Below, piece by piece: positions 1 through 48,887 of a stretch of DNA of 48,887 nucleotides (positions are counted from its first letter, which is position 1; each line of letters starts with the position of its first letter). The position numbers and the translations under genes were made by a program. The notes beneath the pieces are model-generated. The model was not told where the DNA came from. It did not search any database and worked only from the letters and a program-made list of their open reading frames with translations. Source of the stretch: Nanobdellota archaeon (lineage in GTDB: Archaea; Nanobdellota; Nanobdellia; Pacearchaeales; GW2011-AR1). The stretch spans positions 169,697 to 218,583 of the forward strand of contig JAHJSH010000029.1 in the NCBI GenBank assembly GCA_018830525.1. The letters are read 5' to 3'.

Positions 1-2
1 CT

Positions 3-293
3 ATGTTAAGAATAAAAAGAATGAGCGAGGTTGTTGGACGAAAAGTCTATACTGATTCTGGAGACCTTTTTGGAATGGTCGAGGAAGTTAACTTAATTGA
101 TAATAAGATTGATGGGTGGAGAATCGTCGTGGCTCGGGAGTCTGGGATGATTGAAGTTCTTGGTGGTGCTCGAGGGATTATTGTGCCTCATCAGTTTATT
201 AAGGCTATTGGAGATATTTTGATAATCAATAAGAATGCTGTTCCGGTTCAGGCAGAGGACGACGATATGCCTTTAGAAGAAGAACTAGCTTAA
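3..293 (+). CDS. PRC-barrel domain protein
   Basis: This 96-residue protein reads as a single PRC-barrel domain. The N-terminal pattern of a conserved 'sevvGrKVYtdsGdlfGmVeev' strand-turn-strand followed by 'iIVPhqfIkaiGDILIin' is typical of the small archaeal members. The family is found as a module in RNA processing (RimM) and photosynthetic proteins, but the archaeal stand-alone proteins have no firm function. It is probably cytoplasmic, since no signal peptide or membrane segment is seen, and the C-terminus is acidic. The start at position 3 fits the family's usual N-terminus, although the ATG at 21 is an alternative. Its promoter lies outside the window, so operon membership cannot be judged. 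Confidence 0.8.
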   Translation: MLRIKRMSEVVGRKVYTDSGDLFGMVEEVNLIDNKIDGWRIVVARESGMIEVLGGARGIIVPHQFIKAIGDILIINKNAVPVQAEDDDMPLEEELA

Positions 294-350
294 ATGTTAG
301 TTCATTATTAAATCTTAGATTTGCTGATGGGTTGGTTTAATCGTGGATAA

Positions 351-360
351 TTTTAAATAA
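351..360 (+). promoter_or_regulatory. TATA box for the LamG/pilin-like gene
   Basis: The sequence 'ttttaaataa' is centred about 26 nt before the ATG at 381, the spacing expected for a leaderless archaeal transcript. No Shine-Dalgarno sequence is present between it and the start codon. Confidence 0.55.
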
Positions 361-380
361 TCCCTTCTTATAATGTATTT

Positions 381-3083
381 ATGAAAAAGAGTTCGGAGTC
401 CTTTCAGAATCCTTTCATGTTTTTCTTGCTAGGCTCGAAAAAGAGAGGGGTTAGTGCGATTATTACTGCGGTTCTAATTATCTTGATTACTATTGCTGCT
501 ATTGGAATTATCTGGATGGCGATTGTTCCGCTTTTGAAAATGGATACTCTTTGTTCGGATATTTCTTCGCGAGTGAGTATTGATACTTCAAAAGGATATA
601 CTTATTATAATTCTGTTTATGATGTTATGGCTGTTCAGGTTAAACGAAATCCTGGGGGGAGTGCAAATCTTTCAGATGTAAGAATCACAATTAGTTTTGG
701 GGGGGGTTCGGGAAGTAAGATTGTTCCAGCTCCCGGGCCGGGTCAGGCGAGAGTTTATTTGTTTAATTTGAGTAACTTTGAGGGCGAGCCGACGAAGGTT
801 AGTGTTGCTCCAATTTTTTCGAAGGGGCGGAAGAAAACTGAATGTCCGGTTAGTTCTTTCTTGGAAGCCCCTTTCTTGAATGGAAGTCTTTCTGATGGAG
901 ATTATATCCTTTTTGGTGCTTGTGTTTCAGATGGAGATTGTGATGATGGGAATGATTGTACTTCGGATAGTTGCGGGGAAGAAGGTGAATGTGTTTATAG
1001 TTTGGTTACCAATGGTCTTCCTTGTCTTGGTGGAACTTGTCAATTTGGTGTTTGTGTCGAATGTTATACTTATCCTTTCTTGGGTCGTGTTGGTTATTGG
1101 AGTTTGAATGATTCGTTTGGCTTCGCTGTCGATAGTGTTGGAGATAATGATGGAAGTGTTTTTGGGAATACTCGGTTGTTGATGCACTTTGATGATGTCG
1201 CCGGGGCGACTTCGTTGTATGATGATGCGGTTGCTTATTGGAAGTTTGATGATACTGGTTTGGTTGCTGTTGATGAAAGTGTTAATGGAAATGATGGGAC
1301 TGTTGTTGGTGGGGTAACTGTTGGAGTTGATGGTGAGTTTGGGTCGGCTTATGAGTTTGATGGGGTTGATGGGTATGTTGAGGTTGGTGATGATGATAGT
1401 TTGGATTTTGGAACTGGAGACTTTACTGTTTGTAATTGGTTTAAATATAATACAGCAAATGGTCAGCAGGTCTGGTCAAAGAGGATAGAGTTAAAAGAGG
1501 ATATGGAGATGCAGATAGCTGGTAATCAATTAATTATTACAACAAGTTATGGCGAGTCTAAAGATTGGATTACTGTGGGTAATATTTTTGAAGGTGTTTG
1601 GTATTATTCATGTGTAGTACGGGATAATGGGAATGTTAGTTCATATGTTGATGGGGATTATAAAAATAGCACGTTTAATGAAGATAATGTTTCTACTTCA
1701 TCAGATTTCTATATTGGGAAGGATGGTGTGGCTGACCTGGAATTTTTCAATGGCTCAATCGACCAAGTAGCAATCTGGGATAAAGCATTAACTCCTTTGG
1801 AGATTTCTGAGATTTATAGGGAAGGGCTTGTGCGGGATGAGACGGCTTATAGGAATAACGGGCGGTTTAATGATAGTTCGGATGTGAAGGTTGTTGCTGG
1901 GGTTAGTGGTTTGGCTGGGGATAAGGCTTTGGAGTTTGATGGTGTTGATGATTATGTTGAAGTTGATGATGGGATTTTTACAGTAACTCAATCAGAATTG
2001 ACTTTAAGTTCTTGGGTCTATATTAATGAATTTAACTTGGGTCTATCGGGAGGAGACACTTCAACCCCCCTTATTTCTAGTTATAATAATTATGATTTGG
2101 GAAATGGGAAGGGGTATATGTTGAGAGCATTTCATAGAAATCTTAATGGTGAAAATACCTTGAGTTGGAAATTTAATATAATGGATGGCGGTCTTGGAAA
2201 AAGTATTGATTGTTTTACTCTCGGTGTATCTGCGTTTGAAGCTGATTATAAAAACAAATGGATCAACATTGTTGGGGTTTTTAAGGGAGATGACTATATT
2301 AAATTATATATCGGGGGACAGGAATGTTTTTCTGATTCTGCACCCAGTCAAATGATTCCAGATTTAACTTCTCCAGTGTGGGTTGGAAGGACTGGAGTTA
2401 ATCCAGGTTTCCTTAATGGCTCAATAGACGAAGTTGCAATTTATTCAAGGGCATTGACTGCGACGGAGATTGGGGAACATTATGATGAGAAGAAGGCGCA
2501 GTTTGTTGATTGGGGTGATGGTCAGGTTGGGGGTGCGATGGAGTTTGATGGAGTTGATGATTATGTTGATTTGGGAACGGCCGATTCTTTGAATGTTAGT
2601 AATAGCACTCTTAGCGCTTGGGTAAAAATCAATTCTTTTAGTACTGATGATAATGTCGGACAAGTGATAGCTTCAAGTTATGCCGTAAATTTGGGGGGGG
2701 CTATATTTTATTTAAACGGGAATTTGCAGGGAACTGGTGCATTACCTGGATTTAGGATGTTTGGAGGTATTGATCCTATTCCTAGTGCATTAAGTTCTGA
2801 AAATTTATTATTAGATAAATGGTATCATATTGTTGGTACTTATGATGGGACCAATATAAACATTTATACTGATGGGGACTTAAAAGACTCTAGATTATAC
2901 CTTGATGGAAAGGGATTTAATCAGTTTATTATTGGTAAAGCATCTTGGTATGATGGGCATTTTTTCAATGGCTCCATCGACGAAGTCTCTATTTGGAGTA
3001 GGGCATTATCGAAAGACGAGATTGAAGCGATTTATAATTTGGATAAGGGTGTGGGGATTTGTTCTTACCTAACTTCGATTTAA
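381..3083 (+). CDS. Large surface protein with pilin-like N-terminus and three LamG domains
   Basis: This 900-residue protein is probably a cell-surface adhesin or sugar-binding protein. Residues 20-23 (KKRG) followed by about 28 hydrophobic residues resemble a class III (type IV pilin) signal, so prepilin peptidase may process it. A Cys-rich Asp segment (about 181-228, 'DGDCDDGNDCTSDSC') follows. Then come three concanavalin A-like LamG/jellyroll repeats, at roughly 285-485, 495-715 and 725-895. Each starts with an 'EFDGVDDYVEV'-type strand and ends with a 'GSIDEVAIWSRAL' strand. The LamG repeats are clear from these recurring motifs; pilus association is inferred from the N-terminus and the nearby pilus locus. 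The start at 381 is supported by the TATA spacing. Poly-G runs in Gly codons are frequent. Confidence 0.8.
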   Translation: MKKSSESFQNPFMFFLLGSKKRGVSAIITAVLIILITIAAIGIIWMAIVPLLKMDTLCSDISSRVSIDTSKGYTYYNSVYDVMAVQVKRNPGGSANLSDVRITISFGGGSGSKIVPAPGPGQARVYLFNLSNFEGEPTKVSVAPIFSKGRKKTECPVSSFLEAPFLNGSLSDGDYILFGACVSDGDCDDGNDCTSDSCGEEGECVYSLVTNGLPCLGGTCQFGVCVECYTYPFLGRVGYWSLNDSFGFAVDSVGDNDGSVFGNTRLLMHFDDVAGATSLYDDAVAYWKFDDTGLVAVDESVNGNDGTVVGGVTVGVDGEFGSAYEFDGVDGYVEVGDDDSLDFGTGDFTVCNWFKYNTANGQQVWSKRIELKEDMEMQIAGNQLIITTSYGESKDWITVGNIFEGVWYYSCVVRDNGNVSSYVDGDYKNSTFNEDNVSTSSDFYIGKDGVADLEFFNGSIDQVAIWDKALTPLEISEIYREGLVRDETAYRNNGRFNDSSDVKVVAGVSGLAGDKALEFDGVDDYVEVDDGIFTVTQSELTLSSWVYINEFNLGLSGGDTSTPLISSYNNYDLGNGKGYMLRAFHRNLNGENTLSWKFNIMDGGLGKSIDCFTLGVSAFEADYKNKWINIVGVFKGDDYIKLYIGGQECFSDSAPSQMIPDLTSPVWVGRTGVNPGFLNGSIDEVAIYSRALTATEIGEHYDEKKAQFVDWGDGQVGGAMEFDGVDDYVDLGTADSLNVSNSTLSAWVKINSFSTDDNVGQVIASSYAVNLGGAIFYLNGNLQGTGALPGFRMFGGIDPIPSALSSENLLLDKWYHIVGTYDGTNINIYTDGDLKDSRLYLDGKGFNQFIIGKASWYDGHFFNGSIDEVSIWSRALSKDEIEAIYNLDKGVGICSYLTSI

Positions 3084-3116
3084 GTGGCGAGGTTAAGTTC
3101 TTAGTTAATTTTAGGA

Positions 3117-3127
3117 ATATTTAAATA
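3117..3127 (+). promoter_or_regulatory. TATA box for the first tandem membrane-protein gene
   Basis: 'atatttaaata' lies about 27 nt before the ATG at 3149, with no ribosome binding site between, which fits leaderless transcription. Confidence 0.55.
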
Positions 3128-3148
3128 GGATTTAGGTTTGTGTAGTGT

Positions 3149-3637
3149 ATGGGAATATTTGCTAATGCTTTTTTTACGGAGATGCTTTTGCCGTTCTTAC
3201 TTGTGTTCGTCGTAGTTTTCGCGATTCTTCAGAAGTCTAAGATTCTTGGGGAGGGGAAGGCGCAGATTGATTCACTTGTTGCGATGGTTATCGGTCTACT
3301 TTTGATTGGTGTAAGGCAACCTCGAGAGATTATTGTGAATTTAATGCCGTGGATGGCGGTGGGTGTTGCGGTGATTTTGGTGTTCCTTATATTATATGGT
3401 CTTGTGGCTGGGGATTTGTCTAAGGCTCCCGACTGGATGAAGATTACTTTTGGAACTCTTGCAGGATTGTTTACTATTGGTGTTGTCGTATATGTTACCG
3501 GTTTTTATAATGTTATTGGAGATTGGTTTTCTGATGGGACAAGTGGAATTTGGTCTAATGTAATTATGGTTATCCTCGTGGTTGGGGCTATGGTTGTTGC
3601 AGTGGTTACTGGGAAGAAGAAGAAAAAGGACGATTGA
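3149..3637 (+). CDS. Polytopic membrane protein, tandem family member 1
   Basis: I do not recognise a named family. The 162-residue protein has about five hydrophobic segments and a basic C-terminal tail (KKKKKDD). Its first 50 residues, 'PFLLVFVVVFAILQKSKILG' and onward, match the next two genes: a membrane helix, then a short K-[ST]-K-[IV]-LG turn, then another helix. The three genes therefore look like products of local duplication. They lie between a pilin-like LamG gene and the pilus ATPase locus, so a role in surface assembly is possible but only inferred. Confidence 0.7.
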   Translation: MGIFANAFFTEMLLPFLLVFVVVFAILQKSKILGEGKAQIDSLVAMVIGLLLIGVRQPREIIVNLMPWMAVGVAVILVFLILYGLVAGDLSKAPDWMKITFGTLAGLFTIGVVVYVTGFYNVIGDWFSDGTSGIWSNVIMVILVVGAMVVAVVTGKKKKKDD

Positions 3638-3645
3638 TAAGAAAC

Positions 3646-3655
3646 ATATATAAAT
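3646..3655 (+). promoter_or_regulatory. TATA box for the second tandem membrane-protein gene
   Basis: 'atatataaat' is centred about 26 nt before the ATG at 3676. This spacing supports that ATG over the upstream TTG used in the ORF track. Confidence 0.55.
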
Positions 3656-3675
3656 GAGTTTTTTCTTAATTGACT

Positions 3676-4203
3676 ATGGGAATTACAGGGATGGTTACAA
3701 CTGTTACTGATGTGTTAAATATCTGGAACGATATTGGGGTGTTTTCTTATGTGATTCCGTTTCTTTTGATATTTGCAGTTATTTTTGCTATATTGGATAA
3801 AACCAAAATCCTAGGAGATAATAAGACTATTGAGTCTATTGTGGCTGCGGCTATTGGTTTGCTTTCTTTACAATTTGATTTTGTTTCGGAGTTCTTTGCA
3901 GTTATTTTCCCTCGGTTTGGGATTGGAATTTCAATATTTATTGTACTTCTAATTATGTTGGGTTTCTTCTATGGTGATGGTGAGTTGAAGAAAGGAAAGG
4001 TTGCTTGGATTGGTTGGACTGTGGGGATAGGAGTTGTTCTTTGGTCGCTTAGTGCTTGGGATCAATGGTCTGGAAATTCTGGCTTTGGTGGTTTCTTTGT
4101 CGAGAACATATGGTCGATTATAGTTCTGGCAGTCTTAGTTACAATAATTATTGTTACAGCTAAATCTGGGAAGAAGTCTGGTTCTTTGGGTCCGGTAAAG
4201 TAA
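3676..4203 (+). CDS. Polytopic membrane protein, tandem family member 2
   Basis: This 175-residue membrane protein is a paralogue of its two neighbours. It shares 'PFLLIFAVIFAILDKTKILG' followed by a hydrophobic helix, with about five membrane segments in total and a short basic C-terminus. I chose the ATG at 3676 because the TATA box lies about 26 nt upstream and the TTG at 3670 has no other support. The stop codon abuts the ATG of the next paralogue, so the two are probably co-transcribed and translationally coupled. Function is unknown. Confidence 0.7.
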   Translation: MGITGMVTTVTDVLNIWNDIGVFSYVIPFLLIFAVIFAILDKTKILGDNKTIESIVAAAIGLLSLQFDFVSEFFAVIFPRFGIGISIFIVLLIMLGFFYGDGELKKGKVAWIGWTVGIGVVLWSLSAWDQWSGNSGFGGFFVENIWSIIVLAVLVTIIIVTAKSGKKSGSLGPVK

Positions 4204-4683
4204 ATGGTAGCAGAAGCATCTGTTTCAGTGGTTGGATATTTTATGCCTATCTTTGCATTTTTATTAGTCTTTATTGTAATCTATGCCCTTTTGTTTAAGA
4301 CGAAAGTTCTAGGAGAAAATCAACCTGTCATGCTCTTTATCTCCTTCATCTTGTCTAGCTTTTTTATTGTTCAGGCTTCATTAGTTGAGTTTGTTAAATT
4401 TACTTCGGCTTGGTTTAGTGTAGTTATTATTGGAGTTTTCTTTTTGATTGCATTGCTCGGATTTTTGCCCGGGAAAGAGCCCCTTTCATTTTTAGGTAAG
4501 AATAATTGGTTTTCTTGGGTTCTCTTGGGATTAATTGTGGCCTTCTTTGTAATCTCTTCGGCTTATGTTTTCAATTGGGCACTTAATTGGGGGATGGTTC
4601 AGGAATGGTTTGATACTGGTTGGTTTGGAATGATTCTTCTCCTTGCTGTTGCCGCAGTTGTTTCTTGGAAGATTAAGAAGTAA
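4204..4683 (+). CDS. Polytopic membrane protein, tandem family member 3
   Basis: This 159-residue protein starts immediately after the previous stop codon. It repeats the family pattern 'AFLLVFIVIYALLFKTKVLG', followed by further hydrophobic segments and a short basic tail (WKIKK). Divergence from the other two copies suggests an old duplication. Nothing in the sequence points to catalysis. The gene converges on the minus-strand coiled-coil gene, and a hairpin-containing repeated element lies between them. Confidence 0.7.
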   Translation: MVAEASVSVVGYFMPIFAFLLVFIVIYALLFKTKVLGENQPVMLFISFILSSFFIVQASLVEFVKFTSAWFSVVIIGVFFLIALLGFLPGKEPLSFLGKNNWFSWVLLGLIVAFFVISSAYVFNWALNWGMVQEWFDTGWFGMILLLAVAAVVSWKIKK

Positions 4684-4696
4684 ATTTATTCATCAA

Positions 4697-4775
4697 TTTC
4701 TTGGTAAAAAATTTTTTATGTGTAGAAGCACACTGCGAAATTTGTTCTCTGTGAAATTTACTGACTAAAATAACT
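4697..4775. repeat. Intergenic repeated element, copy A
   Basis: This stretch aligns over roughly 78 nt with 31157-31234, with most bases matching by eye. Both copies read 'TTTCTTG.TAAAA', a small hairpin ('GTGTAGAAGCAC' here), then 'GCGAA.TTT' and finally 'CTG..TAAAA.TAA'. Copy A sits between convergent genes and may be a terminator, a structured RNA or a short mobile relic. The conserved order of blocks is directly visible; its function is not. Confidence 0.5.
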
Positions 4776-4797
4776 TTTTGTTAAGGAGGGTTTAGGA

Positions 4798-5583
4798 TTA
4801 TTTAGCTAACTTTCTTAACTCATTAAAATTATCAACTAGCGGGTTCATTAATTTTGAAACGGTTCCGTGAAGATTGTTTAGGTCTTTGTGAATCATCGCG
4901 TTGCTTTCTCCGAATTCTCCAATTTTTCCGATGATTGCTTGTTGGAGTTTGTCTATCGAATTTTCAATTCTCTTTAATCTATCATCGATGTCATCAACCT
5001 TTTCTTGGATTGCATTTTTGAATGAAACTAAGTCTCCAGTTTTTTCTTTGAACTCATTTAGTTTTTCTATGACAACTTGTTCGGCAATTTCTGAAATTGT
5101 TTCGGTATCTATTCCCCCTTGTGGTGCGTAATAATCTTGGTCTGAATATGCTTGCGGAGTTTCAGGGTAGTAGTAATCTTGGCCTCCGTCTTGGGGAGGA
5201 TATGCTTGTTGTCCATCTTGCGGAGGATAAATTTCTGGACCGGGAGCCATTGGAGGTTGCATCTGTTGTGCTTGTGGTGGGCCCTGGGGGGCTTCCTCTT
5301 CAAGTCCTGTGCTCATCATTGATTGTTGCATTCCTGCCTGGTTTGATAGACCCCTCCGTGCTTGCATCTGTGGGGCTTGGGCTGGGGGTTGTATCGGAGG
5401 GGCTTGTGTTAAATGTTTTCCCATCCCGGGGGCGGGTGAAGAAACTGCAGCCTTAACTCTTGCTTGATTTAACGAGTCATTAATATCTCTGAGGGGAACA
5501 CCTTCGTTCTGTAATCTTGTAGAAATTTCTCCATCATCCATCCCCTCTCTTTGTAGTCCCATTATCTTTTCTAATACATCCAT
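4798..5583 (-). CDS. Coiled-coil protein with Pro/Gln-rich linker
   Basis: This 261-residue protein has three parts. Residues 1-48 form a short helical domain ('LQREGMDDGEISTRLQNEGV') resembling the N-terminus of the membrane protein at 47678. Residues about 55-155 are a low-complexity linker rich in Pro, Gln and Tyr. Residues about 160-261 are a predicted coiled coil ('KVDDIDDRLKRIENSIDKLQQAI'). No signal peptide or membrane segment is visible. It is adjacent to a second coiled-coil gene and divergent from the pilus ATPase locus, so a cytoplasmic accessory role like that of archaellum FlaC/D/E is conceivable, but I see no diagnostic motif. Confidence 0.65.
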   Translation of the reverse strand: MDVLEKIMGLQREGMDDGEISTRLQNEGVPLRDINDSLNQARVKAAVSSPAPGMGKHLTQAPPIQPPAQAPQMQARRGLSNQAGMQQSMMSTGLEEEAPQGPPQAQQMQPPMAPGPEIYPPQDGQQAYPPQDGGQDYYYPETPQAYSDQDYYAPQGGIDTETISEIAEQVVIEKLNEFKEKTGDLVSFKNAIQEKVDDIDDRLKRIENSIDKLQQAIIGKIGEFGESNAMIHKDLNNLHGTVSKLMNPLVDNFNELRKLAK

Positions 5584-5638
5584 ATTATTCTGTGGGTTTT
5601 GTAGTTTTTATTTCTTTACCTAAGGCACTAACAGTTTC

Positions 5639-6058
5639 TTAAGGTTTCAACTTTCCTTTATTTAGTTGAACTTCATTCATACCTTCTTTCTTAGATAGTT
5701 TTGCATCTATTAATTCTTCAACATCCTTTCTCCTCATAAATTCTAATGGTTGGAAATCTTTTAACATTCGCTCAATTATAACTACTTCATCTCTTTTTAC
5801 AAACTTATTGACTTCAGAAAGGAGGTTATTTGAAATTCTTTTTATTTTTTCTAAGTCTTTTTTTATCTCCAAGTTTTCTTTTTTTATCTCCTTTAATTCG
5901 TCTTCTAGTTCTTGTCTTGATGAAATTAAATTTTTTCCCAGAAGTAAAACTCTTTCCCTGATTAATCTATTTCTTTCATCGATGTCTCTAAGTCTAGTGT
6001 TGAAGTCTGCTAAAAGAAATTGAACTTGATCACCTTGTGGAGTTGGAGCCTCTGCCAT
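5639..6058 (-). CDS. Coiled-coil protein
   Basis: This 139-residue protein is dominated by charged heptad-like sequence ('SSRQELEDELKEIKKENLEI') with no membrane segment. The C-terminal third ('EFMRRKDVEELIDAKLSKKEG') is more compact. It lies upstream of the other coiled-coil gene on the same strand, separated by 55 nt, and is divergently oriented from the pilus-type locus. I do not recognise the family. A structural or scaffold role in the cytoplasm is the most that can be inferred. Confidence 0.6.
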   Translation of the reverse strand: MAEAPTPQGDQVQFLLADFNTRLRDIDERNRLIRERVLLLGKNLISSRQELEDELKEIKKENLEIKKDLEKIKRISNNLLSEVNKFVKRDEVVIIERMLKDFQPLEFMRRKDVEELIDAKLSKKEGMNEVQLNKGKLKP

Positions 6059-6200
6059 TTAATTTGTTGGTTACAGAAGTTTATAATTCTTTAGGATATG
6101 GAATTCATATTGGGAACAATCTGTTATTGTAAATAAAATCTAATGGTTTTATCACACATACATTTTAATATAAGACATCCATTATTTTTTAATAGAGAGT

Positions 6201-6398
6201 TTGGAAAAAAAGGCTGATGTCTTTGATGCGATTAAAAGAATTGGGGTGATTGTGTTTCCTTTTATTGTGGGGTTGGCTACATATGCAGTTTCTAAGAATT
6301 GTGGTTCTCTTGATCCTGCAGTTGTTGGTACTCTTGTATCCGCCCCGGCTTTTGTTTATTCTCGGCTAGTTATTGGTAATGACTATAATCTTTTTTAG
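6201..6398 (+). CDS. Small two-helix membrane protein
   Basis: This 65-residue ORF has a charged N-terminus, a hydrophobic segment ('IGVIVFPFIVGLATYAV') and a second one near the C-terminus. The start is a TTG at 6201, and an AT-rich 'ttttaatataag' lies about 26 nt upstream, which supports leaderless use of that codon. It precedes the pilus ATPase gene but is separated from it by 119 nt. No family is recognised. Confidence 0.5.
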   Translation: MEKKADVFDAIKRIGVIVFPFIVGLATYAVSKNCGSLDPAVVGTLVSAPAFVYSRLVIGNDYNLF

Positions 6399-6517
6399 AG
6401 AATCAATTATACATATATTTTAATATGTGTTTTTGTAAATTATACTGGGGTGACTAAAAATAAACTTTAGAAAAGTTTTACGTTTTTATTTGCCAGATAG
6501 GGGGGAGAAAATAAAAA

Positions 6518-9500
6518 ATGATGTTTAAACCGGGCGCGCCATTGTATTCTTATGAGATTATTCGGGAATCTGGGGAGAATGTTATGTACATTAATTATCT
6601 TGGTGCGAACTTTACTCCTTCCTTGATTGAATCCCCAATTGTGATGGCTAGGACGCTTGATAACCTTAAGGAAGATTCAAATATTAGTCGAATTGTTTTT
6701 GTCCAACAGAGAAATTATTCCCATGACTTTACACAGGTGAAAATGTTGATTGAAGTTTCCAACCTTTTTGATTTTTTAATTAATCGGGAACGAATCGTTT
6801 CTCCTGAAAAATTATCTCATCTGGGCAAGGATTATTATGTTGCTTATGCTTTTTTGAATCATATTCTTAATGAGGTTTTGAAACAAGATCCGATTTTGGC
6901 TTATAGGGAATTAAGGAGCGCGATTTTTGAACAGAAAGCTTTGTTGGGGGAGGGGGGAGATAATGAAGACTATATTCGGGTTTTGGAAAAGGTTGAAGGT
7001 TATTTTGAAGATTTATTATTGGTTAAAAAGTTGAAGCCTTCTTTTGATTCTTATTCTTCCGGAGATAGGGATATTTATTCAGAGGTTTTTAGGGCGGATG
7101 CGATGCCGAATTTTACCTTTACTCGAATGGTTGCGCGAATCCCTGACGATGCTGAAATTATCAAACAGTATGAAATAGCGGAAGGGCCGGATAAAAGTTT
7201 GGTTACTATTTTTGAGCGTCCGAATAAAGCGAAGCTTGTCTATCACTTGTCACCTCCGGAATATAGTCTTAATGAGGATCATCATATGTTGTTGAATCTT
7301 GCACGGCAGGTTTTAATTGAGCATCGGCCGTCCGAGGAAGAATTTAATGATCCGGAGCGGACTCGGCAGGTTTTTCTTAATGTTGCTAGGGATTTGCTTT
7401 CAGATTTGGCGCAGAGTAAGAATCTTAGTTTGAATTACATGGAGTTGGGGAAGTTGGCGAATATTCTTGTGAGACATACGATTGGTTTTGGAATTTTAGA
7501 AGTTTTGCTTCAGGATGAGAATTTACAGGATATTGTTATTAACGCTCCGGTTAGTTTAAGTCCGGTTTTTGTAAGGCATAATGAGTTTGATGAGTGTGTT
7601 ACTAATTTGATTCCTTCTCAAGAGGATGCGGATTCTTGGGCGGCAAAGTTTAGGATGATTTCGGGTCGGGCGCTTGATGAGGCGAATCCGATTTTGGATA
7701 CTAATTTGGAATTGAAAAATGCGAGTGCTAGAGTTGCAATTATCCAGCAGCCACTTTCTGCAGGAGGAATTGCTTATGCTTTGAGGCGACATCGTAGCAA
7801 ACCGTGGACTTTGCCTTTATTTATTAAAAATAAAATGATAGATAGTTTAGGTGCGGGACTTTTGAGTTTTATGGTTGATGGGGCTCGAACGATGTTGGTT
7901 GCTGGGACAAGAAGTTCAGGTAAATGTGTTGATGGGGATACATTGATTCAATTAAGTGATGGAGGAATAAAAAAGATTAGAGATTTGGTTGGAGAGAAGA
8001 AGAAAGATATAGAAGATGGAGAGATATTTAGTCCAAAAGAGAAATTTGGGGTTAAGTCTTTAGAAGGAATGAAAATTAGTGAGAAGGAAATAAGTGATGT
8101 ATGGAAGAGGATTTCTCCTGAAAAGGTTATTCAAATAAGAACAAGAAGTGGAAAGCAGATTATTACTACAAAAGAACATCCTTATTTTATTTATGAGGGG
8201 GGTATAAAAAATAAGAGGGCAGATTCTCTTGAAAAAGGTAATTTGATTGTTAGCCCGCGAAATTTGAAATTTGATTTAGATGAACAGAAAATTAATTTAA
8301 AAGATAATAACTATTTAGTGAATGAGGGGGGGGTAAGTTATGTTCTGAAAGGCGGAACTAATTCTCAAGAAGTTTTATTTCCAAAAACAGTAACTAAAGA
8401 ATTAGCTGAAATTATTGGAATGATAATCGGTGATGGGCATTTGGATGAATGTAAATTAGAATTTCATAATCAGTCTATTGAATTAAGAGAGAGGTATATT
8501 AAATTGTTAAAGATGTTTGGGGTGAAATATAGAATTTTTGATTCTCATACTACAACTGTTGTGCAAGTAACTTCTAGAATGTTAAATAGGTTATTGAGAG
8601 ATGTTTTTGAAATTCCTTTTGGGAAAAAGTCTGATAAGGTTGTTATCCCTCAAATAATACTAAAATCTAATAATAATGTTTTGGCAAGATTTTTAAGAGG
8701 GTATTTTGATTGTGATGGTTATGTTCCAAAAGACAAAAGAGACTTGGAGATTGTTAGTGCAAGTAAAATGATGGGGGAGCACTTGAAGCTGGCACTTTTG
8801 CGGTTTGGCATTACACCTTTTTTGAAGATTAAGAAAATTAATGGAGAAAATTATTATAGAATATTGATTAGAGGAAGTTTTGTTAATGATTATGCTAAGA
8901 ATATTGGTTTTTTTCATCCATTTAAAAAAAATAGATTAGAGCAAATTAGTTGTAGGGATTTTATTGAAAATTCTAATACTGATGTAATTCCTGAAGGTAA
9001 TGAGATAATTAAAAAGTTAAGAAAAGAATTAAGGGTTTGTCCACAGGATGTTAGAATTGTTACTGGAAAAGATTATTGGGCTTATGAAAATGATAAATAT
9101 AGGGTTACAAGGAGTTGGTTTAGAAAACTTGTTTATTTTTACAAAAACAGGTTTGATAATTTGAAGACTATGGGGGAGGATATTGTGAAGTTAAAGAATT
9201 TTGTTAATTTCAATTATACTGATTATTTGGAAAACATCAATAAGTTGAGGAGTTTACTCGGAGTTTCTTATTCTTTCTTGGCAGGAGAATTGGGTATGTC
9301 TGAGGCAGGCATAAGAAAAATTTTGAAAAATAAGAAAATTAGCAATTATGGGGTTTTAATTAAAACTTTTGGTTTGTTTAGATTTTTGAAAGAAAGGTAT
9401 GATGCAGTTTTTGGGTTAAAAGGAAATGGTTTGAGGGTTGATTGTATCCCTGAATTAGTTAAAGAAGGGGTTGTTAGTTATGCAGAAATAGGGAGGGAGT

Positions 9501-12415
9501 GCAATATTCCAGAGAGTAGTTTGAAATATTATTGCTGTGGTAATTCTGTCCCTGTTGAAAGAAAAGAGGTAATTGAAAGATGTTTAATTGGATTAAAGAT
9601 TAAAATGTTATTTAGTCTTGAGAAGTCGTTTGATTTAATAGATAATATTTCTATTATTAGTGAGTCTATTAATTTTGGTATGATTTTAGCTAATATGAGA
9701 AATGAACTTGGCATATCTAATGAAGAATTTGCTAAGCATGGAATTTCTGTTGGAAGCGTAACGAACTTTTTTTGTGGGCATTCTAAACCAAGCATAGAGA
9801 CTCTTAAGGCGATGGTTGGTTGTATTATGGGGGTTTATGAGTCTTGTGTTAATGATGGGAACTTTGAATTAATTAAGGAAGCAGATAAATTGGCAAGTTC
9901 AGATATTTATTGGGATGAGATTTTGAGTGTTGAGGAGATAGATAAGGTTGATGATTATGTTTATGATTTAACTGTCCCAGAGGCGCATAATTTTGTTGCA
10001 AATGGGATTGTTGCTCACAATACATCTTTGCTTGGAAGTTTGTTGTTGGAGATTATGCCGAACCATAGAGTTATTACTATCGAAGACAGTGTTACAAAAG
10101 ATGCATTGATGGTTGTAAGGCGAAATGGTCTTTATGAGAAGATAAGTATTGGAAATTTGATTGATGAACAGGTAAGTAAATATGGGTTTATTGATTTGGA
10201 TGGTAGAGAGAAGTCTTTTAATTTAGAAGGTATAGAAGTTTTTTCTTTTAATAAAGATGGTAGAATTGTCTTATCTAAGCCAAGTAAGTTTATTCGACAT
10301 AAAAATACTAAAGATATTTATGAAGTAGAGACTGCTTCTGGAAAAATTATTAATGTTACTAAAGACCATTCACTTTTTTCTTTAGATGTGGATAATTTAA
10401 TTAAACCCATAAAGCCCATTAATTTAAGGGAAGATAATTTTATTGCTATTCCTAGAAAACTTAATTTTGGCAATAAGAGAGACTTTATAGACATCTTGCC
10501 ATTTTTGGGAGATATTGAAAAAAAGATTTATGTTTTGGGGGCTCCGATTAATAATTATTTTGATGGGAAAAGAAAAGAGTTGTTCGATTTTTGTTCTAAA
10601 TTAAATTATAAAAAAGCGACTATTCAGTCTTGGACTAGAAATAAAGTTTTGCCTTATGAGGTATATAATAAATTAAGGGAACAGATTGGCGAAGGAGATT
10701 TTTTTATTAAAAGTTTTTCTTCATCTAAAATTATTCCGACTAAGATAATGTTAGATGAGGATTTTTTAAACTTTTTAGGTTTATGGCTTGCAGATGGTTG
10801 TTATGGTAAGAATTCTGTTTTGATTTCTGTTCAGGAAGAGGAGAATCGTGAAGTGGTTTGTAGAGTTGCTAAGAAATTGGGCATGAATGTTAAGGTTCAT
10901 AGTGACGAGTTTACTTTTATGTTGAATTCGGGGTTATTTCGAGAGGTGATGGAAAGAGTATTGCTTTTTTCAGGAAATTCTTATACCAAGAAAATTCCTA
11001 ATTGGATTTATGGGCTTTCAAATAAACAGGTTGGGTGGATGTTAAGAGGATTTTATAGTGGGGATGGGTGTGCAATAGATAAAGAGATTGTTTTTTCAAG
11101 TTGCTCTAAAGATTTAATAAAAGATATTTCTACATTGCTTTTGAGGTTTGGGATTATTCTTCGATATTCTAGTGTTAAGAGAAAAGATAAGTGTACTAAT
11201 TGTCGGATTGGGGACGGCGAGATGATTAAACTTTATAAGAAGAATATTGGGTTTTTGGTCGATAAGAAAAGGGAGAGGTTGGATAAATTATGTTCTAGAA
11301 AATCAAATCATGATACTTCTGATATAATCCCCTTGAGCTTAGAGGTTAAAAATAAATTATCTAAAGAAATTGGTGGTGATTTTAATTTTTATGATTATGT
11401 TACTCGGAATAATAATTTGGGGATAAGAAAGTTAAGATCTTTTGTTGATATTTTAAAAGGGGGTGATTTGAAGGAAAAATTAACTCGTCTTGTTGGTTGT
11501 GATATTTATTGGGATAAAGTTAAGAGTGTTAGGAAGATTAACTATAAAGGTTATGTTTATGATATTTCTGTTCCAGGGGATGAAAATTTTATTTGTGAAA
11601 ATATTTTGGCACATAACACTTTAGAATTGCCAGTTTCAGCGATGAGAAAATTGGATTATGATATTTTGTCGATGAAAGTTCGTTCGGCTTTGGCTGGGGA
11701 ATCTACAGAGGTTGCGGCAGAGGAAGGAATCCGAGCTTCGCTTCGTCTTGGAGATTCGTCTTTGATTGTTGGGGAAATTCGTTCGGCAGAAGCTAAGGCT
11801 TTGTATGAAGCGATGAGGGTTGGTGCTTTAGCGAATGTTGTTGCAGGTACGATTCATGGAGGCTCTCCGTATTCGGTTTTTGATAGGGTTGTTAATGATC
11901 TTGGTGTTCCGGTTACTTCTTTTAAGGCAACAGATTTGATTGTTGTCGCGAATCCAATTAAGTCTCCTGATGGTTTGCATTCTTGGAGAAGGGTTTTGCA
12001 AATTACGGAGGTTCGAAAGCATTGGACTAAAGATCCTTTGACGGAGGGAGGTTTTGTTGATTTGATGAAGTATGATGTGGAAGAAGATATATTAAAACCT
12101 TCGGAGGATTTGATTAATGGGGATTCGGAGATTATCAAGGATATTGCGTCGAATGTTAAGGGTTGGGCAGGGAATTGGGACGCGGTTTGGGATAATATAA
12201 TTCTTCGTCAGAAGATTAAACAAGAAGTAGTTGATTTTGCAGAGAAAATGAAACAACCAGAGTTATTAGAAGCAGAATTTACTGTGAAATCGAATAATGC
12301 GTTTCATCAGATTAGCGACGAGGTTAGCGAGGAAATTGGTTTGCCGACAAGTGAAGTCGTTTTTCCTAAGTGGAAAAGATGGTTGGAGAAAGAGAGTAAA
12401 CGTGTAGGTTTATAA
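6518..12415 (+). CDS. Type II/IV secretion system ATPase (GspE/TadA/FlaI class) interrupted by two inteins
   Basis: This is the motor ATPase of a type IV pilus or archaellum-like machine, expected to act as a cytoplasmic hexamer at the membrane. The 1965-residue precursor contains two inteins. Removing residues 470-1168 and 1191-1700 leaves a 756-residue ATPase. The host shows a long N-terminal domain, the Walker A motif 'AGTRSSGK^TS' split by intein 1, the Asp box 'VITIED^TLELP' split by intein 2, a Walker B region ('SSLIVGEIRSAEAKAL') and the His box ('AGTIHGGS'). A purine-rich stretch 'gggggag' lies 12-16 nt before the ATG. The platform protein, pilin-like genes and peptidase downstream support a pilus role. 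Activity requires two splicing events. Confidence 0.92.
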   Translation: MMFKPGAPLYSYEIIRESGENVMYINYLGANFTPSLIESPIVMARTLDNLKEDSNISRIVFVQQRNYSHDFTQVKMLIEVSNLFDFLINRERIVSPEKLSHLGKDYYVAYAFLNHILNEVLKQDPILAYRELRSAIFEQKALLGEGGDNEDYIRVLEKVEGYFEDLLLVKKLKPSFDSYSSGDRDIYSEVFRADAMPNFTFTRMVARIPDDAEIIKQYEIAEGPDKSLVTIFERPNKAKLVYHLSPPEYSLNEDHHMLLNLARQVLIEHRPSEEEFNDPERTRQVFLNVARDLLSDLAQSKNLSLNYMELGKLANILVRHTIGFGILEVLLQDENLQDIVINAPVSLSPVFVRHNEFDECVTNLIPSQEDADSWAAKFRMISGRALDEANPILDTNLELKNASARVAIIQQPLSAGGIAYALRRHRSKPWTLPLFIKNKMIDSLGAGLLSFMVDGARTMLVAGTRSSGKCVDGDTLIQLSDGGIKKIRDLVGEKKKDIEDGEIFSPKEKFGVKSLEGMKISEKEISDVWKRISPEKVIQIRTRSGKQIITTKEHPYFIYEGGIKNKRADSLEKGNLIVSPRNLKFDLDEQKINLKDNNYLVNEGGVSYVLKGGTNSQEVLFPKTVTKELAEIIGMIIGDGHLDECKLEFHNQSIELRERYIKLLKMFGVKYRIFDSHTTTVVQVTSRMLNRLLRDVFEIPFGKKSDKVVIPQIILKSNNNVLARFLRGYFDCDGYVPKDKRDLEIVSASKMMGEHLKLALLRFGITPFLKIKKINGENYYRILIRGSFVNDYAKNIGFFHPFKKNRLEQISCRDFIENSNTDVIPEGNEIIKKLRKELRVCPQDVRIVTGKDYWAYENDKYRVTRSWFRKLVYFYKNRFDNLKTMGEDIVKLKNFVNFNYTDYLENINKLRSLLGVSYSFLAGELGMSEAGIRKILKNKKISNYGVLIKTFGLFRFLKERYDAVFGLKGNGLRVDCIPELVKEGVVSYAEIGRECNIPESSLKYYCCGNSVPVERKEVIERCLIGLKIKMLFSLEKSFDLIDNISIISESINFGMILANMRNELGISNEEFAKHGISVGSVTNFFCGHSKPSIETLKAMVGCIMGVYESCVNDGNFELIKEADKLASSDIYWDEILSVEEIDKVDDYVYDLTVPEAHNFVANGIVAHNTSLLGSLLLEIMPNHRVITIEDSVTKDALMVVRRNGLYEKISIGNLIDEQVSKYGFIDLDGREKSFNLEGIEVFSFNKDGRIVLSKPSKFIRHKNTKDIYEVETASGKIINVTKDHSLFSLDVDNLIKPIKPINLREDNFIAIPRKLNFGNKRDFIDILPFLGDIEKKIYVLGAPINNYFDGKRKELFDFCSKLNYKKATIQSWTRNKVLPYEVYNKLREQIGEGDFFIKSFSSSKIIPTKIMLDEDFLNFLGLWLADGCYGKNSVLISVQEEENREVVCRVAKKLGMNVKVHSDEFTFMLNSGLFREVMERVLLFSGNSYTKKIPNWIYGLSNKQVGWMLRGFYSGDGCAIDKEIVFSSCSKDLIKDISTLLLRFGIILRYSSVKRKDKCTNCRIGDGEMIKLYKKNIGFLVDKKRERLDKLCSRKSNHDTSDIIPLSLEVKNKLSKEIGGDFNFYDYVTRNNNLGIRKLRSFVDILKGGDLKEKLTRLVGCDIYWDKVKSVRKINYKGYVYDISVPGDENFICENILAHNTLELPVSAMRKLDYDILSMKVRSALAGESTEVAAEEGIRASLRLGDSSLIVGEIRSAEAKALYEAMRVGALANVVAGTIHGGSPYSVFDRVVNDLGVPVTSFKATDLIVVANPIKSPDGLHSWRRVLQITEVRKHWTKDPLTEGGFVDLMKYDVEEDILKPSEDLINGDSEIIKDIASNVKGWAGNWDAVWDNIILRQKIKQEVVDFAEKMKQPELLEAEFTVKSNNAFHQISDEVSEEIGLPTSEVVFPKWKRWLEKESKRVGL
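7925..10021 (+). mobile_element. Intein 1 of the secretion ATPase (P-loop GK^T site, 699 aa)
   Basis: The insert begins with Cys (block A 'CVDGDTLIQLSDG'), has a block B 'TKEHPYFI' and ends 'FVANGIVAHN' with a Thr +1. The ends are therefore those of a standard class 1 intein. Homing-endonuclease motifs are 'IIGMIIGDGHLDE' and 'FLRGYFDCDGYVP', both with acidic residues. About 300 residues lie between the endonuclease core and the C-terminal splicing block. They include three helix-turn-helix-like stretches, for example 'SFLAGELGMSEAGIRKILKN'. Size is well above the usual 350-550 residues for endonuclease-containing inteins. It splits the ATPase Walker A motif. Confidence 0.93.
10088..11617 (+). 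mobile_element. Intein 2 of the secretion ATPase (IED^T site, 510 aa)
   Basis: The insert lies between Asp of 'VITIED' and Thr of 'TLELP', only 22 extein residues after intein 1. It starts with Ser ('SVTKDALMVV'), has a block B-like 'TKDHSLFS' and ends 'FICENILAHN' followed by Thr. Endonuclease motifs are 'FLGLWLADGCYG' and 'MLRGFYSGDGCAI'. A Ser rather than Cys at position 1 is less common but functional in known inteins. A helix-turn-helix-like stretch ('FCSKLNYKKATIQSWTRNKV') occurs before the first endonuclease motif. Confidence 0.9.
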
Positions 12416-12428
12416 ATTTGAGAAGGTT

Positions 12429-12746
12429 ATGGGCTTTATGAAAGGGTGGATAAAGACTGGACTTTTGGCCGTGGCTGTTTATGTGGCGGTTTTCTTTTTT
12501 AATAAGTTTTTTTTGAGTCAAGTTCCTGATAATATAATTATTAGGATTGTTAATGCACCTGTTTATTTCTTGTTGCAACTTTTTGGGATTGTTTCAGCTG
12601 GAATTGTTTTTTGGATAGGTATTTTGGCTTATTTCTTATTAGGCGTTATACTCTTTTTTGTTGCTAAGTTTTTGGACAATGTAACTAAGCATAACCGTTT
12701 CTTGAAAGAAGATGAAGGTCCAGAAGTTACTAAAGAAAATATTTAA
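12429..12746 (+). CDS. Small membrane protein downstream of the secretion ATPase
   Basis: This 105-residue protein has two clear hydrophobic segments ('TGLLAVAVYVAVFFFNKFF' and a long one around residues 45-85) and an acidic C-terminal tail. It begins 13 nt after the ATPase stop codon, so the two probably share a transcript. No known family is recognised. Its position between the ATPase and the platform-protein gene is compatible with a membrane accessory role in the pilus machine, but that is guilt by association. Confidence 0.6.
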   Translation: MGFMKGWIKTGLLAVAVYVAVFFFNKFFLSQVPDNIIIRIVNAPVYFLLQLFGIVSAGIVFWIGILAYFLLGVILFFVAKFLDNVTKHNRFLKEDEGPEVTKENI

Positions 12747-12774
12747 ATAGTAACTAATAGTTACAATAAGTAAC
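12741..12774 (+). promoter_or_regulatory. TATA box and candidate operator for the small RHH-like gene
   Basis: A TATA-like 'atttaaata' (12741-12749) is followed at once by 'GTAACTAATAGTTAC', a 5-5-5 palindrome at 12750-12764, and a third GTAAC copy at 12770-12774. The half-sites are spaced 10 bp apart. They fill the interval between the TATA box and the ATG at 12779. That is a natural place for a repressor encoded by the next gene to bind, but binding is inferred. Confidence 0.5.
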
Positions 12775-12778
12775 TCCT

Positions 12779-12940
12779 ATGGGGAAGAAGAGTGGTGATT
12801 CAGTTGTAAAGATAGATTCTAGCTTATTGGCAGATGTCGAAGCGTTTATTAATTTAGATGAAAATAAATTTAGGTACGTAAACCGGAAACAGTTTATTGA
12901 TATTGCTGTTGCGGATTATTTAAGGAGGATGAAAAAGTGA
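12779..12940 (+). CDS. Small ribbon-helix-helix-like protein
   Basis: This 53-residue ORF is absent from the ORF track because of its size. The sequence has a short N-terminal strand ('DSVVKIDSSLLADVEAFI'), a turn and a C-terminal helix ('VNRKQFIDIAVADYLRRMKK'). This is the layout of MetJ/Arc-type ribbon-helix-helix DNA-binding proteins or antitoxins. A palindromic GTAAC array directly upstream supports an autoregulator. The stop overlaps the GTG start of the methyltransferase-like gene (GTGA), so the two are translationally coupled. No toxin partner is visible. Confidence 0.6.
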   Translation: MGKKSGDSVVKIDSSLLADVEAFINLDENKFRYVNRKQFIDIAVADYLRRMKK

Positions 12941-13386
12941 AAGAACTAAAAATAGATATCGCAGATTATTTTCTAATCTTTATAATAATCGGAGGTTTTC
13001 TTCATTTTTTATTCCCTATTAGGCAGATTATTTTCTATCCCCTTACTCTTATTGGACTTTTTCTTTTTTTTATCGGGTGGATTCCAAATGTTTGCATAGG
13101 AATTTATTTTAGAAAAATTGGAACTTCAATTCCATCGCACAAAATGCCTAAAAAATTAATTACTTCGGGGTACTTTAGATTTAGCAGAAATCCCGTTTAT
13201 CTTGGAATTTTTGTATCTTTATTGGGTGAGGCAATATTTTTAGGGTCTATTGTAACATTTATTGTCCCTGTTTTATTTTTTATTCTTGTTAGCATTTTTA
13301 ATGTGCCCTTTGAAGAAAAGAATCTTGAAAAACAGTTTGGAAAGAAATACCAAGATTACAAGAAAAAGGTTAGGAGGTGGATTTAA
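12937..13386 (+). CDS. Isoprenylcysteine carboxyl methyltransferase-like membrane protein
   Basis: This 149-residue integral membrane protein fits the ICMT/phospholipid N-methyltransferase fold. After three or so hydrophobic helices it has 'LITSGYFRFSRNPVYLGIF', the signature of S-adenosylmethionine-binding family members. A C-terminal motif 'FEEKNLEKQFGKKYQDYKKKV' contains the conserved Glu-Glu. The substrate in archaea is unknown; lipid or small-molecule methylation is possible. It starts with GTG overlapping the upstream stop, and its end overlaps the region just before the platform protein gene, so it is embedded in the pilus operon although it is not a known pilus component. Confidence 0.85.
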   Translation: MKELKIDIADYFLIFIIIGGFLHFLFPIRQIIFYPLTLIGLFLFFIGWIPNVCIGIYFRKIGTSIPSHKMPKKLITSGYFRFSRNPVYLGIFVSLLGEAIFLGSIVTFIVPVLFFILVSIFNVPFEEKNLEKQFGKKYQDYKKKVRRWI

Positions 13387-13391
13387 TCCCC

Positions 13392-15566
13392 ATGGCACCG
13401 AGTACTGAAGACATTTTGAAGAAATATAGGGCGAAGATAGATAGGCAACTGAGTGATTACAATGAGAGTCCGACCCCGCAAGGGAAATTTTCTAAGAGTT
13501 ATGATACGTTTAGAGCTTCTATGATGCCAGAGTTTTCTCGATATGAGCGTTGGTGCAAATCGATTGGGAATTTTTTCACGATGAAACTTGGTGAAAAGGA
13601 TAATGCTCGAATTTCTCGGGCGATTGAAATTGCACATTTGAATGTTACTCCTTCTGAAGTTGTGGTCTTCGCTACGATGTTGATGTTTTTGGTGATGTTT
13701 GGTGGAAGCTTGATTATTACTGCGGTTTGGTTTCTTGGGGGAGGACTTAGTATCGGATTATTGTTCTTGCTGTTTCTACTTTCTGTCTTTTTGTTTTTCT
13801 ATGCTTCAAAGACTCCAGAACGACTTGCGGTGAAGTGGCGTCTTAAGGCGTCGTCGCAAATGGTCCCGGCGATTTTGTATATTGTTATTTATATGAAACA
13901 TACTTCGAACTTTGAGAAGGCAGTGGCTTTTGCGGCGGAACATTTAGAACCTCCATTATCTACAGATTTCCGGAAAGTTTTTTGGGACGTCGAGGTTGGG
14001 AAATTTTCTACAATTAAAGATAGTGTTGACAATTATCTTGCGGGATGGAAGGATTATAGTTTGGAATTTGTCGAAGCTTTTCATCTGATTGAATCGAGTT
14101 TGTATGAGCCGGAAGAGACGCGAAGAGTAGCGGTTCTTGAGAAATCTTTACAGGTTATCCTTGACGGTGTTTATGATAAGATGTTGAAATATACTCACGA
14201 GGTGAAGGCGCCTTTGACAAGTGTTTACATGCTTGGGATTATTTTGCCTACACTGGCTTTGGCAATTTTGCCTTTGGCTTCTACGATGATGGGGGGCGCG
14301 ATTCAATGGTATCATGTTATGATCTTGTTTAATTTGATTATCCCGCTTTTGGTTCTTTATTTGACTGGGAATGTTATGATGCAGCGTCCGGGAGGTTATG
14401 GGGAGACGAGTCTTTTGGAGAAGAATCCGCTGTATGCTAAATATAAAAGTAATGCGGCGTATTGGAAAGGTTTCTTTATTGGGTTGCCTTTTATTTTGAT
14501 TGGTCTGATTCCGTTCTTTTGGAGATATACTAATATTCCGCTTTGGTTGAATATGGCGAGAGATTACACTTGGGCAGAGCTTGGTATTGGATTTATGGGG
14601 GGTGGTTATGCTTTTGGGATTGTTGACCCTCTTACCGGGGTGTTGTTTGGTCCTTCGGGTGCTTTATCTTTAATTTTGAGTTTGTTTGTTCCAGTGGGTG
14701 TTGCGATAATATTCATTGTTGCATACCATGATAAAACAAAGGACTTGATTGTTTCTCGTCAGAAATATAAGGAAGTTGAAAATGAATTTACTTCTTCATT
14801 ATTTCAATTGGGTAATCGGCTTGGGGATGGTATTCCTGCAGAGATTGCATTTGCTAAGGTGATGGATTCTACGAAGGGGACGGCTACTGAGGGTTTCTTT
14901 AGGATGGTCAATGAGAATATTCAGCAGTTAGGTATGGGCTTGGAACGGGCGTTGTTTGATCCGCGTCGTGGCGCGGTTATATTTTATCCTTCACAGTTGA
15001 TTGCGACTTCGATGAGAATTTTAATTGAGTCGGTTAAGAAGGGGTTGAAAGTTGCGGCGAGGAGTTTGATGTCTATCTCGGAATATGTTAAGAACATTAA
15101 GAAAATTAATGATCGGTTGAACGATTTGCTTGCGGATATTATTTCTGATATGAAATCTAATATGGTTTTCTTGGCTCCGTTGCTGTCAGGGATTATTGTT
15201 GGTCTTTCTGGGATGATTGCTACGATTCTTGGGGGACTTGCGGGGATGGCCGAATCGGGAGGCTTGGGTGGAGGCGAAGAGATCATAGGGGCTGGAGGAA
15301 TTGGGGGTCTTTTGGGAATTTTCGATCCAGTCACGATGATTCCCACTTATTGGCTTCAGATTGTTGTTGGGATTTATTTGATTCAGATTGTTTTTATTTT
15401 GACATCTACTTTAGTTACGATTAAGTCTGGGCGGGATCAGTTACAGACTACTTCTGAGACTGGGAAGAACTTGAAGAAGACCATAACTCTTTATTTCATC
15501 GTGGCTCTCGTGGCGATTGTTGGATTGACGCTTATTGGGGCGGTTGCTCTAGCGGGTTTGACTTAA
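13392..15566 (+). CDS. Type IV pilus/archaellum platform protein (TadC/FlaJ class, T2SSF domains)
   Basis: This 724-residue protein is the polytopic inner-membrane platform that the secretion ATPase drives during filament assembly. It has a soluble N-terminus, a first membrane pair near residues 95-145, a T2SSF-like helical domain ('YIVIYMKHTSNFEKAVAFAA'), more membrane helices, then a second T2SSF-like domain ('LFQLGNRLGDGIPAEIAFAK') and three C-terminal helices. The duplicated domain is typical of archaeal FlaJ/TadC fusions. The ORF track starts at a GTG within a Shine-Dalgarno-like 'aggaggtg'; the ATG at 13392 is more plausible. A Gly-rich loop (around 15250-15310) is notable. Confidence 0.9.
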   Translation: MAPSTEDILKKYRAKIDRQLSDYNESPTPQGKFSKSYDTFRASMMPEFSRYERWCKSIGNFFTMKLGEKDNARISRAIEIAHLNVTPSEVVVFATMLMFLVMFGGSLIITAVWFLGGGLSIGLLFLLFLLSVFLFFYASKTPERLAVKWRLKASSQMVPAILYIVIYMKHTSNFEKAVAFAAEHLEPPLSTDFRKVFWDVEVGKFSTIKDSVDNYLAGWKDYSLEFVEAFHLIESSLYEPEETRRVAVLEKSLQVILDGVYDKMLKYTHEVKAPLTSVYMLGIILPTLALAILPLASTMMGGAIQWYHVMILFNLIIPLLVLYLTGNVMMQRPGGYGETSLLEKNPLYAKYKSNAAYWKGFFIGLPFILIGLIPFFWRYTNIPLWLNMARDYTWAELGIGFMGGGYAFGIVDPLTGVLFGPSGALSLILSLFVPVGVAIIFIVAYHDKTKDLIVSRQKYKEVENEFTSSLFQLGNRLGDGIPAEIAFAKVMDSTKGTATEGFFRMVNENIQQLGMGLERALFDPRRGAVIFYPSQLIATSMRILIESVKKGLKVAARSLMSISEYVKNIKKINDRLNDLLADIISDMKSNMVFLAPLLSGIIVGLSGMIATILGGLAGMAESGGLGGGEEIIGAGGIGGLLGIFDPVTMIPTYWLQIVVGIYLIQIVFILTSTLVTIKSGRDQLQTTSETGKNLKKTITLYFIVALVAIVGLTLIGAVALAGLT

Positions 15567-15574
15567 TTCGGAAA

Positions 15575-15584
15575 CATTTATAAA
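15575..15584 (+). promoter_or_regulatory. TATA box for the pilin-like gene cluster
   Basis: 'catttataaa' is centred about 26 nt before the ATG at 15606, suggesting that the pilin-like cluster has its own leaderless promoter as well as read-through from the platform gene. Confidence 0.55.
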
Positions 15585-15605
15585 GAAAAAGGACTATGAG
15601 ACTGT

Positions 15606-15779
15606 ATGAAGAGGATGAATGAAAAAGGGCAATTGGATTTATTGAATATTATTTTTGGTCTTATTGTGATTTGTGGGGGGATTGTTATTTCTTTTGGGAT
15701 GGTGAATTTGGGAAGTTTGGTTGTGACGATGGGATTGTTGCTGGAGTTATTTAAATTAGTTATTCAGAGGGGTGTGTAG
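15606..15779 (+). CDS. Small pilin-like membrane peptide
   Basis: This 57-residue ORF is too short for the ORF track. A basic N-terminus with 'NEKGQLDLLNIIFGLIVICGG' resembles a short prepilin signal (KG followed by Gln and a hydrophobic stretch). A second hydrophobic segment follows. It is preceded by a well-spaced TATA box and followed immediately by the next ORF. It may be a minor pilin or a small membrane subunit of the pilus machine. Confidence 0.55.
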   Translation: MKRMNEKGQLDLLNIIFGLIVICGGIVISFGMVNLGSLVVTMGLLLELFKLVIQRGV

Positions 15780-15923
15780 ATGGTTGAATCTTCTTTAATT
15801 ATAGGGGCGGCGATTATTGTAATAAATTTGTTACCTATTATTTTTAAGAAGTATAAATTGTTGGTTGTGACAGGAGCGATTTCGGTTTTTCTTGCTATGT
15901 TATTACTGACAGGGGTTGCTTAA
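15780..15923 (+). CDS. Small two-helix membrane peptide
   Basis: This 47-residue ORF starts directly after the preceding stop codon and ends one base before the next ATG, consistent with an operon. It is two hydrophobic segments separated by 'FKKYK'. No prepilin-like basic-Gly motif is visible. Function is unknown. Confidence 0.5.
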   Translation: MVESSLIIGAAIIVINLLPIIFKKYKLLVVTGAISVFLAMLLLTGVA

Positions 15924-15924
15924 G

Positions 15925-16407
15925 ATGGAAAATAAGAGGGGTGCTGAGATGACTATTGGTACGATTGTAATTATTGTTTTGGCTATCGCTGTTTTGGTTT
16001 TCTTGATTTTTGGTTTTACGACGGGTTGGTCTAATTTATGGGATAGAATAGGAATTTATGGCGGTTCTGGAGAAAATATTAATGATTTGAAGGTTGCGTG
16101 TGCGGCTGCATGTGCGCAAGGTGATTCTTATGGTTTTAATGATAAAGTTCGGGAAGTGTGGAATGAAGATAAGATGGGTAATAAGGCTGTTACCTGTAAG
16201 GATTTGGTTGGAACTGTAAAACTTACTAATCGTGGAAAAGCAGTTACTGCACCTGTTATGGGGGCTTATGATGCTACTTTAATGGTTCAAGCAGAAATTG
16301 ACGCAGATAAGAAAAAAGTGGATGATGCTTATGCGGTTGCACAAGTTGATTTTGCTAAGGCGACTAAGGATCTTATTGGTGCTGTTGATGATTGTCCTAA
16401 CTTGTAA
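15925..16407 (+). CDS. Pilin-like protein
   Basis: This 160-residue protein begins 'MENKRGAEMTIGTIVIIVLA', which fits a prepilin signal: basic residues, Gly-Ala, a Glu near the mature N-terminus and a long hydrophobic helix. The rest is a soluble domain with four Cys residues (for example 'KVACAAACAQGD') that could form disulphides outside the cell. I chose the ATG at 15925, two bases after the upstream stop, rather than the ORF-track start at 15916. It is a candidate structural or minor pilin assembled by the adjacent ATPase and platform protein. Confidence 0.7.
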   Translation: MENKRGAEMTIGTIVIIVLAIAVLVFLIFGFTTGWSNLWDRIGIYGGSGENINDLKVACAAACAQGDSYGFNDKVREVWNEDKMGNKAVTCKDLVGTVKLTNRGKAVTAPVMGAYDATLMVQAEIDADKKKVDDAYAVAQVDFAKATKDLIGAVDDCPNL

Positions 16408-16458
16408 TTTTTAGTAATCTTTATTAATCTCTAAAGTGTGACTAGTATATGGAAAAGT

Positions 16459-16521
16459 AAGTTCCAAAGGAACTTTCATGTCATTTTCAATGAACAAAAA
16501 TGAAAGTAAGTCTTGCGACTT
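16459..16521 (+). promoter_or_regulatory. Tandem stem-loops with alternative pairing in a pilin-cluster leader
   Basis: Hairpin 1 (16459-16475) is 'AAGTTCC-AAA-GGAACTT' and hairpin 2 (16508-16521) is 'AAGTC-TTGC-GACTT'. Both are flanked by related 'AAAGTAAGT..ACTTTC' sequence. The 3' flank of hairpin 1, ACTTTCAT (16472-16479), is the exact reverse complement of ATGAAAGT (16500-16507) just before hairpin 2, so an alternative fold is possible. The 146-nt gap holds no ORF of its own besides the upstream extension of the next gene. A regulatory switch or an RNA processing site is inferred. Confidence 0.45.
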
Positions 16522-16553
16522 TCGATTCCATTTTATATGGAGGAAAAATAAAA

Positions 16554-16694
16554 ATGGAAATGGAGGAGATAGTTAAGTTGATTGTCGTTGTTATTGTTTT
16601 GGTTATAATGGTGGGTGCTACAATCTTTTTGTTGAAAGGAAAAGGGGGCGCTCTCTTGGATGGTATTAAGAATCTCTTGAGATTTGGAAGATGA
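16554..16694 (+). CDS. Small single-helix membrane peptide
   Basis: This 46-residue ORF begins 'MEMEEIVKLIVVVIVLVIMV'. A Shine-Dalgarno-like 'ggagg' lies 10 nt before the ATG, which favours this start over the ORF-track start at 16500. The N-terminus is acidic, unlike the adjacent pilin-like genes; the C-terminus is basic. Its last four bases overlap the next start (ATGA). A small membrane subunit of the pilus system is possible. Confidence 0.55.
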   Translation: MEMEEIVKLIVVVIVLVIMVGATIFLLKGKGGALLDGIKNLLRFGR

Positions 16695-18022
16695 ACTCTC
16701 GTGGTGCTATGACGGTTCCGAAGCTGGTTGCGATAATTCTGGCTATTGTCGTCTTGGTTATGTTGGTTTTTGGGGTGACACATCTTAAGCCACTTTATAA
16801 TCGGGTCGGAGATATGTTCGATAGTGTTTTGTATTTCTTTGGAATGGGAGATGATGGCGGAAGAGGGGAATGTAGTAATGATATAAAAGTTTCAAGTTAT
16901 GATGATGGCGGCACTCTCTTAGATATTGTGGGAGTTCCGAAGGATGAACGGGAAAGTGCATTTTTTATTATTTGTGACGATGGGACTTGCGGGGTTGATT
17001 TTTCTTCAGGGGAAGATTATCAGATTAAGGATGGAAGGTTTGAGTCTTCTTGGGATGGAGAGGTTTGGGGTTCTAAGGAGGACTATTTGTTTTGGAGGAA
17101 TGCCAAAGATACAAAAGAAGATTGGGAAGTGTATAATGGTGTTTTGGATTTGATGGAGAAGGAGTTAGAGAAGGGAGAATTTAAGAAGATATACGATGAA
17201 AGGGTTACAAAGTCTTTTTGGTTGTATGGAAATGGGGAGGGGGTGGGCGATGCTTATTATGCTTATTGGGAAAGTGGAGTTTGGTATTTTTATTCTGGAA
17301 GTAATCCTATTGACCGAGAGACCCAACCTATGATGTCTATTGAGCAGGCAATTTCAAAATTTTATGAAGTGGTTGGGAAGGGTAATGATGATGAAGTATA
17401 TTATGTCGAGAAGTTGCCGGTTCTTAAAACGATAGAATATCTGTCTGCGGGCGGGACTCCCGAAAATATATTTGATGAAAACAAGAAGGTGTTGGATAGG
17501 CAATTGAAAAGTGGTGAGATTACTCAAGAGCAATATGATGAAGAAATAAATTCTGGTTGGAAGCCGATTAATTTTTTGATTGGGGGGAAGAATTATGAAT
17601 TAGATAATACTGATGAGCGAGATAGGTTGGCTATTGAAGTTGAGAAAATTGTTAAGCGGTTGGCTGAAGAGGCGAAGATGACTGAAGAAGAAATTTCTAA
17701 CTTGAGGGCTGTTGTGAATGGGGGGGAAGTTCCTGCCGGCGATTTTATTTATACTATGAATTTGGAAATGGCTAAAGGTTATCCGAAAATTGTTCTTACT
17801 AATGGGACAAGAGAATATTATTTAGAGTTTGATAATGATGTTAAGACTTTGCGAGAGAGTCCTGAAGTTCACTTAAGACATTATCCCTTGGAGCTTACAG
17901 ATAATAAACCTAACCAGGCATTTAAACCGAGAGAGATAGACTATAAACTTCCGAAGAATGAATGGGATAAATTTTACAAATTAAATTTAATTGAAGATTT
18001 TATTAGAACAAAATGTCGTTAA
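16691..18022 (+). CDS. Large pilin-like surface protein
   Basis: This 443-residue protein starts 'MNSRGAMTVPKLVAIILAIV', a prepilin-like basic-Gly-Ala motif before a hydrophobic helix. A long, acidic extracellular domain follows, with several aromatic residues and few Cys. I do not recognise a fold. Overlap with both neighbouring genes (ATGA upstream, 10 nt downstream) shows it belongs to the operon. It may be a minor pilin or tip adhesin; that is an inference from the N-terminus and context. Confidence 0.65.
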   Translation: MNSRGAMTVPKLVAIILAIVVLVMLVFGVTHLKPLYNRVGDMFDSVLYFFGMGDDGGRGECSNDIKVSSYDDGGTLLDIVGVPKDERESAFFIICDDGTCGVDFSSGEDYQIKDGRFESSWDGEVWGSKEDYLFWRNAKDTKEDWEVYNGVLDLMEKELEKGEFKKIYDERVTKSFWLYGNGEGVGDAYYAYWESGVWYFYSGSNPIDRETQPMMSIEQAISKFYEVVGKGNDDEVYYVEKLPVLKTIEYLSAGGTPENIFDENKKVLDRQLKSGEITQEQYDEEINSGWKPINFLIGGKNYELDNTDERDRLAIEVEKIVKRLAEEAKMTEEEISNLRAVVNGGEVPAGDFIYTMNLEMAKGYPKIVLTNGTREYYLEFDNDVKTLRESPEVHLRHYPLELTDNKPNQAFKPREIDYKLPKNEWDKFYKLNLIEDFIRTKCR

Positions 18023-18519
18023 ATAAAAGGGCAAATCTTGTAACAGATAATACTGTTGAGTTGATTATCGCGGCGGCGGGGATCGTTGTTTTGATTTTTC
18101 TGTTGATTGCGTTGTATTCTCCGACTTATGATGAGAATGCCGAGACTGCGAAATCTTATCTTCAAATGTTTAATGAGCAAGTTAGTTCTGCGGATTCATT
18201 GGTTGAAGGAAGTTTGACTTTTTGGGGGCCTGAAACTGAGAATGTAAAATTTTATCTTGCTTACTTTGGGGATTTGTCAAGATTTGATAAGGAAATTGAA
18301 AAGGAAAAAGTGATTTTTGTTACGCGTAAGAGAAATGAAAATGCGATTTGTGTTTGTTATGGGAATGCTGAGAAGATGAATTGTAAAAATTGTAAGGAAT
18401 TGGATTTGCCAGTTGAGTTGAAGGTTTCTGGTTATGATAAATTTCCCCCGTGGGTTTTGGATGAAGTTAAGCAATTGAAGATAACTAAAGTTGGGGGCAA
18501 GTATTTGTTCTCGATGTAA
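18013..18519 (+). CDS. Pilin-like protein
   Basis: This 168-residue protein begins 'MSLNKRANLVTDNTVELIIAAAGIVVLIF', with Lys-Arg-Ala before a hydrophobic helix. Its soluble domain holds a 'CVCYGNAEKMNCKNC' Cys cluster that could form disulphides or bind metal. It overlaps the previous gene by 10 nt and is followed one base after its stop by a further small ORF. It is a candidate minor pilin. Confidence 0.65.
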   Translation: MSLNKRANLVTDNTVELIIAAAGIVVLIFLLIALYSPTYDENAETAKSYLQMFNEQVSSADSLVEGSLTFWGPETENVKFYLAYFGDLSRFDKEIEKEKVIFVTRKRNENAICVCYGNAEKMNCKNCKELDLPVELKVSGYDKFPPWVLDEVKQLKITKVGGKYLFSM

Positions 18520-18520
18520 G

Positions 18521-18637
18521 ATGAAGAAGCGGGGACAACTTGTTGGGAAGGAGACGATAAAATGGATAATTTATATTGCGTTGATTATTGCGGTAGGGTT
18601 TTCGATTAGACTGATTTTTAAGAGGGCTAGTGGCTAA
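18521..18637 (+). CDS. Small pilin-like peptide
   Basis: This 38-residue ORF is too short for the ORF track. It reads 'MKKRGQLVGKETIKWIIYIA' and onward, a compact prepilin-type signal (KKRG|Q) with one hydrophobic helix and a basic C-terminus. It sits between two pilin-like genes, one base after the upstream stop. Confidence 0.5.
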   Translation: MKKRGQLVGKETIKWIIYIALIIAVGFSIRLIFKRASG

Positions 18638-18673
18638 GGATAATTTTATTAAGTTAATTTGGTAGTTATTTCT

Positions 18674-19555
18674 ATGAACAAACGCGGAGATTATAAATGG
18701 GATGTTATGATTGCATTGATACTTGGGTTGATTGTTTTGAGCCTTTCGCTTTATTTTATTTTCCAAGAATATTTTAATGAGGATATGATTAGTCAGGAAT
18801 CTTGTCGTCAAAGTGTTATTTTGCGGGGGAATCTCCCTGAAGGAGAAAAGGCAGGGATTACTTATGCGAGTTTTAAGGATGACTTCCCTCTTAAATGTAA
18901 GACTCAGGTCGTTACTATTGATTATGAGGATACGGAGAAGGCGGGAAAACTCATAGCAGATACCTTGGCCCAATGTTGGTATCTTTTTGGAGAGGGGGAG
19001 TTACAGATATTCCCTGCAGATAAATATGGGTTCGAATCATTTTGTACTCCTTGTGCAAGGATTCATTTTTCTCCAGAAGTAAAATCTTTTTACGAGAAAA
19101 ATGAGATAGATGTTTCGGTGGCTCTGGGGAAAGTCTTTCAAGATGCTACTTATAAGACTTATTTGAGTCAGGCATTTCAACCTTCTGTTGGGGTGAATTG
19201 GATGGTTGCGAATAGTGATAAGTCAATAAATGAGTTTAAATTTTCTGGGAATAAGTTTTTGGTTGATGATGCTCAAACCTCCGGAGTGTTAGACAGCATC
19301 CAGAATTATTTTATAGGAGGTTTGGCAGATGTTAATTTGCCTAGGTATATTAATTCCTCCAATGGAGATATGGTTATATTCTTCAGCCAGGTAATTCGTT
19401 CAGATAAGAATGAAGTTTTTGGATATAACCCTCTCCTATTTTATTTTCAGATAGATCAAACTCCTGACCCATTTAAGGAGGTTGATAAGGATTTTATCGA
19501 GGCAGGAGAGTGGAATGCTGCTATGTGTGATCAATTTGATGGGATCCCTGCTTAA
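18674..19555 (+). CDS. Pilin-like secreted protein
   Basis: The ATG at 18674 gives a 293-residue protein starting 'MNKRGDYKWDVMIALILGLIV', again basic-Arg-Gly before a hydrophobic helix; the ORF track begins at a TTG 15 nt earlier. The extracellular part has a Cys pair 'FCTPCARIHFSP' and other Cys residues. No known domain is recognised. It is followed one base later by the next ORF and probably belongs to the same transcript. Confidence 0.65.
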   Translation: MNKRGDYKWDVMIALILGLIVLSLSLYFIFQEYFNEDMISQESCRQSVILRGNLPEGEKAGITYASFKDDFPLKCKTQVVTIDYEDTEKAGKLIADTLAQCWYLFGEGELQIFPADKYGFESFCTPCARIHFSPEVKSFYEKNEIDVSVALGKVFQDATYKTYLSQAFQPSVGVNWMVANSDKSINEFKFSGNKFLVDDAQTSGVLDSIQNYFIGGLADVNLPRYINSSNGDMVIFFSQVIRSDKNEVFGYNPLLFYFQIDQTPDPFKEVDKDFIEAGEWNAAMCDQFDGIPA

Positions 19556-19556
19556 G

Positions 19557-19961
19557 ATGGAAAAAAAAGTTCAATTTCAGAGAAATCTCCTCTATCTTTC
19601 TCATTTGAGAATTCGAAAAAAAGGAGAAGTTTTGAATCAGGTGCTAGTGCATATTGTTTTAGTGGGGCTTATCTTTGCGATTTTTGTTTTTGCTACTGCA
19701 GGGCGGATTAATGGTCGTGATGTGAAGCAACAGGTTTTGGAAAAAGAGCTTGCGCTTTTAATTGATTCGGCGGAGGGGGGGATGGAGTTTGGGATTCAGA
19801 AGGCGATGATTAATGGGAAGATAAATAATGTTGAGATTAAAGAAGGGCGGGTTTATGTGACTGTCGAGGGTTTGGCGGCGACGAAGGGTTATCCGTATTT
19901 TTCTAAGTATTCTGTAAGTGTCCGTGAAGAAGGAAATAAATTTGTGGTGAGTGTGCGATGA
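19557..19961 (+). CDS. Pilin-like protein
   Basis: The ATG at 19557, one base after the upstream stop, gives a 134-residue protein. After an unusually long basic N-terminus it has 'RKKGEVLNQVLVHIVLVGLIF', where KKG precedes a hydrophobic helix. The C-terminal domain is mixed alpha/beta ('GRVYVTVEGLAATKGYPYF'). The out-of-frame upstream start in the ORF track overlaps the previous gene and is not needed. It overlaps the next gene by four bases. Confidence 0.6.
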   Translation: MEKKVQFQRNLLYLSHLRIRKKGEVLNQVLVHIVLVGLIFAIFVFATAGRINGRDVKQQVLEKELALLIDSAEGGMEFGIQKAMINGKINNVEIKEGRVYVTVEGLAATKGYPYFSKYSVSVREEGNKFVVSVR

Positions 19962-20437
19962 TAAGTAAAAGGGGGGCGATGGGTGAAGGAGTCTTTATGA
20001 TTTATCGTCTTCTTTTAGTGAGTGTTATTGCGTTTGCGATTTTTGGGATTTCTTCTATTTTTTATGCTTATGAAATTGAGGTTAGAGATTCTGAGGCGGT
20101 TATTTTGACGAGGCAAGTTAGTGAGTGTTTGGCTCCGGAAGGAGTTTTTAATTTAGATTTGATATCTGAAGATTCTCGGAAGAGTATTTTATCTTATTGT
20201 GGATTATCTAATGAAAGATTTTATGTTGGTGTCGAAGTGTTGAATGAGGCTGGAGATGTTATTGCAGAATTTTCTCAAGGAGATTCGGGTTCAGGCTGGG
20301 TTCGGAAACTTACTCAAGGGGCAGGGCAATATGACCCGGGTTATAGGATATTTGAATATCCTGTTTTAATTGGGCAAGGGATAAGTGAGATTGAAGGAAA
20401 GATTAAAATGGAGGTGATTGTGAGCCATGAATTCTAA
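19958..20437 (+). CDS. Pilin-like protein
   Basis: This 159-residue protein begins 'MISKRGAMGEGVFMIYRLLL', the same KRGA-hydrophobic pattern found in the neighbouring genes. Its soluble domain carries two Cys residues about 23 apart and ends with a beta-rich segment. ATGA overlap at the start and an 11-nt overlap at the end show tight translational coupling. Confidence 0.65.
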   Translation: MISKRGAMGEGVFMIYRLLLVSVIAFAIFGISSIFYAYEIEVRDSEAVILTRQVSECLAPEGVFNLDLISEDSRKSILSYCGLSNERFYVGVEVLNEAGDVIAEFSQGDSGSGWVRKLTQGAGQYDPGYRIFEYPVLIGQGISEIEGKIKMEVIVSHEF

Positions 20438-20705
20438 ACGAGGGATTTTGGGGGGGATTATAGCTACTTTTGTTGCGACTGTTGTTATCTTGATAATCCT
20501 CATAATCTTTGTTTTTGCTTCAGGGATTATAAAGAAAGTAGCGGGAGTTGATGAAGGTGTTAGAGTTTTTAATGAGGCTGATGTGGGGATACCAAATATT
20601 TTTAATTATCTTCCAAATTATTTGAGGTTAGCAGAAGTGAAAGTTTCTGCAAGACAAGGAGATTCTATTGAAATGGCGGTTCGGGAGGCGGGATATGTAC
20701 GATAA
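20427..20705 (+). CDS. Pilin-like protein
   Basis: This 92-residue protein begins 'MNSKRGILGGIIATFVATVV', with KRG before a long hydrophobic helix, and has a short soluble tail without Cys. It overlaps both neighbours. Length and layout fit a small type IV pilin. Confidence 0.65.
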   Translation: MNSKRGILGGIIATFVATVVILIILIIFVFASGIIKKVAGVDEGVRVFNEADVGIPNIFNYLPNYLRLAEVKVSARQGDSIEMAVREAGYVR

Positions 20706-21309
20706 AAGTAACTTCAGAGAAGTTTCAATTGTTAATCACGGAAATCGGATTAACAAAAGGGCACAATTTTTCTCGATGTATCTTGTATTGCTAACTTTGT
20801 TGATGGTCGGGACAGTGATTGGGTTTTACCATATTCAACAAAAGAATGTTGGAAATTCTTTGGTTTCTCCTAAAGCAGTTTTAGATATTCGGGATGACTT
20901 AGATGTTTTTGAGTTAAGGGAAGTTGAATTAATCAAGAGTTCTTTGAATTCTGCGAGTGGTACTTTTCCAGAGGATGATTTTATAGATTCTTTTAGGGGG
21001 ATTTTTATTTCTGGATTTATGGCAGACGAGTCCATGGAAAATTTTATTTTGAGGGATTTGACTTGGGAAGGAGTGAGTTTCGAAGCGGCTGCTAGAGCGA
21101 ATTTTCAGAACTTTCTTGAAGGGGGACTTTATACTCGAAGTTTAACTATGTCTGAGGATGGAAAATTGATTTTTACTCGAGCGAAGGTAATAAAAAGTTC
21201 TCTTTTGGAGGCTAGTGATAAAAGTAAAGTAAATTTCCCGGTAGATTTTTCTTTTGATTTTGGTCAGGAATATATTATAAATTCTAATTTTGAGGTGACC
21301 AAGAGATAA
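20695..21309 (+). CDS. Pilin-like protein
   Basis: The ATG at 20695, overlapping the preceding gene by 11 nt, gives a 204-residue protein; the ORF track uses a TTG further upstream. After a 23-residue hydrophilic leader comes 'RINKRAQFFSMYLVLLTLLM', a KRA|Q-type prepilin junction followed by a hydrophobic helix. The mature domain is alpha-rich at first and strand-rich later. It is the last of the pilin-like run. Confidence 0.6.
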   Translation: MYDKSNFREVSIVNHGNRINKRAQFFSMYLVLLTLLMVGTVIGFYHIQQKNVGNSLVSPKAVLDIRDDLDVFELREVELIKSSLNSASGTFPEDDFIDSFRGIFISGFMADESMENFILRDLTWEGVSFEAAARANFQNFLEGGLYTRSLTMSEDGKLIFTRAKVIKSSLLEASDKSKVNFPVDFSFDFGQEYIINSNFEVTKR

Positions 21310-21369
21310 TGGATAAAGTAATCTTAGAAAAGTTTCATGAATCCATTTGTACTTTTTTGGGCTTGTAAA

Positions 21370-21546
21370 ATGGATTACGGTGGGATAGATAAGAGGAGAA
21401 CGAAGAAGGATTTGAAGAGGAAGCGACTTGCTCGGGGATATAAACGGGGAGGGCAGTTTAGAACTCAGAATGTGAATGAAGTTGGGGAAGAGGAAACGGA
21501 CAATAAAAAGGCAAAGAAAATAAAAAAGAAAAATAGGAAGTATTGA
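21370..21546 (+). CDS. Small highly basic protein
   Basis: This 58-residue ORF ('MDYGGIDKRRTKKDLKRKRL') is rich in Lys and Arg throughout, with one acidic patch. The ATG at 21370 is preferred to the ORF-track start, since the upstream extension overlaps a short out-of-frame peptide. It could bind nucleic acid or interact with acidic membrane surfaces. No family is recognised and the coding status is uncertain. Confidence 0.4.
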   Translation: MDYGGIDKRRTKKDLKRKRLARGYKRGGQFRTQNVNEVGEEETDNKKAKKIKKKNRKY

Positions 21547-21589
21547 GGATGTTCGTCGTAAGGTGTTTGTAGAATTGGGCGTTAGATAG

Positions 21590-21599
21590 ATTTAAATAA
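21590..21599 (+). promoter_or_regulatory. TATA box upstream of the peptidase gene group
   Basis: 'atttaaataa' lies about 26 nt before the ATG at 21620, suggesting a separate leaderless transcript for the two small membrane ORFs and the prepilin peptidase. Confidence 0.55.
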
Positions 21600-21619
21600 A
21601 ATAAACTGATTATAGTGAT

Positions 21620-21724
21620 ATGAAAAAGAGAATGCTTAAAATGTTCCAGATTTTTGTTTGGATAATGGGGGTTGTTGCCGTCGGGTTGCTTGTTTGGGGG
21701 ATTTATAGGGCGCTGTCTACATGA
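21620..21724 (+). CDS. Small single-helix membrane peptide
   Basis: This 34-residue ORF ('MKKRMLKMFQIFVWIMGVVA') has a basic N-terminus and one hydrophobic helix. The promoter spacing supports its start, and its stop overlaps the next start codon. It is too short for the ORF track. Function unknown. Confidence 0.5.
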   Translation: MKKRMLKMFQIFVWIMGVVAVGLLVWGIYRALST

Positions 21725-21903
21725 TGAAAGTTGTTAATGGCTTTGCGGTTTTTTCTCAGGCAATTAATATCTTGCTTTTTATTTATTTTGTAATTGTTTT
21801 ATTAAAATTAAATGCCCTTGATGTTACAGGACTTTTTATAAGTGCTTTTGGAATTTTGACCTCACTTGCTTCTAATATTGTTTCTGTTTTGATGGAAGAT
21901 TAA
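21721..21903 (+). CDS. Small two-helix membrane protein
   Basis: This 60-residue ORF consists of two hydrophobic segments with little else. It overlaps the previous ORF and ends one base before the prepilin peptidase start, which supports expression as one unit with the peptidase. No family recognised. Confidence 0.5.
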   Translation: MMKVVNGFAVFSQAINILLFIYFVIVLLKLNALDVTGLFISAFGILTSLASNIVSVLMED

Positions 21904-21904
21904 G

Positions 21905-22771
21905 ATGGAATTTGGATTTTTGTTTTGGTTGTTTTTTGTAGGAATTGTTGTTGCGAGCTTGCAAGATTTGAAACGGCGAGAAGTTGATAATTGGTTGAAT
22001 TTGTTTTTAATGTTAGCGAGTTTTTCATTTATCTTTTTTAGGTCGATTTTTGAACAAGATGCAACAATTATTTTTCAGGCAGGATTTGCCTTAGTGCTCC
22101 TCTTTATTTTTATGAATGTTTTTTATTATGGAAGGGTTTTCGCGGGGGGTGATGCGAAGTTATTGTTTGCTATGACGGTATTTTTTATTGGCGCGACTTT
22201 TGTAGCTACGTTAGTTAATATTGGAGTCTTTCTTTTGTTCCTAATGTTTGCTGGATCAATTTATGGTTTGATTTATTCGGCGGTTTTGTACGTCCAGAAT
22301 TTTGAAAAAGTTAATAAGAAAATCAAGGAAGGCTTTTCGATATTGTGGGTTCGTTATTTGATTGTTTTAGGAGTTATCTTGTTTGCATTTAGTTATGTAA
22401 ATTGGTGGTATCCTCACTTATTTTTTGGTTTTGGTTGGGGCATGCTATTTTTGTTTTTTGCAATATTCGCTTTGGTGTTGCCGCTGCTTTATGTTTTTGC
22501 TAAGGGTTTGGAAAAAGTTTCAATGATGCGGACGATTTCTGGAAAGGAACTTCGGGAGGGTGATTGGTTGGTTGATGATATAAAAGTTGGGCGAAAAACG
22601 ATTAAGGCCGATTGGGATGGTTTGTCTTTGGAAGATATTAAATTATTGAGGAGCAAAAAGAGGATTAAGATTAAGGAAGGTTTGCCGTTTGTCCCAGCGT
22701 TTCTGATTGCTTTTATATTATATGTTTCTTTTAGAGAATGGTTTATAGAATTGTTAATTAGATTGGCTTAA
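21905..22771 (+). CDS. Prepilin peptidase (A24 aspartic protease family)
   Basis: This 288-residue membrane protease should cleave the basic leader from pilin-like precursors at the cytoplasmic face. The two catalytic aspartates are visible as 'SLQDLKRREVDNWL' (D21) and 'AGGDAKLLFA' (D83), the second in a variant of the GxGD motif in which the first Gly is Ala. About six membrane helices surround them. Near the C-terminus a cytoplasmic insertion ('LREGDWLVDDIKVGRKTIKA') precedes a last helix, an extension not found in minimal FlaK/PibD enzymes. Its position after the pilin-like cluster fits that substrate set. Confidence 0.88.
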   Translation: MEFGFLFWLFFVGIVVASLQDLKRREVDNWLNLFLMLASFSFIFFRSIFEQDATIIFQAGFALVLLFIFMNVFYYGRVFAGGDAKLLFAMTVFFIGATFVATLVNIGVFLLFLMFAGSIYGLIYSAVLYVQNFEKVNKKIKEGFSILWVRYLIVLGVILFAFSYVNWWYPHLFFGFGWGMLFLFFAIFALVLPLLYVFAKGLEKVSMMRTISGKELREGDWLVDDIKVGRKTIKADWDGLSLEDIKLLRSKKRIKIKEGLPFVPAFLIAFILYVSFREWFIELLIRLA

Positions 22772-23364
22772 TTAGGAATTCTCGGGGGCATCTTGAATAA
22801 TTCTTCTCCGGTATCAACTGGTGAAGGTTCTTCTTCAGTTTTTGGTTCTTCAACCCTTAATATTTCTTCTTGTAGGGTTTTAAGTTCCTCTTCGGTTGCT
22901 TGTTTTCGCTCGGTCTCTCCACCATATATTGGAATTAACTCAATTAATGGATGTTCCATGATTTTAATTTCATTTGATTGAACTGCTTTTGGTTTAAACT
23001 TTTCTTTAAGTTTTTTTATAATCTCTTTGGCGAGTTCTTGTGCTGAATCTCCTATATTGTCTGAATGTTCTTTTGGGACAATTAAAGTGTGACCCCTACT
23101 GAGAGGATTGATTTCTAAGACTGCGATATTTTCTTCATTCTCTCCGATTCGAAACGAGGGGGTTTTTCCTCCAGTTATTGAACAGAAAATGCATTCTCCT
23201 CCGAGGTGAGTGAGTTGATTCTGTTTTACAAAGTTTTCAACCTGGTCGGTAGTCATTGATTCTACTTGCTTTTTTATTTGTTCTTGTTTGTCTTCTGGGA
23301 AATTAGATAGTTGTTTCAGAAGTTGCCCTTTTATCTTTTTGGATTCTTCATCGGTTAATGTCAT
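22768..23364 (-). CDS. HIT-like protein with degenerate catalytic triad
   Basis: This 198-residue protein resembles the histidine-triad nucleotide hydrolase/transferase superfamily. It has the zinc-type 'CIFCSI' motif (58-61), the beta-strand 'ENIAVLEINPLSRGHTLIVP' and a C-terminal region equivalent to the HxHxHxx motif. That motif here reads 'HPLIELIP' (138-145), so only the first His remains and the nucleophilic middle His appears lost. A helical N-terminal domain of about 55 residues and an acidic C-terminal tail are additional. It is probably not a classical hydrolase; a binding role is possible. Its stop overlaps that of the peptidase gene on the other strand. Confidence 0.75.
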   Translation of the reverse strand: MTLTDEESKKIKGQLLKQLSNFPEDKQEQIKKQVESMTTDQVENFVKQNQLTHLGGECIFCSITGGKTPSFRIGENEENIAVLEINPLSRGHTLIVPKEHSDNIGDSAQELAKEIIKKLKEKFKPKAVQSNEIKIMEHPLIELIPIYGGETERKQATEEELKTLQEEILRVEEPKTEEEPSPVDTGEELFKMPPRIPN

Positions 23365-23394
23365 GAGTATTGTATGCTATTTAGAATTATAAAG

Positions 23395-23574
23395 TTATTG
23401 AATATTATTTTCTAAACCATTTTTTTGTTCCTTTGTGGGTTTTGCAGTTTTATAGTCTGCGAGATTTCTGTAGAATTTTATTTCCTTGGCAATATATTTT
23501 CCGAAACGAGAGTCTTCAATTGGGGGGGGATCTCTTTGATATGTATTAATTCTGTTTGTTTTTAATATTTTCAT
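23395..23574 (-). CDS. Small hypothetical protein
   Basis: This 59-residue ORF is not in the ORF track. It reads 'MKILKTNRINTYQRDPPPIE' and continues as a charged, helical sequence with no membrane segment. It lies between the HIT-like gene and aEF1-beta on the same strand, with about 30 nt on either side, which supports it being real. A poly-G run on the plus strand encodes its three prolines, so sequencing length errors there could affect the frame. No family is recognised. Confidence 0.45.
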   Translation of the reverse strand: MKILKTNRINTYQRDPPPIEDSRFGKYIAKEIKFYRNLADYKTAKPTKEQKNGLENNIQ

Positions 23575-23603
23575 GGTATTTTCAAATTTCTTTTAAGAAA
23601 TAT

Positions 23604-23879
23604 TTATCCAACTACTCTCCGGTAGTCGATTAGTTCAACAGATGAAATGCCTTCAATTTCGCCGAGTGCTTTTTCTACAGTCTCCGATTCTTCATCTTCA
23701 GAAAGTGCAATTGTTACAATAAGTGCGTTAAGTCCAAATGCAATAGGTTCTTCTTTTGCTTCATTGAAAACCCCTGATTCGAAAGTTTCTACGGCCGTTT
23801 TAATATCTGTCTTCATCTTTTCTAAATCTACATCAACGCTAGTAGGCATTATTTTGAATTGGATTCCGGCTGTTGCCAT
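23604..23879 (-). CDS. ef1b: Translation elongation factor 1-beta (aEF1B)
   Basis: This 91-residue protein is the archaeal guanine-nucleotide exchange factor that reloads EF-1A with GTP. Length and content match the family: an N-terminal strand 'IQFKIMPTSVDVDLEKMKTD', the central 'EPIAFGLNALIVTIALSEDE' and the C-terminal 'VEKALGEIEGISSVELIDYRRV'. It lies 10 nt downstream of the zinc-ribbon gene on the same strand, an arrangement common in archaea. Confidence 0.93.
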   Translation of the reverse strand: MATAGIQFKIMPTSVDVDLEKMKTDIKTAVETFESGVFNEAKEEPIAFGLNALIVTIALSEDEESETVEKALGEIEGISSVELIDYRRVVG

Positions 23880-23889
23880 TTTAAACTAT

Positions 23890-24036
23890 TTATGGTCCTT
23901 GGTATTCGCACTTAGGGCATTTATATTCTATAGATAAGCTTCTACACTTGTCACATCTGAGAATTTCTCCTTTACATTTCGGACAAGGGAATTTGACGCT
24001 TTTCGCGGTTTCTTTACTACAACTTATACATTTCAT
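23890..24036 (-). CDS. Zinc-ribbon protein upstream of aEF1B
   Basis: This 48-residue ORF was missed by the ORF track. It carries four Cys pairs ('CISC', 'CPKC', 'CDKC', 'CPKC'), giving two zinc-binding ribbons. It matches the small archaeal zinc-finger proteins (DUF1610-like) encoded directly upstream of EF-1-beta. The function is unproven, with RNA or ribosome association often suggested. It shares a transcript with aEF1B. Confidence 0.85.
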   Translation of the reverse strand: MKCISCSKETAKSVKFPCPKCKGEILRCDKCRSLSIEYKCPKCEYQGP

Positions 24037-24090
24037 AATCAATTGTCTGAATTTTGGTTTATAAAACTTGTTATGGTGTGAATCCCAATA

Positions 24091-24101
24091 ATACTTAAAT
24101 A
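24091..24101 (+). promoter_or_regulatory. TATA box for the RPA gene
   Basis: 'atacttaaata' lies about 26 nt before the ATG at 24123 and has no Shine-Dalgarno after it, fitting leaderless expression. Confidence 0.5.
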
Positions 24102-24122
24102 GTCCGCCAGATTTTCTAAATC

Positions 24123-25100
24123 ATGCAAAATTATGAGTTACTTATTGAGAGAATAGTTAAATCATCTGGGTTGGATAAGGAAGAAGTTGAACGGAAGGTT
24201 GAGGCGAAAAAGGCGAAGTTGTCCGGACTTATTTCTAAGGAGGGCGCGGCCCAGATTATTGCGGCAGAGTTGGGTATTAGTTTTGAAGATCAGGATTTGA
24301 AGATTAGCGAGTTGATGGGGGGAATGAGGCGGGTAAATGTTGTCGCAAAAGTTATTAATATTTTTCCAGTTCGTGAATATTCGAAGAATGGGCGAGAAGG
24401 GAAGGTTGCTAATTTTATTGTTGCGGATGATACTGGGAATACGAGGGTTGTTCTTTGGGATACAAATCATATTTCTTTAATTGAAGAAGAGAAGATTAAG
24501 GTGGGTGATGTTGTAGAGATTAAGAATGCTTCTACGCGAGATAGTGAGATTCATCTGTCTGGGTTTTCTGAACTGAAAAAAAGTTTGACAGTCATAGGGG
24601 ATGTCAAAACTGAGACGACTGTTAGTGAGGGAACTCTTGCAGAAGTTAAGCGGGGGCAGAGTGTTAGAATTCGGGGGGTTGTTGTTCAGGTTTTTCAGCC
24701 GAGATTTTATTCAGTTTGTCCGCAATGTAATAAGAAAGTGATTGCAGTAAATACGGGTGCACTCTCTGAAGAGGGCAAGGGAGAAGGTTTTAAGTGTGTG
24801 GAGCATGGACCTGTTGCTGTTCCAAAAGATAGGGCTATTTTGAATTTTGTTCTCGATGATGGGACAGACACAATGAGGGTGGTAATGTTTAGTGACCAGA
24901 TTGTTTTATTAATCCCGGAAGAAGATTTGAAAGATGCAGAGAAGGCGATGGCATTTAGGGATGATTTGATTGGAACGGAAATTTATTTATCAGGGAATGT
25001 TAAAAGGAATCAGATGTTTAATAATTTAGAGATTGTAGCTTCGGGTGTTGAGAAGATTGATGTTGAGGCTTTGATTGGTGAGTTGAATAAGAAAGATTAA
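24123..25100 (+). CDS. rpa: Replication protein A (archaeal single-stranded DNA-binding protein)
   Basis: This 325-residue protein coats single-stranded DNA in replication and repair. After an N-terminal helical region it shows one OB fold ('MRRVNVVAKVINIFPVREYS', about 68-165) and a second region with a zinc-binding motif ('YSVCPQCNKKVIAV', then 'FKCVEHGPVAVP') where the fourth ligand is probably His, flanked by OB-fold strands to residue about 310. The arrangement fits euryarchaeal-type RPA with an internal zinc finger. It is transcribed from its own TATA box, convergent with no gene and upstream of a YdjM-like gene. Confidence 0.88.
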   Translation: MQNYELLIERIVKSSGLDKEEVERKVEAKKAKLSGLISKEGAAQIIAAELGISFEDQDLKISELMGGMRRVNVVAKVINIFPVREYSKNGREGKVANFIVADDTGNTRVVLWDTNHISLIEEEKIKVGDVVEIKNASTRDSEIHLSGFSELKKSLTVIGDVKTETTVSEGTLAEVKRGQSVRIRGVVVQVFQPRFYSVCPQCNKKVIAVNTGALSEEGKGEGFKCVEHGPVAVPKDRAILNFVLDDGTDTMRVVMFSDQIVLLIPEEDLKDAEKAMAFRDDLIGTEIYLSGNVKRNQMFNNLEIVASGVEKIDVEALIGELNKKD

Positions 25101-25124
25101 AAGTATACTCCTATTTAATTACTG

Positions 25125-25586
25125 ATGTTATTCAAAACACATATTGTATTTTCTCTTGCAGTTTATTTTTTGCTTAGTTATTTTATTGAGATGCCTTGGT
25201 ATGTTTTGATTTTTGTTTTGTTGGCTACGGCATTTGTTGATATTGATATTAAAAATAGTCGGGCGGGAAATCGTTGGTACCTTCGACCGTTTCAGATTTT
25301 TACTAAGCATAGGGGGATGTTGCATAGTTTGTTTATCGGGCTTTTGTTGAGTTTAGTTATTGCTTCTATTAGCCAATGGGCGGGCGTTGGATTTTTTGTA
25401 GGATATATTTCGCATTTGTTTTTGGATTGTTTGACTCGGTCGGGGGTTGCATTGTTTTGGCCATTTAGTTGGAAGATTAAAGGTTTTGTGAAAAGTGGGG
25501 GGATTATGGAACAAGTTGTCTTTGTTTTATTACTTTTGGGTGATATTTTTGTCGTCGGTAAGTGGTTTTTCTATTATTTAGTTTGA
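25125..25586 (+). CDS. YdjM-like membrane-bound metal-dependent hydrolase (DUF457)
   Basis: This 153-residue protein has the DUF457/YdjM layout: an N-terminal 'FKTHIVFSLAVYF', 'VDIDIKNSR' after the second helix, 'TKHRGMLHSLF' with the conserved His-Arg-x-x-x-His, and 'YISHLFLDCLTRSGVALFWP'. The conserved His and Asp residues suggest a metal centre near the membrane. The physiological substrate is not known; bacterial YdjM is linked to the SOS response. It lies 24 nt after RPA on the same strand. Confidence 0.85.
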   Translation: MLFKTHIVFSLAVYFLLSYFIEMPWYVLIFVLLATAFVDIDIKNSRAGNRWYLRPFQIFTKHRGMLHSLFIGLLLSLVIASISQWAGVGFFVGYISHLFLDCLTRSGVALFWPFSWKIKGFVKSGGIMEQVVFVLLLLGDIFVVGKWFFYYLV

Positions 25587-25597
25587 AGCATATAAAT

Positions 25598-25607
25598 GCT
25601 TATAAAG
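25598..25607 (+). promoter_or_regulatory. TATA box for the ORF before radA
   Basis: 'gcttataaag' lies about 26 nt before the ATG at 25628 and would drive the small ORF and radA together. A second TATA-like 'catataaat' sits 9 nt further upstream. Confidence 0.5.
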
Positions 25608-25627
25608 AAAAGGGAATTTCTTTAGCT

Positions 25628-25816
25628 ATGGTTACAAATGATTGTCCTAATCTAAGTGATGAGTGGATTCCTTCGGATGGAATGACTACCGACTCAGGGT
25701 ATATGTGTAACAAAACTAATAGTCCTTGCAGGATTAATGATTATGAAACCTGTGATATCTATTTAGCAGGTCAAGATTCTGATGATGGGTTGGAAGGAGT
25801 TGCTAATGGCAATTAA
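25628..25816 (+). CDS. Small Cys-containing protein upstream of radA
   Basis: The ATG at 25628, placed well after a TATA box, gives a 62-residue protein starting 'MVTNDCPNLSDEWIPSDGMT'. It is acidic and has four Cys residues, which could bind metal, and no membrane segment. Its end overlaps the radA start by 11 nt, so the two are translationally coupled. No family recognised; a role linked to RadA is an inference from overlap only. Confidence 0.5.
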   Translation: MVTNDCPNLSDEWIPSDGMTTDSGYMCNKTNSPCRINDYETCDIYLAGQDSDDGLEGVANGN

Positions 25817-28800
25817 ATCCGATGAAGAAAAAATCAAAGAGGCTATTTCTTCGTCCCCAAGGGATGACTCTGGTGAGCCCGACGAAGAGATTGAAGAAAA
25901 AGGGATTCAGACGATTAAAAAAGCTAAAGAAGAGAAGAAGGCTCAACTGATTGATATTCCGGGTGTTGGTCCGGGTGCAGTTGCTAAGTTGGAGGCTGCA
26001 GGGATTTATGATTTGATGGGGCTTGCGGTTTTGACTCCGACACAATTGGCTGAGACTGCGGGGATGAGTGAGACTGTTGCTAGAAAAGCAATTCAAGCAT
26101 CTCGGTCGATGATGGACATGGGATTTACTGATGGTCTTGCGCATGAGGAGAAAAGGAAAGAATTATTTTTTATTACAACAGGTTCCAAGAATTTGGATAA
26201 CCTTCTGGGTGGAAAAGGGATTCAGACGAAGTCCATTACTGAGGCTTTCGGGGCTTTTGGGAGTGGAAAATGCATAAGTAAAGATACAAGTGTTTGTTAC
26301 TTTAATGATACGCGAATGCATGTTGAGAGTATTGAAGAGACATATAATAAATATAATGTCGGGCAAGAAAGCAAATTTGAAGAAGGATTTGCAGTTCCTG
26401 TTCAAACAGTTAAGGTGCTTGCGTGGGATGATGGAAAGATGTCCGTTGTTCCCGCATCTCACCTATATAAAGAAAGGGTGAAGCAACTTTATGTTTTAAG
26501 AACAAAAAGAGGAAGGGTGCTTAAAATAACGGGCAATCATCAATTATTAGGTTTTGAAGGGGGGGTTAGGTGGAAAAAAACCTCGGAACTACAAGAAGGA
26601 GATTTAATTGCTTCACCAAAAAATATAAGTATGGTCAGTGAAAGTTTGTATGATGAAGATGATGCTTATTTTTTAGGATTGTTTGCTGCTGAGGGGAGTT
26701 TTAACCCTTTTTCAATATCTAATAGTTCTAATAAAATTAGGGGGTGGGTCTGTGAATATATTAAGAATAAATTTGGATACTCGCCTATAGTACGGGAAGA
26801 TAAAAGAAGAAAGAATACTGTCTATACAATTCTTTTAAGAAACAAAACAAGAGTTATCATGGATGGACTTGATAAGTGTAATTCTTCCGATAAATTTATT
26901 CCGGAGGGAATTTTTCTTTCTTCTGAGAGTGTAATTTTGTCTTTTCTGGGGGGATATTTGGATGGTGATGGGGAAGTATCTGAATATGATATTTCTGCAA
27001 CAACTAAAAGCAAAAGATTCGCAACACAGTTAACTTATCTTCTTCTAAGGTTGGGGATTTCTTCATCTCTTAAAAGAAAGATAGTAGATAATGTTAATTA
27101 TCATATTGTTCGGATTTGTGGGGAAGACAGGGAAAAATTAAAAGAAATTAAATTTCTGATTAAGAGTTTTAATTCAAAATTAAAAAATAGTTCATTTGGA
27201 TATCCGAGACAGATTATTAAATTTTTAAGTGATTTGTATAAGGAGAGTATTGGAGGAAACAGGGGAAGTTTAAGAAAGTTATTTGGGAAGGCGAATAATA
27301 ACTCTACTGCATATAAGAATTTAACAAATTCTTCTTTTGCAAAAGTAATAAATTCAGGTACCTTGGAGGAAATTGAAAATATATTTTTTATCCAGAAAGA
27401 AAATTATCTTGGGATATTAAAAGAGCTTGAAGATGATTTTTCGCTTGAAATCTTAAGAGATATATATCCGAGACTTCCTTTTGCATTTAATTGCTTGTCT
27501 GAGGGTTTGGGCGTTAAAAAGTCAACTATGAGAAATTATTATTTGAGGAGTATTCCTAATACTAAAAAGGAGCTTTTAAGAAATTTGATAATCAATGAGT
27601 TAAGAACCAGAGTTGATACCATTTGTCTTGCGTTATCTTTAATTGGAGAGATAAAAATATTTAATTGGGATGTTGTTGAATCTAGCGAAATAGTAGATTA
27701 CAATGATTTTGTTTATGATTTTGTTGTTCCCGAGGGTCATTCTTTTATTGGAGGAAATATGCCTACAATGATGCATAATACTCAACTTGCTTTGTCCCTT
27801 GCCGTCGGTGTTCAACTTCCTGTTGAACAAGGTGGGGCAAATGGGAAGGCGGTATATATTGATACTGAAGGAACTTTTCGTCCGGAGCGAGTTAGGCAAT
27901 TCGCTGAGGGTATCGGGGCGAATCCCGATAAAGTTTTGAAGAATATCTTGGTTGCTCGAGCATTCAATAGTTTGCCGTATGATGAGAAAGTTTATTATTT
28001 GGAAAATGGGGAATATAAGAGAGGGGTTATTGGGGATGTTGTGAAGAATAGCAAGAAGGATGTGGTAGGGTTTTCTTTTGATTTGTCTACGGGGAGGATG
28101 GTGAGGGCTAAAGTTTCGAATTTGATATCTCATTATGTTCCTAAGGGGGAAGTGATATACAAAATTAAGACAAAGTATGGGAGAGAGGTTAGAGTTACTG
28201 GTTCGCATTCTTTGTTTAAGGGAGTTAGGAAATCTTCAAGGGGAAAGGCTACGGTTAAGCGAGAGAAAAATAATATGAGACCAGAATGCGTTGAGGCTAA
28301 AAAATTGAAGGTTGGTGATTATATTGCTATATCAAGATATTTACCGATGATTGATAAAGACAGAAGGGTTGTTGATTTAATTAAGGAGGTTAAGAAGTTT
28401 CCTGATAAGATTAGAAAGGAGATAGAGATTGGGAAGAAGGGTGTTTCGCTTAAGCATACTGGGAAAAGGGATAGAAGGATTTTTCCTAAGAATATTGAGG
28501 TTGATGGGGATTTGCTTTGGTTACTTGGTTTTGCTGTTGCCGAGGGAAATTCTCAATATAAAGAAAGGTTTGTTAGAATTAGACTAAGTTCGGAGACTAG
28601 GTATTTAGAGAGGGCGAGAGAGATTATTTATGAAAAGTTTGGAATAGATTCGTTTTTGTATGAGAAGAGTCATAGTTTACTTATTTCTAGCAGATTGTTT
28701 GCTTTGATATTAAAGTATGTTTTCGGGGTTGATTTAGGATTGAAGTCTCCGGATAGAGTTATTCCTGATTGGATTATGCAATTGCCTTTAAATAAGTTGA

Positions 28801-31133
28801 AGAGTTTTATTAAGGGATTTTGGGACGGGGATGGTTATCATGCAGAGAGTGTGAGGAAGAGGAGGATTATTTTTTATACTTCAAGCAGGGAGCTTGCTAA
28901 TGATTTATCTATCGCATTGCTTAGATTTAGATTGATGTCTAACATACTCGAGATTAAGTTGGATAAGAGAGCGGATTACAAGGATTATTGGAGCAAGCAT
29001 TACAGAGTTGAAGTTGCGGGAGTTAGTAAGGATGAGATTTTTAAGTTGGAAGAGGTTAGCCAGAATTTGAATGCTCCTGAGTGGAATGATTTGGTTTTTG
29101 CTCGAATTAAGGGGATTGAGAGAGAGGTTTTAAAGAAGGAAGAGGAAGTTTTTGATTTTGAGGTTGCTAGTAAGGGGGAGGATTATGAGAATTTTTTGGG
29201 TGGAATTGGGGGTATTTGTTGTCATAATAGTGACCATCAAATGTTATTATTGGATAAGGTTAGTGAGATGATTAAAGATGGTGAGCCGATTAGGTTAATG
29301 ATTATTGATTCTTTGACTGCGCACTTTAGGGCCGAGTATTCAGGACGAGGACAATTAGCAGACAGACAGCAGAGGCTAAATAGATATTTGCATAATTTGA
29401 TGAAAATTGCTGAGCAGAATAATTTGGCGGTTTATGTTACTAATCAAGTTATGAGTGATCCGGCACAAATGTTTGGTGACCCGACAAAGGCAATTGGGGG
29501 GAATATCGTCGGTCATGCATGTTTGACTGGGGAAAGTATTATCCAGTTATCCGATGGAAGTTTTAAGAATATTATGGATGTTAGTGGGGACAAGATTGTT
29601 TGCGGAAACTTTAGTGACTTGAAATTTGGGAATTCCTTTTCAGATGTGCGTTCTATTAATAATCAGGTTGATAAGGTATATAGTATTGTTACGACAAATA
29701 GGATTAAGAGTTCTGGGTTGCATCGATTTTTTTGTGTTGAGAATTTTAATGTAATCGAGAAAGAGGCGAAGGATTTAAGGGAAGGGGAGTTTATTGCTCT
29801 TGCGGGAAAATTGAATATTGAGGGAGAAGTTCAAAGATTACCAGATTTCGGTGTTAAGAGGGTTGGGAAGATTTCATTTGAGGATTCTGGGATTGTTGTG
29901 AGTAAACTGAAAGAGGCGGGGATTTCAAGAGATGAAATTTGTGATCAGATAGGAATTACAACAAGACAATTTAGAAGAGTTTTGAATCAAGAAAGTATTA
30001 CGTCTATGAATGTTATAGATAATTTGAATAGTGGACTTGGTCTTGAGTTACAATGTGTTCCGGTTATGACTTACAAGCACAAAGGATTGATGATTCCAAC
30101 TGTAATGAGTGTAGAGTTTGCGCAGATATTAGGATATTTTATGGGCGATGGAAATTTTGAAAACAGAGGCGTTAGGTTTAGGGATGCGAGAAGAGAGGTA
30201 TTAGAGGGTTATAATGAATTATTTGAAGGTGTTTTTCAGAGGAAAGGGAGTATAACAAAAGTTAAGGATAAGAATTGTTTTAGTTTGGATATTAATTCAA
30301 AAGGGATTAGGGATTTTATGGAGAATGTTTTGAGAGATGTTTATGATTATATTGGGAGGAGTTCTTGTGAAGTTGTCGGTGGGTTTGTTCGAGGTTTTGT
30401 CGATGCTGAGGGACATATTGATAAAGATAGGAATAGGATTAATATTTCTCAGAAGAATAAAGGGGTGTTGGAATATTTACAATTGTTTTTACTTAGATTT
30501 GGGATTAGGAGTTCGCTTTCTGTTGATATTGGGGCAAAGAAAATGAACTATCTTTTGATTGATGGTCGGGATGTTGAGGGATATTTAAAAATAGGGTTTA
30601 GTGCAGAGGATAAACAGGAGAGATTATTAGAATGTATTAATAGAATAAATAGTAGTTATAAAAAAGAAATGATGCCTGTTGGAAGAAAAGAGTTGTGGAA
30701 TTTAGTCAAAGATGTAGGGCTTAAGCCTTTTTTGTTGATGAAGTTTCGGGGGGTTGGTTATAAGTGGGTTAATAGGTTGGAATTAGAAAAAGTGTTTGAT
30801 GCTTTGATGAATGTTGAGATTAAGGATAGGCAGATTAAACAGAAGATTAATTTTATATTTAATTTATTAACTGGAGAGTTTAGATTTGAAAAAATTAGAA
30901 AAATTAAGATTAGGGATAATAAGGATAAAGAATTGTTTTATGATTTTTCTGTTCCAGAAGGTCAGAATTATATAGCGAATGGATATGTGGTTCATAATTC
31001 CACCTACAGAATGTACCTCCGTCGGGGAAAGAAAGATTCCCGGGTTGCTAAGTTAATTGATAGCCCTGATTTGCCGGATAACGAGACTGTATTTATGATT
31101 GAGACTAACGGATTGAGAGACATTGAGGTTTAG
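25806..31133 (+). CDS. radA: DNA repair/recombination protein RadA interrupted by three inteins
   Basis: RadA is the archaeal RecA/Rad51 recombinase that forms filaments on single-stranded DNA and catalyses strand exchange. The 1775-residue precursor (ATG at 25806, with 'ggag' 7 nt upstream) yields a 359-residue host after removing residues 156-658, 722-1141 and 1239-1731. The host has an N-terminal helix-hairpin-helix ('IPGVGPGAVAKLEAAGIYDL'), Walker A 'FGAFGSGK^T', the 'ARAFN^SDHQ' segment, Walker B ('RLMIIDSLTAHFRAEY'), 'NQVMSDP' and 'NIVGHA^STYRMYLRRGK'. Every intein interrupts a conserved catalytic motif, so active protein needs three splicing events. Confidence 0.95.
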   Translation: MAIKSDEEKIKEAISSSPRDDSGEPDEEIEEKGIQTIKKAKEEKKAQLIDIPGVGPGAVAKLEAAGIYDLMGLAVLTPTQLAETAGMSETVARKAIQASRSMMDMGFTDGLAHEEKRKELFFITTGSKNLDNLLGGKGIQTKSITEAFGAFGSGKCISKDTSVCYFNDTRMHVESIEETYNKYNVGQESKFEEGFAVPVQTVKVLAWDDGKMSVVPASHLYKERVKQLYVLRTKRGRVLKITGNHQLLGFEGGVRWKKTSELQEGDLIASPKNISMVSESLYDEDDAYFLGLFAAEGSFNPFSISNSSNKIRGWVCEYIKNKFGYSPIVREDKRRKNTVYTILLRNKTRVIMDGLDKCNSSDKFIPEGIFLSSESVILSFLGGYLDGDGEVSEYDISATTKSKRFATQLTYLLLRLGISSSLKRKIVDNVNYHIVRICGEDREKLKEIKFLIKSFNSKLKNSSFGYPRQIIKFLSDLYKESIGGNRGSLRKLFGKANNNSTAYKNLTNSSFAKVINSGTLEEIENIFFIQKENYLGILKELEDDFSLEILRDIYPRLPFAFNCLSEGLGVKKSTMRNYYLRSIPNTKKELLRNLIINELRTRVDTICLALSLIGEIKIFNWDVVESSEIVDYNDFVYDFVVPEGHSFIGGNMPTMMHNTQLALSLAVGVQLPVEQGGANGKAVYIDTEGTFRPERVRQFAEGIGANPDKVLKNILVARAFNSLPYDEKVYYLENGEYKRGVIGDVVKNSKKDVVGFSFDLSTGRMVRAKVSNLISHYVPKGEVIYKIKTKYGREVRVTGSHSLFKGVRKSSRGKATVKREKNNMRPECVEAKKLKVGDYIAISRYLPMIDKDRRVVDLIKEVKKFPDKIRKEIEIGKKGVSLKHTGKRDRRIFPKNIEVDGDLLWLLGFAVAEGNSQYKERFVRIRLSSETRYLERAREIIYEKFGIDSFLYEKSHSLLISSRLFALILKYVFGVDLGLKSPDRVIPDWIMQLPLNKLKSFIKGFWDGDGYHAESVRKRRIIFYTSSRELANDLSIALLRFRLMSNILEIKLDKRADYKDYWSKHYRVEVAGVSKDEIFKLEEVSQNLNAPEWNDLVFARIKGIEREVLKKEEEVFDFEVASKGEDYENFLGGIGGICCHNSDHQMLLLDKVSEMIKDGEPIRLMIIDSLTAHFRAEYSGRGQLADRQQRLNRYLHNLMKIAEQNNLAVYVTNQVMSDPAQMFGDPTKAIGGNIVGHACLTGESIIQLSDGSFKNIMDVSGDKIVCGNFSDLKFGNSFSDVRSINNQVDKVYSIVTTNRIKSSGLHRFFCVENFNVIEKEAKDLREGEFIALAGKLNIEGEVQRLPDFGVKRVGKISFEDSGIVVSKLKEAGISRDEICDQIGITTRQFRRVLNQESITSMNVIDNLNSGLGLELQCVPVMTYKHKGLMIPTVMSVEFAQILGYFMGDGNFENRGVRFRDARREVLEGYNELFEGVFQRKGSITKVKDKNCFSLDINSKGIRDFMENVLRDVYDYIGRSSCEVVGGFVRGFVDAEGHIDKDRNRINISQKNKGVLEYLQLFLLRFGIRSSLSVDIGAKKMNYLLIDGRDVEGYLKIGFSAEDKQERLLECINRINSSYKKEMMPVGRKELWNLVKDVGLKPFLLMKFRGVGYKWVNRLELEKVFDALMNVEIKDRQIKQKINFIFNLLTGEFRFEKIRKIKIRDNKDKELFYDFSVPEGQNYIANGYVVHNSTYRMYLRRGKKDSRVAKLIDSPDLPDNETVFMIETNGLRDIEV
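26271..27779 (+). mobile_element. RadA intein 1 (P-loop GK^T site, 503 aa)
   Basis: The insert starts with Cys ('CISKDTSVCYFND') directly after GSGK and ends 'GGNMPTMMHN' before Thr, with a block B 'TGNHQLLG'. Endonuclease motifs are 'FLGLFAAEGSF' and 'FLGGYLDGDGEVS', the first with Glu replacing Asp. A helix-turn-helix-like segment ('NCLSEGLGVKKSTMRNYYLR') precedes the C-terminal splicing block. This is the same position as the known Pyrococcus-type RadA intein, from my knowledge of that family. Confidence 0.93.
27969..29228 (+). mobile_element. RadA intein 2 (AFN^S site, 420 aa)
   Basis: The insert lies between 'ARAFN' and 'SDHQMLL'. It begins with Ser ('SLPYDEKVYYLENGEYKRG'), has a block B 'TGSHSLFK' and ends 'GGICCHN' with Ser +1. 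Endonuclease motifs are 'LLGFAVAEGNSQY' and 'FIKGFWDGDGYHA'. The intein is the shortest of the six and has no obvious extra domain. Confidence 0.92.
29520..30998 (+). mobile_element. RadA intein 3 (GHA^S site, 493 aa)
   Basis: The insert lies between 'GGNIVGHA' and 'STYRMYLRRGK'. It begins with Cys ('CLTGESIIQLSDGSFKN') and ends 'YIANGYVVHN' before Ser. Block B appears weak ('SGLHRFFCV' with His). Endonuclease motifs are 'ILGYFMGDGNFEN' and 'FVRGFVDAEGHIDK'. A helix-turn-helix-like stretch ('AGISRDEICDQIGITTRQFR') occurs between the splicing and endonuclease parts. Confidence 0.92.
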
Positions 31134-31135
31134 AT

Positions 31136-31237
31136 ATTTTTATTTTTAACGAAAATTTCTTGATAAAATAATTTCTTATGTGCGAAAGCACACGGCGAAT
31201 TTTTTTATCCGCGAACTTTCCTGTTAAAAATAAAAAT
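31136..31237. repeat. Intergenic repeated element, copy B, bounded by a 15-bp inverted repeat
   Basis: The core (31157-31234) aligns with 4697-4775. It is centred on a perfect 'GTGC-GAAA-GCAC' tetraloop hairpin. Outer arms 31136-31150 and 31223-31237 are exact reverse complements of 15 bp ('ATTTTTATTTTTAAC'), so the whole element can fold back on itself. This outer stem is not preserved in copy A. A terminator for radA, a structured RNA or a miniature mobile element are all possible. Confidence 0.5.
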
Positions 31238-31272
31238 TTGGAAGTTTGTTAACGGCGTTGATTTTAGAAAAG

Positions 31273-31281
31273 TATTTAAAT
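31273..31281 (+). promoter_or_regulatory. TATA box for the Cys-rich surface protein
   Basis: 'tatttaaat' lies about 28 nt before the ATG at 31306. This favours 31306 as a leaderless start and places the ORF-track start at 31246 upstream of the promoter. Confidence 0.5.
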
Positions 31282-31305
31282 TGGTTTTTCTATGAGTTAT
31301 GGAGG

Positions 31306-31776
31306 ATGGTGAAAGGTTTTAGGTTATTTTTATTAGGCTTTGTGTTAGTTGTTGGTGTCTTTTTGAGTTTTGGGATTGTTTCTGCTGATTTTGCTAATTG
31401 TTGGGATTTTAGTGGGACGACATCAGCTACTTGTACTGCTTCTAATGGGGGGGGTGTTTGCCAATGGAAAACTTCTGCTGATGATGGCTGGTGTTATGAT
31501 GCTGTGGGATGTTGTATGGATATTGGATGTTGGGATTATGATGGCACTAATCAGGCTGCGTGTGAAACGAATAATGGTCTTATGAATTGTACCTGGGATC
31601 CGTATATGACTATGTGGTATCCTAATGGAACCGCGGGTCCTGCAGGGATGTGTATGATGGAGTGGACGGGAGATATGGTGTGGGGTGGAATGACTGATGG
31701 TCCTTGGGTGTATAATGGAGATAAGGCGGCATGTGGTCTTAATAATTATATTTGGAAAGCTAACGATGCTAATTAA
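31306..31776 (+). CDS. N-terminal part of a Cys-rich secreted repeat protein (ends at an in-frame TAA)
   Basis: From the ATG at 31306 this 156-residue ORF begins with a signal peptide ('FRLFLLGFVLVVGVFLSFGI', then SADF). It is followed by Cys-rich repeats of the type 'GCWDYDGTNQAACETNNGL' and 'MNCTWDPYM'. It stops at a TAA after 'IWKANDAN'. The same reading frame continues directly beyond that TAA with 'NVWCDIKSL' and then the same repeat family for 1390 residues. The ORF thus looks like the first part of one surface protein of about 1,550 residues. Nonsense mutation, assembly error or readthrough cannot be separated from this sequence. Confidence 0.75.
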   Translation: MVKGFRLFLLGFVLVVGVFLSFGIVSADFANCWDFSGTTSATCTASNGGGVCQWKTSADDGWCYDAVGCCMDIGCWDYDGTNQAACETNNGLMNCTWDPYMTMWYPNGTAGPAGMCMMEWTGDMVWGGMTDGPWVYNGDKAACGLNNYIWKANDAN

Positions 31777-31800
31777 AATGTTTGGTGTGATATTAAAAGT

Positions 31801-34800
31801 TTGAGTGATGCTCAGGCTAAAAATCCTTCTGCGACAGCGACGGACATTGGGTGTTGTGAGCAAAATGGGTGTTGGAATTATGATGGAAATGAGACGGCTT
31901 GTATTGCGGTATTGAATCAGAGTTGTTCTTATCAAAATTCTACATTTGGTTCGGGATGGTGTATGACTAAACAGTGTAGTGAAGTTACGAATAATGTTAG
32001 TTGTAATTATCTTGCTCAAACATTATATATGCCTTGCTCTTGGAATGAGGGGGAAAGTTCTTGTTCGGATTCTTATGGGGATGGGGGTTTTGGTTATTTT
32101 AATGATACCGATTCTTGTTTTAGTGCGGGGGGATGGTATAATTCTACTGGTCAATGTGTAATGCCTACTGGTGGAGATACCTTCGGGGGCGGGGGGGGAG
32201 GTTTTATGTTCGCTGGAGAGGCTCATTGTTGGTTTGCAGATAATCAACCTACTGTTTGTAATAATGTTACTGGATGTGCCTATTGTGTTGCTGGAGATGG
32301 ACTTTCTGGAATAGAAAATTCTTCTAGTATATGTAATGGGAAGCAGGCAGGATATTGTGAAGGGCATGATACTTGGGATACTGGAATTTATCTTGATGCG
32401 AATAATAGTGCGAATTTGGCTTGTACAGATATATTGGTGAAGTCTGCTTGTAAGTATGGTCCATTGCCTAATTGTAAGTGGACTAATAGTACTAATTCTA
32501 CAGGCCCTTTTTGTTTTGTAGGTACGAGTTCTGAAAGGGTGTCTGCTCCACCGGTGCCTTATTGTGAACACCCAGATTCTAAGAATAATTACAGTATGTG
32601 TTCTCAAATGATTGAGGAGTTTATGATGCCATGTATTTGGGATAATAGTTCTGCGATTGTAAAGAATTGTACATTTAATTCTGGTGCAGTGTTTGGTTCT
32701 GGGGTGGTAGATGTGGGGTTAGTTGGTAGTGAGATTGCATGTACTTCTTCGGGAGGAACTTGGCAAACTGAATATTATGTTGAAGGAGATATCTTGAAGC
32801 AGGATTCATGGTGTGAGATGACAGGATTTTTTGATGTTGATAATGGTGGTCAGGAAGCGAATAAGGCAAATTGTGATACTTCATGTTGGGCCTGTGAATT
32901 CCAGAGTAACGGAACTGCCTGGGATACCGTCGCTAATGTTGAGGCTGCTTGTGTTGGTTCGGCCCTAGGATATTGTCAATGGACAAATGATACAAGTGTG
33001 GGTGCTACTGCAGCGTTTAATGGATTTGGATGGTGTGATTATCCGCAGGAAATGGCGACTGCAGGTTCGGGAGATTGTAATACTAATTGTGAAGATTGTG
33101 GTTTTATGAATGCTCCTTATAGTGCTTGTGTTGGAAGTGTTGCTAATAATGGAACTGGTTGTAAATGGGTGAATGAGAGTGCGAGTGGTAATTTGACAAC
33201 ATCAGGATATTGTGTGGATAAATCTAAGAAGGTTTGTAGTGGGGATTGCTTTTCTTGTTATAATGTGGGAGATTGTCAGAATAGTGCAATTAATTGTTCT
33301 TGGGATACTACTTCTAATTTGTGTAGTCCTGATGGATATACTGGAGAGATTTGTTTTGATGGGATAGATAATGATAATGATATGACTATTGACTGTGGAG
33401 ATACAGATTGTGGTTTTGATAATTTCTGTGGAGGAAGTGCGATTGGGGGGGATTGTTTTGCGAAGACTGATAAGGCGACCTGTAATGCTACTGTGGCATT
33501 TGGAAGTTCGAATTGTAACTGGATAAATGATACTTGGAATTTTGAGGGATGGTGTGATATGCCTGGAGCTAACTGTTGGAAGTTTGGGAATGATTTAGCT
33601 ACTTGTGGGGAAACTCTGGGATGTACGAATGTTTCTATTGGGATGGTGGGTGCTGCCAATATGTGTGATGTTAATATGACTAAAATGAATGATGCTACTT
33701 GTTGGAATTATTATAATGAAACGAGTTGTGGAACCGCTTCTACAACTTGTCAGTGGAAGAATGATACTTGGTGTGCGGAGAATCCTACAGATACTTGGTG
33801 TCTCGCAAATCCGAATGCGGGATGGTGTGATTATAAACCGTTTGCTACATGTATGGATTTGAATTCTAGTTCTTGTTCTGCGAATGCTAATTGCACTTGG
33901 CAGGAGGATAACTATTCAACTCAAGGGGGTTGGTGTAATGTGGCATGTATGAATTGGAGTATTGGTTCGGAGGAACAATGTGAGGCGACTGGTACCTCAG
34001 GCACGGGATTATGTGAATGGAGAGATATGAGTGCGACTTGTCAGCCGGAGATGTTTATGACTATGGGTATGGCTGGGGCTGGGGGGAAGACAGGTTGTTG
34101 GCAATATGATGGAAATCAGACGGGGTGTCTCGCTGCGAATGTTACTTGTACATATAAGAATGATACGTATTCTCGTAATAATTTGTCTGCGACGGAACCT
34201 TCTGGATGGTGTATGGATAAGGGAGAGTATCAACAATTCGGGAGTTCGGATGGAGGGGATGTTCATCAGCTTGCTATGGATGCCGGAAATTCTTTTGGTC
34301 AGTATGGTCCTGAGGCAGAGCCTGGAGTGAGTGATGAAGTAGATATTATGGGAATGGGGATGAGAGTTAGTGCAGAAGGATTGAACTTTGGTGCTGGGAT
34401 ATTTAATATAAGTGATTCAATTATTTGTAATGGTCGTAATGTTGGGGCTGGAATGGGACAGAATGGAACGGTTTCTATTGGGACGTTGGGGGCTGGGAAT
34501 AGTTCGGGAGCATTCTATTGGTATTTGGACACCGATGGTATTGAAACTGGAGGTTGTAAGGCTATAGGAGATGCGAATTATTCAGGATATGAATTTAGGA
34601 TTAATTATGTTGCAAGGAATGATAGCACTCTTGGAGTTGTTGAGACGAAGCAGTTAATGAGATGTAATAGTGGGAATTGGACTGCGACAAATGCGCTCGT
34701 TACAACAAATAAGCAAATGAGCTGTGGAGAGATAGGTGGAGTTATGGTTGCAGTTAGTTCTCAGGATATTGAATCTTTCACAGAATACAGTAAGACTGCG

Positions 34801-35973
34801 AATATGAGAGTTTATATGGCTAGTGCAGATAGTTCCCACTCGAGAACGAATCCTTCAGATTATGTTGGCCCGGGATATTATACTCCGGGAAGTATAGATT
34901 TTGGATTTATTGATTGTTCAAATCCTAACACAAAGGACCCGAAGTGTAAAAATATGCAAAAGTTTGGATTTAATGTATTTGAAGAATGTATGAATGGGGT
35001 GGATGATAATGAGGATGGATTAGCGGATTGTGCCGACCCTTTATGTACATTTACTCCTAAGTGTGCTGGGGGAACATCTTTTAATTTCTCAGCTAATGCT
35101 AGTGATAAGGTTGCACCGACGGTAATTTTTAATAAGGTGGATAAATTGTCTGATGGTGCATTTATGAAGGTGGATACTAATGAGGCGTCTAATATGAGTG
35201 TGCAGTTTTACCTTAATGATTCTACTTGTAAGATATTGAATACGACTATTAACGATCTTGGGACGGAGACTTATCAGAATTATTCTAAGTTTAAGCCGTT
35301 CCATGCTTTGGATATAATAAATGGGGCAAATAGATTAGGATTTGATTTAATAAATGGTACTGCTTATTATTACAAGATTAAAACGTGTGACCCTTCAGGA
35401 AATTGTGCGGTTTCGGCATGTTCCAATTTTACTACGAAGACTAGTCAGATTGATAAGGCGTTTATCTTTAAGCTTGATTTGCCTGCAGGATATACAGTAG
35501 ATATTCCCGCATTGAATAAGACTGGTTATAACTTTACGGAGTATTTTAATATTAGTGGAGTTCTTACGGCGTTTGATGTGGGGATTAAGACAAATACTTC
35601 GGGGACTAAGAATATGAATTTTACAGTTCATAGTAACTGTGCAGATAATTTGAGTATCGGATTTTATGGTGTAAATGTTTATGGACCGGTTAAGATTGAT
35701 ATGAGTAGTGCGTTTATCTGTAATGCGGGAACTAATATGATGGGGATGAATTCGAGTTTGAAGAAATGGAATAAGTTAATTGATGAGATGCATCTTGGGG
35801 GGGCTAGTGATTATATCCAGATGAATGTTCCGGTTGCGTATTCTTCTGCGAATACATTTAACTTTGTGGACGATGCAGGTGAGGGTGCTCAAGATGTTGA
35901 TGATTATGTAAATTGTGCTTCGGGAGGTACTGGTGTGACTGCTTGCCAGGTTCCTGTATCACTAGGATTTTAG
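31801..35973 (+). CDS. Large Cys-rich secreted repeat protein, downstream part
   Basis: This ORF of 1390 residues continues in frame from the one before it after a single TAA, and has no signal peptide of its own. Up to about residue 800 it consists of degenerate Cys repeats with Trp and Asn, such as 'GCWNYDGNETACIAV', 'TTCQWKNDTWC' and 'NCTWQEDNYS', which should be disulphide-bonded outside the cell. Asp-rich, calcium-binding-like motifs occur ('CFDGIDNDNDMTIDCGDTDC', 'CMNGVDDNEDGLADCADPLC'). The C-terminal third is beta-rich with many N-glycosylation-type NxS/T sites. Its TTG start is only nominal; translation probably begins at 31306 if the TAA is bypassed. Confidence 0.75.
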   Translation: MSDAQAKNPSATATDIGCCEQNGCWNYDGNETACIAVLNQSCSYQNSTFGSGWCMTKQCSEVTNNVSCNYLAQTLYMPCSWNEGESSCSDSYGDGGFGYFNDTDSCFSAGGWYNSTGQCVMPTGGDTFGGGGGGFMFAGEAHCWFADNQPTVCNNVTGCAYCVAGDGLSGIENSSSICNGKQAGYCEGHDTWDTGIYLDANNSANLACTDILVKSACKYGPLPNCKWTNSTNSTGPFCFVGTSSERVSAPPVPYCEHPDSKNNYSMCSQMIEEFMMPCIWDNSSAIVKNCTFNSGAVFGSGVVDVGLVGSEIACTSSGGTWQTEYYVEGDILKQDSWCEMTGFFDVDNGGQEANKANCDTSCWACEFQSNGTAWDTVANVEAACVGSALGYCQWTNDTSVGATAAFNGFGWCDYPQEMATAGSGDCNTNCEDCGFMNAPYSACVGSVANNGTGCKWVNESASGNLTTSGYCVDKSKKVCSGDCFSCYNVGDCQNSAINCSWDTTSNLCSPDGYTGEICFDGIDNDNDMTIDCGDTDCGFDNFCGGSAIGGDCFAKTDKATCNATVAFGSSNCNWINDTWNFEGWCDMPGANCWKFGNDLATCGETLGCTNVSIGMVGAANMCDVNMTKMNDATCWNYYNETSCGTASTTCQWKNDTWCAENPTDTWCLANPNAGWCDYKPFATCMDLNSSSCSANANCTWQEDNYSTQGGWCNVACMNWSIGSEEQCEATGTSGTGLCEWRDMSATCQPEMFMTMGMAGAGGKTGCWQYDGNQTGCLAANVTCTYKNDTYSRNNLSATEPSGWCMDKGEYQQFGSSDGGDVHQLAMDAGNSFGQYGPEAEPGVSDEVDIMGMGMRVSAEGLNFGAGIFNISDSIICNGRNVGAGMGQNGTVSIGTLGAGNSSGAFYWYLDTDGIETGGCKAIGDANYSGYEFRINYVARNDSTLGVVETKQLMRCNSGNWTATNALVTTNKQMSCGEIGGVMVAVSSQDIESFTEYSKTANMRVYMASADSSHSRTNPSDYVGPGYYTPGSIDFGFIDCSNPNTKDPKCKNMQKFGFNVFEECMNGVDDNEDGLADCADPLCTFTPKCAGGTSFNFSANASDKVAPTVIFNKVDKLSDGAFMKVDTNEASNMSVQFYLNDSTCKILNTTINDLGTETYQNYSKFKPFHALDIINGANRLGFDLINGTAYYYKIKTCDPSGNCAVSACSNFTTKTSQIDKAFIFKLDLPAGYTVDIPALNKTGYNFTEYFNISGVLTAFDVGIKTNTSGTKNMNFTVHSNCADNLSIGFYGVNVYGPVKIDMSSAFICNAGTNMMGMNSSLKKWNKLIDEMHLGGASDYIQMNVPVAYSSANTFNFVDDAGEGAQDVDDYVNCASGGTGVTACQVPVSLGF

Positions 35974-35974
35974 T

Positions 35975-36385
35975 ATGGAAATGAAAAAAGAGTTTGTTTT
36001 TGTTTTGATGTTTGTTTTGATGTTAAGTCTCGTTGCTGGTGCAGGATATAATGTCGTTGTTCCTACTACGACTACGCCTCCGCCTTCTTCTTCTAGTGGG
36101 GGTGGCGGCGGTACAACAACGATCACAACTACAACTAATGCCACGGATAATGAGACTGTTCCAGCCGATGGAGATGAAGGTTCTGTTGATGAAGACGAGG
36201 GGATTGGGGATGCAGTTAGCGATGGAATAGATAATGTGAAAGATTTTATTAAGAATATTGGATTAAAGGAAATTTTTATTCTGATTAGTGGTTTAGCAGT
36301 TATTGGTGCTTCCGTTTGGTATTTTTTGAAGGACAGAAGAAAGGGGTATGTTGAAGTTAAGGTTAAAGGAAGTAAGAAAAAATAA
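35975..36385 (+). CDS. Small membrane-anchored surface protein with Thr/Gly-rich stalk
   Basis: This 136-residue protein has an N-terminal signal peptide ('FVFVLMFVLMLSLVAGAGYN'), a stretch rich in Thr, Pro, Ser and Gly ('TTTTPPPSSSSGGGGGTTTI'), an acidic segment, a C-terminal membrane helix ('IFILISGLAVIGASVWYFLK') and a basic tail. This is the architecture of an anchored wall or stalk protein. It begins two bases after the Cys-rich gene's stop codon, so the two probably act together at the cell surface. Confidence 0.7.
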   Translation: MEMKKEFVFVLMFVLMLSLVAGAGYNVVVPTTTTPPPSSSSGGGGGTTTITTTTNATDNETVPADGDEGSVDEDEGIGDAVSDGIDNVKDFIKNIGLKEIFILISGLAVIGASVWYFLKDRRKGYVEVKVKGSKKK

Positions 36386-36389
36386 TTTT

Positions 36390-36620
36390 CTAGTAATTGG
36401 GTCTGTGGGATAATCCGAATTCTTTTTTTCTTTTTCCTGTCAAGGTTCCTATTGCTGAGCAAGTGATAAGGATTGCAACTGGAAGGAGGAGGGCTATTGG
36501 ACTTTTCACGAGGAAGGCTGAAGGGATCATTAAAATTGAACCGACAATTGTTCCGATTGCAAGACCTCTTGCCCAGGAAGGGGTTATGTACCAATCTTTG
36601 ATTATAAATTTTCTTTTCAT
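36390..36620 (-). CDS. Small two-helix membrane protein
   Basis: This 76-residue ORF begins 'MKRKFIIKDWYITPSWARGL' and has two hydrophobic segments followed by a basic tail ('TGKRKKEFGLSHRPNY'). It is antisense to a plus-strand ORF of similar length; I prefer the minus-strand reading because its basic-hydrophobic-hydrophobic-basic layout makes sense for a membrane protein. It converges with the gene at 35975. No family recognised. Confidence 0.5.
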   Translation of the reverse strand: MKRKFIIKDWYITPSWARGLAIGTIVGSILMIPSAFLVKSPIALLLPVAILITCSAIGTLTGKRKKEFGLSHRPNY

Positions 36621-36640
36621 ATTATTGCTAGGGATAAGTA

Positions 36641-36650
36641 TTATATATTC
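36641..36650 (+). promoter_or_regulatory. TATA box for the uracil-DNA glycosylase gene
   Basis: 'ttatatattc' is centred about 26 nt before the ATG at 36670, supporting that start over the TTG at 36658. Confidence 0.5.
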
Positions 36651-36669
36651 TTTTTGATTGAATATTATT

Positions 36670-37281
36670 ATGGAATCAAATAAAACTTCATCAGAATTTA
36701 ATTTTCTTGAAGCAGCTCTTGTAAAACGTACAGAGTTATTTAAGAATTGTACTAATATCGTCGTCGGTAAGGGGAATATTAATGCAGATATTTTGTTCGT
36801 CGGGGAGTCGCCGGGACGGAACGAGGACGAACAAGGGATTCCTTTTTGTGGTGCTGCTGGAAAAAATCTTGATAAGTTATTGGATAATGTTGGGTTGAGT
36901 CTTGAGGATATTTATGTGGCTAATATTTTGAAGTGCCGGCCTCCAGAGAATCGAGATCCTTTGCCTGAAGAGATTAAGGCACATACTCCTTGGTTGTTGA
37001 AACAGATTAGAGATATGCAACCGAAGGTTGTTTGTAGTCTTGGAAATTATGCTACGAAGTTTTTTCTTGCGTTAGGTGATGTTGATGAAATGAAAAGCCA
37101 ACCAGGGATTACTCAGGTTCATGGAAAAGTTCAAGATATTGAGATTGATGGATTGAAGATTAAATTGATTCCATTGTTTCACCCGGCCGCGATAATTTAT
37201 AATCGAACGAAGTTGACTCCGCTTTGGGAAGAAGATATGAATGTTGTTAAGAAAGAAGTTGGGCAGAAAAATTTATTTTAG
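36670..37281 (+). CDS. Uracil-DNA glycosylase, family 4-like, lacking most Fe-S ligands
   Basis: This 203-residue protein matches family-4 uracil-DNA glycosylase, which removes uracil arising from cytosine deamination. Motif A is 'FVGESPGRNEDEQGIPFCG' (residues 43-61), and motif B has 'LFHPAAII' (His 171). Known family members hold a 4Fe-4S cluster through four Cys: a CxxC near the N-terminus, the Cys in KCRPP and one about 16 residues later. Here the N-terminal CxxC is absent, KCRPP is present (Cys 89) and the fourth position appears to be His. The cluster is therefore probably lost, while the fold and catalytic region are kept. Confidence 0.85.
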   Translation: MESNKTSSEFNFLEAALVKRTELFKNCTNIVVGKGNINADILFVGESPGRNEDEQGIPFCGAAGKNLDKLLDNVGLSLEDIYVANILKCRPPENRDPLPEEIKAHTPWLLKQIRDMQPKVVCSLGNYATKFFLALGDVDEMKSQPGITQVHGKVQDIEIDGLKIKLIPLFHPAAIIYNRTKLTPLWEEDMNVVKKEVGQKNLF

Positions 37282-37428
37282 TTATCTTCTTTTGAAAGGT
37301 GCGCTTCTTGGTGGCGCGTTTTGTATATGGGAGAATTGGTAGTGTGCGGACTCGGTTTCTGAATTACACTTTGGACAGGAATCTTTGAAAGTATATTTTT
37401 TACACTTTGGACATTTTTTTAGAGTCAT
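37282..37428 (-). CDS. nop10: Ribosome biogenesis protein Nop10 (H/ACA RNP component)
   Basis: This 48-residue ORF was missed by the track. It has the zinc-ribbon 'LKKCPKCKKYTFKDSCPKC' and a tail containing 'AHYQFSHIQNAPPR', compatible with Nop10, a core protein of the H/ACA RNP that guides pseudouridylation. Its start overlaps the aIF2-alpha stop by four bases. The S27e / aIF2-alpha / Nop10 order is a well-known archaeal cluster, which strengthens the assignment. Confidence 0.85.
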   Translation of the reverse strand: MTLKKCPKCKKYTFKDSCPKCNSETESAHYQFSHIQNAPPRSAPFKRR

Positions 37429-38129
37429 TTTTCCTCTGATGCAAAGAATTCACACTTGTATTTTTTTGCCTTTTTCTCAATTTCTTCAATGATTTCAACC
37501 ATTCGTTTTTTTCCTTCCTTAAAGTCTTCTACGATTAATGTCAATCTGAATTGTCCTGCTGAAATGTAACCTATAGATACATTATCATCCTTAATATCAA
37601 AAATTTCTTTAATTTTTTTTACCCCATCGTCTTCGAGTGATTTAAGTTTGATATTATGTTTTAATTCTTGTTTTTTCTTTCTCTCTTTCGTTATCTTTTT
37701 CATTGATTCTTGATTTTCTTTGGGAATATATTTTGTTATTAGTTTTTCATCTTCTCTTGCATTATCGAAAAATTCTGAGAGGGTTGGAAAATCTTTGAGT
37801 ATTTTTTCAGATACTTTCTCTACTTCTTTTCCGAGAATTTGATTGAATGCTGCCTTTATTGCCTGTTCTTGTTTAAATTTTTGCATCACTTCCTTTTTTT
37901 CTTTTGAAGTTACTCTCCGAAGAGATAAATGAAAATTGTCTCCCGATATTCCTAAGACCTTGCAGACGATTTGTTTGTTTGGTACGACGTATTGTCGCAT
38001 GAATTTTATTCTTCCCGGGGCAATCTCTGAAGAGATAATGGTTCCTTGTTTTCCGTTTGGCAGTTCTACCGATGTGATTGTGTTGCTAACTTCTTTCACT
38101 TTGCATAGGACTAAGTCTCCTTCTTTCAT
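37425..38129 (-). CDS. eif2a: Translation initiation factor aIF2 subunit alpha
   Basis: This 234-residue protein is part of the trimeric factor that brings initiator tRNA to the small ribosomal subunit. The S1/OB domain starts at once ('MKEGDLVLCKVKEVSNTITS') and includes 'HLSLRRVTSKEKK', followed by a helical domain and a C-terminal alpha-beta domain ('VSIGYISAGQFRLTLIVEDF'). I use the ATG at 38129 because family members begin right at the S1 domain; the ORF track's 37-residue extension has no family counterpart. It is slightly short relative to typical archaeal aIF2-alpha (about 260-275 residues). Confidence 0.9.
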   Translation of the reverse strand: MKEGDLVLCKVKEVSNTITSVELPNGKQGTIISSEIAPGRIKFMRQYVVPNKQIVCKVLGISGDNFHLSLRRVTSKEKKEVMQKFKQEQAIKAAFNQILGKEVEKVSEKILKDFPTLSEFFDNAREDEKLITKYIPKENQESMKKITKERKKKQELKHNIKLKSLEDDGVKKIKEIFDIKDDNVSIGYISAGQFRLTLIVEDFKEGKKRMVEIIEEIEKKAKKYKCEFFASEEK

Positions 38130-38347
38130 GATTTCTTTCTTTTTAGAAAATCTCGTTACACGAGTACCCTTCGGGCAAAATTTCTCTTCCACCCAATTGG
38201 TGTACCTCTGCTGAGGCAAAGTAGAAAAACTTCTTTCCAAAACTTCGTTTTGATTTAATTATCATGTAATTTGTTAAGAATTTGTTTATTTAAAGCTTTA
38301 CGAACTGTTTTACCCTCGCATATTTTATTAGATAGGCTGGGGCAGGC
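38130..38347 (-). other. Structured leader between S27e and aIF2-alpha
   Basis: On the minus strand this 218-nt gap contains a TATA-like 'ctttaaataaa' and then three short perfect hairpins: 'CCTC-AGCA-GAGG', 'CCC-GAA-GGG' and 'CTCGT-GTA-ACGAG'. No convincing protein is encoded; the frame extending aIF2-alpha and a 40-codon alternative both lack family support. It may be a leader of the aIF2-alpha/Nop10 transcript or a small RNA. Confidence 0.4.
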
Positions 38348-38518
38348 TCACAAAACTTCTTCTACTCTTGAACGGATCTTTGCTTTTCCACTGGAGGGTA
38401 GGGCTAAAATAGTGTTGCATTCTAAACATCTGACTTTTGTAGAGGCTTTCCCAAAAATTGTTTGAGTGCCCTTACATTTTGAGCATTTTACTCGGATGAA
38501 TTTTCCTGTTCTTTCCAT
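38348..38518 (-). CDS. rps27e: 30S ribosomal protein S27e
   Basis: This 56-residue ORF was missed by the track. It begins 'MERTGKFIRVKCSKCKGTQT' and carries the C2C2 zinc motif of S27e ('CSKC' and 'CLEC'), followed by the family's 'AKIRSRVEEVL' end. It forms part of the small-subunit head. It is the first gene of the S27e / aIF2-alpha / Nop10 cluster. Confidence 0.92.
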   Translation of the reverse strand: MERTGKFIRVKCSKCKGTQTIFGKASTKVRCLECNTILALPSSGKAKIRSRVEEVL

Positions 38519-38555
38519 AAAAATAGGTGCGGAAATCGGTTTTTAAGTTTAATGG

Positions 38556-39905
38556 TTATATTTTTACAATCTCAATTTCGAGTTCTTTCTTTAGGGCTTC
38601 GATAAATGAGATTTCTTTATCTTTTTCAACAAGACAACCTGCCGCAAAATGATGCCCTCCGACTTCTGCAATAGTTTCGGGATTTTGGGCTTTAAATTCT
38701 GTAACTGTGTTTTCCAATACTTCTTTTAAATTTCTTCCTTCTCGTCCGACAATTCTTGCGGAAACTTTTATTTTATCCTCGTTGTATGCCATTCCGATTA
38801 GGATTGTTCCTTCTTCATAGGTTGGTGATGATGAAAGCATTGAACAAATTGTTCCAACGATTGCGTCTTTGATTTGGTCTTTTGCGTTTAAAATAACGAA
38901 ACCTTTTCCTCGCACTTTATCCATTTTTTCAGCAATCCTCAATCCTGAAACTAATTCTTGTTTGTATTCGGTATAGATGTCTAATGCTCGAGCTTTTGCT
39001 TTTTCGCTTCCGAGACAGTATGTGATTGCAGTGTCATGATATCCGAGTCGGGAGCATGCGTTGATTAATACTGAAATTTCTCGGACGTCTTCTTTAGTGT
39101 TGAAGAATTTTAGGATATAAAGATTCCCGATGATATCTTCAACTCGGTCATGTTGTGCTCTTCGGATCATTATGGCAGTTATTAATTTTGACATTTCGTC
39201 GTCGGATAAATCAAGTAAACTTTTATCATAACCAATTCCGGTTTCTCTTAGAAGATTTTGGACTCCAGGTCCGTCGCCGGTGACTCCCGGGATGTAAGGT
39301 GATGTGGACCATTCGAGTGCTCTTCTTAGCGGTCTTGTTGCCGGATAAAGTACGATTCCCTTTCTTATGTTTAGGTCATGAGTGTCTCTTACTATTTGTT
39401 GGTTTACCTTGGATAGGTCTGATTCATGTCGGTCTCCTATCATTCCAATAATTGCTAGGGGGGAGAGGTCTTGATTGTTTGTGGAGATTGTTTTTGAGAA
39501 AAGATAGCAAACTCCTGCGCCGGTACATTCATTTTCTTTAGGGTTATCAGTTAAATGGGGATTTAGGATTTTTATTTTGTCGTTTAGTTTTGAAGAATCT
39601 AATTCGTGGTGATCTAAGATGAAAATTGGTTCTTTCAGGTTTTGAAAATAGTCTAGACTTCCCGAAGCTAAGTCGCTGAATACAATTACCTCTTTTGGTT
39701 GTCGTATTAATTCTTTTTTGATTGTATCTTCTTCTAGTCCTTTGACTATTTTTATCGAGAATTTTTTATCGAGTCTTCTAAAAGTCTTTGCTAGGATGGA
39801 TGCGGAGGTGATTCCGTCAGTGTCATAGTGGCTTATGATTCTTATCGGTTTGTCTTTTGAAAATTTCAGAAATTCTTGCGCGAACTGTTCAACCTCTTTT
39901 AACAT
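38556..39905 (-). CDS. RecJ-like single-stranded-DNA/RNA exonuclease (DHH family)
   Basis: This 449-residue DHH/DHHA1 phosphoesterase resembles archaeal RecJ-like/GAN proteins that act with the replisome or in RNA decay. The catalytic motifs are visible: 'ISHYDTDGITSA' (DxDG, about 24-35), 'FSDLASG', 'FILDHHELD' (DHH) and, in the C-terminal DHHA1 domain, 'EVGGHHFAAGC'. Length fits the family. It lies downstream of rps15 in the same direction, an arrangement conserved in many archaea. A 224-nt region with stem-loops separates the two. Confidence 0.88.
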   Translation of the reverse strand: MLKEVEQFAQEFLKFSKDKPIRIISHYDTDGITSASILAKTFRRLDKKFSIKIVKGLEEDTIKKELIRQPKEVIVFSDLASGSLDYFQNLKEPIFILDHHELDSSKLNDKIKILNPHLTDNPKENECTGAGVCYLFSKTISTNNQDLSPLAIIGMIGDRHESDLSKVNQQIVRDTHDLNIRKGIVLYPATRPLRRALEWSTSPYIPGVTGDGPGVQNLLRETGIGYDKSLLDLSDDEMSKLITAIMIRRAQHDRVEDIIGNLYILKFFNTKEDVREISVLINACSRLGYHDTAITYCLGSEKAKARALDIYTEYKQELVSGLRIAEKMDKVRGKGFVILNAKDQIKDAIVGTICSMLSSSPTYEEGTILIGMAYNEDKIKVSARIVGREGRNLKEVLENTVTEFKAQNPETIAEVGGHHFAAGCLVEKDKEISFIEALKKELEIEIVKI

Positions 39906-39976
39906 GAAGTGAATAATTTAGACTAGCTTAAAAAGATATGTATGATAAAATAAATTTTAGGTCTTTTTGTAGTCTT

Positions 39977-40106
39977 ACGGCAAAGCCGTGCGGAAAAATT
40001 GGTCGCGCCTAATTCGCAATTTGCATTTGCAAATCGTTATTTTTGGCAAAAGCGAATTGCTCACGCTTGCTGTGATTTTTACCCTGTAGGTAGTTCTGGT
40101 GAACTA
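39977..40106. other. Intergenic region with nested stem-loops between rps15 and recJ
   Basis: The 224-nt gap (39906-40129) has no ORF but contains several perfect inverted repeats: 'ACGGC-AAA-GCCGT' (39977-39989), 'AATTCGC' (40011-40017) pairing with 'GCGAATT' (40052-40058), an inner 'ATTTGCA-TT-TGCAAAT' (40019-40034) and 'TAGTTC-TGGT-GAACTA' (40091-40106). Such density in an AT-rich gap suggests a structured RNA or a nucleic-acid binding region; the strand is undecided. Confidence 0.45.
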
Positions 40107-40129
40107 AGATTTAGGTACTAAAATAAATT

Positions 40130-40489
40130 TTATTTTTCTCTGGATTCCTTTGCCGAGATTCCAAAGTATTTTCTTGTGATGTTCAGTCTAGATTGTGCGT
40201 GTTGAAATTTGTGTTTAGCGTGTCGGTCTGTGATATTGTTTTTAAGGTGTTCTTTCATCTTTGTAACTTTCTTTTCGGCGTTCTCAAGGTCTTCGTTAAC
40301 TTCTATTCCAAGTTCGGTCATATATGCTTTCAATTTCTTTCCGAAAACTTTTGTAGATGGAATTCCATATTGGTCTCTAAGAATGAATCCGATTTGTGAA
40401 GGAGAATGCTTTTCGGATAGCTCTAAGATAACTTTCTTTAATTCGGGTTCTTTCATTTTAACCCATGTGGGTTTTGTCATTTCTGTCAT
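40130..40489 (-). CDS. rps15: 30S ribosomal protein S15
   Basis: This 119-residue protein matches archaeal/eukaryotic S15 (S13e). The N-terminal extension 'MTEMTKPTWVKMKEPELKKV' and 'LSEKHSPSQIGFILRDQYGI' are specific to that family, followed by 'DRHAKHKFQHAQSRLNITRKY', which binds 16S rRNA. It has a TATA-like element upstream on the minus strand and precedes the RecJ-like gene. Confidence 0.93.
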   Translation of the reverse strand: MTEMTKPTWVKMKEPELKKVILELSEKHSPSQIGFILRDQYGIPSTKVFGKKLKAYMTELGIEVNEDLENAEKKVTKMKEHLKNNITDRHAKHKFQHAQSRLNITRKYFGISAKESREK

Positions 40490-40633
40490 GTTATAACTGG
40501 GAAAAATTGGTTTTTAAAGTTAATTGAAGGTTATTCTAAAGGCTTAAAAATGTATAAATTCTTAGAATTAGATTAGCTCTATAGTCTAAAGTAACGGCAT
40601 AATCGTTTCATAAAGACCATGTTGCTATTATAT

Positions 40634-40706
40634 AGTCCCGTAGTCTAGTGGTCAAGGATCTAGGCCTTTGAAGCCTGGGACCCAGGTTCGAATCCTGGCG
40701 GGGCTA
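40634..40706 (+). tRNA. tRNA-Gln (anticodon UUG)
   Basis: The 72 bases fold with a 7-bp acceptor stem ('AGTCCCG' with 'CGGGGCT'), a D-arm around 'AGTGGTCAAG', an anticodon stem 'TAGGC/GCCTG' with loop 'CTTTGAA' (anticodon TTG) and a T-arm 'CCAGG-TTCGAAT-CCTGG'. A discriminator A follows. The AGUCCCG start is typical of archaeal tRNA-Gln. No intron is seen and CCA is not encoded. Confidence 0.93.
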
Positions 40707-40712
40707 TTTATG

Positions 40713-40731
40713 CAGATTGCAAAGCAATCTG
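40713..40731 (+). terminator. Strong hairpin just after tRNA-Gln
   Basis: 'CAGATTGC-AAA-GCAATCTG' forms a perfect 8-bp stem with a three-base loop 6 nt beyond the tRNA. It could aid 3'-end formation of the tRNA transcript or be part of an adjacent inserted segment. It lacks a clear poly-T tract. Confidence 0.4.
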
Positions 40732-40816
40732 TTCTTGATAATTTTCAGGAAATGAGAACCTAGTGTTCGATGAGCAAAAGGATTTTTAGAAATTAAATTA
40801 TGATAAGGAAATACTT

Positions 40817-40836
40817 TTGTGAACACTGGTGGGGCT
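40817..40836 (+). repeat. Direct repeat resembling the tRNA-Gln 3' end, left copy
   Basis: 'TTGTGAACACTGGTGGGGCT' matches the copy at 42287-42306 in 17 of 20 bases. Both contain CTGGTGGGGCT, differing by one base from CTGGCGGGGCT at the end of the tRNA-Gln gene. The pair brackets only the ATPase gene, so they may be attachment-site relics. Confidence 0.45.
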
Positions 40837-40870
40837 ATATGTACATCATGGTCTTTTTATGGGAACTATG

Positions 40871-42034
40871 TTATTTTTTTAGGAATTCTTCAATAGGTAT
40901 ATGGGTAAATTCTTTTGATACAACTTTTTCTTTTGTGATTAAAATGAATTCAGTTATATGCTTCTTTTTTTCTTTAAGTTCAATTAGCCCTTTATATTCT
41001 CTTTCAGGTATTTTTTCAGAAGAAACCACATTAATTGCCCTGCCCTCAGAAATAAAGTCAACTTCGTTTTTGTCTGCCCAATAATATAACTGATCTTTAT
41101 TATTTTTTCTTAATTTTTGTGCGATAAGTGCTTCAAAAAGATGTCCTTCACTAATTCTTTGAGATAAAACTGTTGTTAATCCATTATCTAATGTATAATA
41201 TTTAGAAGCTCTCCCAGCAGTATATTTTGTTTTTGCTGAATATGAGAAGAATGGAACTTCAAAGATTAGGTAAGCATCAATAAGATAAGAAAGATAATTC
41301 TCTGCTGAACGAGGATTTATCCCTAATTCTTTTGCGAGTTTGTTTGGACTTATTTTTAAACCGGTGTTTGAAAGCATGTATTGTGCAAGTGCTTTGAATT
41401 GTTGCGTTGCAACTATTGAATATCTTTCAAATATGTCTCGTAGCAGTATATCATTAAAATATTGCAATAAGAGCAGTTTCTTTTTCTCAATATCTTTTTC
41501 AAGAACTACTTCTGGGAAACCCCCATATAAAAGATATTCCCTAATGTTTCCAAGTTTTTTTTCTTTTATTTCCGAATAACTAAAAGGGAAGATTTCAAAG
41601 GTTATATTTCTTCCAGTAAGGACTGTGGCTAAGGAAGGTGCAAATAGGGAAATATTAGAGCCACTGATTATAAACTTTTTATGGGACTCGATATCATAAT
41701 GTGTTCTTAACCAGCTTTCAAATCCCTTAATTTTTTGTATTTCATCAAAGAAATAATAATCATAGTTTGGAAATTCTTTTAAAACTTCTTCAAGCAGTGA
41801 AATATTAAGATATTGTAAAAATCTGTAATCATCAAAATTAATGTAAACGCATTTCTTTTTTGTTCTACTGGCTATTTGTCTCAAAATAGTGGATTTTCCA
41901 CATCTTCTTATCCCTTTGATAATTATAATCTCTGGGCGAGAAAGCCATGTTTCTATTTTGTCTAAATACTCTTTTCTAATCATCCCTTTTTGTGTGAATT
42001 TTGTTATTGCTACATTTTTTATTGCTTCTTTCAT
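40871..42034 (-). CDS. AAA-type ATPase with DUF4143 C-terminal domain
   Basis: This 387-residue protein is a member of the common archaeal/bacterial ATPase family with a DUF4143 C-terminus. Walker A is 'GIRRCGKST' (41-49), Walker B is 'YYFFDEIQKI', and a sensor-like 'FIISGSNISLF' follows. The C-terminal part includes a winged-helix-like 'ISPNKLAKELGINPRSAENY' and 'ADKNEVDFISEGRAINVVSS', similar to a nuclease-like fold. The biological role of this family is unclear; its members are often found in variable genome regions. Codons and AT content look unlike the neighbouring informational genes by eye, and short direct repeats flank it. Confidence 0.88.
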   Translation of the reverse strand: MKEAIKNVAITKFTQKGMIRKEYLDKIETWLSRPEIIIIKGIRRCGKSTILRQIASRTKKKCVYINFDDYRFLQYLNISLLEEVLKEFPNYDYYFFDEIQKIKGFESWLRTHYDIESHKKFIISGSNISLFAPSLATVLTGRNITFEIFPFSYSEIKEKKLGNIREYLLYGGFPEVVLEKDIEKKKLLLLQYFNDILLRDIFERYSIVATQQFKALAQYMLSNTGLKISPNKLAKELGINPRSAENYLSYLIDAYLIFEVPFFSYSAKTKYTAGRASKYYTLDNGLTTVLSQRISEGHLFEALIAQKLRKNNKDQLYYWADKNEVDFISEGRAINVVSSEKIPEREYKGLIELKEKKKHITEFILITKEKVVSKEFTHIPIEEFLKK

Positions 42035-42373
42035 AACAATGTGTGTTTTTATGATTTATAAAGGTTTGTAGTGCAGTGCGAACTGAATTAAAATAGAGAT
42101 TTATGTGTCTAAAGAAGAGGGTCAAGAACTACTGGAAGAAATGGGGGAAGAGTAAGAATATTAGAAGTATGGTACCATATTATCTATCCATTTTATCTCG
42201 ACAATATTTATAAATAAAACTAGTCTTATTATGTCAACAAACTGCTGAAATGATTTAAAACAAAATCCAGCAGAATGGACAAAAGGTTGTGAGCCCTGGT
42301 GGGGCTGTTTTTTTATTTTATATGCATATTATAGCACAATAATCTTTAAGAGTTATTGTTTTTTTGTGAGAAT
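42035..42373. other. Gene-poor interval with direct repeat and inverted repeat
   Basis: This 339-nt gap contains the right copy of the tRNA-like direct repeat (42287-42306), an inverted repeat CTGCTG (42242-42247) / CAGCAG (42268-42273) and a TATA-like 'atttataaata' near 42206. A 36-codon ORF at 42103 has no support. The stretch from 42222 (AGTC) to 42306 (GGGGCT) could be a decayed tRNA-Gln copy, but its arms do not fold convincingly. Confidence 0.4.
42287..42306 (+). repeat. Direct repeat resembling the tRNA-Gln 3' end, right copy
   Basis: 'TTGTGAGCCCTGGTGGGGCT' is the second copy of the repeat at 40817-40836, exactly 1,470 bp away. It is preceded by 'aagg', so 'AGGTT' resembles the T-arm start of the tRNA gene. 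Confidence 0.45.
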
Positions 42374-42670
42374 ATGATGAGTTGGATGAAGGCATATGAA
42401 AGAATTAGTTTTTTGACTGGCGTTAAACTTAAGGATGCGAGTTCTGGGAGTTATGTATTAATTACGAATCCAGATAATAAATATTATGCGCGTGTCGGGG
42501 TGTTCGTGGATAAAAAATCTTTACAGGATAGGATATATGTTAAGTTTAATGGAAAAAGGAAGCTTGAGGAGTTTGATACTAGTAAAGAAGGAAATGAAGT
42601 TATTTGGTCGCGTAATGTTCCTGAGCTGTTAAAAAATTTGGATGATTTGTATAAGTTGTTTTCTGATTAG
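42374..42670 (+). CDS. Hypothetical small protein
   Basis: From the ATG at 42374 (ATGATG) this 98-residue protein begins 'MMSWMKAYERISFLTGVKLK'. It is mixed alpha/beta and soluble, with the segment 'YYARVGVFVDKKSLQDRIYV'. The ORF-track start at a TTG adds six residues without support. Its stop overlaps that of Bud32 on the opposite strand by three bases. No family is recognised. Confidence 0.5.
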   Translation: MMSWMKAYERISFLTGVKLKDASSGSYVLITNPDNKYYARVGVFVDKKSLQDRIYVKFNGKRKLEEFDTSKEGNEVIWSRNVPELLKNLDDLYKLFSD

Positions 42671-43266
42671 TGTTTATATCTTCCACGCCTTTCTACAACT
42701 TCTAATCTTTCGATAATTTTTTTTGAATCTGGCCAAATATAACCTTTTTTGAATTCTTCAAATAGGTCTTCGTGGTTTTGGTAGTGTTTTGCTTCAAGGG
42801 CTTGTTTGATTAGATGTAGGTCGACTGCCTTGTCTTCTAGTTTTGTTGAGATGAATCCTAGGCCGAAATCGATTATGAATACTTTTTCATCTTTCCAGAT
42901 TGTGTTTGATGTTGTAAGGTCGCCATGGATGATGTTGTTTTCGTGTAATAGGGCGGTTTGCTTTCCTAATTGTCTCATTATTTTGAATTGGAGTTTTTCA
43001 TTATAATTGTTTAAGGTTTCGGAAAGTCGGTCTCCTTTGATGTATTCGATTTGGATTGAGAACTTTTCGGTGTTGAGGACTTTTGGGACGCTTGCTCCTG
43101 CTTCGAGGGCTTTGGTTAGAATCTTTGCTTCGGATTTTGTTCTTCGTGTTCGGATTTGGTTGTCGAGTTGTGGGTGTCGATATGATTTTGGGATTCGGTC
43201 TTTTAAGATTATTTCATCTGAGAGGAATATTTTTGCTTCGGCTCCTTGGGCGATTAGTTTGTTCAT
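42667..43266 (-). CDS. bud32: KEOPS complex kinase/ATPase Bud32
   Basis: This 199-residue atypical protein kinase is the Bud32/PRPK subunit of KEOPS, which makes the t6A modification of ANN-decoding tRNAs together with Kae1. Visible motifs are 'GAEAKIFLSDEIILKDRIPK' (P-loop-like with catalytic Lys), 'KSYRHPQLDNQIR' and 'RTKSEAKIL', 'IIHGDLTTSNTIW' (catalytic Asp and Asn) and 'VFIIDFGLGF' (DFG). The C-terminal 'RRGRYKH' is a family hallmark. It is a separate gene here, not fused to Kae1 as in some archaea. It overlaps the upstream membrane-protein gene (ATGA). Confidence 0.93.
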   Translation of the reverse strand: MNKLIAQGAEAKIFLSDEIILKDRIPKSYRHPQLDNQIRTRRTKSEAKILTKALEAGASVPKVLNTEKFSIQIEYIKGDRLSETLNNYNEKLQFKIMRQLGKQTALLHENNIIHGDLTTSNTIWKDEKVFIIDFGLGFISTKLEDKAVDLHLIKQALEAKHYQNHEDLFEEFKKGYIWPDSKKIIERLEVVERRGRYKH

Positions 43267-43673
43267 TTTGTTGATTGAATTATGAATAAGATGAAAATTG
43301 TCAGGAGGATTAGGACGATTGTTGAAAGTATCCTAAATATTGTCTTCGGAAATAGGATTAATGCAGAAACATAAAATGCTCCGACAATTGCGGCGTATAG
43401 ATTGAGTAAATAGTTTTTGTATTGAAGTTTTTGATTAATTCTTCTGTCTCCAGAACTAACTCTCCAAATTATTAGAAAGCCAAGTATTAACCATAAAATA
43501 AATGTTATTAACCCATAGGAAATAATGTTTTCTCCACTAGTCCTTAAATATTCTATAGTGAACCCAATTATTGTCCCCCCGATTATTCCGCTAATGAGGT
43601 TGTTGTAAAAATCTAAACTTTTCCTAGGTTTTTTGTTTACCTTCTTATCCAATTTTTCCAGAAAATTTCTCAT
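43263..43673 (-). CDS. Four-helix membrane protein
   Basis: This 136-residue protein has a basic N-terminus ('FLEKLDKKVNKKPRKSLDFY') and four hydrophobic segments. No conserved catalytic motif is visible and the family is not recognised. Its stop codon overlaps the start of Bud32, so they are translationally coupled. Confidence 0.6.
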   Translation of the reverse strand: MRNFLEKLDKKVNKKPRKSLDFYNNLISGIIGGTIIGFTIEYLRTSGENIISYGLITFILWLILGFLIIWRVSSGDRRINQKLQYKNYLLNLYAAIVGAFYVSALILFPKTIFRILSTIVLILLTIFILFIIQSTK

Positions 43674-43693
43674 TTTACAATTTCATCTTCCCT

Positions 43694-44461
43694 TTAAACT
43701 TCTTCGCCATCTTTTTTGAGTTCAAGGTATTTTAGATATATTTTAGCCATCTTTATTGTGGATGATAAATAATTACTAGATTCGGAATAATCTGGGAAAT
43801 ACTCTTTGTCATGAAGTATAAAGTTTCTTGCTGATTTTATTGCCTCTAAAAATGATTTAGAGGTTTGTTTTGATTTTTCTCCCTTATTTATTGCTCCGAC
43901 ATCTTCCAGTTTTTTTACTTTATCTTCCTCTGTTGTGCCTTCTGCCTTTATTTGTTCAAACATATAAAGGGTAGCTCTCGCGCTTATCATTCCACAGGCA
44001 AGGAGATGTTCTTCTTTGAGTTCTTCAATAGCTTCTTTTATATTTCTTGCTATAGATTTCTTAATATTTCCTTTTTCAAGTTTTGTTAAGTCTTCTCTGA
44101 ATCCAGATAGAGTTTCTTTTTCTTTGACGCTTAATTCTGGTTTTAATTTTTTCTCTATTTTGTCTATTATGGTGCTGAGTTCTTCTTCTAAAACAATAAG
44201 GAGGGCATTCGCCTCGTCAATTTTTGAAAGATTATCTATTCCATTTGAAGATTCTGAGGAATCTGTCGTTTTTCTAGAAGTAAAAATTAAATCCATTGCT
44301 TGTTTTAGTATTGTCCTTATAGATTCCAATCTTCCAGTAGTCTTAAGAAATGAAGTATTCCCCCCATATTGCCCAAGAAATTTTCGAGTGTTTTTTATTG
44401 TTTCCAGCGTCCTATAACACTTTTTTAGATTTATTTCTGTGGAAAAATTATCTGTTACCAT
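43694..44461 (-). CDS. Hypothetical protein with HEPN/DUF4145-like C-terminal region
   Basis: The ATG at 44461, three bases after the SRP54 stop, gives a 255-residue helical protein. Residues about 1-150 are coiled-coil-like. The C-terminal part ('LLACGMISARATLYMFEQIK', then 'SFLEAIKSARNFILHDKEYF') resembles DUF4145/HEPN-like domains, with the R-x4-H motif 'RNFILH' that forms the RNase active site in some family members. That assignment rests on short motifs. It may be cytoplasmic; its link to SRP54 is positional. Confidence 0.55.
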   Translation of the reverse strand: MVTDNFSTEINLKKCYRTLETIKNTRKFLGQYGGNTSFLKTTGRLESIRTILKQAMDLIFTSRKTTDSSESSNGIDNLSKIDEANALLIVLEEELSTIIDKIEKKLKPELSVKEKETLSGFREDLTKLEKGNIKKSIARNIKEAIEELKEEHLLACGMISARATLYMFEQIKAEGTTEEDKVKKLEDVGAINKGEKSKQTSKSFLEAIKSARNFILHDKEYFPDYSESSNYLSSTIKMAKIYLKYLELKKDGEEV

Positions 44462-44463
44462 CT

Positions 44464-47400
44464 TCAAATTTTAATCTTCCCTTTAAATCGCTTCGCCATT
44501 TTCTGCATCATCTTTTTGTCAATCTTTCCTTCGGCTAAACCTTCTGCTGAACTCATACCCATCATATCTTTTATCATTTTATACTGTTTTAGGAGTTCTC
44601 GGATTTCGGTTGTTGTTGTTCCACTTCCTTTCGCGATTCGTTGAATCCTAGAAGTTTGTTTTTCCATAACTTCAGGGTTCTCAATTTCTTCTTCAGTCAT
44701 ACTTGAGATTGCGTTTTTCCAATGAGCCATTTTCTTTTCTTGTTTTGCTAAAACATCTTTTGGGACTTTTGCGGCGTTCATTCCTGGAATCATTCCAAGC
44801 ATTTTATCCATGCTTCCAAGTTTGTTCATCTGTTCTAATTGTCCGTATAAATCTAGGAGTGTGAATTTTCCTTCTTGCATTCTTTCTTCAATTCGCTTTT
44901 GTTGTTTTTCGTCTGTTGCGGATTTGACATGTTCGAGAAGTGCATTAAGGTCGCCCATTCCGAGAAGTCTTGAGATGAAAGATTCTGGGTCGAAGATTTC
45001 TATTTCATGAATTTGTTCTCCAATACCGATGAAGAAGACTTGTGCTTTTGTTTCGGCGCAGGCGGTTAAGGCCCCCCCGGCTTTTGAGGTTCCGTCCATT
45101 CTCGTGATGATTACTCCGTCAACTGAAAGTGCTTTTTGAAATTCTTCTGCTTGTGTTTTTGCGGCTTGTCCGATGTCGGCAGGCATAACTAAAATCCTGT
45201 AATCAGGTTTCAAAGTTTTATCTAGCTTTTCTATTTCTTTAATTAATTCTTTGTTAAGTCCGTCTCGCCCGGCCGTGTCTATTAGAACTAAGTCGTATTT
45301 TTTGAGTTCTTTTGCATATTGTTTTATTATTTTTATTGGGTCTTTTTCTTTTTTGTCGATGAATACTGGGAGCTTTGCTTTCTTTGCCATTTGTTCGAGT
45401 TGGTCCATTGCTGCAGGTCTTTGAGTGTCCAGTCCTAGAAGTGCGACTTTTCTTCCCCGTTTTGCATAATAGAATCCTAGTTTTGCGATTGTTGTGGTGT
45501 TGTGAATAATGATTCCTTCTGCGATGAAACTATGATTATCTTTAACGGTTAAGTCATAAACATATTCAGAGTCATTTTTTATTTTATTGGTGTTTTTTAC
45601 TTGAATCCAACTTACATCTGAATTTACAATGTTTTTAATATTGGCTAGACTGCTTTGAGAATCAAAATTTTTATACATTTTTAAAATTTGATTGTCCCTT
45701 GTTGTTAATTCTATACTTGAAGGTGTTTTTGTTATTATTTCATTTTTTTCAAGAGAATAAATTATACTGTTTATGGATTCTTTTGAATGGTTTTCTAAGC
45801 TATCGTTTTTAATGTCGTTTAAGAATAAATTGAATTTTCCTTTTTCTTTAGAGATGTAGAGTAGGAATAGTTTTAGTAATTTCTCTCTTGAAATAAAACC
45901 TTTCTTTTCATAAATCCCATAACTATAGACTGCGTTGTTTTGTATCTCCCCAATTGAGAATCCAAGATTTAGTCTTAATTGTTTTAAGGATTTCCCCATT
46001 GGTATCATATCTTGTTTTCCACTTCCTTGAATTAATCCAATTTTCTTATAATTATTTGAGGCGTCTTGTTTTCTTTTTACTTTGTATCCAATAATTTCGT
46101 TGTATCTTTCGGCATTTTTTGCTGTGATAGATAGTCTGAAGTATTCCCTGTTATTAATTTCTTTTTTGGAAAATGAGGAAACTATTTCGAATCTATATAG
46201 AAGCATGTTTAGTTCCTTTAATAGGGATTGGCTTTCTGAGGATATTTCGATATGTCTACGGTTTTTTGAAGGATATGAGTCGCAATCAAAATATGCTTGT
46301 ATGAAATTTCTTGCTGTTTCGTTGTCTGATTTTAATATTTGTTTTGGGATTTTAAGACTTCTTCCCTTTTTCCCAGGGGTTAGGTTGAATATTGACATTA
46401 GTTCTACGAGAGTTGTTGATACTAATCTTATTTGATAAAGATTTTTTGTTCTTTTGTCTTTATTTATTGAAGGGGAAAGATTGAATAATATTTTTGATAA
46501 TTCTGTAATTCTTTCTATTATTTCCGGGTCTTCGTTTGTAATTTCAATATAACTTTTTTCTATGTGTCCATCACCTATTAAATATCCTATAAATTCTGAA
46601 AATTCTTTTGTTAGATATAATGGGAATGTTATTATCTTGTTGCCGTTTTTGCTTTTCAGTCTAATACTTTTGTGATTTATTTTGTTTATTAGTTCTAAGG
46701 GTATTTTTCCTTTTTTTAATTTACTTGTAAAACAGCAATAATTAACTTTGTTTTTTAGTTTGCTGTGAATTTCTTTTAGATTTTTGTCTTCTTTTTTCAG
46801 AATATTTTTTATTTCTTCTTGGGAAAGATAGGTTGATAGATTTAGTTTCTTTATATCATTGAATAGGTTTATTGTTTTTCCGTCTACGGTATATTTTTGT
46901 GGAATTGCTACAAAGTCATTTGGAGTTATTTCTTCTGCTTTTATTTGGATTACGTTTCCTTCTCGAAGTACGAAAAAGGGGTGTTCTGGGGTGACTTTTA
47001 TGGAATAATCATTTCCGTTATCAAGATGTACTTCAATTAGGTCTTCTTTTTTTAATTTCCATAGGTGAGTTACTTCTTTGTTTTCTATTCTGCAAGTTTT
47101 TGGGTTAAAGGAGGGAACGGTGATTTTTTTATTTTCTACATTTATTAGCTCTCCATCGTTTAATTTTTCGGATTTTATAGAGATATATCTGTTGTAGAGG
47201 TTTTCTGCGGAAATTATTTCTCCAGAGGTTAGTTGTATTTTGCATTTTTTGTGGACGCACTTTCCAGCACCATAAAGACCCATAAACATAATGCTTGCTT
47301 TCTTTGGAAGTTTAAGCTCAGTTTTTTGACCAAGAAGTAAACTGATTTCATCATGAATTAATTTGACTAGTTGTTCCTTCTTATCGATTCCTTTGATTGT

Positions 47401-47586
47401 TTCATCGTAAGCTAGATTTTTTATCTTCTGGGAGAGTGCGAAGACTAATTCTACATTTACGTCCGCTTCAATCAGTGCCCTTTGGATATCTTTTACGATT
47501 CCATCTATGAGTTTCTTATCTACAAAGATTGCGTTTGAAATCTTTTTCATTCCGGATTTCAAGGCCGAGCCTAGTTTATCTAGCAT
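44464..47586 (-). CDS. srp54: Signal recognition particle protein SRP54 interrupted by one intein
   Basis: SRP54 recognises signal peptides and targets ribosomes to the membrane together with SRP RNA. The 1040-residue precursor contains an intein at residues 110-696; the spliced product is 453 residues, normal for the family. It shows the N-domain, G1 P-loop 'MGLYGAGK^TTTIAKL', 'LLGLDTQRPAAMDQL', G3 'LVLIDTAGRDG', G4 'ITRMDGTSKAGG' and the methionine-rich M domain ('GMIPGM', 'LKQYKMIKDMMGM'). The intein splits the GTP-binding loop, so the precursor cannot bind GTP normally until spliced. Confidence 0.95.
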   Translation of the reverse strand: MLDKLGSALKSGMKKISNAIFVDKKLIDGIVKDIQRALIEADVNVELVFALSQKIKNLAYDETIKGIDKKEQLVKLIHDEISLLLGQKTELKLPKKASIMFMGLYGAGKCVHKKCKIQLTSGEIISAENLYNRYISIKSEKLNDGELINVENKKITVPSFNPKTCRIENKEVTHLWKLKKEDLIEVHLDNGNDYSIKVTPEHPFFVLREGNVIQIKAEEITPNDFVAIPQKYTVDGKTINLFNDIKKLNLSTYLSQEEIKNILKKEDKNLKEIHSKLKNKVNYCCFTSKLKKGKIPLELINKINHKSIRLKSKNGNKIITFPLYLTKEFSEFIGYLIGDGHIEKSYIEITNEDPEIIERITELSKILFNLSPSINKDKRTKNLYQIRLVSTTLVELMSIFNLTPGKKGRSLKIPKQILKSDNETARNFIQAYFDCDSYPSKNRRHIEISSESQSLLKELNMLLYRFEIVSSFSKKEINNREYFRLSITAKNAERYNEIIGYKVKRKQDASNNYKKIGLIQGSGKQDMIPMGKSLKQLRLNLGFSIGEIQNNAVYSYGIYEKKGFISREKLLKLFLLYISKEKGKFNLFLNDIKNDSLENHSKESINSIIYSLEKNEIITKTPSSIELTTRDNQILKMYKNFDSQSSLANIKNIVNSDVSWIQVKNTNKIKNDSEYVYDLTVKDNHSFIAEGIIIHNTTTIAKLGFYYAKRGRKVALLGLDTQRPAAMDQLEQMAKKAKLPVFIDKKEKDPIKIIKQYAKELKKYDLVLIDTAGRDGLNKELIKEIEKLDKTLKPDYRILVMPADIGQAAKTQAEEFQKALSVDGVIITRMDGTSKAGGALTACAETKAQVFFIGIGEQIHEIEIFDPESFISRLLGMGDLNALLEHVKSATDEKQQKRIEERMQEGKFTLLDLYGQLEQMNKLGSMDKMLGMIPGMNAAKVPKDVLAKQEKKMAHWKNAISSMTEEEIENPEVMEKQTSRIQRIAKGSGTTTTEIRELLKQYKMIKDMMGMSSAEGLAEGKIDKKMMQKMAKRFKGKIKI
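45499..47259 (-). mobile_element. SRP54 intein (P-loop GK^T site, 587 aa)
   Basis: The insert begins with Cys ('CVHKKCKIQLTSGEIISAEN') after GAGK and ends 'SFIAEGIIIHN' before Thr. A block B-like 'TPEHPFFVL' is clear. Endonuclease motifs are 'FIGYLIGDGHIEK' and 'FIQAYFDCDSYPS', with Ser replacing the second Gly. A helix-turn-helix-like region ('LRLNLGFSIGEIQNNAVYSY') follows. The AT-rich composition differs from the flanking host exons by eye. Confidence 0.93.
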
Positions 47587-47647
47587 AGAAATAAGGGGAA
47601 ATTGTGGATTAATAAGTTTTGGGTTTGGTAAAGAAGGGCTCAGATAA

Positions 47648-47657
47648 CTTTAAATAT
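47648..47657 (+). promoter_or_regulatory. TATA box for the membrane-protein pair
   Basis: 'ctttaaatat' is about 26 nt before the ATG at 47678, supporting a leaderless transcript. Confidence 0.5.
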
Positions 47658-47677
47658 TTCTTTATCGGTTTAAAGAT

Positions 47678-48232
47678 ATGGATAAAGGGGAAAAAGATAA
47701 GATAAAAAATTATGTTCGATATCTGTTGAGTCAAGGTCGCTCAAAAAAACAGATTCATGATGAACTTGTGGGAAAGGGTTTTGATCGTTTTTTAATTAGG
47801 GAGCTTGTTTATCCTAATTTGAAATTATTGGTTTATTCGGGGATTGTTTTGATTGCTATGATTCTGATTATTGGGTGGTTTTATTTTTTCATGATGATTT
47901 CAGGGAATAATATTGATATTAAACCAATTGCAAAAGAGACTACTCTGGAAAGTGTTGGAGGAATTGAGGTTAGTAATGTAGAGATAAGGGAAGAGAATGG
48001 AAATAAGATTATCGAGGTTTACCTGAAGAATAATTTAGATGAGGATTATGACGCTCCGATTGAAATAAAGGCTATGTCTGGAGAGTTTTATTTGACTTGG
48101 ATGGAATTGAGGGGGATTGCTCCTGGGAAAACTTTGAAAAGTTCCGCGCCAGGTTTTAAGACCCCGGAAAAAACCGTTAAGATTTCTTTGAATTCTCAGG
48201 AAGTTTATGAGGAGGTCTTTTTATTCGCATGA
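47678..48232 (+). CDS. Membrane protein with helical N-terminal domain
   Basis: This 184-residue protein has a short helical domain ('YVRYLLSQGRSKKQIHDELV') similar to the N-terminus of the coiled-coil protein at 4798, one membrane helix ('YSGIVLIAMILIIGWFYFFM') and an extracellular beta-rich domain of about 95 residues. It is likely anchored with its N-terminus in the cytoplasm. Its stop overlaps the next start, so both act in one transcript. No known family. Confidence 0.55.
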   Translation: MDKGEKDKIKNYVRYLLSQGRSKKQIHDELVGKGFDRFLIRELVYPNLKLLVYSGIVLIAMILIIGWFYFFMMISGNNIDIKPIAKETTLESVGGIEVSNVEIREENGNKIIEVYLKNNLDEDYDAPIEIKAMSGEFYLTWMELRGIAPGKTLKSSAPGFKTPEKTVKISLNSQEVYEEVFLFA

Positions 48233-48495
48233 AGTTTAAATTTAATAAATATAAAGTTGTAATTTCTGTTTTAGTTATCCTTCTGATTTTGTCGTTGGGA
48301 TATATCTCTTTTGATAGTTGGAAAGAAAAAAAGAATTTGAGGGAAATTTCAATTTATCAGGCTGGGATGAACGAGGGATATGCTCAAGCGATAATAGGTG
48401 TTATGGCTCAGGCAGATTCTTGTGATCCGGTTTCAGTTTATGAGGGGAATAATACTGTTAACCTAATAAATGTTGAATGTTTGGTACAAGAATGA
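48229..48495 (+). CDS. Small membrane-anchored protein
   Basis: This 88-residue protein begins 'MKFKFNKYKVVISVLVILLI', a basic N-terminus and one membrane helix, followed by an extracellular domain with two Cys residues. It overlaps both neighbours (ATGA on each side). Function unknown; probably co-expressed with the flanking surface genes. Confidence 0.55.
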   Translation: MKFKFNKYKVVISVLVILLILSLGYISFDSWKEKKNLREISIYQAGMNEGYAQAIIGVMAQADSCDPVSVYEGNNTVNLINVECLVQE

Positions 48496-48887
48496 AAAGA
48501 GGATTAGTTTTGTTAGTGATTTTATTTAGTTTGAGTTTTGTTTCTGCGGTTGATGATGCGAATATCTTTGGGCATAAGATGACTGAGATTGCTTGGGGGG
48601 ATGGAAGTACTTGTAGTAGTGGAGTTATCACGGGGATAAGTAGTTCAGGGACGGCGGCTTGTGGTGTTTCTACTGCTAATTCTTTGGCTGCATTAGATGG
48701 AACTCCGGCTCAAGCGGTTTATGTTGATAATGATGGGAGGGTCGGTATTGGGATGACGGCACCTGATGTACCTCTTAGCGTAGCAGGAAATGTAAGGGCA
48801 TTGAATTTTATAGGACCAGAGGATATTCAGTTCGGTATTTATACTAATAAAGATTATTCTTCCGGAGCGGCGATTCAATTTTATGGA
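48492..48887 (+). CDS. Secreted protein with tail-fibre-like motif, cut by the window end
   Basis: This incomplete ORF starts with an ATG overlapping the previous stop (ATGA) and has a signal peptide ('LVLLVILFSLSFVSA'). Within the 132 codons present is 'DGRVGIGMTAPDVPLSVAGN', a motif widespread in tail-fibre, adhesin and S-layer-associated proteins. The remainder, and thus the fold, lies outside the window. Confidence 0.6.
   Translation, partial: MKRGLVLLVILFSLSFVSAVDDANIFGHKMTEIAWGDGSTCSSGVITGISSSGTAACGVSTANSLAALDGTPAQAVYVDNDGRVGIGMTAPDVPLSVAGNVRALNFIGPEDIQFGIYTNKDYSSGAAIQFYG

Follow-up and report, generated by a model that had tools for sequence, protein, structure and literature searches.

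SRP54 is an essential GTPase of protein targeting, and in the window (the whole 48,887-nucleotide stretch of archaeal DNA analyzed here) its gene is interrupted within the GTP-binding loop, which raises the questions of what the interrupting element is, how it came to lie there, and whether it serves the host. A single stop-free frame of 1040 amino acids on the reverse strand (44464-47586) holds the exteins together with an insert of 587 residues (45499-47259), which contains no stop, begins with CVHKK and ends with IIHN in translation. A first-pass annotation had called this interval an intein in SRP54 that splits the GTP-binding loop; its coordinates proved right to the base, Pfam and NCBIfam give both intein and SRP54 matches, and the insertion lies between Lys and Thr of GLYGAGK^TTT (^ marks the junction). 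The gene is divided as follows.

44464-47586, reverse strand: srp54 gene encoding the 1040-aa precursor of N-extein, intein and C-extein (ORF; Pfam SRP54_N, SRP54 and SRP_SPB; NCBIfam SRP54_euk/ffh profiles)
47260-47586, reverse strand: N-extein, 109 aa, the N domain and the start of the G domain, with last residues GLYGAGK ending in the P-loop Lys (ORF; alignment to intein-free SRP54 of congeners)
45499-47259, reverse strand: intein, 587 aa, from Cys1 to His-Asn, between P-loop Lys and Thr (translation; Pfam; NCBIfam; alignment)
46870-47259, reverse strand: N-terminal splicing (HINT) part, residues 1-130, with block A CVHKK and block B VTPEHPFF at 89-96, TPEH at 90-93 (NCBIfam; alignment; strands of the model)
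46075-46644, reverse strand: LAGLIDADG homing endonuclease, residues ~206-395, with motif 1 GYLIGDGHI (Asp230) and motif 2 AYFDCDS (Asp327) (Pfam LAGLIDADG_3 in two stretches; alignment; structural match to I-DmoI/I-Tsp061I over 213-411)
45640-46074, reverse strand: accessory region, mostly helical, residues ~396-540, with conserved GKQDMIPMGKSLKQLRLNLGFSIGEIQ (alignment; model; position as in the TliVMA accessory domain, PMC8966425)
45499-45639, reverse strand: C-terminal splicing part, residues 541-587, VYDLTVKDNHSFIAEGIIIHN (NCBIfam intein_Cterm; alignment)
44464-45498, reverse strand: C-extein, beginning with Thr-Thr-Thr of the P-loop and continuing through the remaining GTPase and M domain (ORF; Pfam)

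The N, G and M domains of the host are all present (Pfam SRP54_N, SRP54 GTPase at 9e-56, and SRP_SPB), which identifies it as SRP54. Joined without the insert, the exteins read SIMFMGLYGAGK followed directly by TTTIAKLGFYY, the unbroken P-loop expected of an intact host, and alignment with the intein-free SRP54 genes of congeners runs straight over the junction. The insertion point assigns the element to the P-loop class of inteins (Walker A Lys^Thr/Ser). Targeted searches, from which all genome-wide statements about the window's genome derive, found one SRP54 copy in this draft assembly (35 contigs, about 86% complete, under 1 Mb); because only this copy was found, SRP54-dependent targeting should depend on splicing.

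Within the insert, Pfam detects Intein_splicing (1e-30) and LAGLIDADG_3 (1e-22, in two stretches), while NCBIfam places intein_Nterm at residues 1-97 and intein_Cterm at 566-587, the exact insert ends. The splicing residues are complete for an intein (Cys1, T90-P-E-H93, H586-N587 and Thr+1), with blocks A, B, F and G represented by Cys1, TPEH, VYDLTV...SFIAEG and HN; Cys1, a block B TxxH (TPEH in nearly all), the terminal HN and the +1 Thr are kept in all complete SRP54 copies. Two LAGLIDADG helices, with motif 1 in the context FIGYLIGDGHI and motif 2 in AYFDCDS, contribute one catalytic acidic residue each (Asp230 and Asp327), as in members of this endonuclease family, and the fold resembles I-DmoI. 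The accessory region carries the strongly conserved stretch QDMIPLGKxLKxLRxxLGFSIGEIQ. An AlphaFold model of the intein (mean pLDDT 84) matches TliVMA (7qss/7qsu, Z 29) and 2cw7 (PI-PkoII, Z 27.5) over its whole length, and its predicted HINT fold scores Z 19-29 against solved inteins. The observed insertion is far beyond chance.

About 21 distinct SRP54 inteins were found at the identical codon junction, scattered over archaea of several phyla: Pacearchaeota/Nanoarchaeota, Woesearchaeota, Aenigmatarchaeota, Micrarchaeota, Diapherotrites and two Thermoplasmatota, nearly all genomes compared being draft metagenome assemblies. Within the order 10 of the 200 genomes carry the intein, and within the genus 2 of 16; the site is empty in most genomes searched. 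Sampling one genome from each species added copies in Woesearchaeota (L057), Thermoplasmatota (L058, L060), Aenigmatarchaeota (L061), Micrarchaeota (L064-L067) and Diapherotrites (L068); in every case the insert separates the P-loop Lys from the Thr, with L061 cut by a contig end so that its junction is visible on the Lys side only; two more (L101, L102) come from other families of the same class. A wider search of 194 Thermoplasmatota genomes found no carriers beyond the same two, and a scan of viral contigs found no SRP54- or FtsY-type intein, its eight matches being distant (mostly 20-28% identity, best E 4e-7). The first-pass annotation had regarded SRP54 as an uncommon intein host and had proposed a search for further cases: its remark holds for the literature, as the open-access papers searched neither mention such a host nor describe any of these inteins, but the rarity it implies is only relative, with about 21 sampled archaeal genomes occupied at this site.

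At the junction homologous to the SRP54 site, inteins also occur in four FtsY genes. At one locus (L045, the same place as L056) the host is FtsY and not SRP54, with the junction GINGSGK^TTSLAK..., GDTFRAASMEQL; this is a Pacearchaeota copy, and the others are from Aenigmatarchaeota (L069), Hadesarchaea (L070) and Bathyarchaeota (L076). The Bathyarchaeota intein, at this same junction, is short (170 aa) and has no endonuclease motifs. Between the Pacearchaeota FtsY intein and the Pacearchaeota SRP54 inteins identity is 47-53%, whereas the host proteins share 25-30%, and in the intein tree the FtsY copy is nested within the Pacearchaeota SRP54 inteins (97/96); a tree that unites all three long FtsY inteins in one clade is rejected (p-AU 0.001). 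Because this copy nests among SRP54 inteins, the intein has, on the evidence of the tree, moved between the paralogous GTPases SRP54 and FtsY. Around the junction, the P-loop DNA of ftsY and that of srp54 in the window's genome agree in 19 of 23 bases, with the core CTGGAAAR^ACMACMACMATCGCA, a likeness that may offer a plain route for the jump. The genomes that hold L045, L069 and L076 have an intein-free SRP54 gene, FtsY is of normal length in those carriers of SRP54 inteins where it was seen, and no genome was seen with an intein in both genes, as low frequencies would also predict. In genome G175 the intein-bearing ftsY lies next to an SRP54 (L129) that has no intein and whose N domain is duplicated in tandem, the two copies being nearly identical; the duplication could be an assembly error.

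With the anatomy, the conserved catalytic residues, the exact site, the patchy distribution, the tree conflict set out below and the jump to FtsY established, we consider it highly probable that a Pacearchaeota-like DPANN archaeon here carries in its SRP54 an intein of the classic P-loop type that is full-length, splices itself and is mobile; its splicing, its cutting and the cut sequence are what we infer. After translation, the HINT domain would excise the intein: Cys1 would perform the N-S acyl shift, Thr+1 would accept the N-extein, and Asn587 would cyclise with the aid of His586, so that Lys and Thr of GLYGAGK-TTT would be rejoined and the GTP-binding loop restored. The LAGLIDADG endonuclease would recognise the conserved P-loop codons of intein-free srp54, and homing would drive copying. 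On this reading the element repeatedly spreads and is lost among archaea, at times crossing phyla, and has now and then landed in ftsY, a gene with P-loop codons that resemble those of srp54. Cutting of the intein-free allele has indirect support from patchiness, tree conflict and purifying selection.

Two of the alternatives concern how the intein is inherited and whether its endonuclease still works. Purely vertical descent from an ancestral archaeal SRP54, through very many independent precise losses and with no horizontal movement, is consistent with identities of intein and extein to the window copy that often run in parallel (e.g. 0.54/0.53 and 0.38/0.37), and with Micrarchaeota and Diapherotrites copies that stand together in both the intein and SRP54 trees. 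It is nevertheless quite unlikely. Carriers are scattered among non-carriers in the SRP54 tree, requiring at least seven state changes, and most genomes are empty. The inteins L051 and L063 are sisters (96/94, 64% identity), although the SRP54s that host them share 53% identity and come from different families; the Thermoplasmatota inteins fall inside the DPANN set, and the basal placement expected from the host tree is rejected (p-AU 0.011), although tests for L062 with L063 (p-AU 0.069) and for Micrarchaeota (0.061) were borderline. The FtsY copy nested among Pacearchaeota inteins cannot be vertical in SRP54 at all. Within the genus, vertical descent with repeated loss appears as good an account as homing, because synonymous divergence between the two congeners (G000 and G012) is similar for intein (1.49) and extein (1.19); these two copies may date from long ago, the intein having been lost from lineages between them. 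A second possibility is that splicing has been kept while homing is already lost, as the first-pass annotation had proposed from the second endonuclease motif, which does read DCDS (YFDCDS in the alignment) with Ser instead of the usual Gly at position 9. Such decay occurs in the family: the Pacearchaeota FtsY copy alone reads DCGS, has lost the catalytic Asp, and makes the stronger case for an endonuclease that has ceased to cut. For the window copy this is unlikely. The catalytic Asp of its motif, the second D, is kept, the domain is of full length, and Ser is usual in the order, where motif 2 is DCDS in 9 of 10 SRP54 inteins (DCDG in the remaining one) at only ~50-76% intein identity, a motif that a decaying domain would not hold. 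Other SRP54 inteins have DCDA, DCDG or DTDG. Only the residue after the motif-2 Asp varies, being S, G or A, and every SRP54 intein compared retains the catalytic Asp in both motifs. Relative to the congener, dN/dS is 0.093 for the endonuclease, 0.069 for the N-terminal splicing part and 0.075 for the SRP54 extein, values that are rough at dS above 1, where silent sites are near saturation; by these ratios the endonuclease is under purifying selection.

The intein might instead be a regulatory switch kept by the host, one in which redox state, temperature or nucleotide delays or sets off splicing and hence the activation of SRP54: with the P-loop split, activity is all-or-none, and conditional splicing is reported for other inteins such as those of RadA and DnaB (PMC5790916, PMC6195587). 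Patchiness within a single genus speaks against a conserved host function, no feature of the sequence points to a signal, and we regard this as very unlikely; the same low probability attaches to the wider proposal that one mobile P-loop intein lineage alternates between SRP54 and FtsY as its targets, and that its splicing is a real switch on co-translational targeting. The draft state of the genome could favor an error of assembly or annotation, or a pseudogene holding an inactive insert, but a 1040-aa frame without stops, an identical junction in about 20 independent assemblies and the purifying selection leave this explanation almost no probability.

The window and its genome hold other inteins beside the SRP54 copy. 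An ORF of 1965 aa resembling an archaellum/type II secretion ATPase (6518-12415, forward strand) contains two, the first at a P-loop-like SSGK^, and a RadA recombinase ORF of 1783 aa (25782-31133, forward strand) contains three. The genome is intein-rich, with 24 splicing-domain matches, and its further hosts (L001, L002, L003 and L007), named by eye, include a HerA-like ATPase, GyrA, GyrB, an ABC ATPase P-loop and more. In relatives, the catalytic GGQ loop of the archaeal release factor aRF1 (AGGQ^SAQRF) seems to be interrupted by inteins (L115, L119, L121 and L124), the host being named by eye from the flanks. A 900-aa protein near the start of the window (381-3083, forward strand) has three Laminin_G_3 (concanavalin-like lectin) stretches.

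Within the open-access literature searched, SRP54 is a new host gene and allele for an ordinary, known kind of intein; the intein is new by host and allele because neither SRP54 nor FtsY was found as a host in searchable papers, where mentions of FtsY near "intein" were unrelated, although a subscription paper or supplementary list may hold one. Hosts of P-loop inteins are known mostly from replication and repair proteins, and two protein-targeting GTPases, SRP54 and FtsY, are here added to them. The pair also documents, with support from the tree, the transfer of an intein from one paralogous gene to another. The occupied and empty alleles within one genus are material for testing homing, and an intein splitting Lys from Thr is a possible tool for splicing-dependent SRP54 activity.

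P-loops are well-known intein sites (PMC5874633), and the position between Lys and Thr is the "classic" one, exemplified by mycobacteriophage TerL1-a (PMC5050341), which shares the Walker A position of the SRP54 intein but has an unrelated host in a phage that is not archaeal. Most relatives outside SRP54 and FtsY, likewise archaeal inteins, sit at P-loop Lys^Thr/Ser in ABC, V-ATPase, EF-2, SMC-like and T2SS-type genes, and the nearest, from the same class of archaea, are P-loop inteins of an ABC ATPase, a T2SS/archaellum-type ATPase, EF-2 and V-ATPase (L103, L108, L116, L105 and L007), gene names other than ABC and T2SS being read from flanks. These non-SRP relatives score at most 194 bits against the intein profile, in contrast to 530-1018 for SRP54 copies, and the two ABC copies in the tree form a separate clade. 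The best NCBIfam profile for the SRP54 intein is that of the archaeal IF-2 (infB) intein, NF011418 (2e-40, end-to-end), and IF-2 is likewise a translation-linked GTPase; the score lies far below the NF011418 cut-off, so the protein found here is a different host and not IF-2. Among solved structures the best match is to the P-loop inteins of archaeal V-ATPase subunit A (VMA-b; TliVMA 7qss/7qsu, PhoVMA 7qst), by sequence (E 4e-28 to 7qsu) as by structure (Z 29). TliVMA, also a P-loop intein, has an active endonuclease, and its accessory domain lies between that endonuclease and the C-terminal HINT part (PMC8966425). The SRP54 intein shares with the VMA-b inteins the P-loop site and the combination of HINT, LAGLIDADG and accessory domains, but differs from them in its host, in identity (~24-27% over the structural alignment), in its larger size (587 vs ~430 aa) and in its accessory region.
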